NCBI GenBank assembly: GCA_963971425.1
Contig: OZ020515.1
Location: 37,152,371-37,216,370, forward strand
DNA from: Bryoerythrophyllum caledonicum
Lineage: Eukaryota; Streptophyta; Bryopsida; Pottiales; Pottiaceae
Direction of reading: 5' to 3'
Length of the DNA stretch: 64,000 nucleotides
Shown here: piece after piece, positions 1 to 64,000 of the stretch
Position numbering within the stretch: position 1 is the stretch's first letter
How the letters are laid out: every line of letters begins with the position of its first letter
The notes under the pieces: generated by a model
Told to the model about the DNA's origin: nothing
Seen by the model: the letters and a program-made list of their open reading frames with translations, nothing else
The model's database searches: none
Program-made: the position numbers and the translations under genes

Positions 1-1440
1 GGTTCCAAGACTATACACTGCGAAAACACCAATCTCTGGCGACCAAGTTGGCCATCAGGCTCAACTTCCCCAAATCAAATTATGCGTCCGAAGACAAACT
101 GCTGTTGTTGTTGCTCAGCCCCTGATTCATACCCCCAAAATGAATTGGAACGATATTTATTATTTTTGTATCTAGGAACCCGTAAATTATTAGGAAATAG
201 ACGCATATGAAGTCTTTCAGTTTTGAGCAAAAACATGCTTACATGCGTACATGCTTGTGTGAGATCAAGCTGGTCCTAGAGACATGGATAGCATGTTGAA
301 ATTTTCACAAAATTTATGATCCTCCACTATGTCTTCTTAAGTATAGAGGCTGATGTCAAAGCACACCATCTTGCACCTCCTGGTATCCCTTGCTCCTCTT
401 CAGTTTTGTCTCACAAAGCCCTTAAGCTTTCTCGCTTTCCATTGAAGTTCAAAGGATGAATTACACCCTCCTTTGAGCTTTAGTAGAAAGAAAGGAAGCT
501 TGAGCGCCTTGCAATATATGATTGGCATACCACAAGGAGCAGGACGGTATGGTTTGACATTGCTATGCCCTCTACTTAGAAAGACGCAATGGCAATATCC
601 TGTGATGGTTGTGGAAGATCATAAACCTTGTGAGAAATATTTCAAGAAAGTGGAATTGACTGGGATGAAAGCAGAAGTTATCAAGATGAAAACATGATTA
701 GCCAAGATGTTTGCCAAGTCAATAAAAGACATTACCAAAATTGCATTGCTTGCCTTTTACTCAATGTTGAACTTCTATAGCTGTTACCATCAGGCCGGCC
801 AAGATTAAAGCGTTTAAAGTCTTCCAATGGATCAAACTATGTCATTTTACTTTTCACAACTTCTCCAATCATGTATAGTACTATGTAACAAAGATCAAGA
901 GTATGTCTTATATACCCCTCATTTTGAAAGACATTCAAATTTCAACAAAGGAAATTGGATTCTTCCACAACTTCACAAATTGAATGCACCAAAAGAATAT
1001 TCCCTCCGCCATAGGTATGTGAACACCATGTTAGTTATAATTCACCAACATGAATTAGAAGAAGATTAGTCAGTTGCATTCTTCAAGAATGCAACTAGCA
1101 TAATGTACAATTGACTAGGAATTTCTAAAAATTGTTGTTTATATATATATAGACTTACCATGTGAAACCAAGTATTTGTTCATAACATTCTTTCATTGAA
1201 TCGTTACAAAATGGTTATATTCTTCAAGTAAGTCACTTAATAGTGGATTGATTTATTTCATTGACATAAGAACAAATTGTTTTAGAAATATATTTGATAT
1301 CAAGTGCCATCCTTTCTTCAACTTTTGGTTACAGCAGATAAATATAGAATCCGGAATCTTCTAACTTGTTCAAGGTGAAAGATCCTTACTAAAACATTGG
1401 AAGAATATTCTTGTTGTTTAGTCATTTGCTAAATAGGAAG
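1..1440. other. Unassigned non-coding stretch
   Basis: No recognisable gene is visible. Two short open frames occur on the plus strand (about 473-697 and 827-1069). Neither has a recognisable domain, and the first lacks an ATG at its start. The stretch is AT-rich with no convincing splice-linked coding series. Confidence 0.5.
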
Positions 1441-1539
1441 AAGAGTAATGCTAGTCTCGTTAACTATCATAACTAATTTAAGAGTTAGACTCTGTTGTCG
1501 TAGGATTACTATATAGGTCACTTGGACTTAGATCATAGG

Positions 1540-1720
1540 AGAAGAAGAAGAATGCAGGTCTCCAAAGGAAATCGGTGTGAATAAAGTGTCCGTTTGTTTC
1601 ACTACTAAGATCATGCCCACTAGACAGGGAATTAGTAAGCTGGAACTACTTCCCCCTTTCGAGGATAGACACTATACATCAAGTAGCCAAAAACCACAAA
1701 ACCAACCTATCAAAAGAGTA
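1540..1720. repeat. Dispersed repeat, copy 1
   Basis: This stretch matches 18105-18280 in the same orientation. Shared words include GTGAATAAAGTGT and GACACTAT, and the order of matching blocks is the same. It is probably a piece of an old transposable element. No terminal structure is evident. Confidence 0.5.
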
Positions 1721-1829
1721 ACAGGGAAAAGGGGGGGAAGAGAGGGAAGAGAGAAAAATGGAGCAGAGGGGAAGATGGAGAGGAGGGTGTGTTTCGCATG
1801 GATTAAAAATAAAGTAAAGTGGTAATTTT

Positions 1830-4800
1830 ATGGGGGGGCCTTATGTATTGAGAAGGGCTTGGTTGTTTTCAATTTTACGTTTGTGTAGAAGGATGGACAT
1901 AGCATATTGTATGGCAATGATGTTAATATTTTTGAAAGAGTTTGTAATTATATCACTAGGAATTTTGAAGGTATCTTCTAGGGTTTTAATAGATGGGATA
2001 AAGATAGTGGCGCAAGCGCCGGCTGTGATTACAATAAGGGGGTCCACTTTCCATCCAAGGGCAGTGATGTCATCAGTAAGGGGTTGGTATTTATTAGTTT
2101 TGATTTCGATGGCTTCTAGTGAGAATCTCTCATTACAATATGTAAATTCGATGAATTGAATGGTGTAATCTTGATTTATGTGGTCGGGTGGGGGGTCATT
2201 GTATGGTAGGCCTCTAACGCATAGTATGTCCGGTTTGAGTCAAGCATTGCAGTGGCATCGTTGAGTTTCACATGTACATGGGAGTAGCCATGGTGGCACC
2301 GTATTTTCTTGTGGGTTGTCATTAAAGGTGTCGGCATTCATGAGGATAAAACATCTCGATTTGTTATGAAAGGTGATTAATTTACGGATTTTCCATACAG
2401 CTTTGTTATGTCTTTTGACGATTAGGGAGTGTATGTGGTGGTTATGACATTTAAGGAGAACATATAGTCATGTGTCGGGAATCGGGATCTGTGGAAGTGC
2501 ATATTGGGCATGTTATAGATGGGAATCTTTCTATTCCAAAGAAGAGTTGTTTTCGGGCGTTTCCCATGTATTGTCCGGTACGGAATTTGATAAGGCATGT
2601 TATTTGTGAGTCTGTGATGATGGGGTTTTTCCAAAAATTTGTCGAGAGTTCATTGTCTATGTTGTTGTTACTAGTCCATTTTCTATGTTAGGTAAGTTGT
2701 TTGAGATTGTGTCAAGGTTATTATATAAGTCTTGTTTTTTGAGGCATTTGTTCAAGAATCTAACCAGGCCTTTATCGGGGGTGTCTTCTTTGGAGGGCCA
2801 GTCTTCTTTTTGGAAGTGATATGGGGTGGCGTAGGCGTGTTCGTGTGGATCTTTGGCATTTTTGTGTGATTTTTCTCGGCCCTCTTTTGCTAGTTTATCC
2901 GCTTGTTCGTTACCATTAATATTGGCATGGGCTCGAACTTTGTGGAGGGTAGTGATTTGTCTTCGTTTTAGTATCATTTGAACCATTAATTCTAGTATGA
3001 TTTGGTCTAGGTGGCTATTGTGGAGGGTAGGGTGTGTTATTTGGGTGTTTAATAGGTATAGTGCGTTAATGGAGTCTGTGAATATGTGCGTTGGTTCATT
3101 GTTGTATTTTGTTGTGACGATATCCAGTGTTTTGTGGATGGCCATGAGTTCTGCTCTGAGGATATTTTGTAGTCCATGCAGTCTTTTGGCTGATTTGATT
3201 TCTTTCCTAGAATTGTATATTCCATAACCGACTTTTTCTTTGCGCCAATTACCCGGTCTAATTTGTTCTGGCGGTTTGAAGGAGCCATTGGTATAGTAGC
3301 TATATGCGGGGTCAAATTTCGGTGAGGTGGTGGTATGGTAGTCCGCAAGGGGTAGGGGTGTTAAAGTGTAATCTATTGTATTGTTGTTGTAATTCAGTTT
3401 TGACCATTTTTTGTTTATGTTGATGGGTGTTTGTATAGGTGTCGCTGGGGCCATCTTTGTGTATAGCCGGTGTATGTTTAGAGTTTTTGCTATGGAGGTG
3501 AGTTCTTCTAGTTGTTTTGGGTGCCAAGGGTTTGATTTTGGTGGTGGACACATATTATTTGTAGTGTGGATGGTTCAATTCGAGGCTTTTTCAATTCAGG
3601 TGGAATGGTGGATTCTTCATATGATATTGAATCTGCTTCAAATAAGGCAATGATATGAGAGTCTGGGAATGGACTTACTTGTTGTTTAAAGTTTTGGTAC
3701 CAGTTTTTATCTGGGGTGATGATGAGTGTAGATGTGTGGTTTGGATCATTTTTGGCAGCAAGGCGTGCCCAGTGTAGTGCTTGTTGTGTTTTGTCTTCGT
3801 TGTGGAGGTGTGCTATACCATTACCGATCCATTTGTGGTCAAAGGCTTTTCCCAGGGAGCCGAATATTTTATCTCTTTCAAATGGGGAGTGGAATTTTAG
3901 TAGTTTGGTGGAGCATGTGACAGGGGAGGAGAAGTATGACTGTTCTATGTTAAAGGATGATATTAGTGAGTCTAGGATGGGGGTGGATATTGTATATTGT
4001 GCATTTTTGAGGGGGTTGTTTTTTGGGATACGATATTTGTATCTTTGGTATACCCAGATTAGTTTGGTTTCAAATGATTGGGTTATTGGTTCAATGTTTG
4101 TGGGTGTCTATAGTTTTATATTGTATTGGTTCCATAGCCATTGGAGTCTAGTAGTGGTAATGGTTTGTAGATGTCGGCCATTTTCTTCATGTAGATGTAC
4201 TTGGTTGTTGTCTATTTTGATTGTGTTTGAGATTGTGAGGATATCATTTTGAGGGTTACATTCTGTCGTATAGATGTTTAGGAGTGGGATAATTATTGGT
4301 GGGGTTACCTATCTTGTATCTTTGAGTTGTTCTTGGAGGTGGTGGGTTTGGATGATTTTGGAGTAGAATTTATTTTGGATCCTTTGATAGTATTGTTTTA
4401 GTATTTCGGTGTTGTGGATGGAGGTGTTATGGTCGTGTCGTGGGAAAAGGCTTCTTTGAGGGAGCCATTTATTAAATGTATTGTCGTTGTGTTGCCATTG
4501 GCATAGATATCTAGTGTATGTGTTTTGTATGTTGTTGAAATCTTTGTGTTGTATGTGTTTATGATGTATTATTCTATTAATAGGATATAAGGTGGGATTC
4601 TTGAGGTGTGTTGGAGGCCGGAGGTGATAGGGCAGTGTTGGGTTGGAGGGTAATGCTCGGTGAGATGTTGTTGGTAATGATGAATGTATCTTTGAGTCTA
4701 TGGGAATATGAGTGTATGAGGCAAGGGGTGTTGGATATTGTTGGACATGTTGGTCGGCAGAAGAGTTGTTTGGCAATATTTAGGGCGCACTTAATTAGTT

Positions 4801-5260
4801 TGGATGGGGTAAAGTGGTAAGTTTTGAAGTCCTCATTATTCATAATGTGAGTGCCATTTTAGAGAGTAATTTGTTTTAATTCAAAAATATCTTTTAAGAG
4901 GAGTTTTTGTAGGAGTTTTTTGGAGTGTTGGGGATTGAGTGTATTGTAATTTTGTGTTTCTTGGCGCCATGCTATTTCTAATTGTGTGGGATCAAGGAGG
5001 AAGTTTGGGAGTGTGCTTTTAAGGTGAACTTTAGCTATATGTTTTAACAGGTACTAGAGTGTACAAGTTATTGGTGATCTTATGCAATCCGTTTTTTTAA
5101 TTCTAGGAATATCTTCGGCTCCAATGTGTTGTGCTAGGACATATTGAGTTGGCCCTATGTATATTTTCCCGAGGCGACCTTTGTCATTTAGAGCATTTTG
5201 TAGTTGCTCACCTATGCATCTGAGATACGTATTTTGTGAACTATAGAAAGCGCTACAGGC
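1830..5260 (-). mobile_element. Decayed non-LTR retroelement (RNase H side preserved)
   Basis: Several minus-strand reading frames in this stretch read as pieces of one degraded retroelement. The best preserved is the RNase H frame at 2657-3553. Frames at 4309-4776 and 4577-4843 lie upstream of it in the reading direction, and 2422-2634 lies downstream and resembles a degenerate Cys/His tail. Frames shift repeatedly, so the element is dead. I did not find a clear reverse transcriptase YxDD motif, target duplication or poly(A) tail. The limits are therefore approximate. The order (RNase H, then a C-terminal Cys/His region) suits LINE-like elements that carry RNase H. Confidence 0.5.
2657..3553 (-). 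pseudogene. RNase H domain of a retroelement, catalytic Asp lost
   Basis: A 298-residue frame carries a type I RNase H fold over roughly residues 80-230. The expected acidic quartet can be placed as YTNGS (Asn89 where Asp is expected), Glu135 in RAELMAI, Asp160 in FTDSINAL and Asp219 in NEQADKLAKEG, with a conserved His209. RNase H removes the RNA strand from RNA-DNA hybrids during reverse transcription and needs all four acidic residues. The first is Asn here, a single-base change, so the domain should be inactive. The frame belongs to the decayed element around it and is not a host gene. Confidence 0.7.
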
Positions 5261-5264
5261 CACC

Positions 5265-6480
5265 TCAAAGGGAAGAATTGACCATTACTCAGGGGTGGAG
5301 GAAGATGGGCATCTTAAATTGAGACCATTGCCACCACAATTCGTGCAAGCATCGACAAGCTATAGTGATTTCCGTGAAACAAGTTTGTAGATTTTTGTTT
5401 TGAAATGTAACCATTGTGTAGATGCCCTTTTGCATTATCTAAATCACTTGTAGATCCTCACAGGCCAAAAAAGCTCATCGGCCTTAATGGATTATCTTGC
5501 GGAAAATTCATACAACATCCACTGGTCAATGTAGTAAATTTTAGTGCTTCAAGTCAACATATGTGGGTAGTGAAAATTGTGGATTTTGGAGGATATCCTA
5601 CATTGCAAATCAATTAAAAAAATTCACCAAGAATGTGGAATAGGTTCAATCATGCACTATGTTGATAACTTCACATTGATTTACAACACGTGAAGTAAAT
5701 ATTTATGCATGATTTTTCATGAATTTACAACTTTTGTCAATTTGATTGTGTACTAAAATATTTCAAAAACTATATGAACTGAAACAAAAATTCATGTGTG
5801 ATTAGCATTCACAAAACAAACATTGGAGATTAGAGACAAATTTCAATCATTTTAAAAACCAAAATCATTTTTTGTGTGTATAAAAACTACATAGTATGAA
5901 GCATTGTATTTGTAGGTATTCATTGTATTTGAGTGTATTTGGTGTATAAAGCAATGTATTCCAACATATTCCAAAAAGTTTTGTAACTCTCACTCATGAT
6001 CCAAATTTTGAAAAATTTGCATTCAATTCGTGCAAATCTAAACTTCTAAATTCACAATTGAGTTTTCAAAGATTTCATGCAAATTGAGATATAACACATT
6101 TGGAGATTGAAAATTTATTGTGTGGTCCCCCGAAGGGTTAAGCCGCTAAGGGCAAGTGAACAAATTGTTCAATTTTTTCTAAGACTAGATGTATAATTGA
6201 GTCAAAGACATACTTTGCCATGAATGTGATTTTTTTATACATGCTAATGTGTCAATGAAGTTTTTCCAATCAAAATATAGCCCTTTAGATCTATTATCTC
6301 TCTATTTAATAAAAAGCGTAGCCTCACCATCTGAAGCCATGTGGGCAATTTTGGCACCCCGGTGAAGCCACATGGATGGACCACGGGGACTCAATTGGAT
6401 GATATTGGGTAGAGTTTTCAAGGAAGAGAACATGGACTTAACTTGGGCCAAGGACTTAATTGGGGACTCAACTAGGAAGT
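5265..6480. other. AT-rich intergenic DNA
   Basis: There is no supported gene. Short open frames occur but have no domain and no splice-compatible partners. Scattered repeats of GTATTTG-like words are seen near 5900-5950. Confidence 0.5.
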
Positions 6481-8960
6481 GCCCATGTATTGTTGGGGAC
6501 AATAAGGGTCCACTACTTATTATTATTATGTTTATAATAATACATAATGTAATATAATGTATTAAATAATACAAGAAAGTATTGTATGTTCGTCTAGCAA
6601 AGCATATCCATGTTTTTGGAAGATATTATACCTTTACTTTAATACTTTTATTTTTTATACCTAGGCAACCTTGGTATATGACGCGTATTTAAAGTAAATA
6701 ACCGGCATATGTTTACTTAACTGGAGATTATCATTGGGCTTTTGGGGGCAACTGGGGGTCCACCAATAATTCCTTTTGATAAAAAATGAGTGTTTGTCTG
6801 TCCGCCAAAGCTCATCTATGTTATTAGAAGATTTTATATCTATACTCTAATATTTTTACTTTTATACCTATGCAAACATGGTGTATAACATTTATCTAAA
6901 GTAAATAACGAGCATCTAAAAAAATAACGGGCACACATTTATTAGGGATTGCCCTTGGCGTGTTGAAGACAATGTAGTGTTCCACTAGTCTATCTTCTAT
7001 ATCTACATACATAATAGAATTGGTTTCTATCCGTCTGTCCGTGCATGCCATCAAGCTTACCTACGTGTTGGGAAGATTTTCATGCTTTTACCTTGGTGCT
7101 TTTATTTTTAGGCTTTTACTTTAGCACTTTCATGGTTTTCTTTTACATTGATTTCATACTCTTATTAAAACTTTTCATTTACTTTGGTTTGATAATTTCA
7201 TTGAAAGTATCCATTAAAAGTAAAAGCATGTTATAGTATAAGGACAAATATTCATACTATTTATACTAGAAGATATACTCTAAAGATTCAATTAACCAAT
7301 TCCAGTTCGTATGAACAGAAAACTTACACGGAGACCATAGTGTTGTCTAGGTGATTACCCTGTAGTGTCAAGGTGCTACCTGTATAATGCATAAGTGATA
7401 TCCATGTAATACTTAGGTGATACCCATTGTGTCCAAATCACTGTGTCAAAGAAAAATAATTCGTCCAATATAGAGGTGCTGAAAGTGACCAGACTTGAAG
7501 ACTTTTAGTGAGAGTATAACCATCTAATACTACTTAAAGAGAGTGATCGTTGTCAAAATGGTTGGTAAAAATATTAAAAGAGTAAAAAGTTATGACTTCT
7601 AAAGAATCCATGTTTATATTCATCGGGTAAGGAGACAAGGACAGGGGACAAGGAATAATATTGTGTCCAGAGGACATGGGTTCCAGTAGTCTATATTAAT
7701 AATAATAAAATAAATTTTATTTTACAAACTTTTGTTTTGCAACTTTTATATAAAACTATAATACACAAAATTTTATGTTATAGTTTTATAAATGCCATGT
7801 TCAATAACAAAGTTTCTTTTCTTAAAAAATGTAAAACCTTTAAATAAAATAAACACTTATTTTCATTATATTTGAGAGGATATGTAGTAAGTTTTTTATA
7901 GGCCTTAGTTGAAGACCCACCCGTGAACGTGAACAGAAAGGGGACGGGGGACGGGCACGGGGTAGAGGCGGGGATGGGAAAAATCAACATCTACATTATG
8001 GAGGATTTGACACTTTTACTTTGAGGCCTTTATTATTTTACAAGTTTACTTTATGACACTTTTCATCTTCACTAAAAAATATGATTATATACTTTACAAC
8101 ACTATATATTTACCACATCATTCATCTCATAGACGTTTAAAAGAAGATCCTATGGTCACATTCTCAAGAAGTTGTTTTGACGACTAGATACAAAGACAAT
8201 ATTACAAAGATGAGTATGAGTGCAAACGGTTTGTTTATTTCGTCAGAATTGGTCTATATGATTCAGAAGTCTCCCAGCCCATTTATGGATGGTGGAACAC
8301 CCGCATGAAGTAATTTTGGGTGATTGGATAGCTTGGCATGTTTAGTTTTGTATGTTGTATACATTTGTTATCTGATGGTAAATGAAGTAGTATCAAAGCT
8401 TGGTTTGGTCATCTTTGGTCAAGGTAAAATCTGAGTTGTATTTGTAGTTTGCAAAATTTTCATTCATTGTTGTGAGCTTTCCTATATGAACATTGTTGTC
8501 TCTACATTGATGATGATTTTACACTAACGTTTATTGCATATTTTTTTGCTTCGCACACTTTTTGGAATGTAACAGCCATTGATTATACAATCTATGTACA
8601 AAGTGGTAATGCCTATCCTCCCAATTTTTTCTATACATAAGATTGAATCTTATGATTTTTGTAGAAGAATAGAGGAATCACATATCATCAAAATGCAATT
8701 AAATATCGTGAACAGATCCACCCGTGAACGTGAACGGGAAGGGGACAGGGGGACAAGAACGGGGATAGGGACAGGGATAAAGGGCGGGGACGAGAAGAGG
8801 GACGGGGATGAGGGATGTGCATGGGCATGGGGACGAGGGGACGGCGGATTGGAGGACTGGTCAAGGATGCAGACGGAGAAGTGGGGCTTAATACAAAACA
8901 ATAATGTGTGTGGAGGACACGGGTTCCACTAATATATTAAAAAATAAAATTGATTTCCGT
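6480..8960. mobile_element. Cluster of Helitron-like element ends
   Basis: A junction of the form GGKTCCACTAGT followed by an AT-rich head recurs at about 6510, 6750, 6975, 7678 and 8922. After several junctions comes a stretch like TTTCYGTCCGTCYGT and then a GAAGATTT block (6600, 6820, 7070, 8990). GC-rich G/A tracts near 7630, 7910-7980 and 8720-8880 precede three junctions. Helitrons end in CTAG-like 3' termini after a GC-rich hairpin and start with TC at an A/T target, which suits this pattern. No Rep/helicase gene is present, so these would be non-autonomous copies inserted head to tail. The family call is an inference. Confidence 0.35.
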
Positions 8961-9129
8961 GCGTCCGTGTGGTCAGCTTATCTATGTTTTTAGAAGATTT
9001 GACGCTTTTCCTTTGAGGCATTTATTTATTGCTTTTGCTTTGACACTTTTAATTTATACTAGTACTTTAATACTATATATTAAAGTAAAAGAAATTATTT
9101 TATATGTGCCCTTCATAAATTTTTTACTA

Positions 9130-10590
9130 TAACATCTCATAAAGATGAGAATAATATCCTATGGTTACATTTTCAAAAAGCTAATTGTGGCAATTTTTAA
9201 TGAATGGAGTAGAAATTCCTCTAAACCACCTTGTTATATGTCACCTTCTATGATATCACAAAATCGTAAATTTAAAAGATATCCTTAAAAAAAAAATCAT
9301 TAAACCAAAATATCAAATAGGTGGATACCAAATATCAACAAAATATCTATAAATGAATTGTTATTGCGATGCTTTTGTAGATGGAACTCAATGTCTATAG
9401 CAATGCAGATCAAGCAATTTGTATTGTTCTTGTCGGTTGAGAGGGCTAGTGTTTACTTTCCCTCTATGTTGCACATCTTTCATGCCGATCGCATTGCTCG
9501 TTGTTTCTGTGTAAATGCAAAGGAAGGGAGGGGAAGGTAACAACAATGTCCCAACAATGGCAGGAAACTTAGTTGCTTGTCCAAACCTCCGCCATCTACA
9601 CTATTTTGTTTCTATTTCAAGCAGACTCTGCACTCTCTACCATACCCACCATCTACGTTGATAAAATCATCCACGTCAGCTGCCATGTAGGATGCCAACA
9701 AGGATAATCACATTTGGTCTACGTTGATAAAATCATCCACGTCAGCTGCCATGTAGGATGCCAACAAGGATAATCACATTTGGTCTGAACATGCATGTCC
9801 AGGCCACCGCCCGTAACTTTGTGCTTCCCTACTCTTCACCTCTTGGTGTGAAGGGGGAATCAGACTACCAGGGTGTGCTGTGGGTGATCTAAATGGCTCT
9901 TGTTGGGGCAAACACCTCAAACAATTCAGCAACTTTCAGACTCAATGGCATTGAAGGTTTCTCAACTTCTTTAGCTCAATTAGTCCTTCATTTGCTCTGG
10001 GTATGCAGAGGAGTCGGGACACAAAGAGGGTAAGAACCGTAGAGAAGAGAGGCAGATCAACGGAAGCAGGGGACATGATGAATAAGAAAGGCTGGGTAGG
10101 GTGTCTGCATGATGGAAGCTGAACCAGAACGACCGACGTAGAAGTTGAATCAGTCTGATATTTGCTCAACACACTCGCATAGTACACAGTGCCGAAGGCA
10201 CATCACTCTAGCATCCGAACGCAGTCAAAATTACGTCTTCTTATACTCTGTCTAGATACAACAGCCCAGCCAGCCACACGTCATTAGTGGCTTCCTCTTA
10301 AAAAGCTGTGGCCGTCTACATACCACCGAGTCAATTTCCTCCGGTACTGAAGCAACAATAAATCTAACCAATACGAGAGGAAAAAGGAAGAGATGGCACC
10401 GTGGACAGCAGCAACGAATCAGCACCCACCGTCCCTCCACTCTTCATCTCTGGTCAGAATCTGAATTTGCAGAATAACCTTTCCAGCATGCTTAGCATCC
10501 TGTGGGTACCGTGTGCTCTTTATCACCTTCAGTAGCAATAGTATACAGTTGGTGACGTGACCGAAAAAATGGAACATGACTACACTACAT
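9130..10590. other. Intergenic DNA with one tandem duplication
   Basis: No gene is supported. The stretch lies downstream of the WDR43 stop codon, so its right part probably holds that gene's 3' UTR. A 66-bp duplication is listed separately. Confidence 0.45.
9652..9786. repeat. 66-bp direct tandem duplication
   Basis: A unit starting TCTACGTTGATAAAATC occurs twice back to back (9652 and 9718) with no mismatch that I can see. The identity implies a recent duplication. Confidence 0.9.
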
Positions 10591-10594
10591 GCGC

Positions 10595-13480
10595 TCAATC
10601 CTCTTCATCCTCTCCATCCGACATCCCATTTCCGTTTCCGTTCAACTTGATGTCAGGTTCGTCTTCATCCATTTCATCATCGTCTCCCATATCATCGTCC
10701 TCGTCTTCCTCTTCGCTTTCGGAGTCCTCATCTTCGTCCTCCTCAAGGTCATATTGCGAGCCGCCATCAACCATCACATCTATCGCCTCTGGTTCGTCAT
10801 CCTCTCCTTCTTCGTATACAACTGCTGCTTCCTGCTGAACTTCCTTCCCCTGGGACTCATTCTTCTGGATCTGTGCCATGATCAGATCCAATCGGCCTGA
10901 GAGGGACAGGAGCGGACGGAAAACCGACAGCCTGGTCTCAATAATCTGATACAATGATGTGAGCACAGGTTGCAAGGCGAGGTTGGTCATGACGAAACTT
11001 GCATGTTGAAGCAACACAGCCCGAACCCAAGGTACCAGGCTCAGCGCTCTTTGAGGTCTCCCTTCCATTTTGGAAACAGCTGCTGTTAGAAACTTCGCAG
11101 CTTCAATAGGCCGCAACCTTCGGATGGTATTTGTTATCACCTTCTCATCCCCTACGTTAAGACATCGGTCTAGAAGAGCGTTGTCGTCTGCTTGCAATGC
11201 TTGAGACAAGAGAACCTGTAAAGAGTCGGCTCTAGGTACCACTGCTTTGTCACGGGCGTCCTCGTTCTGATCTTTGGCATCACCTTCTTCAATTACCTTG
11301 AGTGCAATCAACTTCTCCTCCAACGTCTGTTCGTCGTCAGAAACAACAGTAAGAGCGGCATCGTCTGTATCAGCTTCCGTACCATTTATCTCTTCAGACG
11401 GTTGGGCAGAAGGTTGTGCCTCCTCGTCCTCAATCTCGGCGCGCCGTTTCTTAGTTTTTTTCTTTGCCGAAGCTAGATCAATTTGTGGTCGAGCAATTGT
11501 AGCCTCTCCTGCATTGTCCGGACCTAGTACGATAACTGCCGCCGAAGCTGTTCCCGTCTTGGTCACAGCATCTCCTGCTGGAAGTAGTGCTCCTTCTGTG
11601 GATGAATTGAGAGCAATATTCAAGCCCTCCTGTCCGCTCAATGAAACCTTCTCGAAATGAGGCTTGACTGAAGTGCCGTGGACAACGAGAACAGCTTCTT
11701 CGTTTTCCAAAAGCCTGCATCGAAGTAATGTACACGATTGTCAGTGACATAAAACAAGACCTTACCGCTCGAAGATACAAAAAGTGGATGCACAGGTTAT
11801 CACCTTGCCGCTAAAACAAACGGTGTGCTGCCTTTCCCGGCATGTTCAACACGAATGATTGTAGGTTTAGCACTCGCAAGTTCAGCTACGGTAGGAGCGG
11901 ACCAAACATATGCCACTCCGCCTTCTGTCACTGCAACTACCCTCCGCACGTCACCCTCCTTGTCGAAACCGCTGACATCTATCGCAACTGCTGGATGCTC
12001 TACAGAGAGTGTAACGGGCGCCGCTGCTTCTGACTTCCCACCTTCCACGAGCCACATTACAACATGGGATTCTCCTGTTGCAGACGAGAGTACGTACTTC
12101 CCGTCTGAAGTGAAGCATAGGGCTTTTACAGGAGCCTGCGTTGAAACAAATGGTCGTTCAGAACCCTATTCAAAGCACAAACTCAAGAAAGCACACTACA
12201 GAAGGGGTGAATCCTGGAGATACGACACCCTAAAATAATACCGTAAAATCCACAAAGGGTACGAATCTAACGGCCACGTACAGGATGGCCAGGAAATTTG
12301 CGAAGCCGCTTCTTGCTTGAGAGATCGAACAGCTTCACTTCAGCACTTGCGACGGCGACACTGCCACCATCTGCACATAAAGTACTGAGACATAAGAATA
12401 ATGAACGCTGTCAACGAACCTCCACCCTCAAAACAAATGCTTCTTCGATAATCATCAAACCTCGCAATCTAAAGAAGAAAGAACAAGAAGGGAGTGTGCA
12501 GAAACTTCTCACAACATCTGAGGAGCTTCACACCACAGTTCCAAATATCTACCATTGCAGAGCAGAGGAAATACAGTTCATAAAATAAGAGAAACGGAAA
12601 CTCTACAGACCTTCGGCAACAGCCACACAAGTCAGAGGTGTTTTAGCCGCTCGAAATTTCGAAAGCACCTGCCCAGAGGCGGAATCCATTTCACACACGT
12701 GCCCATCGATGCCGACACTGTATAGCCTCTGCCCACTTTTACTGAATGACACAGACTTCACACTCCTGCAGGTTAACCAATTGAGATGTCATTGGCCAAG
12801 TTTGACAGGCGAATCATGCACCTGAAGATGTACTGTCATTCACCAAATCTAAACCACGATCACCATTTCCCTTCACCCATTAAGAGACTTCCACCCAATA
12901 TTGGCAAACAACAAGCTGACCAGAATAAGACCGACATTCTGCACACCACGCACACCATTGCAGACTCCATTCTAGGGTTTGAGACGTACCCGGCATGAGA
13001 ATCACTGGTCCGCCACTTGAGCTCTCCGAGGGTGGTGTCCCACGCAATAACATCACCACTACCAGTCCCAACAACAACAACCGCTGCGCCTCCCTTCTCT
13101 TTCACACCCTTTTTCTTCTGGGGAGAACAAAAAAATGTACTAACCTGAGTACACAAACCAACCAATTCAAAAGCGAATACCACCAAGCGAGACCCACCTT
13201 TTTAGCGGAACCGCTGGAAGGCAAAGCGCCCCAAGCCATACAAGTGTAGTCCATAGCAAGGTGCCCAGGCGCGACGGGGTCCGACGCCACGTCCACGATC
13301 TCATTGCGCAGAGTGCCCGTGAGAGCATCCCAGACCTGCACCAAAACGTCATCAGGAACCAAGCAGCAGCAAAAACGTAACGGAGAGGAGCAGAAACGGG
13401 ACCTTAATGCGGCCATCGCCGGCGGAGAGCGCCAGAGCCGAGCCCTGGGGGTGGAAGGCGGTGAAGATGGGCGACGCCAT
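10595..13480 (-). CDS. WDR43: WDR43/UTP5 small-subunit processome protein
   Basis: This is a WD-repeat subunit of the nucleolar UTP-A complex, which acts on pre-18S rRNA. Seven exons join in frame on the minus strand: 13480-13403, 13335-13198, 13117-12990, 12765-12611, 12370-12282, 12135-11804 and 11714-10595. They give 679 residues, close to human WDR43. All introns are GT-AG. The N-terminal half has WD units ending in motifs such as IKVWDALTG and VIAWDTTLG. Exon 7 carries a basic KKKTKKRR segment (about 391-398). A Utp12-type helical domain follows (about 471-586, with LLSQALQADDNALLDRCL). A very acidic tail runs from about 602 to the end. The start is the ATG at 13480, giving MASPIFTAFHPQGSALAL, which matches the family's usual opening. 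No break is seen, so this is an intact housekeeping gene. A telo-box lies just upstream. Confidence 0.92.
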
Positions 13481-13574
13481 GGCGCAGATGATTGGGGGAG
13501 AGTGAGGGGTCTGGCGATGGCGATGCTGCGCAGCTGCAGCTAGCTCTCAGAGCAGCCCCGGGATGAGGCTTCTA

Positions 13575-13588
13575 AAACCCTAAACCCC
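13575..13588. promoter_or_regulatory. Telo-box upstream of WDR43
   Basis: AAACCCTAAACCCC lies about 95 bp upstream of the WDR43 start codon. Telo-boxes (AAACCCTAA) are known promoter elements of plant ribosome-biogenesis and ribosomal protein genes, which fits this gene's role. No companion site II element was found nearby. Confidence 0.55.
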
Positions 13589-13789
13589 GGCTATGGGCAG
13601 GCTCCCTTCCCTTTAAGCCTTGCCGTCGGCTGCCGGCTCTATTCACACCGCCCTTCGCCTCCGCCCCAACAGCGAATGTCCAAAACCCTCAGTCCTAGGT
13701 GGCAAACCTGCAGTCCCAGTTGGCAAACCCGGAGTCCTCGTTGGAGGGAGGACTGTTCTGCCTTGTACCCACAAGTGTTGAATTCATGT

Positions 13790-14030
13790 GAGATTAAGGT
13801 AAACCCCCCATAACCGTCAAGTTAAGCAGTTTGCATATATGGAGAGCCTAGACAGTAATTAAATTATTTTTCAGTGATAGCCAATAGAATTGTAGTTTCA
13901 ACCCAAGTGATTTCATATTTTTTCGATGTAATATAAATTAGTTATGAATTTCCAAAGTTACATGTGAAGAAAGTTGGGTCAGCGTTAGTAGGTGGGGGCC
14001 ATGACCCTTCTACAAATGGCCGAAAACCAC
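13790..14030. repeat. Partial copy of the 31.7-kb MITE family
   Basis: It aligns with the left part of the element at 31704-32061. The shared blocks include GATTAAGGTAA, CATCAAGTTAAG or its variant, TGCATATATGGAGAG and CAGTGATAGCCAATAGAATT. The right inverted terminus is missing, so this copy appears truncated. Confidence 0.65.
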
Positions 14031-14301
14031 CCAAAGAAAAGTGGAAACCGGGTACTACTCACCCTAAAACTAAATTTGGAAAATCCTAGTTCCCTCTATC
14101 TTACATGCACTTTGACGCATTCACTAATTTTGATAAGAGCCTATGCCCATTCATGCCATGATGCAAAACGGCCAATAATACTTGGAAATTCCCTAAAATC
14201 ACTAGCTTTGAAACCAACATCCGCTACCCATGCCTTTTGCTACCGGCGCTTAATTAGGATGTTGATTACATGTGCAATTATTGGCGATTTCTAGTGAAAA
14301 A

Positions 14302-14524
14302 CTACACTATAGATCACATTTAGTGTAATGCTCAGTAAATGACTTGTAAATGCGATAAGTTTTTACTTTAAGTGAATATTTTTACCAACTATGTTTATAA
14401 TGATCCTCTTATTTGAATACTATAGAGAGTTGTGCTCTTGGTAAAAATTGGCATCAAGAGTAAAAACTTATCGCATTTAAAAGTCATTTACTGAGCATTA
14501 CACTAAATGTGATCTTTAGTGTAG
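14302..14524. mobile_element. Foldback MITE with CTACACTA ends
   Basis: This 223-bp unit has inverted arms of about 65-70 bp. It starts CTACACTATAGATCACATTT and ends AAATGTGATCTTTAGTGTAG. The tips match those of the DDE transposon at 40996-44485, so it is probably mobilised by a related transposase. A clear target duplication is not visible. Confidence 0.75.
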
Positions 14525-14529
14525 TTGTG

Positions 14530-15890
14530 AGTCATGGAATATTGGCGGTTTTAGACGTGAATACCTTAACCCTTAAAGGTCTGTTGAGGACCATATATTT
14601 GGTCATGTGATTTATTTCTAGAATACAAAAAAAATATTAAAGTTTAGCAAGACATACACGCTTGGATCAAAACCTATCAGCTACCAACTTTCATTTGGAG
14701 GTCATTTCAATATGTAAACATTGTCATGGCCAAAAACAACACCATACATGTTGAATACATGACCAATTTGCAACTTCTCAAACACGTAGTAGATGCAAAA
14801 ATTATCTAAATTTAAAATACCATGTGTCATTGGATCAAGCTCGATGCAAATACAAACTTTTGAAAGTATTGTATACATCAATTATTACACCATGTCTGTT
14901 GAATACATAGAAAACATATGTTGCAATCCAAATCTGGCTTCTCACACCTTTAAGGGTTAAGGTGATGTTTAGCTCATGCTCTATTGATAACTTGTTGAGA
15001 ATACATTTCTATAGTTTTTAGTACTTGGTCATTTAGTTTTGATGATTTGTATTAATCATTTATAAAAAAAGATCCATAGAATTTTGTACTGTACAGTACA
15101 TATCATAGAAGCCTTGCAAGGATGTTACCTTTCAATTTGTCCCTTTTTAAAAATGATTTCGGTCCCTTTAAATATATAAAATATTCATTTGGCTCCATAT
15201 AAACCAAAGATCACACCATTGCCTCACAAGAATATTAGTTGAGTATTTATAAATAGATGAAAAATGTAAAATTCATTGGAATAATTTGAAATATTAATTT
15301 AAATAGAATTAATCCATAGTATTCCAATTTTTTAATAACAAAACCATAAGGTTATATAAGCATTAAAATATTTATTGAAGCATTAAAATCTTTTATGAAA
15401 AAAATTTCTGTCAATTTCTCAAAATTCCTTTGTTGCTTCAATATGTAACTTTTCAGCCTTATCGTTCTCATTTTAGATTTGCCAACAACTTCCCAAATTT
15501 TCTTCACACAATTGGCACATTTAAAGCAACAAATCTTTTATTTTCTTAATGTTTAGACAATGTTGATTTATTCAATTTTGACCTTGAGGTCTTCAGTTGC
15601 TCCAATTTTTTTCACTAAATGTTAACCCGGGAATTTGGGGTTTACATGGAGCATGATAGTAAATTTTTGAAGGTTAGAAAAAACTGTGAGTAACGGATGA
15701 TAACTGATCAATTGATAGTATATCATTTGGTGGATGAAAAACATACTTTTTCATCCACTGCATAGTTTTCCATCTACCGCATACGATTTCATCCGCATTG
15801 GATGAAAAGTAAAAGTCAAACTCAAAGACAAAATGAAAGTAAAAGTCTAAATAAAAGTAAATGTAAAAGTACAGCTGACTTTTGGAGGGG
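14530..15890. other. AT-rich intergenic DNA
   Basis: I see no gene here. The only notable feature is a short repeated phrase around ACCTTAACCCTTAAAGG (14560) and its inverse near 14945, which may be the ends of an old element of about 400 bp. Confidence 0.4.
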
Positions 15891-15891
15891 G

Positions 15892-17690
15892 CTTATGATT
15901 TTAGTAGTATGACTAGCAGTTGGCGCTTGCTTTGCAACGCATTAGTTCAACCATTTTAATGTAGTTTTTATATCACAAAATATAAAAATAGAAAGGTAAC
16001 AACAATCAACATAAAATATAAATATGTCTTTGAAACCTATGCATGAATTTTAATAATGTAATAGAATAGAATAGAAAAACTAAATTAGGTATTAGATTTT
16101 TTTCATTTTAACATGGAATTTCAAAAATGTTATGAACGTCAAATTTGTAATCAAGAGTTTCAAATTTATTTTGGATAAGCACAAATTGCAACACACAAAT
16201 GCAAATTTCACACACCCGCGAACTCAACTTACAATTACAATCTCAATTTCACACATCCACAAACACAATTTGCAATTACAATCTCAATTTCACACACCCA
16301 CAAACTCAACTTGCAATTACAATCTCAATTTCACACACCCACAAACTCAATTTGCAATTACAATCTCAAATTTCCACACCCACAAACTCAATTTGCAATT
16401 ACAATCTTAAAACTTGCAATTTCACCTCAAAACTTGGAATTTCAATCTCCACAACTCGAATATGCAATTTTGCAACTCCAACTTTGTATGCCAACCTCCA
16501 AGATCACAACTCCAACTTCACAACTTTTTCACTCCAAGTTTACAACTCATAATTTGCAATTCAATCTTTTAGTGCTTAACTCAACAAATATTTTGAACCT
16601 CAAATTTGTACTGAAGAGCACAAATTGCAACACACAATTGCAAATTTGTCACACCCAAAACTTCAAGCTAATGCTTTGTAACGCATTAGTCCAACCATTT
16701 GAATGTAGTTTTTATATTACAAACTATATTAAAAAAAAGGTAACATGATTCACTGCACGGTTGATCGCACCGTTCCTATAGTTCACTGCACGGTTGACTC
16801 CGCGATTGATCGTTGCGTGGTTCTCTGCGCGGATTATGATTTTAGTAGTATGATAGTAGTTGGCGCTTGCTTTGCAACGCATTAGTTCAACCATTTAAAT
16901 GTAGTTTTTATATCACAATATATATAAAAAGAAAAGTAACAACAATCTACATAAAATATAAATATGTCTTTGAAACCTCTGCATGAATTTTAATAATGTA
17001 ATAGAATAGAATAGAAAAAAAATTAGGTTTTAGATTTTTTGCATCTTAACATGGAATTTCAAAAATGTTATGAACGTCAAATTTGTAATCAAGAGTTTCA
17101 AATTTATTTTGGATAAGCACAAATTGCAACACACAAATGCAAATTTCACACACCCACAAACTCAACTTGCAATTACAATCTTAATTTCACACACCCACAA
17201 ACTCAATTTGCAATTACAATCTCAAAACTTGCAATCTAACCTCAAAACTTGTAATTTCAATCTCCACAGCTCGAATATGCAATTTTGCAACTCCAACTTT
17301 GTATGCCAACCTCCAAGATCACAACTTCAACTTTACAACTTTTTCACTCCAAGTTTACAACTCATAATTTACAATTCAATCTTTTCGTGCTTAACTCAAA
17401 AAATATTTTGAACATCAAATTTGTAATCAAGAGCACAAATTGCAACACACAATTGCAAATTTGTCACACCCAAAAACTCAAGCTAATGCTTTGCAATGCA
17501 CTAGTCCAACCATTTTAAAGTAGTTTTTATATTACAAACTACATTAAAAAAAGGTAACATGATTCACTACGTGGTTGGCTGTGCAATTAACTGCGCGGTT
17601 GATTGCACCTTTCCTATAGTTCACTGCACGGTTGACTGCGCAATTGATCATTGCGTGGTTCACTGCGCGGATTATGATTTTAGTAGTATG
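15892..17690. repeat. 0.94-kb tandem duplication with internal 41-bp array
   Basis: Two direct copies follow each other, each opening with TTATGATTTTAGTAGTATGA (about 15892 and 16836). A third start occurs near 17671. Both carry the same AT-rich body, the same block starting GTTTCAAATTTATTTTGG, and a C/G-rich tail built of GCACGGTTGA-like words. An internal tandem array of about 41 bp (CACACACCCACAAACTCAA type) has about five units in the first copy (16200-16430) and two in the second (17140-17230). The long open frames across the array follow from the repeat and are not genes. Confidence 0.8.
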
Positions 17691-18540
17691 ATGATATGTC
17701 AAATCAACTTCTATGAGTGTATATCTGCCGAGAATGCATTGTGCGTGAATGCTTGAAATAGAGTTTTGCAACCTTGAGTAAGATCCAAAGAAGAGAACTG
17801 AAGATCTGTATTTGATCTCCCCGATCTAGCTAGTTAAGTTCTACCTGAGGATAGACTTCCTACATTCTACCTGTAATGCTAATAGAAGAGAGGTACAACT
17901 ACACCAAAGAATACTTGAAGCATAGGGGGAATTCACTTGCATACATGCAAAGCCACTTTACACTAAAGTGGAGGAATGCACTGGGCGGTCAAGAATTTCA
18001 ATCCAAGACATGGTAATTTGACTCTTAAACATCACAAGGTGCCACTACTGTAGTGGTCACAATAGTCTACATGTATGGTGTTGCCTTTGAACACAATAAG
18101 GTTAAAGAAGAAGAAAAACTTTGTTCTTAAAGGAGGTCGGAGTGAATAAAGTGTTTGTTTGCTCCACCACTAAATCCATGTCTACCAGACATAGGTTTAA
18201 CAACATGGATCTACTCCTCCTTCTCGAGGGAAGACACTATGTATGTAACCTGCAACCAAGAACCAAGGACCAACCAAAACCACAAGGGTAAATTCCAAGA
18301 GATGATTTGTAAAGGTTAATGTGTGTTTTAAAGAGGTTTTAAGGGATTTTATATAATTATGGAAGAGGTTGGTTACTTTTTAGTTTTCTGGAGCAGCGGG
18401 TGTGCCTTCCAACGGGTTGCCCGGAAAATGATGATGATGATGGCGTAAGCGTTCGCAGCACCTACCTTTGGGATGAAGTCGATGAGGATGAATCCCTCTC
18501 ACCGTCGCCCCGTAGATCCCGAACCTAGGTTTTACCGAAC
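17690..18540. other. Intergenic DNA with dispersed repeat, copy 2
   Basis: No gene is visible. The part at about 18105-18280 matches 1540-1720. The rest has no recognised feature. Confidence 0.5.
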
Positions 18541-18544
18541 CTAT

Positions 18545-18563
18545 GGATAGGGTATTGATAGGG
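18545..18563 (+). repeat. 19-bp motif, left outermost copy
   Basis: GGATAGGGTATTGATAGGG occurs as a single copy in plus orientation. It is the outermost left member of the motif set and the inverse of the outermost right copy at 26752-26770, so it may be the left terminal repeat. Confidence 0.6.
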
Positions 18564-18604
18564 CCTGAACCCAAACCCTCCCTCTTCGTTCACCCTCCCT
18601 CCCT

Positions 18605-18815
18605 CATTCTCTCGCTCTCCCTGCTCGGTGAGGGTGGCTCTGGCTGCTGCTCTCTCGCTCTCCCTTTCTGGTGCTCTCCCGCAGGCTCTCCGATCTCCAC
18701 TTTCTGGTGCTCTCTCGCTCTCCCTGTGTAGAAAGGATTTGCTCTTGCTGCTGCTCTCTCGCTCTCCCTGCTCTTGAGATCCACTCTTGTTGGTGCTCTC
18801 TCGCTCTCCCTGTGT
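18605..18815. repeat. Degenerate CT-rich tandem repeat
   Basis: The word GCTCTCTCGCTCTCCCT recurs about six times with different spacers. The phrase TGTGTAGAACTCCGAAAACC at the end of this array is repeated near 19151. It is probably part of the leader region of the plus-strand gene of the surrounding element. Confidence 0.6.
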
Positions 18816-19702
18816 AGAACTCCGAAAACCTTGAAGATAAACTGTCTCTCACACGTCCGTATAGTGTGTCTCGAGATCATTCGTGTGGTGTTGTTCATCA
18901 CAGATTCAAGGTTTTAGGGTCGTGACATCTTCTGTGATCTTCCGCCACAGTATTGTTGTGGAGGAGCAAGTGCACACAAACCTCAAGGGTCGGATCCAGG
19001 TTGTGTCAAGCGTGGTGTGGAGCGTGGAGTCAAGCGTGGTGTCGACCTATCTCACAGCGCGCGCAACGATTTTAGAGCATGGATCGGCGTCTTGTGAGTC
19101 GGCTCGGTGTGAGAGCATAGTTGGGGGACTGACTTTGGGTTTGTGCTCCATGTGTAGAACTCCGAAAACCGTGATGCTTTACGGAGCCTGCCTTATCTGG
19201 AGTACCACAAGCACTGTTGAGGTCGAGATTGGTAACTCATCGAGTATTTCCAGGTTTATTTTCATTCTCTTGATCGTGCTTGATTTCATATCTAAGTTAC
19301 CGAATTGTATGTTCTGCATCACAGTTTCTCGGAATTGAGACCTGTCGCAGTTGGTAGGGTTTTGTCTCGAGTGAGGACGAGGATCGAGGATTGCCAGCTC
19401 CGTCTGTGAGGAGATTGGAGAGCTTGCGCGAGTGCGGTTCCGGAGAGCGCTTGGTTGCTGATTTTGGAGAATTTTCGCGTGAGTTCTTGGAGTTTGTCAT
19501 TGATTCCACGCTCTTGTTGTTTATCTGTCTCTGAAGTTCGTGGTTGAGTTCTGAGAGGATTGCATTTTCTTTTTGTGGAGGTTGTAGCTTCTTTAGGATT
19601 TGGTCTTTAGGTGGATTTGCTGCGTGGAGCCAATTTTAAGCCATTGAGAGGATCGCATTTGCTGCTCTTCTGTCCAATTCGGTTTACTGTTCGGGTTTCG
19701 GT

Positions 19703-19732
19703 TTAGGGTTTGAAGGGATAGGGTATTGACAG
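19703..19732 (+). promoter_or_regulatory. Telo-box-like site and 19-bp motif upstream of accessory gene
   Basis: TTAGGGTTT (19703-19711) is followed by GGGATAGGGTATTGACAG (19715-19732). Both lie 60-90 bp before the ATG at 19795. The motif copy is single and in plus orientation. The position suits a promoter or leader role. This is inferred from location only. Confidence 0.4.
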
Positions 19733-19794
19733 CGATAGATTCTCGGTTTGGGGTTTGATCACAGGTGGAAAATTTGTTTTCTTAGAGCGTGAAT

Positions 19795-21567
19795 ATGGAC
19801 AACACGGACGTTCTTTCTGCTTCAACTCTCATTGGTACGTCCCATTCCCACTCTAGTGCTGTGATGCCGCATTTGTGGCATCACAGCTTTTTTTTTGGCT
19901 TCATTTTTCTTCATCGATACCCTACCCGTAAATTAATCGGACTTGAACGTTTTTTTTTGGTCTACAGCCATGGTGGTCCAGGACCTACATGACGAAATGG
20001 AGATTTGGCAGGACATTACATCACCCTCCGATGAACAATTCCGGGTTGATTACCATGGGGGTGATCGTGCTGGTTCAGAGTGTGGAGGCCCAATTGAAGA
20101 TGAGGACGATGTTTTGCATCCTTTGACTGAAGATGTGGTGATACTAGATGTTGAAGGGAAAGTTATGAGCGTCCAGGATGTTCAAGAAATTCTTCATGTG
20201 GAGGAGGAGGTTGATGCGGAGGAGGAAGAGGAGGAGGAGGAAGACAAGGAGGAAGAAGAGGAGGATGACAAAGAGGAGGACGAAGACGAGGACAACGCGG
20301 ATGGGGATGAGGACAACGAGGAGGACGATGATGCTGATGACGATGAGGATGGCGAGGATGAGGATGATATGGGTGCCACATTTGATGGCCAGGGTGGTGA
20401 GATTTTTGTGTTGTTTCCTCCATCTCGCTAATGATTGCAGAACTCGAGGTTCTGATAGGGTATTGACAGGGCAATTTGTAATTAGGGTATCAATACCCTA
20501 TCCTGGATTAAAAGTCCATGTATTTCCAGTACGTTGTACATTTTATAATGTTGTTCTGCAAGTACGTTGCATAACGAACCTTCAATGAAGAACACATTTG
20601 TAATTCTTTTGGGAATTGAATTCCTTACAAATCAAACTTTGTGTCGGTTTATTTGTAAATCAAGTCATGATTTCTCTTGGGTATTTGACATGAAGATTTC
20701 TTAACTTCTGCAGGGTTGGCTAAGGCAGGAGTAGCTTTTCGTGATGACACTACTAAAGTGTCATCATCTCGTGGACCATCAGTGCCCCAATGGCTTTGCC
20801 TTGTGGGCAAGGGCATTTGTCCCACCTTTCAATCCAAGCAAAAGTTGAAGCGTCACCTTTTGGTGACGCACAACTTTGGTAGTGTGGAGGCAGGTCGACC
20901 CGGGCGCCCCTCTTCCCAGCCATTGCGGCCACCGCGGACGACGCAAGAACAGAACAAGCGCTATAATGATGCTGTCAAGAGAAATCCACTCTCCGCTGAA
21001 GCCATTCGACTTGCGAAGACTCGGAGACGTCTGGAGGTTAGTGCTGCCGCGACATGGGAGAAAAAGCGTGATGAGTTGAAGAATTTCAAGGTATCAAAGA
21101 CCCCCCCACCCTTGGCCAAGTTGTTTATGGACCATACTCTCGAGTATTTTGGCATTGACTGTTGGGAGAGCGCTCCTATTTCACGGGGTGTATTTGGAAG
21201 ATTTAAATCAAATCGTGAGGCACACGATTTGATTGTGAGCTCGCGGGAGAAATACATGGCTCCCTTGAGGGGGGGGTGGGACTTGGGCGGCAATTGGACA
21301 AAGCCTGCTAATGTTAAGAAAAGAAATTCAGCGTACCTCGCTTTAGCAAAATATGCTATGTCTCGTTGGAAGCATGCAGAGTAAGTCTCTATCTCAGTAA
21401 TCAATTATCATTTTGTAAAATATGTATACTTGTAATTACATCTATCATCAATTCTTAATTATATGCCATTATGTGTATTTTTTTCCAGGTGGGCAGATAA
21501 GACTAACAAGGTCAAGTATGTGAAGGAGAGGGTGGAAGCACAATTGGCCGTCAGGGCCGCGTTCTAG
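19795..21567 (+). CDS. Accessory protein of the MULE, acidic with C2H2-like finger
   Basis: Four exons join in frame: 19795-19834, 19968-20396, 20714-21380 and 21489-21567, giving 404 residues. I do not recognise the family. The N-terminal third is ordinary. Residues of about 85-150 are almost entirely Asp and Glu. A finger-like segment follows with Cys185, Cys192, His204 and His209 (RHLLVTH). Its Cys-Cys spacing of six is wider than in a standard C2H2 finger. The C-terminal half is basic and rich in Lys/Arg, and exon 4 ends in VKERVEAQLAVRAAF. It converges on the transposase gene and sits inside the same motif-marked element, so it is likely an element-encoded DNA-binding helper comparable in position to mudrB. 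That is inference. Intron 2 contains a 19-bp motif hairpin. The open frame running past the exon 2 donor to 20431 is an intron read-through. Confidence 0.65.
20454..20502. repeat. 19-bp motif pair (hairpin) in intron 2
   Basis: GATAGGGTATTGACAGGG (from 20454) faces its complement ATCAATACCCTATCC (to 20502) across about 17 bp. It lies in the second intron of the accessory gene, so the transcript could fold here before splicing. Confidence 0.85.
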
Positions 21568-21614
21568 TGGTTCTCATGAGGTGATGTTTTGTGTTATATT
21601 AAATCAACCGTACT

Positions 21615-21665
21615 GGGATAGGGTATTGACAGGGATTTTGGGTTGCGGATTGTAATACCCTATCC
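21615..21665. repeat. 19-bp motif pair between the convergent genes
   Basis: GGGATAGGGTATTGACAGGG (21615-21634) faces TGTAATACCCTATCC (to 21665). It begins 48 bp after the accessory gene's stop codon. A hairpin here could help end transcription of both convergent genes. That role is speculative. Confidence 0.85.
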
Positions 21666-21986
21666 GGTATTATGGTTTCTTATATTCGGATTTTTGTAAC
21701 TGGATTGGTGGGAGTATGATGGATTCTATATGTGATTGATTGCTGCTATATGGCAAATCATTCTAATACAAAATGTTGAGAGAACTTTTTTGTAATAGGA
21801 CCAATGATGAGCAATTTACGCAATTGAACATATGAAGCGCATGAAGTTGAGACTTCAACAAGTATATTTCTATTTCATATCCGTTTATGTTCACTTCAAA
21901 AAGGCATTTCACTGAATACGATATTCGACATTGTTGACTATTGACTACAAATTATATTATTTTGAATAAAGTTGCCACACATGAAA

Positions 21987-24915
21987 CTATACATTGTCGG
22001 TGGCTCTCCTAGGACGTTTGTTGCGTGTCATCCGTTCAAACCAATCAGGTTGTCTAGCAATCTGATTAGGTAATCCATTGTCTACAATAGTGAAACTAGT
22101 ATGCGGATGCAACCGGACATTAGCACCATTGACGTTCAAGGTCCTCATTTTTGCCACAAGAAGTCTCAACTCAGCCATCCCATGCTCGGCTAAAGCAACC
22201 CCTCCTTCCATCATAACTTCCTCCATCTCCTTTGTGCCCTTCTTGAATTCACGCATGACTTTAGATAATCGTTCGGCGTCCGTATCCTCAAACGGAGTGA
22301 CAGCCTCATCATTGTCCTCAGGCCATACTTGGTTTGGATCCTCCCAATTTGGCCTCTCCGCTTCCGAACCTTCTTCAATAAAACCCCCATCGTCGTCTAC
22401 ATTTGCAAAAGGGTCAGTGGCATCGGGGATATTACAAGCCTCAAACATGGCAAGCACCCCACCCCTATTTGTCCCGTACCATGTACCACAAAATTCAATA
22501 ATTGTATCCGTACTTATTCCAAATGTTAAGAGAATAGCAACTTGATGCTTGCAAAAATTCCCACGAATTGACCACTCGCAATTACAACAAGCATACTCAA
22601 TGCAAGGAGAAGCTACCGAGTACCAAATTGTGTTGTCCACAGTGCTCTGCACTTGCCACATTGTACCATCCTCAGTGGGTGCATTGATATTGTCATCTTT
22701 GATCTCCTTTGCAGCAATGACACTCTTCTTCACAATCTCGGCAATGACTTTGTTCTTCACAAATCCAAGGTTCTTTAACTCCAATCGGTATTCATAGTGT
22801 CTCTCAACACTCTCAATCAACTTTACTATCATCCAATCCAAGCGTCGTCCTTGAGTACCCCGTCGATCCAATTTCAACCATCTCTTCAAAGCTCCATGGT
22901 ATGATTCAATGTGTCCCGTTGTGTCCGCCCCACTATGTCGACGACGGCGTAAACCCTTCAACCACATCCCTATATGCAAGCAATATAAACTTATATAATT
23001 AGCATGTTTGATTATTACATAAGGAGGAAGTCAATTGTAGATACCCTAATCATTGTTTTATGCTATATATCTGGAAAACAAATCAATGAGGACAAGGTAA
23101 TTTTTGTTTTGAGATAAGGTATTGACAGGGACTATTGATCAATCCCTGTCAATACCGTATCCAAACGTGCGGACAAACAAACACATATTGAGAAGTTAAA
23201 AAATATATACCAAATTGACAATAGTACGTCCATATGTAGTCTTCAAATAACTTCCCGACATCCCCAACCGTGTCAAAGAGATCAACTACCACTTCGGTTG
23301 CTCGTCCTATAAAATGTTCCTCACTCTCTTGGAAATTTATTGACATGTACATAATTTGTTTCATTCCATAGTATGCCAAATGTCGGGCATCCTCATGAGT
23401 CCTCATCTTTTCGTTGGCCCTGAGATTCCAATTCTTCAAAACATGCCATAAACACAAATAGATTCGGATGTTTGCTTCTTTCCACACGGTCCTGCACAAT
23501 AACATTCTCATAGATTACTAGTGAAAGAGATTTATAAACTATAAATCCGTTGCTTACAAAACAAAATCAGGACTCAAAAGTTATACACATAATTGGATAG
23601 AGGAACGTAGAATAACACATACTGTATTGCGTTATGAGTGGCATCATTATCATCAACCACAAAGCATGTTGGTGTAAAGGTGGGACATTGTTGTAGAAGT
23701 CGCTCCTTCATGGCCTTCATGAACATTGTGATGCAAGACTCTGTTTCACGATTGGTAATAACCCAAGCCACCGGAAAACCACTACGATGGTTGTCATACA
23801 CAAGGAATGTGTACAAGTAATATCGGACTCTAGATGTCCCAAATGTGCTATCCAACGAAATTGCGTTCTTATCACCAAAACGGACCATTACCTCAAGTTG
23901 ATGGGGGGTTTGAATTCTCAAAATAAAGGTTCTTGTTGGTCTTCTGGAATACCTGGAACTTCACCTGCCCATTGATTTATGAAGACAGATTCGCGATTTG
24001 ATTCTATCCAAGATGAAACACTCTCCGTTTCACTATTAGCCCGCTTCCACTTTCCCTTTGCATGACGTTTCTCGAGATTTCGAATGTTATCCATTGTCAT
24101 ATAGTCATCTCTCCGCATTAATTCTCCATGGCACTTCTTTTCTTGCCAAACCTTCAAGTGCTCATCAAAAATCTGCTTTGTTGTGAATCCAGCATCAAGA
24201 CGATTCCAAATAAACACCTTTGCTGCCTCAGAGATTCGAGGGGCCACTCTTGATGCGCGTGAGTCAAAGCTCCTATCCCCTTCTCCATGCGCAACCGAGC
24301 CATCTAACCTTGTAGGCTTCATATGATAGTAAGAAATTGTAGAAGCATCCCTTTCAATATATTCTTGCTTGATCGAGAAATTGGCCAAGCATCCACGCTT
24401 GTGATTGGCTCGTATGTCTTTGTTGTCACGATGATCTTTGGGGCCATAGGAACACCTATAGCTGCAAATATGGCACCATAATATAAGTAATAGTGCGTGA
24501 TGATACCGTGGACCATCAACAGAGGGAATATGGATGATGACCTCAACTAGAAGCATTACTCATTCATGATCACGTAACACTTAATCCATGGCAAAGGAGA
24601 TAGTTGCAAAGAAAACACAATAATTAGAACGAAGATGGATAGTATGTCTTACTATCTGTGCCCCTTATGCATGTCCAACCTTGGCTTCGGATGGCCATCA
24701 ACAATGCCACGTTCATTTTTCCACTTGTCCCACTCAATTCCATCTTGAAGTAAGCGCTCTCCAATGAGGAACTCTTCAATCCGTGATGTAGGAATCCGTG
24801 CCTGCTTGCAAGTCTTCACAATGCCTTTTCCTTTCCGCACACAATCTCTCCAAATCAAGTCATGATGAGAGAAGGGGGACTTTGGCGGATCTTGTATGGC
24901 CCATAATTGTGCCAT
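21987..24915 (-). pseudogene. Mutator-like (MULE) transposase, SWIM type, one frameshift
   Basis: Exons on the minus strand are 24915-24653, 24461-23623, 23491-23211 and 22969-21987. They sum to 2366 nt, one short of 789 codons. The N-terminal part has a FAR1-like Cys/His region (GHRYYRCSYGPKDHRDN, then NHKRGCLANF). The catalytic core follows: Asp in SLDSTFGTS (about 23851), Asp in CFVVDDNDATHNAI (about 23653), the CLWHVLKN motif, and Glu in TTGHIESYHGALKRW (about 22906). A SWIM zinc finger, CNC then CKH, lies near 22586-22545, with an acidic C-terminus after it. The frame changes once near 23925-23945, just before RIQTPHQLE, so this copy cannot make a full protein unless the sequence is wrong there. 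All other junctions are GT-AG and in frame, which suggests recent decay. Intron 3 carries a 19-bp motif hairpin. Confidence 0.85.
23112..23162. repeat. 19-bp motif pair in transposase intron 3
   Basis: GATAAGGTATTGACAGGGA (from 23112) faces TCCCTGTCAATACCGTATCC (to 23162) with an 11-bp loop region that itself contains TTGATCAA. The arms complement each other over about 19 bp with one or two mismatches. It is the most regular hairpin of the set. Confidence 0.85.
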
Positions 24916-24983
24916 ATTGAAATCCTGAAACACCTCGACAAAAAATATGCACGTCATGGAAGAGCGCGATTTTACATATTCTT

Positions 24984-25229
24984 CTGTCAGTACCCTATCT
25001 CAGTATAACGGTCGCAGTCTACGTCCATTGGCTGAAGTAGGCATAAATGGATTCTCACAATGCAAAGACAGTACCCTATCCACATTTATTGAAGATTTAG
25101 GATGATGGAACCGTTGAGAACAATAGACGATGAAACATAGTTCAAACCATAAAGTTTGTACTACTTCTAGTAAGGAAATATTCAAAAAATTGATCAAAGT
25201 CGAACCCTAAAACCTGACAATACCCTATC
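24984..25229 (-). promoter_or_regulatory. Three single 19-bp motifs upstream of the transposase
   Basis: Minus-orientation copies lie at 24984-24999 (CTGTCAGTACCCTATC), 25067-25081 (GACAGTACCCTATCC) and 25215-25229 (TGACAATACCCTATC). They are 70-315 bp upstream of the transposase start. Single copies on the left of the element point the other way (18545, 19715), so the set mirrors itself about the middle of the element. They could be transposase-binding sites that also sit in the promoter. Confidence 0.55.
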
Positions 25230-25696
25230 ATGTAGACCCGCAGAAAATTTGATATATTTGTGGAGAATGAAGCTACTTAAGCAATAAACAAAGCAAAGTT
25301 AGAGTAAGCATACATTACCTTGGAGTGCTCCTCAAGAAAGCATGGATGATTGAAAGAATAATGGACTCTCACAATGGTATTGAGGTGCACCACACTCCTC
25401 CAAAAAGAAAGATGTAAAAGAGAACTTGGGGATGTTGTTCAAAAATTGAGATCCACTTTTTTAGGGAACTCATTCCTTGAAGGAGAACACCATGGAGATG
25501 TTCTAAGCAAAGTAGGTATTAAAATGCTGCATTTGTTTGAAGTTTTGAATAACACTGAAGTGCATTGAAGGGAATTGAACGAGTATATGTCTCTACTTAA
25601 GAAGATTGATTAGAATTTTCATTCTAATACACCTAATTAGTCCAGGATGGTACAAGAATTTCCAACAGTTTAACAAAATTAACTCAAAAGAATATT

Positions 25697-26345
25697 GAAC
25701 GAAATACGTGTAAGAGTATAAATAGCTCTATTTAAACTCTAAAGCAAAAGTGAACGGAGGGAAAAAAGAGAAAGAAAAGGACTGAAGGAAATATGTGTAA
25801 TAGTATATATAATTTTAGTTTAATTGTAAAGTTCAGTTAATGGAGAAGAAAAGGAAAAAAAATAAAATTGTGGATTGAACGAAATAGGTGTAGGAGTATA
25901 AATAGATTGCTTAAAACTTATAAGTGAATGGAGGGAAACAAGAAAAATAAAAGGAAAAAGAAAAAATGAAAGAAAAAATTGAACGAAATACGTGTAGGAA
26001 TATAATTAGTTTGCTTTGAATTTTAAAACAAAGTGAATGGAGGGAAAAAAGAAAAATAAAAGGAAAAAGAAAAAACGGAAAAAAAAATTGAACGAAATAC
26101 GTGTAGGAATATAATTAGTTTGCTTTAAATTTTAAAACAAAGTGAATGGAGGGAAAAAATAAAAATAAAAGGAAAAAGAGTAAAAGAAAAAAAAGATTGA
26201 ACAAAATACGTGTCAAAGTATAAATGGTTATATTTCAATTTTATAGCAAAGGGAATGGAGGGAAAAAAGAAAAATAAAAGGACAAAGGGCAAAAGAAAAA
26301 AAGATTGAAAGAAAATCGTGTAAGAGTATAAATAGTTCTATTTAA
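25697..26345. repeat. 105-110-bp degenerate tandem array, about seven units
   Basis: Units begin with variants of GAACGAAATACGTGTAGGA (25697, about 25783, 25876, 25981, 26090, about 26199, about 26305). Each ends in a purine-rich stretch of the type GTGAATGGAGGGAAAAAAG. The array lies between the transposase promoter and the right-hand motif pair, where MULEs often carry subterminal repeats. Confidence 0.8.
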
Positions 26346-26719
26346 AATTTGGTATATGAGAATGTGTCCAAAAAATTGAAGTGAAATAAATTAATTATAA
26401 GAACATGGATTTTATTATTCAAACTTAAAAACCTACTAAATGAAAAATTTGTATTCATAATAAAATGGAATACATTATTTATAGATTATTAATTTATCTT
26501 TTATTAAAAAGTAGGTTTAAATATTTAGAGCGAGTTTGAAGTACTTTGCATTTACTAAAATTTAACATGAAGGTAATGAGCATTATAATGAAAACCGCAA
26601 ATTTGGAAATCGCACAGCCTCAATTTGGAACCCTAAAGTTGTAGTGTGTGAACAAGGAACCATAATATGTGATATTCTACAATCCTAAGCTTTTAACTGA
26701 ACGTGGATAAAGATTGAAC

Positions 26720-26770
26720 GGGATAGGGTATTGACAGCTCCATCACACCTCCCCTGTCAATACCCTATCC
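26720..26770. repeat. 19-bp motif pair, right outermost
   Basis: GGGATAGGGTATTGACAG (26720-26737) faces CCCTGTCAATACCCTATCC (26752-26770). The right arm is the exact inverse of the consensus and is the candidate right terminal repeat of the MULE. Confidence 0.8.
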
Positions 26771-26779
26771 AAGTTTTTT

Positions 26780-28890
26780 AGCACAGATCTGACCCCACAT
26801 TAGCGGATTTATTTAATGTGGTAATGGCTAAATTAGAGTTTATTTTTAAAAATCCAAAATATCTATCCTTATTTGGGATTTTCAATATATAATTCATTAT
26901 TTGGAGAATTTTGGAAGAATGGGGCATCTTCCATATATGCACATGCCACCTCAACTAGTAGATTTTAAATTATAAACCATATTTAGTGGACACAAGGGAC
27001 ACATGGGACACATGATCCACATGGGCGCCACCTACCTATCTTACATAATTGGAAAGGGGGGAGACAAGCACTTTCCCCCCATTTCCGCCCACAACCTACC
27101 TCCTTCCTTTTTTCTAAACGTAGGTTTGGAGATGGCTCCATCCCCATCTCATCCTTTAAAAAATTACTGCCACCTAGTTACTTAGGTGCTACGAACCGTT
27201 GCCCATGATGATGATGGTTGGCTACAAAAGTTTGTCAAATGCCTCCGAAGTTACGAAAGGCATTTACCTTCACTTCTTTTTGTCTAACACTTATGTTGTA
27301 ACAGTACTGTCTCGTAAATTCTTCTCATCATGGTTGGCATATTTCAGTGCCATAAGCCCTACCCTTGGAGTTTAATTGTCGCATATTTCAAAAATATTTC
27401 TTGATGGAATTGGCTTTTATGACCAACAAAACGTGTAATCTTGTTTGAGCATCTCCACCCTACCCCAGGGCCCTAGTTTTGCAACCCGACCTATCACTGA
27501 GGGAGACCCACCACGCAAACCATTTAACGGTTGCACACCCATAGGGTCACCCAAAGGATGCAAATGCACACGTCTTCCCACGGACAAACATTGTTGCATG
27601 ACTTCTGCAATGTCAACGTGAGCTTACTGAGATTAACCCTTTAACGCTAGGAGCTTTTGGTGTATACTAGCTGGAAATTGTGGCGATGCAACTTCGGTGA
27701 GCCATAGAAGACAACGGGATGGTGCAATCTACTATTGATTTGGTGAGGCTCCAAGGCCCTAAGTCCACATGGTACTCACGACGTTTTGTGGAGATTGGCC
27801 GGTTCATGACGAAGCTCCAAGCACGTGTATATAGAATCCAAGTAGGGTATCTCACTGCCCACTTGATACGGTGTCAACTTCGTAATCTAGAAAGAAAATC
27901 CGTCTTTTTCCACACACTAGCTGTAGCGTGTCCTTTCTTTTAGTGAGTAATGGAAAATGAGTTCCATCTGGAAGACATTTCAATGACAAAAAAGTGTATT
28001 GGTCCTATCTTTTATGCGTCTTTGTTCACGTATATGTGTTGAGCCAGGTATAGATCGGGCTCACTGCCCCTTACCTACGCCAGTTGATGCGGGAATTGTT
28101 GCATTGGATGCTCCGTAAGCAGGAATACCTCCGTTCTGAAGGTAATGATCACTCTAGATGAACAAAATGGATGTGTCACCTAAGTTTCATCACCGGGCGA
28201 CCATGTATCGGCCTTCTCCGTGTTAAAGAGTTAAGGTGATCTACGTGAGGGATTTAAATATTAACGTGAGCTTACTGGATCCTTCACTCAAAGCATAACC
28301 TTTGATTCTTCACTTAGTCACTAGTTAATCTTGATTCTTTAACCTTTGATCAATTCAGTGACCACATGATCAAAGATCAACACCAGCTTAACCTTTGATT
28401 AACGTGAACTGTCTTAGTCTATTGGTTCGTAATTCTCAAAGTTAACCGAAATTAACCTTAAGCGAGCCCACCTAATCAGATTGTTTCCAGGGATTTTTAT
28501 CGTGCATCAAACTCTTTAAATCTTAAAAAGACTTCACACTTAATACCTCAACACATTCCGGAGGATGGCTTCCCCGGTACCTTTGTAACCTGTAACAAGT
28601 AACCACAAGTGTTTAAGTTAAACTCTATTAGCGTTAAAGTAGTTTTATAGTAAAATTTTTACAGTGCTCGCAAAGTCACTGCCCTCCATTCTCGCAGTCC
28701 AGAGGCCACAATATCCACAATCTAACCCTACACCTTCAAAGAGTTAAAAAGGTTGTAGCCGGTTTACTGGTCTTCACAATCTACCAGAAACTTGTCTCGG
28801 AAAATCCGTCACGCAAGCCCGGGTTCCAACTACAACCACACCCAATGAATCAAACTAAGAAGATACAAGACTCACAACAAATTAGTACTA
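26780..28890. other. Intergenic DNA with scattered repeat words
   Basis: No gene is supported. Phrases of the type ACGTGAGCTTACTGAGATTAA recur at about 27620 and 28262 and in related form at 31685, so decayed copies of one repeat family are likely. A GAGCATCTCCACCC phrase at 27453 matches the end of the MITE at 47945 but has no visible partner. Confidence 0.4.
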
Positions 28891-30940
28891 AACAAATCAT
28901 ATGAGCAAGACAACCTTCTACATGGATCATCAAAACTCATCCACTGCAAGGGTAGAAACTCCGGAATTCTCCGGACTCATGCTTAGCCGGGATCTCTCCT
29001 GGTGTACCAAAAGGGGGATTTCACCCCTCTTCCCCACCAATCCAAACACTTCCCACTTAAAGGAGGCTATCATAAATAGCCATGGGCTTCCCGGATTCCT
29101 TCCGATAAAACAACTCTTCCTAGTTCCACCGGTAAAGGGTCTGGAGTATAGATCCCGGATCTTACTCTACCTATCTAACTTGGATATCCTACAGCGTCGG
29201 AAAGTCTCTACTCACACTCAATCACATAAGACACAACAAATCACAACTTGTACACCTAGCAAAGACACACTCGAAGGGCTCAACTCTCTCCACCTCTACT
29301 CACACAAGCTCAACAAAAGACTCTAGATACAAGCAATGAAGGCAAGACACGAGTAAAGGAAGAAAAAGAAGAATACTTAACACAAGAGCCCAAGGCTCTT
29401 TAAGTACACAAAGGCTACTAGCTACCTTTCAAAACTAGATCCCCAACAAGTGGAAATGGCATCTAGAGAGTGCACTAAAGTCAATAGCTACTCTGGAAAC
29501 TAGATCTCCAAAAGCTGAAAATGACATTTAGAGAGTGCACTAAAGTCAATAGTTACCCTCCAAAAATAGATCCACAAAAGGACAAAATGATATCTAGATC
29601 CTAAAATCAAGGATAGCCTAGTCACCGGCGGATTACCGGTAGACCGGTAAACCGGAAGACTCGCCTTCCCGAGACCGGTGAACCTTTCCTTAACATAAGT
29701 AAGTAGTTGGAGAAACCATTCAAGTGGTAGTGACCGGGTGCGCAATGGGGCCCCATCAGCATCACTACTCTCACTCTAGTGTTTAAATCTAGCAACTTTT
29801 AAAAACATCTCACCAACCGGTGGGATAAATCAACAATAACACATAACATATAACAAAATCTCAACCGGAAGATCCATCCGGAAGAGTGGAATTATCTCCC
29901 GGTAGATCCATGGAAGGATTGACCGGAAGATTGAGTTCAAAAACTCAACCACCTTCCTCAAAGTATTCTCCTTTCGCAATCCGTTTCCACTTGTTTGGGT
30001 CAATTTTGAAAAGCGTCCGTGTTACCGGTGGAGTCATGTTGTCCAAGATGGATTTACTCCCAGATGAGCCTTGTATTTACAACAATCACCTATTACAAAT
30101 GATCACATCCTCTGATCCGGCCCGGAAAACATAAATATACCGGACAACTGGTGTACTTTCTTTGGAAAACTTTACTAGACTAACGTGGAGGTAGATATCG
30201 CACGTATGTAGTACTACGACAAATAAAACAACATCACAATTGACCATTACAAGGAGGAAACTTGGGAAAACAAGACTTACAGAGATTTTCTCGGTTGATC
30301 GGAGAGACCATAAAAATGATAGAAAATTTGGATAAGACCTAGAAAAGATAGGAGGATGGAGAAAACCTAACGGAAAGACTTGCCACAATGCTAAGACAAT
30401 AGAAAACAAATGATAGGACACCAACGTAGACTCAAACGTATAAGAAGTCACAATCTAGGGCATATATGGTCTAGATAGAGTCCACCGGAGGACTTTTTCT
30501 CTAGACCAAAAGAAAGTAACCCGAATCACCCCGGGGAGAGAAAATGAGAGAAGACTTAACAAGAAAGTTGTGCAAACAAGAAAAAGATATTACTTGGCAA
30601 GAATCACCTCAATGTCTTGCCACTTTCGTGTTGCACCACCTCCTCTTTAAAACCCTAGATTCTTCTTCTCCCTCTTTAGAGTTGCACCACCTCTTCTTTC
30701 TCTTCCTTGAAAACTGCCTCTTCTTCTTCTTTCTTGCACTAAACCTTGTTGCACCTCCTCATCTTCTTCTTCTAAATCCCAACTCCAAAAAAGACCCAAA
30801 TAGAGAGAGAGGGAGATACTATTAGAGAGAGAGAACAAAAGAGGGAGATGGAGGGAAAAATTTGAGGGGGGAGGGAAATTAGAGAAGGAGGGAGGAGGTC
30901 GCTAGAGAGGGAGACAGGGTCGCAGGAGACATAGAGAGAG
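28890..30940. other. Unassigned stretch rich in CCGG words
   Basis: A 141-codon open frame begins at 28901 and smaller ones follow. None has a recognisable domain and their composition is not gene-like. The words ACCGGAAG, CCGGTAGA and ACCGGTG recur between 29620 and 30130. This may be the body of an old non-autonomous element. Nothing firmer can be said. Confidence 0.35.
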
Positions 30941-31069
30941 TTCTTGAGAGAGGGGGGTCGGCTTGGAAGGCTGTTGGGAGGGGAGGTCGGTTACTGCTGC
31001 CCAAATGATATTCGGGTATCCGGGTATCAACCCATACTCAGGTTGGCTCATATCCGGGTTGATACCCGG

Positions 31070-31072
<3 letters not shown>

Positions 31073-31105
<33 letters not shown>
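31073..31105. repeat. TA dinucleotide microsatellite
   Basis: An uninterrupted run of about 16 TA units follows a stretch with inverted GGGTATCAACCC and GGGTTGATACCC words (31017-31070). Confidence 0.95.
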
Positions 31106-31110
<5 letters not shown>

Positions 31111-31703
31111 TTTTCTTTTCTTTTCTTCTTGTTTTTTCTTTTTATATTTTGTTTCATATAACTAAATTCTTATTCTTTCAAATAAGAATTTATATCAACA
31201 ACACTCAAAAGCAAAAAAAAAAAGAACTAAAACTACTTTCTAATTAATCTAGCTACCTTCTAAACCTAACTAATTAATTTAGGTTAAGTGGTGATTTTAG
31301 AAATACATCCCGGAATCTCTTCCGACACTCTTTGAAATTGTTTTCTTGGACTAAACTAGTGAATTTAAGACACGGTTTTATCACCTCTACGAACCTAATT
31401 AACTATTTAAGCATTTCCCTATTTTCACTATCCGCTATCTAATCTAATTCTGCACAACACTAACTACTTTTCTAGTTGATTAAGACTAAAAATCCTACTT
31501 TAACTAATTTTTTTGGTAGGGGCAATCAAGTGGAAGTTTCTAACTTCCACATGAACTTAACCTTCAATTAATGTGAGCTTAACCTTCGATCCCTCACTTA
31601 GTCATTCAGTTCATTGGAAATCACTCAAAGTTAATTAATGTGAGTTTAACATGATTAATTGAAGATTACATTATATTGAGATCAGCGTGAGCTTTTTGAG
31701 ATT

Positions 31704-32061
31704 AAGGTAAGCCCCCCTAAAACCATCAAGTTAAGGAATGTGCATATATGGAGAGAGGAGATAATTATACTATTATTTTTCAGTGATAGCCAATAGAATT
31801 ACAATTCCAACCCAAGTGATTTCATATTTTTTTATCAAAGCTGAATTAGTTATGAATTTTCAAACTATGCAGCCATGTTTAGTGGGTGGCTAATAGTAGG
31901 TACGTTCCATAACCAACGGCCAAAAGTAAGGGTCTTGGCTAATAGCAAACCTCCACTCGGAGTTGAGTTGGTGGTAATGGGACGGAAGAGGGTTGGATAT
32001 ACCCCAATTTTATAGGCGTTGGCTGTGGAATTTTGTTGGTTATGGAGGGGGGCTTACCTTA
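31704..32061. mobile_element. MITE with AGGTAAGCCCCCCT ends
   Basis: AGGTAAGCCCCCCT at the left end is inverted as AGGGGGGCTTACCT at the right end, with ACC/GGT extending the match after a short gap. A TTA lies immediately left and a TAG or TTA immediately right depending on the boundary chosen, so the target duplication is unclear. A truncated relative lies at 13790-14030. Confidence 0.65.
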
Positions 32062-32064
32062 GTG

Positions 32065-34940
32065 TAAGTTCATTGAGATAATCATAAGCAAGAGATTAAC
32101 ATAAGCTTACCAAGTTTAACGCAAGCTTTTACGCGAATATCTTGAGCACACATGCGACGTAGTTGCCTCCAAACCTAATCTTCGCCACACGCGGCTGCTA
32201 GAATTTTCTCTAGGCTGCTAGAATTTTCTGTGTGGGTGTCAAATTTTTGATGAATGTCGTCTTGGTGGCAAGTGGCCACCATCCCGCTTGACCAGGGCAT
32301 TGGGCCCTGGCGGTGCTTTGGGGCGCCCACAACAACCCGGCGCTGCACACTGAGCTAATCTGTTGGGGCACAATGCCTCAGTGGATATGCTTTTAGGCTT
32401 GTCATCTATACACAATATTGGATGAAAATATGGTTTAATTCATTCGTAGCCTGGAAATGTTTCTAATACAATTATTGCGTTCCCAATACAATTATTCCCT
32501 CCATAAGATGATGTAGTAGAGGTCTCAAAGTGCCATATTATTGAGTGTCAAAGTCATATTAGAGAGGGAGTTTAAGATACAAAGTTTGATATCGTGAAAA
32601 TGTGTCATACAATCAAGGCTGTCATATAATGGATTGTTGTAATAAAGAGGTTAGATTGTAACCGGTGACCTCACCAGGCGGGGGTCATGCCACCCGCCTT
32701 GCACTCTGTTGCCGGGAGGACAATGGACTCAACCTGAAGTTTATTTCATGTAGACGGATGTTGTAGAAGGATGGACCTACATAGGCCTCTTTTTTTTGGA
32801 TTTTTTTATTATTAGAGGTCTAAAAGTTTTTTTTGGATTTTTTGGGTCAAATTTGATGGCTCCATTTTCCCTCGGAGGCCTCACCTTGGTCTAAATAGGG
32901 CCCTCCTTTAACATGAAAATAGGGACCAAGTTTTGTCCACACCCCTTGTACATGCCATCCCTCTACATGATTTAACCCTTAAAGGAGGGCCTTGTGCTTC
33001 ACCAAAACCACCCAAAAACTGCCACTTTGACATGAGATATTATTAGACTAATTAAAACATCAATTTACTATTTCAACCGTATGATCTTCAAGATAAATAT
33101 TAAAAGAAGACACTCAGTTTTTTTTTGTAAAAGTTGATCATGCGGATTGTAAGATACATGCATCTAAAGAGTGCAAAATTGTTTTTTTCCACTGTGCCTG
33201 GATAGGGCCACTGTACATTTACTCAAGATAATGACATATTTTTTTGCCACACATTGCATAAGCTCAATGGATCTATGTTCTACCTTGTGTTAGGTCATCC
33301 CACGCCAAAAATCACAAGTAATAGAGGTGACTACGATAAGAAATATAGACCTGCAATGACTAGGGGTATAGAAAGTGGTCCTTTACTTGAGAAAGCAATT
33401 TTATTTTTTGAATAGAGAAATAATTGTTGGATCTATAACTCAAATGGTGAATAGAATTATCATGACTTATTCTAACAATAGAAAAAATATTTTTTCATTA
33501 AAAGTAAAATCCTTAATTTCTATGTGTTTTAAAATGAAAACAATGAAGGTTGTAAAGAACTTTCCTTCACTACAACCCACCTCAAAAAAAGTCCACTTGT
33601 CAACTCTACATTAGCACTATTCATCTCTATGGTACCTTGTGCAGCTGCCAAAAAAACATGTTTTTCATGTTTGAAGCACCATAATTTTTCCCCTATTAGT
33701 CCAATAAAAATAAAATAATCCTTGCAAAGAGAGTCCGTATTTCTATTCTTACTAAATTTGCCAAGTGTCAAAAATGAGCTTTTTGAAAGTTTTGGTGAGG
33801 TTCCTATGGTGTCAATTTCCAACATTCCTCTTTGAAATTTTTACTACAGAAAGGCATTACCAAGACCTTAGTGGGAAAACAACTTTTTTCACAATTGGAC
33901 ATTTGATGAAAAAATTATAGGGAATTGAATTTCATATGGGGAGAGCGGGCATCTCGGGCACCTCCAAATTTTTTTGCTAGGACACTCTATTGAATGTGAG
34001 ATTTTCAATACTTGCAAGTAACATTACTTCCCTTTAGATTTTCAAAAAAAAGTTCTTGTCTTAGTGAAAAATAGCATACCAACCCATGTCAAACATTTTC
34101 ACACATTGTCACTCATTGTCGGGCAAGGTACCAAAAAAACTTCTTCTTTTCCACATAAAACCTAGATATCTTTATATTTTTCACTTTTTATTTTCTCCAC
34201 AACAATATGCGATGTAAACCTTCTTATTGACCATTCGGATTATCAATCGAAAACATATTAATTTCACAAAAAATTAAAGTGTGAATTGGCAAATTTTGAA
34301 CCTTCACTCCTTGCACACTTGTTTTGAATATGCTACACTTCTCCTCTACCTCTAAAAATTGGTGTACCAGGAACTAATATCTTGCTTAAGAAGATGGTAA
34401 TGGATTTAGGCCTTGTATAGTGCAAAAATTTGACACCAAGTGAAGTCAAAGTCTGCTGATCCACTGAATGTAGGGAAGAAAATGAACCATTTGCTTGACT
34501 TCAAACACTATAATCTTTCAATCTCTGTGGTCAAAGTTTATGAAATTTTGAGAGTATATTACTTAGTAAGTCTTAATTGAGATCCTATGGTCAGAACTAG
34601 AAATTAAAGTTTTTGTTTCCTTATTTATTCATTGCCCTAGAATCCAACAATTTTGAAGTGTTTTTGGTGAAAAACTATCACAGTACCTTAGGAGTCAACT
34701 TGCTCGTACCGTGACCAAGGGTGGATAGGGGTGGGGGTGCTTTGAGGAGATCCCAACGGGCCAGGGTTGGCCGCTTGGTCCTCGCTCATTAGTTCTTTAT
34801 TTGGAAAAAACACACCTTGTTTATGAAGTGACGCAATCGTATGCAATAGTCAGGGCACACAGTGGGTGGGGCACGTAGTGGGTGGGGCTCGCCTCTGGCA
34901 CCTCAGCACCCGCCCGCAGAACTCGCAGGGAAACGGCCAT
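32065..34940. other. Intergenic DNA without a supported gene
   Basis: It is AT-rich with many short homopolymer runs. The open frames here (about 33375-33825) have no domain. A part at 32780-32900 resembles the dispersed repeat described at 34990-35140, in degenerate form. Confidence 0.4.
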
Positions 34941-34989
34941 CGATCAGGGCGAATTGACCTCCTCGCCCGAGGGGGCTACGAAGTCGTGG

Positions 34990-35140
34990 GGCCAAACCTG
35001 ACCTGCATTTTTTTTTGCATGGGGTCCTATTTATAGCCTGGGAGGGTCTTCTATGGTTGTAGGCTCCAAATTTGTCAAAAAGAAGTCCAAAAAAGCCTCT
35101 GGACCCTCCATAATAAGAGGGCCAGAAAAATGACCCCATG
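34990..35140. repeat. Dispersed repeat, copy A
   Basis: It shares an ordered set of blocks with 40765-40930 and 46300-46440: a GGTCCTA block, GGCTCCAAATTTG, AAAGCCTCTGG or AGCCTCTAGA, a GGGCCAGAAAAATG block and a final CCCACC. Three copies in about 11 kb imply a transposon family. The termini are not resolved. Confidence 0.55.
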
Positions 35141-35260
35141 CAAGCAAGATGGGGCCCACCTCGGGTAAGGATGAGCGAGGGGTCAATTTGCCTTGGCCAC
35201 GGCCATCGGGGTTGGAGTCCCGGTGGCCATGCTCTTATCTAATAAGGAGTTTTATGGTGA

Positions 35261-35465
35261 CTATACTAAACACCGAATATAGTGTAGATTTATTATTGAT
35301 GTAGATCACCCACACTAATTTCCGTCAAAGCAAGTGCATGCCAAGTTCTGATTGGGTACTTGTTCTCAAGCAAGTGTGTGTCAGTCAACAATTGCATGTA
35401 AATTTTCAATTAGTGTAGGAAATTCCAAATAGTCTAGTCTACACTATATTCAGGGAACGGTGTAG
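35261..35465. mobile_element. Small MITE with CTATACTAAA/GTGTAG ends
   Basis: The left end (CTATACTAAACACCGAATAT, then AGTGTAG) is matched by an inverted right end (CTACACTATATTC, then GGTGTAG). It resembles the CTACACTA family in having a second TAGTGTAG box about 20 bp in from the end, but the sequence between has diverged. Confidence 0.55.
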
Positions 35466-35584
35466 TGATGGTGTGTCATGTTCGCTGCACGTTTGATGCT
35501 TTGTCGTGTGGAAAGAGCTAGGGTGCTATGGCGTGTCACTATAATCATGCACATAGCGTGCCTGCTGGAGCATCCGGTATATTG

Positions 35585-35612
35585 TCTTCGTTGCTGCTGC
35601 TGCTGCTGCTGC
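35585..35612. repeat. GCT trinucleotide repeat
   Basis: About nine GCT units occur upstream of the kinase-lectin gene, in what may be its promoter or leader. Confidence 0.85.
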
Positions 35613-35741
35613 TGCAAGCCTTCATTGGTACGTTTTGGATGTATCAATTGGTGTTCGCTGATCCAGTTGAAGCTGGGAAGCTATTCGTTCCCTGAGGCTG
35701 CTTTTCGACTGAGTCACAGCTTTCAGTGTCCAAGGTTAGGT

Positions 35742-35750
35742 TTAGGGTTT
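35742..35750. promoter_or_regulatory. Telo-box-like site upstream of the kinase gene
   Basis: TTAGGGTTT (the complement of AAACCCTAA) lies 276 bp before the ATG at 36026. Transcript start is unknown, so it may lie in the promoter, the leader or a leader intron. Confidence 0.3.
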
Positions 35751-36025
35751 AGCAAGTCCTGAACACAATGGATGTGATGCATGCGTGGAGTAGGGTTTTA
35801 GAGAGTCTCTTGGCTTGTTGCCCCTTGTTAAGACTACTAACAGCGTTGGGTACTATTGCCTCACAGATGAACTAGAGCTTGGGCGATTTTAGTTTTTGCA
35901 CTGGGCCCACTAAAAAGAGATCTCTTCAGAACTTTGTTCAGGTCCTGTGCACGGAGTTCTATCGAGGTCACATGTATATAGAAACCGTCTGAAGGAATGA
36001 AACTTGCTCTGGAAGTGCAACAGTG

Positions 36026-39000
36026 ATGGCTCAGCTTGGCATCCGCTGGCCATTGAGCTGGTGGAAGCCTGTAAACAATATCTCCCAGCAGGGCACAAAT
36101 GAATCACTCAATCTTTGCAAGGGAGTGATAGGCAAGGCAGTTCATCACTTGGGTGTGCAAGGAGACGGTTATCTCATGAATAGCCACCAATGTGACTTTC
36201 TCGTGAGGAGGCTCTTGGAGACACAGGGCACACTGGCAGATTATAAGCAGTTGTTGCTTGAGCTTGATGAGAGAGCAATGCCAGTGCTTCAGGAGCTTCA
36301 TCAGGCGCTCGTGAACGCCGAGAGGCTCATCCGGTTCAGCTGCATCACCGACACAGAATGGCTGAGAGCAGCCATAGAGCAAGGTGACATGAAAGAGACG
36401 TTTTCATCACTGCTGTACGAGGTTCAATGGCATAGGTTTGTTCTGCACAGCATTCTGGTGGATCATTTCAGGGTTTCCGGCATCGTATTTCAACCAGCGC
36501 TGTGCTATGGGGAGCTGACTGAACGAGACAGCTTGGGTTTAGCGTCAGCGGCGAAGGAAGATGAGTGGCTCCTCAAGACCCGTCTCACGTCTGTGATTCC
36601 AACGCTGGACGATCCAGTAGAGCAAGCCCTTGCACATCAGTTTCTGAAGAAAATGGGACCCGCTGATGATCAGCTTATGTCGGTCTCTTTTGAGGGCTCA
36701 TATCAGCTGCTTAAAAACAAAGATCCATCTCATAGCGTCAGCCCGGCTACATTGAATTTGTTGTTCCTGAATCCCCAAAACTTGAACGAGTTCTACTGCG
36801 GCACTCTGCTTGGCAGAGGCTCCTTTGCTGAGGTGCGAGAAACAACTCTTTTGGGCGGCAAGTATGCAATTAAGATCTTTGATCAGCATCACACTCGCTC
36901 ATTTGAGCAAGAAGTGACAGCTTTACAGGGACTGGGGCATCACCCCCATATAGTGCGGCTCTTGTGCTACTCGAAGAACCATCCAAAATGCTTCCTCATC
37001 ATGGAGAAGATGGACATGGACCTGTCTCGGTTTTTACAGCTCAGGAAAGGTACCAAGTCTGACCATGTAGAAGCGGTTGTCTTGATGCTCCAAATTGCGG
37101 AGGGCGCGAGGTACATTCACAAGAACCACATGGCGCATCGTGATCTGAAGCCAGGGAATGTCCTTGTGAATGTTGATGACAACTGTACCAGAGCTCGTGT
37201 AGTGAAGATTGCTGATTTTGGTCTGACCAAAACCAAGAATGCCAGTGTGGCGAAGCCAGACCACACTTTGAATACCGGCACCGTGAGGTACATGGCGCCG
37301 GAGGTCATCAAAGCAGCGCCGGAGATCGAATCAGATATTGAATTCGCTGAACTCATCCCCAAGAAAGCAGATGTGTACAGCTTCGCCGTCATCTGCTGCG
37401 AGATTCTAACGAGGGAGGTTCCTTTTATAAACCTACAGAACAATGAACTGAAGAAGCATGTGAAGGCGGGTCAGGGTCCAATGTCGAGACCCGACCTTCC
37501 AACGGACTGCCCCGAGCGGTTAGCCTCTTTGATTCGAAGATGCTGGGCCGAAGACTTCTACGAAAGGCCGGATTTTGTTGAAATCTGCGTAGAACTTCGG
37601 GACATCAAAGGGACACTTCTGCGCTCAGGTGAGAGCAATCAAGTCTCCTTAGAGTTCAGCATTCTAATTCATTTTGTGGATGCATGATAATGTCTCTTGA
37701 TTCATGTCAAGTTTGCTAATATTGTTGGCATAGTGCCTGTCAGGTGATAAGCAAATGTCGGCACAGGCAAAAGACGCTATCATCAAAGTTGGATCCAGCT
37801 TGAGTGGGCAGAGAATGCAGGTATGGAAATGCGTCATCTTCATGTGGATTGTTGGTCGGACCTATAAAACGTACCTACTTTCATTAACACCTGAATTCGA
37901 CCACATGTAATCCAACACATTATTTTGTTATATGAATGTTCTTCATGAGAAGCTACTTTCATGGTGGAAGAATTTGCTTTCTGGTAATTGAGTTGTAAAT
38001 GCACGGCCAGATTGTACAGATACTTGAGTTCAATGTTAGTATGAAAACGTAGGAAAGGTTGGGGGTTTGGATTGTAGCTGTGTGTCTAAGGTCTTTTACA
38101 AATGCAGCTTCATAAGTGTGTTGTATTACGTTTTGGCCACCAGAATAACAAATTTAAGTAAACTTTGATTGACTTTGAGTGGTGAACTCGTAAGACATTG
38201 AGATTCACGTTGCATCATGAGTGGACTTCATATCGTACTTGGTTCAGTCGAGTCACTCTACATTGGACATTATCTAGACTGATAAATGATTATTTTTTGT
38301 GGCGATCTTTTAGAAATTCAAGACGCCGAGCTCTCAATCTTTCTTAAAGCGGAGGTTATCGGAACGACCAGTGCGATTGCGTGGCGTCCTAAGGCGAATG
38401 TGGAACTGTCCAGTGGTGCTTGTCTTTCCCTTATTGCTTCTTCTTCTTTCTCTCGGTGCTGCTACTTATCGTGCCAAGCAACATCAAGACTTACCTCGGG
38501 AACACAGTCTTGACCGTGGTCAAGCAAAAGGTCAGTTTCATGATGGGGCTCATGAAACTGGCATCAGGCAGGGTCCTTGGGGTCGTCAGGAGCCTAATAA
38601 AATTACCGGTTTCTTTGATCATCAAGCCGATTCCATCAAATCGATCATGTTAAAATACGATCAAACTCCTCCAAGAATAGGCTTTATGGAGGTGGAATAC
38701 GTCAACCAGCCTCATGGAGAGGAATTTAAGAAGAGATACTGCTGGGATCATATTGGCAGCAAAGTAAAGAAGGTAATTCCTTTCTTTTTCCCTCTCATTC
38801 AAGTTCTGTTGAATTGTATTACTAGTATGTTTTCGCCTGAAACATGCAGATTTGCTCATCATAAATGGATTGTTGTGGTGTGCGTGTGATTCCAGATTGA
38901 TTTTCAACCCAATGAGTACATCAGACGGGTAAGTGGTTCAGTAGCCCTGTATTTTATAAATGTAAGATCAAGGAAAGTAGGCCTTCATAGCGTGGTATCA

Positions 39001-39189
39001 TTGACCTTTCACACCAATCTGAAAAGTCATGGTCCATTTGGTGATGAAGAGGGTCAGCGTTTCACAAGTGGTACTGGAAAAGTGATAGGGTTCTTTGGAG
39101 TAGCTGGTGTTCTTCTTGATCAACTTGGCGTTTGGATAATTCCCGATCATGAATCTGATGGTGACCAGAGTTTTTTGATAGAGCAGTAG
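36026..39189 (+). CDS. MLKL-like kinase with membrane segment and C-terminal jacalin lectin
   Basis: Four exons join in frame: 36026-37628, 37744-37820, 38314-38772 and 38896-39189, giving 810 residues. Residues of about 30-150 form an all-helical N-terminal region (GDGYLMNSHQCDFLVRRLL) that recalls the DUF1221 region of plant MLKL proteins. The kinase spans about 255-530 and has every key motif: glycine loop LGRGSFAEV (262-270), Lys283, HRDLKPGN (371-378), DFG (397-399), APE (424-426) and a C-lobe RCWAEDFYERPDF. After a basic stretch (LKRRLSERPVRLRGVLRRMW) comes a hydrophobic run at about 592-612, then a jacalin domain from about 646 (GPWG) to 803 (IKSIMLKY, VVSLTFHTN, HGPFGDEEG, GKVIGFFG, LDQLGVW). 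The basic flank predicts a cytosolic kinase and a lumenal or external lectin. Jacalin domains bind mannose or galactose-type glycans. The ATG at 36026 is chosen as the first in frame. The kinase frame simply continues into intron 1 to a chance stop at 37687. Confidence 0.88.
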
Positions 39190-40765
39190 ATTATGAACTC
39201 ACTCTCTCAGGATGATTCTTGACTGTTCTGTAAATTCACAACATTATAGAACAGTCAAGAATGCTGAGAGACTTGGTTTTGTTAGAGTCGACGTACAACT
39301 AGATAAATCTAGATTCTGTTAGAGTAGACATACTAAGCTAGATATTGTAGGATTATCCGAATAGGTTCAAATGTTGTTTTGAACGATCAGTCTGGAACAC
39401 TATTGATGTGTGTAGTATTTCAAAACATGGGTAGGTCTATGTTTGTGATTGGCCCACAAACTAAAAACAATCTTATTTGGTGTTGATGGATGCACGTTTG
39501 GTGTGAAATGGGTGGAGAAGTTCACTTTTTGGGGCACACTTCAACTTCCTAAACTAAGATTACTAGTGAAGTACAAAAATATCATAGTAGAATAAGATGG
39601 TTTTGAAGAAGAGAACAAGGGGTGAAACCTAGGGAATGGAGTAGTTTGAACATCGTGCCTCTAGAAACAAAAATTGATGTAGAAAGGAAATATTTGTTTT
39701 CAAACTTTTTGATGCAGTAGAGATAAACGTAAACGATCCAGGATGCGGATGCTGTGTTTGTCCTGTATCTTGTGAATTTTAAGATAGACGTAATTGCTTC
39801 CCCTGAAAAACCGGCGCTTAAAAGTCAGGGCGGTGTATGTGGAAGGGGCTTGATTTAGAGGCGGAGAATAATATTGAAGCTTGAATTAGAGGCGTTGATT
39901 CTCTTTTCGTGATCCACGTGATCCTGCTCCACGAGAAACGAAAGTGGCGTGTAGTTTCTGGCCCAACCCGTTCTCTATTCTACGCGGCTGCCATCAAACC
40001 CAGGCCTTAATTCCCAGACCTTGGAAAACTTTCCGGATTTGTAACTCACCTTGTCTATTTTTTTAGCACAAATGAGAGCACGCTAAACCTGGAGCATACC
40101 CTGGGTTCAGAGGAGATTCGGCATGGAGATGCTGAGTTTTGGTTCGTTTACGTTTATCTCTAGTGTTTAGTTAGAGCAATCCAAGGGCGACCAAATCCAA
40201 GCAGTTTGGTTGCCCTCGCCCTTGAAACCCAACTTGACTCTTTCATTTTTATTTCTGGCCACAAATAATGTATACTATGTGTACATCACAATGTGATGAT
40301 GTGGACCACTCTTGTGGCACCATGATGAGTGAAAAGTGACACAATGAACAGTTCACAGCAAGGAGTGCACTAAAAAAAGGCCCTTCTTCCTTGTGCAACT
40401 CTATTTATCCAAAGAGACATTGGAAATTTCTACAGTGTCAGGGCGTTGGAGGGGAGTTGTTCTTGCAAAAAAGTTGCCCATAGCCTGAACATATACCGAT
40501 CTCGGTAAGTTTTTGACGGTTGTTGGCAATGCTTTTACACTCGTTAAATCCTAACTGCATACAGGAATTGAGCAAATTGACTTTGGGATCCAATAGTTGG
40601 ATCAATTGACTTTGGAATCCAAGGGTTTTGCATTGGAAACCTTGCGTGCTTGTCAACTTCTCTCTAGAACCAGTTTAGTTAGTACCGGATCCCACTATTT
40701 ACCCCGATCAAGCGTTGCATCAAGCCTTAGGCTTGGGAGAGTGAGGGAGGATAGGGACAAACTTG
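39190..40765. other. Intergenic DNA downstream of the kinase gene
   Basis: No gene is supported. The first few hundred bases may be the 3' UTR. An inverted pair, GATTCTTGACTGTTCT (39213) and AGAACAGTCAAGAATGC (39248), could form a hairpin just after the stop codon. Confidence 0.4.
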
Positions 40766-40930
40766 GCTCCTATTTTATGTTGGAAACGGGTCCTATTTGA
40801 TCAAAGGGGGGCCCTGTAAGGATAATCTAAGGCTGCAGGCTCCAAATTTGGCAAAGAATTGCAATAAAAGCCTCTAGAACCCAGAAAGTGAAAAGGTCAA
40901 AAAAATGGACCCACCCAAAGCTTCGGCTTG
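40765..40930. repeat. Dispersed repeat, copy B
   Basis: It has the same block order as copy A, including GGCTCCAAATTTGGCAAA and AAAGCCTCTAGA. It ends shortly before the nested element at 40983. Confidence 0.55.
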
Positions 40931-40995
40931 GTGCAATGCTTGACCATGGGTAAATAAAGTGATCCGCCAGTACTAGAACTTAGGGCCGCTTTAGA

Positions 40996-43900
40996 CTACA
41001 CTAAAGATCACATTTAGTGTATGACCGCGAATAGTGTAATTACCTTAGTACACTATTTGTGAACAAGTTCGCAAGTAGTGTTAGATGCCAATGTCATTTA
41101 TGACACTACCAAAGAACTTAAAAGTGGCCGTCATACTTTCCTTCTCCGTTGACTTTCCCCATGTCCAACTCACCCTACCTCCAATCAACCACCCCTACCC
41201 CCAATTAAGCACCTACCAGCCGTCATGACTTAATTGCTCCCATGAACTCCTTTCCCACTCCCTATACTTCCAAGACCATTCGGTGAACAAAGCTCTCACT
41301 CTCTGCTGTCAACCTCAACTTTGCTGCCAACACAATTTTCCTGCGTTTGAGTTTTGTTTGCAGGTACTTTATGTATTTTTTGTACCTGCGATTACTGCGT
41401 TAATTGAGATTTTTGTGATGGCTGATTTCTGTACCTGCGTTAATTGTGATTTCTGTTATGGTTGATTTCTGTACTCACTGACTTCTGTACCTGCGTTAAT
41501 TGTGATTTCGTTATGCCTAATTTCTGACTGCGTTAATTGTGATTTCATTACGCCTGATTACTGAGTGTTCCCGCTTTTCTACGTTTCTGATTTCTGGGAA
41601 TGGTTTCTGGCCAGCAGAATGGTTTCTGGATTCTGATTTCACCGCCCTGCACCTGCCCGACCCTGGCCAGCAGAGTTTTTCTTTCTGCCCTCAATTTTCC
41701 TCAGCAAAAAAGGGGGGGGGCTTATACCTCCGGGATTTGGGGTTGCCAAACCCTGTCACAAAACTTATGGGGGGCTTATACCTCCGGGATTTGGGGTTGC
41801 CAAACCCTGTCACAAAACTTATGGGTTATTGAATATTAACGCTGCCCGACGAACTTGCGAAGGACCAACCCCGAAAAGGACCTATGGACGTACCACCCAA
41901 CTCAACAACCACACCAACAGCGACCAACCACGTCGCACCGTCGCCAGGTATGACTAATTCCATCCATATGTATCATCCACATCCAAATGTTTAGTAGGAA
42001 TCATGGATGCTAATGTCGTTTGTCATTCATAGAGATGCCTCTATCCGGCCACCCACCACGTAGCCGCACTATCCAACAAGTGACGACCATCAAAGCCCGC
42101 CGTGACGTCATCGCATGGATGGTCGAGGATCAAGCTATTAATGGTAGTCGGGGGTTAAATGGCCGTATTGTTTGAGCTTTCCCGGAGCATTTTCGAGCCA
42201 AACATCCGACGAACATGATTAAGGCCACTCGCTGGTGGGCCCTTCGTGACACTCTCTTGCCCGTTGACCCCACTCCAGCAAACTCTTTGGAAATCAGTCG
42301 TAGTACTGCGGGCGCACGGAAGCGAATTCTAAGTAAAGCGGTAGCTGGACGGGGCCCCCGTCGGTCATCATGGGTGCAATGGCTTTACCCAAAACTTTTA
42401 CAATCGTTCGAAATTTACAAGACATCCGCGGTAAAGTTTTCACCCGCCCTTCTTATTGAGCTCGCCCTTACCATTATATTAGCTCCAGATTCACCGTATA
42501 CTGCCCAATCTACGGACCCCAAATACAACATCCTATTGACACAAAAAATTACACACACATGGATATATCATTTTATGGACGCACATAGTATCGTATTATT
42601 GTCACAACGGGGGCGTTTGACTTGTAGCCCGGAAAAAGAGCAACAAATTGAGATAAGCACCGCTTTCCATTTGGGTATTTTACACCGAGGGTTTCAATCG
42701 GGGGATTTTGATGAAAATCTTGTCGAAAATATTGATGAAACTCATTTTTCCATCAATATGGACAATGGGCGCACTTTGGGATTTAGAGGGGATACTTCAG
42801 TCACTTATGCGGATGTCGTTGCCGGCGGGGAAGCAATGACAATGGTAATTCGGATTTCAGGCGGGCATAGGGCCACTATAGAACCCCCAATGATAATTTT
42901 TACAAATTCAAATAGTAATTACCCAATCCGGGGATTGGAGGATTCAATTCTCGGAGTTTCTTACCGCACCGGTCCAAAGGGATGGATGACTCAATCTATT
43001 TTCCCTCAATTCTTTGAAGATCCTAGATCTTACCAACCGGATGTCCATAACCGCATCAAACACATTTGGGTGGATAATTGTACGAGCCATAACATTACTC
43101 CTAGATTGGCGGATGTATTAGCTCAAAAACAAACAGTTTTAAAATATCTTCCCCCACGTACAACCCATTTATGTCAACCGGCCGATACATTTATCATTTC
43201 GAAGATCAAAGACGCGTGGACAATTCGGTGGGAGGCAAAAAAAACCGAACTCATCTACAACAATGCCTGACAAAACAATGCCCGCGGTGACGGTCATTGG
43301 TCCGGTAAACTTACAAATCCGGGTAAGCGTTTTTTCCTTCAATTGGCGGTAGATGCAATGGATGATGTGAATCGCATGGTCGATTTTGATAATATCTCTT
43401 ATGTACGAAAAGCTATGATAAGATGTGGTTTAGCATTGGATTTAGATGGCACTTGGAGTGTTCAGCAACTATTTCCCCACCTTCGGGAAATCATTGCAAA
43501 ACATCGCCCTTACTTTGAAGGATTAAAAGTATCTCATTTGCCTATGGCAAATTAATATATATGTATGTATTTTTTATAATATATATTTGCAATTTTACTT
43601 TTCTAATTTCTTCTTCCAAATGTTTTGTAGTTGTTAGTTCTTACACTCTCAATTTAATTTTTTACAATCTATGTTTCAATTCAAATCTCATTTCCTATTT
43701 TTCAATCTTCTTCTTGCATATCTTTCAATGTTTTCATTCCATGTTTCATTTCTTATATTTCAATATTTTTATATTACTACGTAATATTCTTCAAAACTTC
43801 CAAAGCTTCCTCAACATTCCTCAATATTTCCAAAGATTCTTCAAAATCCTCCAAGATCCTTCATGATTCCTCAAGATTCCTCAAGATTCCTCAAGATTCT

Positions 43901-44485
43901 CACAAGTTCCTATGAATCTTCAAAAGAATTTCCCAAATGCATCAAGATTCCTCAAATAATTCCAGAAGATTCTCCAACATTCCTCACAAGATTCTCCAAA
44001 AGTTTTTTAAAAAGAGTCATCAAAAGATTCCCATAAGATTCCTACAAGATTCCTCTAAACTCTCCATGATTCTCTCGGATTCCTCCAAATTCCACAAAAT
44101 TCTACATTCGTCTATATTCCTCAATATTCCATAATATTCCTTAATATTCCTCAGAACATCTTAATATTCCTCATTATTTCTCATTATTTTTTTGCAAGTC
44201 TTTCTTTTTTTCCTTGTTTTTCTTGCAAGTTATGTTTTATTTAATCAACGTTCTTCCTCCAAATAGTTTTTTTTGTCTTATTGAACATATTTTGTTTTTT
44301 TACTTTTCATACACTAAATGCGCACGAGTAAAATAAAATCCGTTACAATCTTTACTGAAATTCACATATAGTGTAGTCTTTCACATTTAGTGTATGGTTA
44401 TGTCACTACACCAATTGCGACTTTTACATTTAGTATATGGCTTCGCATTTAGTGTATGCTACACTAAATGAGATCTTTAGTGTAG
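40996..44485 (+). mobile_element. pogo-like DDE transposon, CTACACTAAAG ends
   Basis: A 3.5-kb element with tips CTACACTAAAG and CTTTAGTGTAG. Inner copies of the same box occur at both ends (TTTAGTGTA, about 20 bp inward). It carries one transposase gene in the middle and an AT-rich non-coding 3' part with a TTCCTCAAGATTCC-type degenerate repeat (about 43790-44180). The exact cut site is ambiguous by a few bases because the host sequence also reads CTAC at the left edge. A TA target, as used by the Tc1/mariner/pogo group, is compatible. Confidence 0.8.
41884..43555 (+). pseudogene. DDE transposase (pogo/DDE_1 type) with two TGA stops
   Basis: A short first exon (41884-41947) joins 42033-43555 in frame across an 85-bp GT-AG intron. 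The protein would be about 528 residues. The catalytic triad is visible: Asp in ENIDETHF (codon 42734), Asp in WVDNCTSHN (43073) and Asp in LCQPADTF (43184), with 36 residues between the second and third. LPPRTTHLCQPAD is typical of the DDE_1 group. The N-terminal part should bind the terminal repeats. Two in-frame TGA codons break it, at 42173-42175 and 43268-43270. The rest of the frame is open, so decay is slight. TGA can arise from CGA by deamination of methylated CpG, a common fate of silenced transposons. Confidence 0.85.
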
Positions 44486-44923
44486 TACAGTGGAGAAGTG
44501 CACCAGTCGACCAGGAAGTTTTGGCCAAGACATGGTTATTTGAGGCAACCGGTGGGAGTTGCTCTTCTTTGGTGGTTTAGTTTCTTGTTTTGGGGATTGA
44601 GGCTGGACAAGAAAGTAAACCACCGAAGAAGAACTCTTATAAAAAGTGTTGCCACATAGGCGGCCATGTCATTTCTTCATCCATGCTTGAAGGTCTCCAC
44701 CGGACAAGTCTTGGCTGTGGTCCAAACCCAATCCCATGAAGATCAAATTTTACTCCAATAATACTGCTCCATTTCCTGAGAATTCATGACCAATGAACTT
44801 CTCCACCGTAGTCTAAAGCGGCCCTTAGCATACCATCAAAAACTTTGAATCATATAGCACTCTACTCTATATTAATTCTAAGATTTTTCTAAGTTTCTGT
44901 ATTGTTCTGTCCTCTGTTTCTTA

Positions 44924-45524
44924 GGGTCTATTCGCACCTGGAGGTACATGGGGTGTTAAGGCGGTGTTAGGAAAATGTGGTTTCGCATCAAAAATGGTGT
45001 TAGATTTAGGATTGACATGGCAAGGATGAAAATATGAGCTGGATAGTGGAGGTAGAGCAAAGGTAAGGCGGTGGTTTAGATTTAGTGGAGGGGATATATG
45101 TGTTTTTTAAAATCTCCGTAAAATGAACATTCGATTGAACAAAATCTACCAATCATCGCACGTAGGTGAGAGGTACCAATTTCAGCCTTGAAGGTCACCT
45201 TAAGGTATTTACCAACATTGTAGCAACTTAAAGTGTCAAATATAGGTTTTGTTTTTAGTGCATGATGCATGTGTAAACAATTCCCACAATTTTAGATCCA
45301 TCCCCGTATCTCCTCTTCAATGTGTTAGAAGGAAATAGCTAATGACCATGCAAATAGCGGTTGTAGTACGAATGCCTTCATTCCTACCACCCCTTACAGC
45401 AATGGACGGAAACTACTCAAACCAACTCTCAGTTAACTAGTGTGAATATGTCCACAAGTTTCGAGATAAAATGAAAATAGGAACCACCAATGGCAGGTAC
45501 ATACCTCCAGGTGCGAATAGACCT
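44924..45524. mobile_element. MITE with TTA target duplication, 601 bp
   Basis: Both ends carry GGTCTATTCGCACCTGG in inverted orientation, over about 22 bp with one mismatch at the tip. TTA flanks both sides (44921-44923 and 45525-45527), as in Harbinger/Tourist-like elements. It has no coding content. A distant relative with the core CGCACTTGGTGTTAG lies at 52835-52940. Confidence 0.8.
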
Positions 45525-45529
45525 TTACA

Positions 45530-47060
45530 CAACTAGGAGAGTTGATCAATTCACCCAATAAAATAGTGACAATATCTGCACAATGTGCAGCCTGTGATCT
45601 TGACTCACCATGTACTTAAGGTTGAATGACCTATAACCACCACGAACCCCAGAACCAACAAGCTAAAGTGGACCAAAACCACCACAGACCCACCCCATTT
45701 CCGAAATTTTAGGAAGTGAGATATGATTGGGTGTCAGTTCATGATTGATTCAAAGCTGCCGGTTTTTAGTCAATGCAGAAGTGGTCATTAGTACAACTTA
45801 GTGTGGAAATAGAGAGTTTTGTATGTCGAGGAATGGGTCACGGCTTACTATCCACTTGAAAATTTGTAGCAATTTCAATATGAAGAAATAAATGGTCACG
45901 ACAATTGCAATATTCATGAAATCCTATTTTGAATTCCCAAAAAATGTCTTACCACGTATACAAACGCTATAAATAGGTCAGCAAGCTTAAGTTGGTGGTT
46001 ATAGGTCATCCAACCTTAGTATATGCATGTTCGCCTGTATACCCATGTGTAGGAAACAGAGAGTACACCATTCATTTTATATTGCGTGCACCAAAATCAC
46101 ATGTATTTGGAATTTCTATACTACATGGAAATTGCATGCAATCACACTTGCTTCAAAATGAATATTCTCCTGACACTTGTGCTTATGTATGTGATCAACA
46201 TTACTTTACAATCCACAGTTTATCAGGTGATTGATGGAGTGGGAAAAGGTAGGAGGCAGCAAGTTTGAGGGATTTCCTTAGTTTAGTTGCACGAGATAGG
46301 GGTGGGGGTAAAACCTGGTCCTAATTACAGTAGATTCAGCCTTCATGCCCCAAATTTGCCCATTTTTTTCTTGAGAAAGCCTCTGGCCCCCTAAAACAAG
46401 AGGGGCTAGAAAAAATGAGAGGGTGCAGAAGGGCCCACCTCTCCAAATTCTTTGTGCAACCAAGAAATTGAGATCCAGGTTTGAGATACAATGCTAGGGA
46501 ATTTCCATTGCAAGCGCAATCTTCATGGCGGAGCTCTATGTCCGCTTCAAGACAACATAGATCCAGCGAAGGCGTGGAATTGTTTTCATCAACCACCTTC
46601 AATGGGAAGAATGAATTTAGAGCCTTAGAAGCTTGTTCAATTCCGCAAAAGACTTTTTCTAAGCCAATACACCAATATTTAGGTACCTAATATCTAGAGG
46701 TCAAAACCAAGTAGATTTCCTCTATAAGATTGCCTTTAGGGAAAGCAATTTTGATATCAAACTATTGCATCCTCATAGTCTTCTGAGCGACAAGGGAGAC
46801 TATAGCTTAGATAATGACTTTTAATTTTTTTTCCTTTTTGAATTCTTTCTTAAGAGAACAAAAAGTAGGGAGAAGATGAGAGGCCACAATTATTTTTACT
46901 AGTTGTCTCATAGAGACACTCGTTTTGCCAATAGGAGGAAACTTCATGATATATGGTTTTTTTTTGTTTTTGCTTTCAGCTAAACTAGGTAATGACTTTT
47001 CTTTTTCTTTCTATTTACCACTTGCGGATCCAAAGTAGCCTTATTAGGAAGACAAGAGTG
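45530..47060. other. Intergenic DNA with dispersed repeat, copy C
   Basis: The repeat shared with 34990 and 40765 lies at about 46300-46440 (CCCCAAATTTGCCC, AAAGCCTCTGGCCCC). No gene is supported in the rest. Confidence 0.45.
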
Positions 47061-47064
47061 TTTA

Positions 47065-47379
47065 CTACACTAAACATTGCATTTAGTGTAGTCACACAAA
47101 TAGTGTAATTACCCTACTACACTATTTGCGAACTTGTTCACAATTAGTGTTAGTTGCGGCAAGCTTTTTCATATACTAATAGTGATTTTATTCACTGCGG
47201 CAAGCTTATACAGCTACACTAAGTGTGCACAAGTAAAAAAAAAAACCACCCATTTTTACATATAGTGTAATGTTTCACATTTAGTGTAATGTTGTGTCGT
47301 TACACTAATTGTAATTCTTCCTTTTAGTGTAAGAGTTCGTATTTAGTGTAGACGACACTAAATGTGATTTTTAGTGTAG
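47065..47379. mobile_element. Internal-deletion derivative of the DDE transposon
   Basis: Its left 100 bp follow the left end of the transposon at 40996 block by block (CTACACTAAA, ATTTAGTGTA, AATAGTGTAATTACC, ACACTATTTG, AGTGTTAG). Its right 95 bp follow the right end (CACTAAATGTGAT, TTTAGTGTAG). The coding middle is absent. At 315 bp it is a non-autonomous element that probably relied on the same transposase. Confidence 0.8.
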
Positions 47380-47581
47380 CATTGAAAAATGCTCTACCAA
47401 GCTCAACATGAGTTTTACCTTCTTGCTCTTTAATTGATGTTTGTCTATGACTAGGCCAGACTATGGGGACCAAATTGTTTGCTCCGTTAGGGGAACACCA
47501 TCTCAAGTAAAAAGAATATGATCATAACTTCAAGGAAGACTATATATAACATTGTTGAATAATTAAGCCTCTTAAATTGGT

Positions 47582-47890
47582 TCACCAAGATCTGTCACCT
47601 GAAGAGCAACGAGCAATATGATAGAATCTTGCTTGCCTAAAGTAAAGGTTTAAACTAAATTTCTTTTTGAGAGCAATTATACTTTCTTCTAAATGTTGAG
47701 AAAAATAAGCTTCTAATTGCGACCACATTTTAGTAGAGTTGGAGCAATGGATAACCTCATTCTTATGATGTTTGCTTACAAAGTTTAGAATAGTGATGAC
47801 AAGGAAATGGCATAGATTGTCTACATATGAAGAGAGTGGTTCTCCTCCTTGAAGCAAGACATGTTGCAAAGGATGAGAAGAAGCTGTCAT
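47582..47890 (-). pseudogene. Possible Copia gag fragment
   Basis: A 102-codon frame contains NSTKMWSQLEAYFSQ followed by SIIALKKKFSL, a pattern seen in UBN2-type gag proteins of Copia elements. Nothing else of a retroelement is recognised around it. It may be a small decayed insertion. Confidence is low. Confidence 0.3.
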
Positions 47891-47944
47891 GCTTTAGCGA
47901 AGAGTGGCATATGAATTGGGGTTTGCAATAGAATTGTGTCTTAA

Positions 47945-48402
47945 GAGCATCTCCACCCCTAACGAGAATATCTCCACTGCAAACCGAGAGATTCCCGTCA
48001 AGGGCCAGGACGCCAATTGGAGTGCTGATTATTTTTTGTACCGCTAGGCAGGGTTTGGGGCTACACAAAACCACCAAAAACACTTCACGCCCCTTTTCCC
48101 AGTTCCCACGATCATGTCATCCCCTTCTGCATCACGTTCTCGGCTTCTGAAGTACACTACAACTTTTGCTCCAATATGCAGCCAATAAGTTGCTAACACG
48201 TTGCGCGACCTGAGTGGTGCCCTGGCATGGGATATTGTAGTGTCAACACAACATTTCTTATGAATATGGCGTCGGGAAGCGTTTATGCCGCCAGCCCAAT
48301 GGACCGTTTTTCCGGGTATGCATATGTGGTGGGTTGGCTTTCTCATTATTCTACGCTATTCAAGGTAATCTGACGGGGTCTTCTACCCTGGTGAAGATGC
48401 TC
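47945..48402. mobile_element. MITE with TAA target duplication, 458 bp
   Basis: GAGCATCTCCACC at the left is inverted as GGTGAAGATGCTC at the right (one mismatch). TAA lies directly outside both ends (47942-47944 and 48403-48405). This is the size, tip and target pattern of Tourist-like MITEs. Confidence 0.75.
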
Positions 48403-48409
48403 TAAGAAG

Positions 48410-49260
48410 TGGGAAAGATGGTTATGTGTTATAGAGTTTGAAGCGGGTGGTTGTGTTGAAACATATATAGCAATGCCTTTTTTAAATGGATTTATGATGG
48501 GTTTCAAATTGACAAATTGGAGCTCTTCCATGGTTCAAATTTGAAAGCATCTATAACATTATAAGTAGGCATTTGACAAAGATTGATCGCTGAAAATTGA
48601 GAAGTACTATTAAATGAATGTCATTTCAAAGGCTCATTTTTCAGATTGTATACTCGTTTAAGAATTTCTTCTTGATTTAAAAATGACCCTTTTATTTTTC
48701 TTCACTTCAAGCCGAAATTTCAAATGTTTATGGTAGCTTAAGCATTTCTTCTTGGTTTATAAATGACCCTTTCATTTTTCTTCACTTCAAGCCGATACTT
48801 CACATGTTTATGGTAGCTTAAGCATATTGTTATTGAATCAGAGCTTCATACTTTTAGAACTTGGAAATTTCTGCAAAGTTTAGACACACGTTTTGAATTA
48901 TTTTTGTACATTAGTGATATCACCAGAGGGTATTCACTAGGATTGTGCTTGGAGACACTAAGTTTCCATAGGTGTACATCCTGGAACAAGTCACCTGGAA
49001 CATAAGAGCAAAGGAAAATCTCTTCAGTTGGCAGATGGCCGAAACTAGATAAGTGTTCAGGCACAAATATTACATTTACACTTTGTATTCTTGTTGATAT
49101 GATCAATAGACCTAGAACGAATACATGATAATGGCAAACTCCCAAGATGTAACCTACCTTGCGGAATTTCATTCTCTGAAAGTACTGGAAAAAATGATTG
49201 CGCACTACTACTAGATTCAAAAAGGTTTGGCATGATAAGAGCTAGAGAGAGGTAATGAAT
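48410..49260. other. Region downstream of RPS1
   Basis: No gene is supported. A block of about 60 bp (CTTCTTGATTTA or CTTCTTGGTTTA, then AATGACCCTTT and CTTCACTTCAAGCCGA) occurs twice, near 48668 and 48748. The right part is probably the 3' UTR of RPS1. Confidence 0.4.
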
Positions 49261-49267
49261 CTGGGAT

Positions 49268-51376
49268 TTACTCCGTCGAAGCAGGGACTTCATCCAAGTC
49301 CAAATTCAACTCATCTAAACCCAACGAGTCATCAGCTGTAGAGAAGTCGTTCCTCACACCAAATCCGACCTGACGCACGAGGCAGAGTTTTGTAAGGTAC
49401 TCATCATATTTTACAAGGCAAGGATCAGGTTTGTTAAATACAAAACAAAAAAAAAACAACTCGAAAAACATATGAAGAAATGCTGATTAGATCACTCAAG
49501 CTGGTAAAGTACCTCTTGCTGTAGCCGCAACTCTTCTGCCCTCGCAGCAGCTTCAGCTTGGGCAACCCTTTGTCTAAATGTCTTGGCCATTTCATCAGCC
49601 TGTCAAGGAAGAATTGCACATTTCAGGTAAATTCAAAGCTGGAGAACTCAAGTCTTTCCAGTGAAACATGTACAGTGACAGCGAAAGAGTAATGCCGAGG
49701 GAAAGTAATTGCACCTTCTCATAAACCAACTGAGGGTTACGCAACATGTCACCAGGGGTTGGCTCCAGCTTCTTGGTGGACAAGCTGATACGACCTCTGT
49801 CCTTGTCTTGACTCAAGATCATGACCTGAGAGCAACCAACCGGAAGAAATTCATCACGTGCTTGCAAAGCTTCCTATTTCAACAATGCACTCAAATGAAC
49901 GGGAGCCAGGAAATCAACAAGATTGTCAAGGCAGGATATGCACCTTTAACTTGTCTCCAGGTGAGAGAACAGTCTCGACTGTAGTGAGGCGGTCGTGACT
50001 GATTTGACTGATGTGCAGGAGACCACTAACTCCTCCAATGTCGATGAAAGCACCATATGGCTTCACGGTCTGCACGGTTCCCACGACGACGGAACCGATT
50101 CCAAACATGGACTGATTCTCTGCAAGAGCCTTCCTGTTGCTCAGAACGAGACGGGTGCGCTCCTCGTCCACCTCCAGAAACTTCAGCGGAATCTCCTTCC
50201 CGACAAGCTCCTCGGGGTTTTGCCTCTGGAGAGGATTCAAGTAAGACATATACTCAATGCCTTGCAATCACTATACAATAGATGATATGAGTGTTTTATC
50301 AACACGGATGGATTATAAATCAATGACATGAGTCCAAACAAGAGCAATGGACTTGACTGCATTTAAGAGTTCTTCGTAGTAGGATTGAGAATGAATTTGT
50401 AGGCTTACAGCTGTGATCTGGGAGAAGGGAACGAAGCCGCTTAAACCCTCAACGTTTACCACCAATCCTCCTCTGTTGGCTGACACGACCTGTATTCAAA
50501 TAAATGATGAAGAAAAATCAGGGTTAGTGCATACCAGACACATTTCAGCACAAGGCATCCACGAGTTATTGTTATCCTGAACACTTCCCGTCTAATTCCA
50601 GACAGTGAGGGAGCCTGTAAAACCAGTGAATTCGTTTCGTATAAAGGTTGAATGAACACCAGATGCTGTCACCCATTGGCCGCATCTAGAATTATTAGAC
50701 ATGAAAGTTACGCGGATGTTCATGTGCTTACCGTTCCTCTAACGACGACGTCGTCGGCCAACATTTGGGCGCACCGCTCCCAGCAGAGGTCGAATTGGAT
50801 CTTCCTCAGGCTGAGGATCATGCGACCATTGTCATCATCATCCCTGATAATGGCGAATTCCTCCTCAAACCCAGGGAAGAGCCCAATTTCCTCCACGCTC
50901 TTCAGCTTGAGAATGGACGCCTCTGGCATGGGCAGGTACGCGGGCGCCTTGGCACCAATGTCAATGAGCGCCCCGTTGTAATCCGACTTGAAAACGACGC
51001 CCTTAACCTGCAAACAGGGGAAAACAACCAGATCAATTTCCAAGTCTCTCGTAAAACCCTGGAACGAAATTTACAAAACGCGACGACGTACCATGTCGCC
51101 AACTTCGAAGCTGAAGTCGTACTTGGAGAGCGCGTCGGCGAATTCATCGTGGCTGAACTGCACTCCGGCCAAGGGACTCTCCAAGGCCGCCTCCCACCTG
51201 CGCTCCGCCTCAGCGAGGAGCTCCTCGCGCCCCTTGGGAATGGTCAACGCCGCGCGGCAGCTAACGCGCGCGCCATTGGAGGCGCCCTTCGCACCCAATT
51301 GCTGCCCGCCCGCGAACCGGCTCCCGAATCCCTTGCCCCCCAGCAACGCCCCTGCCGCCGCTGCCATAGCTGCCAT
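49268..51376 (-). CDS. RPS1: Plastid 30S ribosomal protein S1
   Basis: Seven exons on the minus strand join in frame: 51376-51092, 51007-50732, 50489-50409, 50225-49944, 49825-49715, 49599-49513 and 49369-49268, giving 407 residues. S1 helps mRNA bind the chloroplast ribosome. The first 45 residues are rich in Ala, Gly, Ser and Arg with almost no acidic residues, like a transit peptide. Three S1 RNA-binding domains follow: about 91-170 ([21 protein letters not shown]), about 182-250 ([21 protein letters not shown]) and about 257-330 ([20 protein letters not shown]). A Glu/Ala-rich helical segment and an acidic tail close the protein. Length and domain count match plant plastid S1. Exon 1 is markedly GC-rich compared with the rest. 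The ATG at 51376 is the first in frame. Another Met follows three codons later and could serve. Confidence 0.93.
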
Positions 51377-51459
51377 TCCTGCAAACCCACAAACAAAACC
51401 CACAAACCCTCACAATCACATTCCTCAGACCCTTTGCTCACACGGAGCTATCCGGAATA

Positions 51460-51930
51460 GCTCCAGAGAAAACTTGGGAGAGCAAGAGGATAAGGCTTAT
51501 GTGGCTGCGCTTGATTGGCCACGACCCTTAGCAATCCCCGCTGGCGTGAAGATTCTGCCCGCATTCATCCCTTCCACCACCAAATTGCTCCTGGTCCCCT
51601 CATTCCTGTGGATGTGGTATGATATTCTGCGCTTTCGGCCCCGACTAGGTCAGGCTACCTCCCCGCTACGCATCCGGCTCTCATCTTCAGCATCGGAACT
51701 CGTAAGAAACGCCGTCGCGACGGCAACAGATATTTTGCACCCATCAGCAATTGACGAAGCAGTAGTGAACTTCATTTTTCATTATTGATGCGACTAGGCT
51801 CAACTGCAAATTCAGAGTTACCGAAGTCTGCTAATGGAGATTAAACACCTGATTTCATTATTAGGTGCGGTTCACCTCTTTCTTCCTTGGATAATGGTGG
51901 CCTGAGTGCTCTCTGTTTAAGTGGTAAATC
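51460..51930. other. Upstream region of RPS1
   Basis: The stretch lies 5' of the RPS1 start and must hold its promoter and leader. Plus-strand open frames run through it but overlap RPS1 antisense and have no domain. I saw no telo-box here. Confidence 0.45.
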
Positions 51931-52139
51931 TTAGTCTGACATTGCATAACACTGGCTGAAGGTTAGTCTCCTCTGCAAATTAGGAAACATGTCATGGTTG
52001 AACTTCTTCAGAGGAATTAGCGATGGTCTGGAAGCATTACCTACTGATGAGAGAATTTCTCTTGATGCCATGGCCCGGGATATTACAATTAAGCACAGAT
52101 TCTGACTTATGTCGAAGTTGTCATCTAAGTGAGTCCGTT

Positions 52140-52666
52140 CGATTCGAGTGGCCAACGTCAGCGCGTTCTACGCTTCAAACGCGAACAGAGCACTCGTTGT
52201 CTTGCACGAGAAGGAGGTCGAATTCAAGCTTGTGCCTGTCATCACCTGGAATGGCGATCAAAAATATACCGGAGTGTATAGCTTTGCAGGTGAGCTGATC
52301 ACTTCGATCGTGATGCAGTCTGTTCCTACTTCCATATGTTATTCCCACCAAGAGCCTTCTTACTACAAATCCATCAGAAAGTGCGTGCATTGCTGATAAA
52401 AGCTGTATCGAAAACTAGATACTGCTCTCTAAACTAACACCTGTGAATCGGACTTCCATACTGCGGTTTGGAGTGATACCTCTTCTGCAAGACGGCGACG
52501 TCAAACTCTTAACATCGCTAATTCTACCATACCTTAAGTGTGGGACATGGCAGAGTCGAGGGTGGTCATGCGCTACGTCGCGGACATTGAGTACGCAGCG
52601 CAGGTGACGCGGGATGATCTGCACGGCGCGACGCAGGTCATCGCCTGGTCCACGCTGCATACGTAG
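52140..52666 (+). pseudogene. Phi-class glutathione S-transferase remnant
   Basis: The first part (about 52140-52289) reads VSAFYASNANRALVVLHEK followed by EVEFKLVPV, matching the glutathione-binding N-terminal domain of plant phi GSTs, where a LHEK-x-V-x-F motif is typical. It stops at a GT donor. The second part (about 52541-52666) reads MAESRVVMRYVAD, matching the conserved ESR-x-I-x-RYIA helix in exon 2 of such genes. The VP-x-LEDG segment that should precede it is lost, and a stop lies just upstream. The C-terminal domain is missing. The gene therefore cannot make an enzyme. GSTs conjugate glutathione to electrophiles. Confidence 0.6.
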
Positions 52667-52834
52667 ACACAATCAGTATTTGTGCCGACTTGGAAACAAT
52701 AATTGGAGCCGACGTCGAATTGTAAATGATACGACTACCAGCGAATTACGAGTCATAGACTCATAGGACATTGTCATAGACTCATAGGAATGCTGCACTG
52801 GCCAGAAGAGCTGCTTCAGCTTCCACTTGCTCTC

Positions 52835-52940
52835 TGTTCGCACTTGGTGTTAGGAGTGGTGTTAGCAAAAGAATCTAGTCTAAAGTTGCTCCTAAATTCA
52901 TCTTGCTAACACCACTCTAACACCACATGCAAAGAGACCT
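52835..52940. mobile_element. Short inverted-repeat element
   Basis: TTGGTGTTAGGAGTGGTGTT and its inverse AACACCACTCTAACACCACA face each other across about 40 bp. The outer parts (TCTCTGTTCGCA and TGCAAAGAGACC) also pair imperfectly. This is probably a MITE related to the element at 44924. Confidence 0.6.
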
Positions 52941-52944
52941 TAAG

Positions 52945-53480
52945 AAACTTAACCAAGACTGCCACTTACTAGGTAAACGCACATGGATGCAAATATGGGG
53001 CGTTCCTAGCCCAACCGGCCTCCTACAGGTCTGGGTTAGCATCCGCCACGCCCCAACTTGCCTCGCCAAACAAAGTGTTTGGTTAGCACCCCGATGGTTT
53101 GCAAGGGGGTCTTTTTCCCCAAAAATTGACCTTTTCCTACCTTTCTAAATAAAGTTATCCATGCAACCTCCGCCTTCTACCTAGTAGTACTTGTGAAATT
53201 TATGGTTAACGCGTTCATGTCGTGCTCCCCTTCATAGTGCGGAAACCTACTTTTTTAAACCACAGGTGGAACCTGCCACAATCTATTGGGGTCCTAGTGC
53301 TGGAGAAACAAACCATATCGTTTGACCTCTCACTACACTGTAAATCATGACCTGTACAGTTACACTCTAGCAACACTACTGCTACTTGTCAATTAGGTTT
53401 AGGACGGTCAAGTCGTCATCTTTCTGTATATATTGTGGCACATTGCCTCTGCAATTCAAGCAATTTACATCATAGTGTTT
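52945..53480. other. Non-coding region, probably including the Copia 5' LTR
   Basis: A Copia primer binding site begins at about 53489, so a 5' LTR should end just before it. Without a 3' LTR to compare, the LTR start cannot be set. No gene is visible. Confidence 0.45.
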
Positions 53481-53642
53481 TCAATATGGTATCAGAGCTA
53501 GGAAGTAGGAGTAAGAAGTGAGCAATGCTCCTTGGAGTAGATCTAGATGAATGAGACTTAGATCAGACAAGTGCATCTTACTTCTTGTGGAGATGTAGAG
53601 TGCAGGAGAAGAGATCCAGAAGGTAAAACATGGTAGAGAGAA

Positions 53643-53781
53643 GTGAGCGTTGCTCCTTATGTGAAACTTAGAATATAGAGAGCGTTGCTCCTTATGTGAA
53701 ACTTAGAATATAGAGAGCGTTGCTCCTTATGTGAAACTTAGAATATAGAGAGCGTTGCTCCTTATGTGAAACTTAGAATAT
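53643..53781 (+). repeat. 35-bp tandem repeat in the Copia leader
   Basis: The unit GAGCGTTGCTCCTTATGTGA plus AACTTAGAATATAGA is present about 3.5 times with almost no divergence. A related word (GAGCAATGCTCCTTGGAGTA) occurs at 53519. It lies between the primer binding site and gag. Confidence 0.9.
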
Positions 53782-53821
53782 AGAAACTCATATTCAGATC
53801 TAGATCTAGAAGTTGAGAAAG

Positions 53822-56366
53822 ATGGCTGAAAGTAGTAGCAGCAGAAGCAACAACTGTGAAGTTAGTGAATCCAACAAACTTCTAGGACCACAGAATTACA
53901 ATGTATGGCAGATTAAGATGACAACGACTCTAAAGAGAGAGGACCTTTGGCCACTTGTGGAGACACTACATAGCTTAGCTTCATACCCAGTTACTATTGG
54001 AGGTGTAGCATATGGAGAGACAAACACTATAAGAAACCCGTGTTTTTTGTGACAGGGCAACTAACGTGCAATTATGTTTTGTGCAGCATCCGGCACGTCA
54101 ACGTTGACGTCCAAAAAAATCCGTTATAATTGACATGCAAATAACATGCCAAAATCTCAAAAAACAGGCCTTCGTTTTTAAAAACGTCACAAAAACTTGG
54201 GGGTTGAAGGTGTTAAAAATCTGCCATGTGGCTGCCACGTCGCGTCCACGTCATCGCCACATGGACGGGCAGTGCCACATCCCCAACTTTTTCATCCGGG
54301 CCCTTGGTAATGTGGCCCATGATGTGGCGCATGACGTGGCATACGATTGTGACTAGGCTTGCATATGTGGATCCGCCATTTTATGACATGGCACCTTTAA
54401 AATATGACGTGTCACTTTTTAAAATATGACGTGGCATGTCCAATCAGCATAGTTTAATGCAATAATTAATTGTGGACAGTGTAAATTGGGACATCATTTC
54501 TAACACGGTATGTTTTCTGTGACGTTCGTTATGACGTTTTCTGTGACGTTCGTTGAGATGGAGGTCATCAAAAGCAAGCACCAAGTCAGCAAAAGCAAGC
54601 GCCATGTCACCTAAAAGAAGCGCCATGTCATCAAAAAGTACCGTATCACTTTAAGTTTCAAGGGTAATTCAAATTCATCCAAATAGATGGATGAAAGTGA
54701 ATTACTTTTGATTCATGTGTGATGAGATAGGAGAGAAGGCCTTACATATATATACAATGGGATGCACAAGTGGTGACAATCCATATGGGATTTTTGGATT
54801 TGTCATGGTGTTAGCATAAACATTAAAATGTCACAGTAGACGTCCATCCAGACGTCTATTCCAACATCCTCTTTGCCTACGTGGCAGCTGATTTCAACCT
54901 TGCCTACATGGCACAAACATTTAAAAAAGAATCCAATTTCTACCTTGCCTACGTGGCTCAAACATGTTTTTTGTAATGCCAGTAAGGACATCTACGTTTT
55001 TTGTGATGTCAGTAACGACATCCACGTTTTTATTTTTGTAGGGGTCAGCCCATCTCCACTGTGTTTTAACCGTTGGGCAGTGTTTTATGGGAGGTTGCAC
55101 TAACAATCTCGAAGTTACTCACAGTGAAGCTGAAACCCCCCTGCCGACGTGGCATTGTCACCTTTCTGAGGACGTTGTCTAAAACATGACTATGTTCACC
55201 AGGACGTCCCGCAAAACAAATACGTTTATGTTATCATCTCTGCGTTTTTCAGCCAATTTTTCCATGTTTGGTGCAACATCCACTAGAATCCGAGAGCCCA
55301 AGGCTCGGCCCGTTCGCAAAAACATGTTTTGAAAAACACACTTGATCACAGCTAACGTCACAAAAATCACGGGTTTCTTATAGTGAAAGTTACTAGAAGC
55401 TAAACAACGTGCACTAACACGACTTACAATGTCTGTAGGGGACAACTTGCTTGGTGCAATCAATCAACACGAAGACCCTGCAAAGACATGGAACATGCTC
55501 AAGTCAATGTTTTCAGGTGGAGATCAGCAGCAGATCCAGATGCACACAAACAGGCTGTATGGAATGTCCATGCGAGAAGGTGAAGATATCAAGGCTTACC
55601 TCACTGAAGCCATGGATCTGCGAAACCAACTAAGGGGTTATGGAGAAGAGATACCTGACAAGACACTGATCAACCTTGTTTTCAACGGTCTACCTCAGAG
55701 CTACAAAATGATCATACAAGGTATCACATATCTCATCAATCGTACTTTTCATGTTGTAATGGGAAAACTCCTCACAAAAACACACAGAAAGAGCCTACGG
55801 GATCAGAAACGCGGTCAAGACGAAGCTCTATCAATACAGTTTCAGAGACATGGAGGAGGATGCAGCGGTAACCAACAAGGAGGAGGCTGGGGTCGCACCA
55901 TGCATGCACGTGGGTGGACTCCCAGTAATGGTTACTTCTCTGGCAGAGGCTACGGTGAAGGAGGATTTTTTAATGGTCATGGGTATGGCCCCATGACCGC
56001 GCACAGGGCACAGAGGCCGCGCCCGATGAATAGCGGCGGTTGGATGGGAGGCGGCGGCCCGATGGCAGGTGGCAGCGAGGTCAGAGGCGGCGGCTATGGC
56101 TCTAGGCCGCCCGACGGCGGCCAAGTCTAGCCAGGCGGACTGTTCCAGGCATCGTGTTTCCAGGGCCAACGCGACAGCATCGTGTATCCAAGGTCATCGC
56201 AGGTGGCGGCCAGCTTCAGCCTGGACCAGGGTTAGCCAGGCCAGGGGTTATGACCTGGCCCGGACCTCCTCAGCCCACAAACGTTTTTATAGTTGGGACT
56301 TATGGTTCCCAGCAGGGAATGCCAAGAGCGAGGCAAATCATATGCTACACTTGTGGAACACCATGA
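53822..56366 (+). pseudogene. Copia gag, interrupted and frameshifted
   Basis: The start MAESSSSRSNNCEV leads into LLGPQNYNVWQIKM, the usual opening of plant Copia gag. The frame is cut at 54024 by a 1361-bp insertion. It resumes at 55389 (LLEAKQRALTRLTMSVGDNL) and reads through a UBN2-type region (AKTWNMLKSMFSG, AYLTEAMDLRNQLRGYGEEI, LINLVFNGLPQSYK) to a Gly/Arg-rich stretch. This frame stops at 56130. The zinc knuckle lies in another frame (ICYTCGTP, stop, HISRFCP at 56340-56390), so one frameshift and one in-frame TGA (56364-56366) break it. The knuckle Cys-Cys-His-Cys residues are otherwise all present. Confidence 0.85.
54025..55385. mobile_element. CACTA-type non-autonomous element inside gag
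   Basis: The tips are CACTATAAGAAACCCGTG and its inverse CACGGGTTTCTTATAGTG. The 3-bp direct repeat AAA flanks the element (54022-54024 and 55386-55388). Taking out the element and one AAA leaves the gag frame unbroken across the site, which fixes the limits to the base. CACTA tips and 3-bp duplications define the En/Spm superfamily. No transposase is encoded. The interior is rich in ACGTCA, GTGACGTT and GTTTTCTGTGACG words in both orientations, as in CACTA subterminal repeats. Confidence 0.9.
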
Positions 56367-57944
56367 CATATTTCAAGATTTTGCCCTCATGGAAATTATT
56401 CCACCGTTAACTGTGTTGAGGATTTCTATGACCCCTATGTTGAGGATGGGACTTATGTAGACAATGGTTGGTCCGCCGAGGCTAATTTAGCAGAGTATCA
56501 AGACTCTACATGGTTTATGGATTCCGGTGCAAGCCACCATGTTACGGGGAACTATGAAAACTTACAACATGTTGTTGCAAGCTCACATGGGCAAAATGTA
56601 ACAACTGCTGACAATAATGCCCACCGCATAGCAGCTGTGGGATCATCCAGTCTTCAAACTGGAACTCACCCTGATGGAATAAATTTGGATCATGTTTTGT
56701 ATGTGCCGGTGTTAAAAAGAAACTTATTATCTGTGGGCTCATTAGCTGATCAAGGTCATACTATAGTTTTTTCTGGCAATCAATGTCTTATTCTTGATCA
56801 AAACAAATCTATTGTTGCCATTGGACATTGGAATTTGACCAACGGACTCTATCAATTCACCAACAAAAGTAATGAAGCTATGGTGAATTCTGTAGTCTCT
56901 GAATCAACTATGCATTTATGGCACAAGCAATTTGGACATCTCAACTATGCTAGTCTTCAACATTGTGCAAATGCACAACGAGTTCAAGGATTACCTACAT
57001 TTCCAGCTCTTAGAAGTGTTTGTGGAGATTGTATGGCAGGTAGACAATGTCGTGAGCGTTTTTCAAAAATCTCCATCAACAGAACTACTCAGGTACTCCA
57101 ACTCATTCATTGTGATGTAATTGGACCAATTCGGACACCTTCTCTTAGTGGGTCTCAATACTTTGTAGCCTTCACTAATGATTATTCTCAGAAAAGTTTT
57201 GTATGCTTCATGCGACACAAGAGTGAAACCCTTAAAAAATTTATTGAATTTAAAGCAAGAGTTGAAAATGAGACGGGCAGAAGAATAGTGATACTACAAT
57301 CTGATCGAGGGGGGGAATATTTATCTCATGAATTTGACTCCTATCTTCTCAATCAAGGAATTCAACGGCAACTCACAATTGCATTAACACCACAACAAAA
57401 TGGTGTGAGTGAACGACGGAATAGAACTATTGTCGAAAAAGCAAGATCCATGGCCGCTGCATGTCATCTTCCTGGATTTCTATGGACAGAGGCAATTAAT
57501 ACAGCGATATATCTTGTCAACATAAGTCCTACACGCGCAAATCAAGGTATGACACCCGACCAAAAGTTTTACAATATCAAACCCTTTGTTTCACACCTAA
57601 AGATCTTTGGATCTTTGGCATATGTTCATATCCCTGACATTAAACGAACCAAACTTGATAGTAAAACTATCAAGTGTATCTTTCTAGGATACGACACCGA
57701 GAGCAAAGGGTATAGGTTGTATGATCCGCAATCAAAGAAAATCGAGAGGAGTAGAGATGTAGTCTTTGACGAAACACAAGTAGGCTATGAAATTGTCAAA
57801 ACCAATGTTCCCATTCAAGACAATCCATTCACTGACAATTTATTTCCTACACCAATGCCAATCTCTCCCCCTACCACTCCATCTGCACCTGATTTACCAG
57901 ATCTACCCATAGTACGTGAACCCACCAGCGACACTATCTTATGA
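56367..57944 (+). pseudogene. Copia protease-integrase fragment
   Basis: The frame continues from the stop in the zinc knuckle. The aspartic protease site is FMDSGASHHVTG (Asp codon 56520). The pre-integrase zinc region reads LWHKQFGHLN then CGDCMAGRQC. The integrase triad is Asp in IHCDVIGPI (57114), Asp in LQSDRGGEY (57303) and Glu in NGVSERRNRT (57411), with 35 residues between the last two. The C-terminal KIFGSLAYVHIP and KCIFLGYD motifs follow. The frame ends at 57944, directly where similarity to Copia is lost, so reverse transcriptase is absent. No stop occurs within this 525-codon stretch. Confidence 0.9.
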
Positions 57945-58500
57945 GCGGTGAGCAGCGAGCGGCGAGCGGTGAGCATAAAAATCCTAAAATCTTGAATTTT
58001 TTTGTCATTTTTTTGGGAAAAAAAGTGAAATTCGAGGTTTTTTCAGCATATCATCAAATTTTGGTGACATATTTTTCAAAAAAATCTAATTTTAGAAAAT
58101 ACCCTATAGCCGTGGTATACTGCAAAATTGCGTGTTTTCCTTTATTTCGGTCTTTTAGGATTCCTGTTTTAGTTTAAAGGTGTGTCACATTTTTTTTCGA
58201 TAAGTGGTACAACTGTGAAATTTGGCCTTGAATGTTGCAAAATTTACTAAATTAAGAAAGTACCCTATAGTTGTGGATACATTGACAATTGATAGTTTTT
58301 TTTCCATGTTCTTATGCATGTTATGGAATTTTAATCTTTGTGCATTTTTTTCTTTTGAGGATTACATTTGTACTTTTATATAGGATGGCAATTTATAAAA
58401 CATAACCTTCTAATGAAGTGCTAGAGTACTAGATGTGGAGTAAGATAATTTATTTTTTGAAGCAATAACATAAGATGTTTCTATAGAAATACCAACGGTC
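57945..58500. other. Junction sequence after the Copia fragment
   Basis: The stretch opens with a GAGCGGTGAGCAGCGAGCGG-type repeat (57942-57974) that recurs in related form at about 59004-59032 (GAACGGTGAGCGGCAAGTGG). The two may bound an insertion of about 1.05 kb that removed the Copia 3' part. The rest is AT-rich and non-coding. Confidence 0.4.
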
Positions 58501-58520
58501 TATGAAAACCTTAAACTACC

Positions 58521-58668
58521 GGGTGATGGTGAGAGTTTTCCAACTTCTCCAAATGGAAAGGTGTAGGGTTCAAATCCCCGTTGTGGTATGCTGGCTCTAT
58601 CTAACGGAACTGTTGGAAGTTGCCAACAAAACAACTCCTCTGCAGTTTGAAAAAAAAACAAAAATAAA
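58521..58668 (+). mobile_element. tRNA-derived SINE with target duplication
   Basis: A 148-bp unit starts GGGTGATGGTGAGAG (box A-like, about 58524-58534), has a perfect box B, GGTTCAAATCC (58567-58577), and ends in an A-rich tail. The direct repeat AAACTACC flanks it (58513-58520 and 58669-58676). RNA polymerase III promoter boxes plus an A-rich tail plus a target duplication define a SINE. Confidence 0.75.
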
Positions 58669-58764
58669 AAACTACCACCTACAATCACGCAGTTGGAATA
58701 TTGACACCACATTAGCTATCTAGATATAGAAAGAGTATTAAAATTTATGCCGTGACGCACATCA

Positions 58765-59430
58765 TCATGCGATTTCTGCAATATTAGCAAGCTCTAGTAT
58801 GCGTATAACTTCATTGAAGCTATAGCTTGGAGCATGCATGAACAAGTCTTTTTTGTAGTCCAGTTTACACAAGTAACGTAAGATGTAGTACACATGCTTA
58901 CAATATTTCCATTGCCCCTTCTTTTCCAACGCCTCTGCTGACATCTTCAAGAAATCTGGGCACTGCATGCGGGGTAGTCTGTGATAGGAGCATTGCTATC
59001 TCGTGAACGGTGAGCGGCAAGTGGCGAGTGGCGCATTTCTCATCAATGTGAGCATACAATGTTTGACATATTTGCGTCAATTTCTTCGGCACGCGAACAA
59101 CAAACCACTTTGATGGATCACATACCAATTCCACACTGAAGTTGTATGTAGAACTATTGAATCTAGTCCATTGAAGGCCTCTTCTGTACTTGTTCGAGTC
59201 ACTCTTGTTCCATCTTGTGGATTAGAGAAATTCACCGTATCCAATTAATAAAAATTGTGGCCTGACATGAGTGGCATGTCAAGCTTGGTTTTGGTAGACT
59301 TAAAGATCTTCGCACGTTTTAGTCTGCATGTCTTGGAAGGGCCTAGGAAAGTGTTGAATAACTTTTGCAATAAATCTGGAGTCACCTGAACATTGTATGG
59401 ATCGCTACCAAAGCATACCTATGTTGTGAC
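58765..59430 (-). pseudogene. SWIM-domain gene remnant
   Basis: Two overlapping minus-strand frames look like one protein split by a frameshift near 58960. Frame one (59134-58898) reads FVVRVPKKLTQICQTLYAHI. Frame two (58968-58765) reads CPDFLKMSAEALEKKGQWKY then CKHVYYILRYLCKLDYKKD, which is the C-terminal part of a SWIM zinc finger (C..CPDF...CKH), with the first Cys lost. Upstream sequence to about 59430 also looks like former coding DNA (LLQKLFNTFLGPSKTCRLKR) with a stop. SWIM fingers occur in MULE transposases and some plant proteins of unknown role. This copy differs from the SWIM transposase at 22 kb. Confidence 0.45.
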
Positions 59431-59639
59431 CTTTTTCATCGTGCCACGTTTTAACCAGCCTCAATATGAAGTGATTTTTGTGAAAGCTCGGATGATATTG
59501 TCCATGGTAGCCGCATACAAACACCCCATGGTGGTTTCAAATTTTACGAGGCAATGATAATAGAATGTATCTAAAAGGCTGAAAGATGGCATGCCTGCTC
59601 TTTCATCAAGCGTGAGATCTTGCGAGGACACAATAATTC

Positions 59640-60855
59640 TTATGTAAATTCTAATTACATTTCTAAATAGTTTTTAATTCCAAAATATACAAGGCATTAA
59701 GAGTACTTACAAGTTGCATTGTGCACTCCCATTGTCTATATAGCCATCCAATCCTCAAGAGCAAGACGCTTGCTCTCGGCAGTAGCACCCAAAGATAACC
59801 ACCACCTTTGTATAACTTAGTATTGTACTTCAGCCTCCTCTTGTGTCTTGGACTCTTTCCATACCTTGCATATGGGAATGTGTTGACCCTGGGTACTTGA
59901 GAGAGAATGTTATTGTTGGTGCCTTCTTGCAGGCATATAGTTCAATGGAATAAAAATGTCCATTTTTTATATTCTATAGGCACGTCCTTATTGCTACTAC
60001 CATCAAACTGCTAGATGGCGTACTAGCTAAGAAGCCTTAAATATGAAATTAAATATCTTAGTTATCATCAAGACACAAAATTTGTTTGCCTCTGTTGTTG
60101 CTCTGTTCAGATAATCTGAGTCAATTTATCAACTCCATTTTTTGAATTTTTATTCCCAAATGAGCATACATGTATTTTCAACTCTTTTCAAAATTTTGAG
60201 TGGCCCAAAGAAAACCTTTGGATCCAAAACTCCCCTTTGAGCTAGTGAAAAACTTGGAAATTTTAGAAACATTGTTTGATAAACAAAAATGAATATGAAA
60301 ATAAATCAAAAAAATTCTTCAAAAATAATATTCATCTTCACTTTCTTACCTTCAACCATCGAGTAAATTTTCTTTGTAAAATATAAATTATATTTTGGGA
60401 TTTTGTTTTGTTGCTAGATTGAGATCTTTCAAGTTTTTTGTGAACTTTTGAGGGCCTCCAAAATGGCCTTCGGATCCAAAAGCCATATTTGGGGCACTCC
60501 AAAACTTTTCAAAAGTTAAAAATCATGCCTTGATTTCCAAAAAATAATTTTAAAAAATAGAAAATAGAAAACATAGAGTTTGTCTTGCTTCTATTGTTGT
60601 TTCTTTTCAAGTAAATAAGTAAACCTCATAATTTTATTTTTTGAATATGGTATTTTTCCATATGAGCATACATGTATTTTCAACTCTTTTCAAAATTTTG
60701 AGTGGCCCAAAGAAAGCCTTTGGATCCAAAACTCCCCTTTGAGCTAGTGAAAAACTTGGAAATTTTAGAAACATTGTTTGATAAACAAAAATGAATATGA
60801 AAATAAATCCAAAAAATTCTTCAAAAAGAATATTCATCTTTACTTTCTTACCTTG
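59640..60855. repeat. AT-rich region with a 0.2-kb duplicated block
   Basis: The block starting GAGCATACATGTATTTTCAA occurs at 60162 and again at 60664, about 195 bp each and nearly identical, in direct orientation. A weaker relative lies at 60440-60540. No gene is supported in 59640-60855. Confidence 0.75.
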
Positions 60856-60859
60856 TAAC

Positions 60860-61225
60860 TGATTTTGGGTAAAAATTCAAGGATCTCATCCAGAGGGGGG
60901 GAGAATCGTGATTTTTTACCAAAATCAGTGACCCCTGATTTTGGCTTTCGGATCCGTAAGCCATTTTCAGGGGTCATTGATTTTGGTAAAAATTCAAGGA
61001 TCTCATCCAGAGGGGGGGAGAATCGTGAATTTTTACCAAAATCTGTGACCCCTGATTTTGGCTTTCGGATCCGAAAGCCATTTTCAGGGGTTATTGATTT
61101 TGGTAAAAATTCAAGGATCTTATCCAGAGGGGGGGGAGAATCGTGAATTTTTACCAAAATCAGTGACTCCTGATTTTGGCTTTTGCATCCGAAAGCCATT
61201 TTCAGGGGTCACTGATTTTGATAAA
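60860..61225. repeat. 117-bp tandem repeat made of inverted arms
   Basis: Three units begin GGATCT(C/T)ATCCAGAGGGG at 60881, 60998 and 61115. A fourth, partial one is at 61651. Each unit contains two inverted pairs: GATTTTGGTAAAAATTC with GAATTTTTACCAAAATC, and CCCCTGATTTTGGCTTTCGG with CCGAAAGCCATTTTCAGGGG. Long open frames on both strands follow from the repeat and are not genes. Confidence 0.85.
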
Positions 61226-61905
61226 AAATTGAGAATCCTCTCCCAGCTAGAGTTCTTCGACGCGCGTGTATAATTCTTCTTTCTTTGACGGTCATGATCA
61301 TGAGATCGTGTTCTCGATTTCTATATTTCGCTCTACCTGATCCTCGTGAGAGTGCTGAGGGAGTGCAGATGCGAGAGGTGGTGAGAGTGGGGAGTGTGGG
61401 AGGGAGGGTGGTGAGTGTGTGAGAGGAGGGTGGGGAGTGTGTATGGTAGGCTAGGGAGTGAGTGGGAGGCTCGAGAGTGTGGGTGGGGTGGGACGTGAGT
61501 GTGTGTGGGGAGGTCCACGGGAGTTATTCTGTAGTGAGTGAGTAATATGTGAGGTCTAGGCTGGGGTGGGGAGGGGGTACAATGTGATATATGCTCTGCC
61601 TCGACTGCTTAGAAGTATGTGAGTCTTGTTGTTAAGAGAGCCCACGCGAAGGATCTCATCCAGCAGGGGGGGGAATCGTGAATTTTTCGAAAATCAGTGA
61701 CCCCTGATTTTGGCTTTCGGATCCGAAAGCCATTTTCAGGGGTCACTGATTTTGATAAAAAATTGAAAATCCTCTCCCAGCTAGAGAGTTCTTCGACATG
61801 CGCGCATATTTCTTCTTCCTTTGACGGTCACGATCATGAGATTGTGTTCACGATTTCTATATTTCGCTCTGCCTGATCCTCGTGAGAGTGTTGAGAGAGT
61901 CCAGA
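61186..61905. repeat. Direct duplication of about 180 bp
   Basis: The block at 61186-61355 (CAGGGGTCACTGATTTTGAT through CTGATCCTCGTGAGAGTG) recurs at 61735-61905. Between them lies a G/T-rich low-complexity stretch (61370-61520). The second copy is cut by the CACTA-type element at 61906. Confidence 0.75.
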
Positions 61906-63104
61906 CACTATAAGAAACCCGTGTTTTTTGTTATGTCCTTAATCATGTCAGCGTGTTTTTTTGATGTCTTGGAGCTAGCCAGTAATGTCCCCGTGAACGT
62001 GAGGATGTCCATGCATCAACAATAAACAGTGGAAGTGGGAGGGTCCCGAGACGCGCGTGCGAAATAGGAGACGCGACGATGTCTCCAACAATGCACCCAT
62101 CTCCAAGGACGTCATCGAGGACATCTTGGGTGACGCAAAACTGCCACGCTGGCAGCGGACAAGCGTTTCACCTGGGGTAAGAATGTCGAAGTTACTGCTG
62201 TGCAAGGTAGAAAGCAGCCCAACGTTAAAAAAAACAGCGAAACGGGCAGCGGTATACAAGAGGAGAAACAAAAGGGCACGAGCCTTTTAAAACAAGATTT
62301 TTTTATAAAAAAAAATATAAAAAATTAAATATATAAAATTGAAGAATGTTCTAATTATATTTATTAACTTTGATCCTCTGAAATTTCTGATTTGTCTACT
62401 TCGTATCAAAATGGTTTCCAAAATAAAATTTAATTTTAAATATTAAAATACAAAAGATTAATTAATATTATAATAATATTTTATAAAAACTGATTATTCT
62501 GTAATTAAAGCGGACATATTAAATTCAGTACTGTATATTTAAATATTAAATAATATTTATTAATTAATATAATATTAAAATACCACTTTTCTACCAAAAC
62601 CAGAATTATAAGGAATTTAGGGTGATTTTGTAAAGTCCTTGGTGGCTTACCCATGTGGACATATTATATATTTTGTAGTTTATAGCACTTCATCTACATG
62701 GCAAACACAATTCCATGTCGGATAAGGTGACACGTCATTCTGTGTATAGGTCCACGTCACTTGAGACATTCAATTGAAGATGTCTCGAGTAACGTCTACA
62801 TATCTTTGAGGACATCCCACAGAGACGTCTCTGAAAACATCAACAGTGTTTGGCAAAACATTGACATGTCCTGGAAAACATCATCGTGTCTTGCAAAACA
62901 TAACCATCAAGTAGGATGAATTTTGTCAAGTTCATCGGATGAATAGAGGCGGCGAGGGTTAGCTGCTGCAGCCATAGTTAGGTCATGAGGCGGCTAGGGT
63001 TAGCTGTTGCAGCCATAGTTAGGTCATGAGACCTTTAAGTAGAATTTGAGGTTGCACAAAGCTCACTTTGGCCTTCATTTCTCCAAGTAGTTAGAGTTTA
63101 GAAT

Positions 63105-63265
63105 GTAGAGGTTGGAGTTTTAGAGTGTAGACTGAGTTTACAAGTTAGAATGTTAGAGTTTAGAGTGTAGAGGTTAGAGTTTTGAGTGTAGAGGTTAGAG
63201 TTTAGAGTGTAGAGGTTAGAGTTTTGAGTGTAGAGGTTAGAGTTTAGAGTGTAGAGGTTAGAGGT
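63105..63265. repeat. Short tandem repeat GTGTAGAGGTTAGAGTTT
   Basis: Units of about 20 bp, alternating GTTTAGAGTGTAGAGGTTAG and GTTTTGAGTGTAGAGGTTAG, occur about six times. Confidence 0.9.
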
Positions 63266-63629
63266 GCAGTGTTGGACATGCAATGTGCTGTGAGCGACAT
63301 ATAGACGTGACCATGCTGTAGAAGACGTATGCCGCAGCACTTAGGAAACGCAGGGATGTCTTTTGAAACATTCCCGTGTCTATGGAGACATTCTTGGACA
63401 TGTTCACAAACACGGCAATGTTTTAGGCTACGATGTTGTGACACTTTAGCGATGTTCAATTTTGAGTACAGTGTAGGCTGTATTCGTCTATGTAATGACT
63501 ATAAAGTGGAAGGCATTCATATTTTAAATTGCGTGTATATCATATTACCACATTTGCAAGTAGGCCAGTAAGCATGAATTTGGATGAATGTACATGTTAC
63601 ATGTATGATGAGGTATTCATGTCTTGTAC

Positions 63630-63725
63630 TCATGTCTTGTACAACATATTCATGTCTTGTACAACATATTCATGTCTTCTACAACATATTCATGTCTTCT
63701 ACAACATATTCATGTCTTGTACAAC
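63630..63725. repeat. 20-bp tandem repeat, about five units
   Basis: The unit ACAACATATTCATGTCTTGT (G/C variant in the third-last base) is repeated head to tail with almost no drift. Confidence 0.95.
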
Positions 63726-64000
63726 ATCTCTCGATGTCCCTCGAAAACGCCATCACATACACAGCGTCAGCAATACCATGCATCAGGGGATGTCACGTCA
63801 GACACGCATAAGTTCTTTGAGACGTCTGCGATGACACCCTCATTGCCGACGACCATGGGTCGGCAACGTATTGGAGGATGCGATCATGTCCATCGCCACG
63901 TCCTCTAGGGCATGGCGATGTTCAAGGAAATCAGCATCAAAATCCAGGTAGCGTTGGCGTAGACGTCAAACAAGACATTTCCACGTCAACCTGGGACGTC

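What the first reader, a model, noticed from the sequence alone, without database searches (positions are those of the whole stretch)
36026..39189. Kinase, membrane segment and jacalin lectin in one protein, with reversed receptor topology
Seen: one open four-exon gene gives an N-terminal helical region, a kinase with all catalytic motifs, a strongly basic stretch, a hydrophobic run of about 20 residues, then a jacalin domain. Known: plant lectin receptor kinases have the lectin first and the kinase last, and jacalin-kinase fusions in grasses are reported as soluble. Inferred: the basic flank puts the kinase in the cytosol and the C-terminal lectin in the lumen or outside, a type II arrangement. 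The helical N-terminus recalls plant MLKL, a family linked to immune cell death, so this could couple glycan sensing to a cell-death-type executor.
Basis: partly seen in the sequence, partly recalled or inferred. Interest (0 to 1): 0.88.

Follow-up and report, generated by a model that had tools for sequence, protein, structure and literature searches.

The report
Moss MLKL-type kinase fused to lectin
A moss gene joins a domain resembling the cell-death protein MLKL, an intact protein kinase and a sugar-binding lectin in one protein, and in this branch of the family a membrane-spanning stretch has been added between kinase and lectin, so that sugar recognition could be wired across a membrane to a death-type protein; this is predicted from sequence only.

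Summary
Four exons (36026-37628, 37744-37820, 38314-38772, 38896-39189) encode 810 residues: helical N-terminus, kinase with intact motifs, basic stretch, hydrophobic run, C-terminal jacalin. The N-terminus is predicted to be a HeLo/MLKL bundle plus brace: the closest full-length solved structure is Arabidopsis MLKL3, and MLKLs head the list for the N-terminus alone. A Ceratodon orthologue (74% identity, full length) and a paralogue on the same chromosome share the whole order.

The wider family occurs in Ceratodon, Physcomitrium, Sphagnum and a clubmoss. Only 3 of the 30 members I had carry the hydrophobic run, all inside one supported clade that also holds members without it. The membrane segment is thus most likely a later insertion into an old soluble fusion. 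Charge bias, and the need of kinases for cytosolic ATP, favour kinase inside and lectin outside or in the lumen.

Cautions: the run is read from very pyrimidine-rich DNA followed by an in-frame AG; splicing there would give a soluble protein, and the Physcomitrium relative resumes at that point. Glycan gating and cell death are inferred, not shown. Full-text searches found no held paper naming MLKL (or DUF1221) together with jacalin.

The parts
36026..37628 (+). exon 1: start codon, HeLo/MLKL-like domain, brace, kinase
   Evidence: start residues match Ceratodon P0001
36089..36469 (+). HeLo/MLKL_NTD-like four-helix bundle, residues about 22-148
   Evidence: AF2 helices; top VIA-align rows are MLKLs; DUF1221 below cut-off here, above it in 1 of 8 relatives scanned, the clubmoss one
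36521..36655 (+). brace helices, residues 166-210, between HeLo-like domain and kinase
   Evidence: covered by the AtMLKL2 alignment 23..211
36803..37594 (+). protein kinase domain, residues 260-523, catalytic motifs intact
   Evidence: best PDB profile matches AtMLKL2 and AtMLKL3
37744..37820 (+). exon 2: short linker exon, phases 1 and 0, counterpart in both other own-genome kinase-jacalin genes
38314..38772 (+). exon 3: basic stretch, hydrophobic segment, linker, first half of jacalin
38314..38403 (+). basic stretch, residues 561-590
   Evidence: 57% identical to Ceratodon (17 of 30 aligned); charge counts
38407..38463 (+). hydrophobic, predicted membrane-spanning segment, residues 592-610
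   Evidence: present in 3 of 30 kinase-jacalin proteins
38477..38478 (+). in-frame AG after a pyrimidine-rich tract: possible alternative acceptor (exon would start at 38479) that would remove the membrane segment
   Evidence: no transcript evidence
38572..38772 (+). jacalin-like lectin domain, first half
   Evidence: PF01419
38896..39189 (+). exon 4: second half of jacalin (to about 39132), C-terminal tail, stop

Best explanation
The gene encodes an MLKL-type protein (HeLo four-helix bundle, brace, catalytically intact kinase) with a C-terminal jacalin lectin, in a moss lineage that added a single membrane-spanning segment between kinase and lectin. Most likely it sits in a membrane as a type II protein: HeLo domain and kinase in the cytosol, lectin outside or in the lumen. 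Proposed working: the lectin binds mannose/glucose-type glycans (microbial, or cell-wall/glycoprotein glycans exposed by damage); ligand clustering brings kinases together, they trans-phosphorylate, the brace releases the HeLo bundle, and already-tethered HeLo bundles oligomerise on the membrane and open it or signal defence. Shown by computation: domains, order, predicted fold, conservation, family. Inferred: topology, ligand, activation, output.
Confidence: 0.45

Rival explanations
1. Soluble protein: the hydrophobic stretch is intron or is usually spliced out at 38479, leaving a cytosolic HeLo-kinase-jacalin like most of the family, where the lectin senses glycans exposed in the cytosol by membrane damage or pathogens.
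For: The AG at 38477-38478 is in phase 0 with exon 2 and follows the most pyrimidine-rich tract among the AGs listed for 38203-38593 (best 20-mer 0.95; at least 60 AG-free bases); the product is open. The Physcomitrium relative lacks the segment and resumes with KQHQ, as the window does just after it. 27 of 30 kinase-jacalin proteins have no such segment.
Against: The basic stretch upstream, which no polypyrimidine tract explains, is 57% identical at protein level to the annotated Ceratodon protein; in a decayed sister copy 5 of 6 changes in its first 45 bases are at third positions (p 0.018, a stretch picked after seeing it). In the paralogue the matching acceptor is out of frame unless exon 2 is skipped too (phase reading mine).
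Confidence: 0.25
2. Two outputs from one locus: a HeLo-kinase, and a separate secreted or cleaved lectin, because the hydrophobic run acts as a signal peptide (after internal initiation, or by signal-peptidase cleavage of the type II protein).
For: Small residues sit at -3/-1 after the run in the window and the paralogue (SLGAA, SITVA) and a Met stands just before it or inside it; that this pattern suits signal peptidase is recalled.
Against: Linker exon and intron phases are shared with the TM-free own-genome gene on C7, where the lectin has no such run. The Ceratodon model is one protein.
Confidence: 0.12
3. Kinase fusion immune receptor without HeLo execution: the jacalin is an integrated bait or targeting domain and the kinase signals, while the HeLo domain only scaffolds.
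For: Pm13, a wheat MLKL with an intact kinase, confers mildew resistance; its authors leave open whether the N-terminus kills or senses (PMC10951266, passages). The JRL domain of a chimeric monocot protein relocates it to the site of attack (PMC5536079, passage).
Against: None specific; it needs experiment.
Confidence: 0.18

Closest known systems
Plant MLKL proteins (AtMLKL2/3; wheat Pm13)
   Same: predicted HeLo/MLKL_NTD four-helix bundle, brace, C-terminal kinase fold; best full-length structural match; key catalytic residues present, as reported for Pm13 (passages)
   Different: adds a C-terminal jacalin lectin and, in this lineage, a membrane segment; AtMLKLs are described as pseudokinases (passage), this kinase has the catalytic motifs
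Kinase-jacalin fusion proteins of grasses (PK/JRL)
   Same: kinase and jacalin in one protein (PMC5485960 and PMC5536079, passages and one section)
   Different: their N-termini and kinase subfamily were not compared here; no membrane segment or MLKL domain is mentioned in the passages seen
Lectin receptor-like kinases (L-, G-, C-type)
   Same: lectin, membrane segment and kinase in one chain
   Different: they have an extracellular lectin and a cytosolic kinase (passage; lectin-first order recalled); here the lectin is C-terminal and jacalin-type, and a HeLo-like domain precedes the kinase
Moss and clubmoss kinase-jacalin proteins without membrane segment (P0002, P0004, P0008, P0019, P0126 and others)
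   Same: homologues with N-terminus, kinase and jacalin
   Different: no hydrophobic run between kinase and jacalin: 27 of 30 members

Membership tests
plant MLKL | N-terminal HeLo four-helix bundle | tested here: met
plant MLKL | helical brace between bundle and kinase | tested here: met
   helices 166-193 and 197-210, AtMLKL2 alignment reaches 211
plant MLKL | C-terminal kinase or pseudokinase domain, nearest to MLKL by sequence | tested here: met
   best profile matches in PDB 6lba and 6ka4, E 1.1e-70 and 1.1e-63; by structure alone the kinase does not single out MLKL (many kinases tied)
plant MLKL | oligomerises and triggers membrane damage or cell death | not testable with these tools
   needs expression and cell-death assay
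lectin receptor-like kinase | extracellular lectin N-terminal, membrane segment, C-terminal kinase | tested here: not met
   order is kinase, hydrophobic run, jacalin
jacalin-related lectin | PF01419 above cut-off | tested here: met
   75.4 bits against 22
jacalin-related lectin | binds mannose/glucose or galactose | not testable with these tools
   loop aligns with Parkia lectins; binding not tested
type II single-pass membrane protein | internal hydrophobic span of about 20 residues | tested here: met
   Kyte-Doolittle 2.5 over 19 residues, provided exon 3 is spliced as modelled
type II single-pass membrane protein | more basic flank on the cytosolic (N-terminal) side | tested here: inconclusive
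   clear in window and Ceratodon, weak in the paralogue; no topology predictor available

The most novel reading that the evidence does not exclude
A membrane anchor born from a splice signal. In a moss branch of an old HeLo-kinase-jacalin family, the jacalin exon was extended upstream through its own polypyrimidine tract, whose Leu/Phe-rich translation became a transmembrane segment. The old acceptor survives in frame, so alternative splicing could switch one gene between a cytosolic MLKL-lectin and a membrane-tethered one with the lectin outside: a splice-switched, glycan-gated, pre-anchored cell-death protein.
Probability: 0.22. Interest if true: 0.88.

Novelty: new variant of a known kind. 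Interest (0 to 1): 0.68.

Why it matters
MLKL-type executors are, as recalled, soluble proteins switched on by upstream signals. Here the HeLo-like domain, an intact kinase and a sugar sensor are in one chain, in mosses and a clubmoss, so sensing and execution may have been one protein early in land-plant evolution. The membrane-anchored version makes a direct test possible: does a lectin ligand on one side of a membrane trigger a HeLo domain on the other? The polypyrimidine coincidence offers a testable route by which soluble proteins gain membrane anchors.

Tried and rejected
Gene-model artefact joining two genes: judged unlikely, since the linker exon, its phases (1, 0) and the jacalin exon follow the kinase in two other own-genome genes and kinase and jacalin stand in one annotated protein in other mosses and a clubmoss.

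TM shown by amino-acid selection: not achieved. Codon-position differences in the segment against the paralogue are 9/5/7, in the basic stretch 17/16/15; pN/pS in the segment is 0.58 on 21 codons. Shuffling 192 bases gives a run as hydrophobic in 2 of 2000, but that ignores the pyrimidine clustering. In the decayed copy, exon 4 has a third-position excess (24 of 47, p 0.009), but exon 2 has none (1 of 10) nor has the jacalin part of exon 3 (10 of 30); the 45-base test (5 of 6) was made after I had seen the two sequences.

TM-bearing genes as one clade: first tree p-AU 0.26; second tree without the linker columns, tree held together 1.22 log units better, p-AU 0.54; with the Physcomitrium row added p-AU 0.415. 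So one gain is allowed, not proven; the drawn tree needs 2 changes, and both C2:22.85 and the Physcomitrium row are long branches whose place the tool calls unsure. One other clade that I tried (window, the four Ceratodon 3G rows, jgi6 and P0013) was rejected weakly, p 0.029.

phmmer of the N-terminus alone against PDB sequences found nothing meaningful (best E 0.23); only structure and profile show the MLKL link. In one search, residues 239-534 dominate the rows.

Genome-wide counts of HeLo-kinases and a second jacalin count in this genome were never obtained: the genome search was busy. The only answered own-genome jacalin search found 5 matches at 4 loci, a lower bound by the tool's own note. 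A search on exonization and polypyrimidine tracts gave 87 papers, 8 listed, none opened.

Full report
What is there. The window lies in a 437 Mb genome (G000, contig C2) that was not named to me; its nearest listed relatives are mosses. The stretch 36026-39189 holds four exons on the + strand: 36026-37628, 37744-37820, 38314-38772 and 38896-39189, with GT/AG borders and one open frame of 810 residues. Pfam finds a kinase at 260-523 (E 1.4e-44) and a jacalin domain at 647-792 (E 7.6e-21); DUF1221, the Pfam name of the plant HeLo/MLKL N-terminus, scores 15 to 16.6 bits against a cut-off of 25. Kinase motifs are intact. Between kinase and jacalin lie a short linker exon, a basic stretch and the run CPVVLVFPLLLLLLSLGAA (592-610), mean hydropathy 2.5.

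Is it a real gene? The best database match is Ceratodon purpureus M758_3G237300 (P0001, 836 aa): 74% identity over the full length, the same start, a basic stretch and a hydrophobic run in the same place. Identity to it is 79% in the N-terminus, 81% in the kinase, 57% in the basic stretch, 75% in the hydrophobic segment and 82% in the jacalin. In the same genome a gene at C2:22.85 Mb (L006) has the same order: N-terminus, kinase, linker exon, basic stretch, hydrophobic run, jacalin. A gene at C7:29.6 Mb (L008) has N-terminus, kinase, linker exon and jacalin without the run. The phases around the linker exon (1, then 0) are the same in all three. A fourth locus (C2:22.92 Mb) is a decayed copy interrupted by a copia-type retroelement. 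These four loci are what one Pfam jacalin search of the genome returned, a lower bound.

The family. Jacalin-bearing relatives in the listed best 120 of 1407 and best 120 of 744 come from Ceratodon, Physcomitrium, six named Sphagnum species (fallax, magellanicum, jensenii, troendelagicum, compactum, tenellum), three unnamed contigs and the clubmoss Diphasiastrum complanatum. With the three own-genome genes these make 30 proteins (P0006, without a jacalin, was dropped). In 3 of 30 the stretch between kinase and jacalin holds a hydrophobic run (2.05 to 2.77); the other 27 reach at most 1.09. In a tree of 29 of them (the Sphagnum tenellum fragment dropped, linker columns left out), the three fall in one clade of 7 rows with support 100/99, which also holds three TM-free Ceratodon proteins and one of Physcomitrium; inside it the order is unresolved. 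Holding the three together gives a tree 1.22 log units better than the free search. The drawn tree needs two changes of the trait. The simplest account is an old soluble HeLo-kinase-jacalin, with the membrane segment added once in mosses; two gains, or one gain with later loss, are not excluded.

Where the segment comes from. The hydrophobic codons hold the most pyrimidine-rich 20-base stretch among those upstream of the AGs listed for 38203-38593 (0.95; tracts elsewhere up to 0.75), followed by the longest AG-free run (at least 60 bases), ending at an AG (38477-38478) in phase 0 with exon 2. Splicing there gives an open, TM-free protein. The Physcomitrium protein P0004 lacks basic stretch and run, and its linker resumes with KQHQ, the residues that follow the run in the window and in Ceratodon. 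In the L006 paralogue the matching AG is out of frame unless exon 2 is skipped (and my reading of the phases). So the segment may be a polypyrimidine tract that became coding. That is also the main caution: the +1 frame is nearly as hydrophobic (2.44) and differences to L006 show no third-position excess. Evidence that exon 3 really starts upstream: the basic stretch is 57% identical to Ceratodon at protein level, and in the decayed sister copy 5 of 6 changes in its first 45 bases are at third positions (p 0.018; stretch chosen after seeing it). Elsewhere in that copy the intron differs by 16.6% and the exons by 13 to 18%; exon 4 has a third-position excess, exon 2 and the jacalin part of exon 3 do not.

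Topology and mechanism. Thirty residues before the run carry 9 K/R and 1 acidic residue, thirty after it 5 and 4; Ceratodon 7/1 and 3/4; L006 5/0 and 5/2. With the kinase needing cytosolic ATP (established knowledge), a type II arrangement is the most likely. The jacalin aligns with Parkia lectins (the best named mannose/glucose-specific), including the G..G..LD loop. The proposed chain, glycan clustering, kinase trans-phosphorylation, brace release, HeLo oligomerisation at the membrane, borrows from MLKL biology as recalled; only the parts list is shown. Pm13 is the nearest functional guide: a wheat MLKL with intact kinase residues that gives mildew resistance, with its HeLo role unsettled (PMC10951266, passages).

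Literature. Full-text searches for jacalin with MLKL and plant, DUF1221 with jacalin, kinase fusion with MLKL, lectin and plant immun-, mixed lineage kinase domain-like with bryophyte and plant and jacalin with kinase and Ceratodon each returned 0 papers. Jacalin, protein kinase, moss, bryophyte and transmembrane together gave 1, a resistance-gene review seen only in the listing. Jacalin, kinase, Physcomitrella and domain architecture gave 5, of which I opened 2; jacalin, kinase domain, fusion, resistance gene and wheat gave 13, of which I opened 2; at least three of HeLo domain, MLKL, plants and moss gave 77, 15 listed, 1 opened, so moss MLKLs may be mentioned in papers that I did not open. 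One lectin survey (PMC5485960; passages) and a JRL review (PMC5536079; passages and sections 6 and 15) report kinase-jacalin fusions, with no MLKL domain named in the parts I saw; in the other survey (PMC6362431; passages) I saw no kinase-jacalin mentioned. Their supplements could not be opened. Mahdi et al. 2020 on plant MLKLs is recalled and not held.

Verdict. The reading as a cell-death-type executor joined to a glycan sensor is plausible and structurally supported; the inverted topology is favoured but hangs on splicing that no data here can settle.

Noticed in passing
window 39216-39229 and 39248-39261: A perfect 14-base inverted repeat (18-base loop) just after the stop codon, in the likely 3' UTR; the decayed copy L007 seems to keep only one arm. 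Seen by eye.
   Followed up: no
L007 (C2:22.914-22.924 Mb), L009: A decayed copy of exons 2-4 whose exon 3 is interrupted by a copia-type element; the two LTRs differ at 3 of about the first 278 bases, so the insertion looks recent; no kinase exon seen just upstream of exon 2.
   Followed up: partly
window 42176-43267 (+); 55387-56127 and 56367-57941 (+); 2657-3571 (-): Mobile-element-like ORFs around the gene: DDE_1 endonuclease, copia gag and integrase region, RNase H.
   Followed up: partly
window 10598-11740 (-): An ORF with a Utp12 domain, likely part of an ordinary ribosome-biogenesis gene.
   Followed up: partly
window about 35594-35615: A CTG trinucleotide run about 400 bases upstream of the start codon.
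   Followed up: no
Ceratodon P0005 (M758_3G254100) and Physcomitrium P0004: Some kinase-jacalin relatives have changed catalytic motifs (HGN for HRD and DSG for DFG in P0005; HCD in P0004), so pseudokinases may have arisen within the family.
   Followed up: no
P0126, Diphasiastrum complanatum O6H91_23G051300: A clubmoss protein with DUF1221 above cut-off, kinase and jacalin; it places the fusion beyond mosses.
   Followed up: yes
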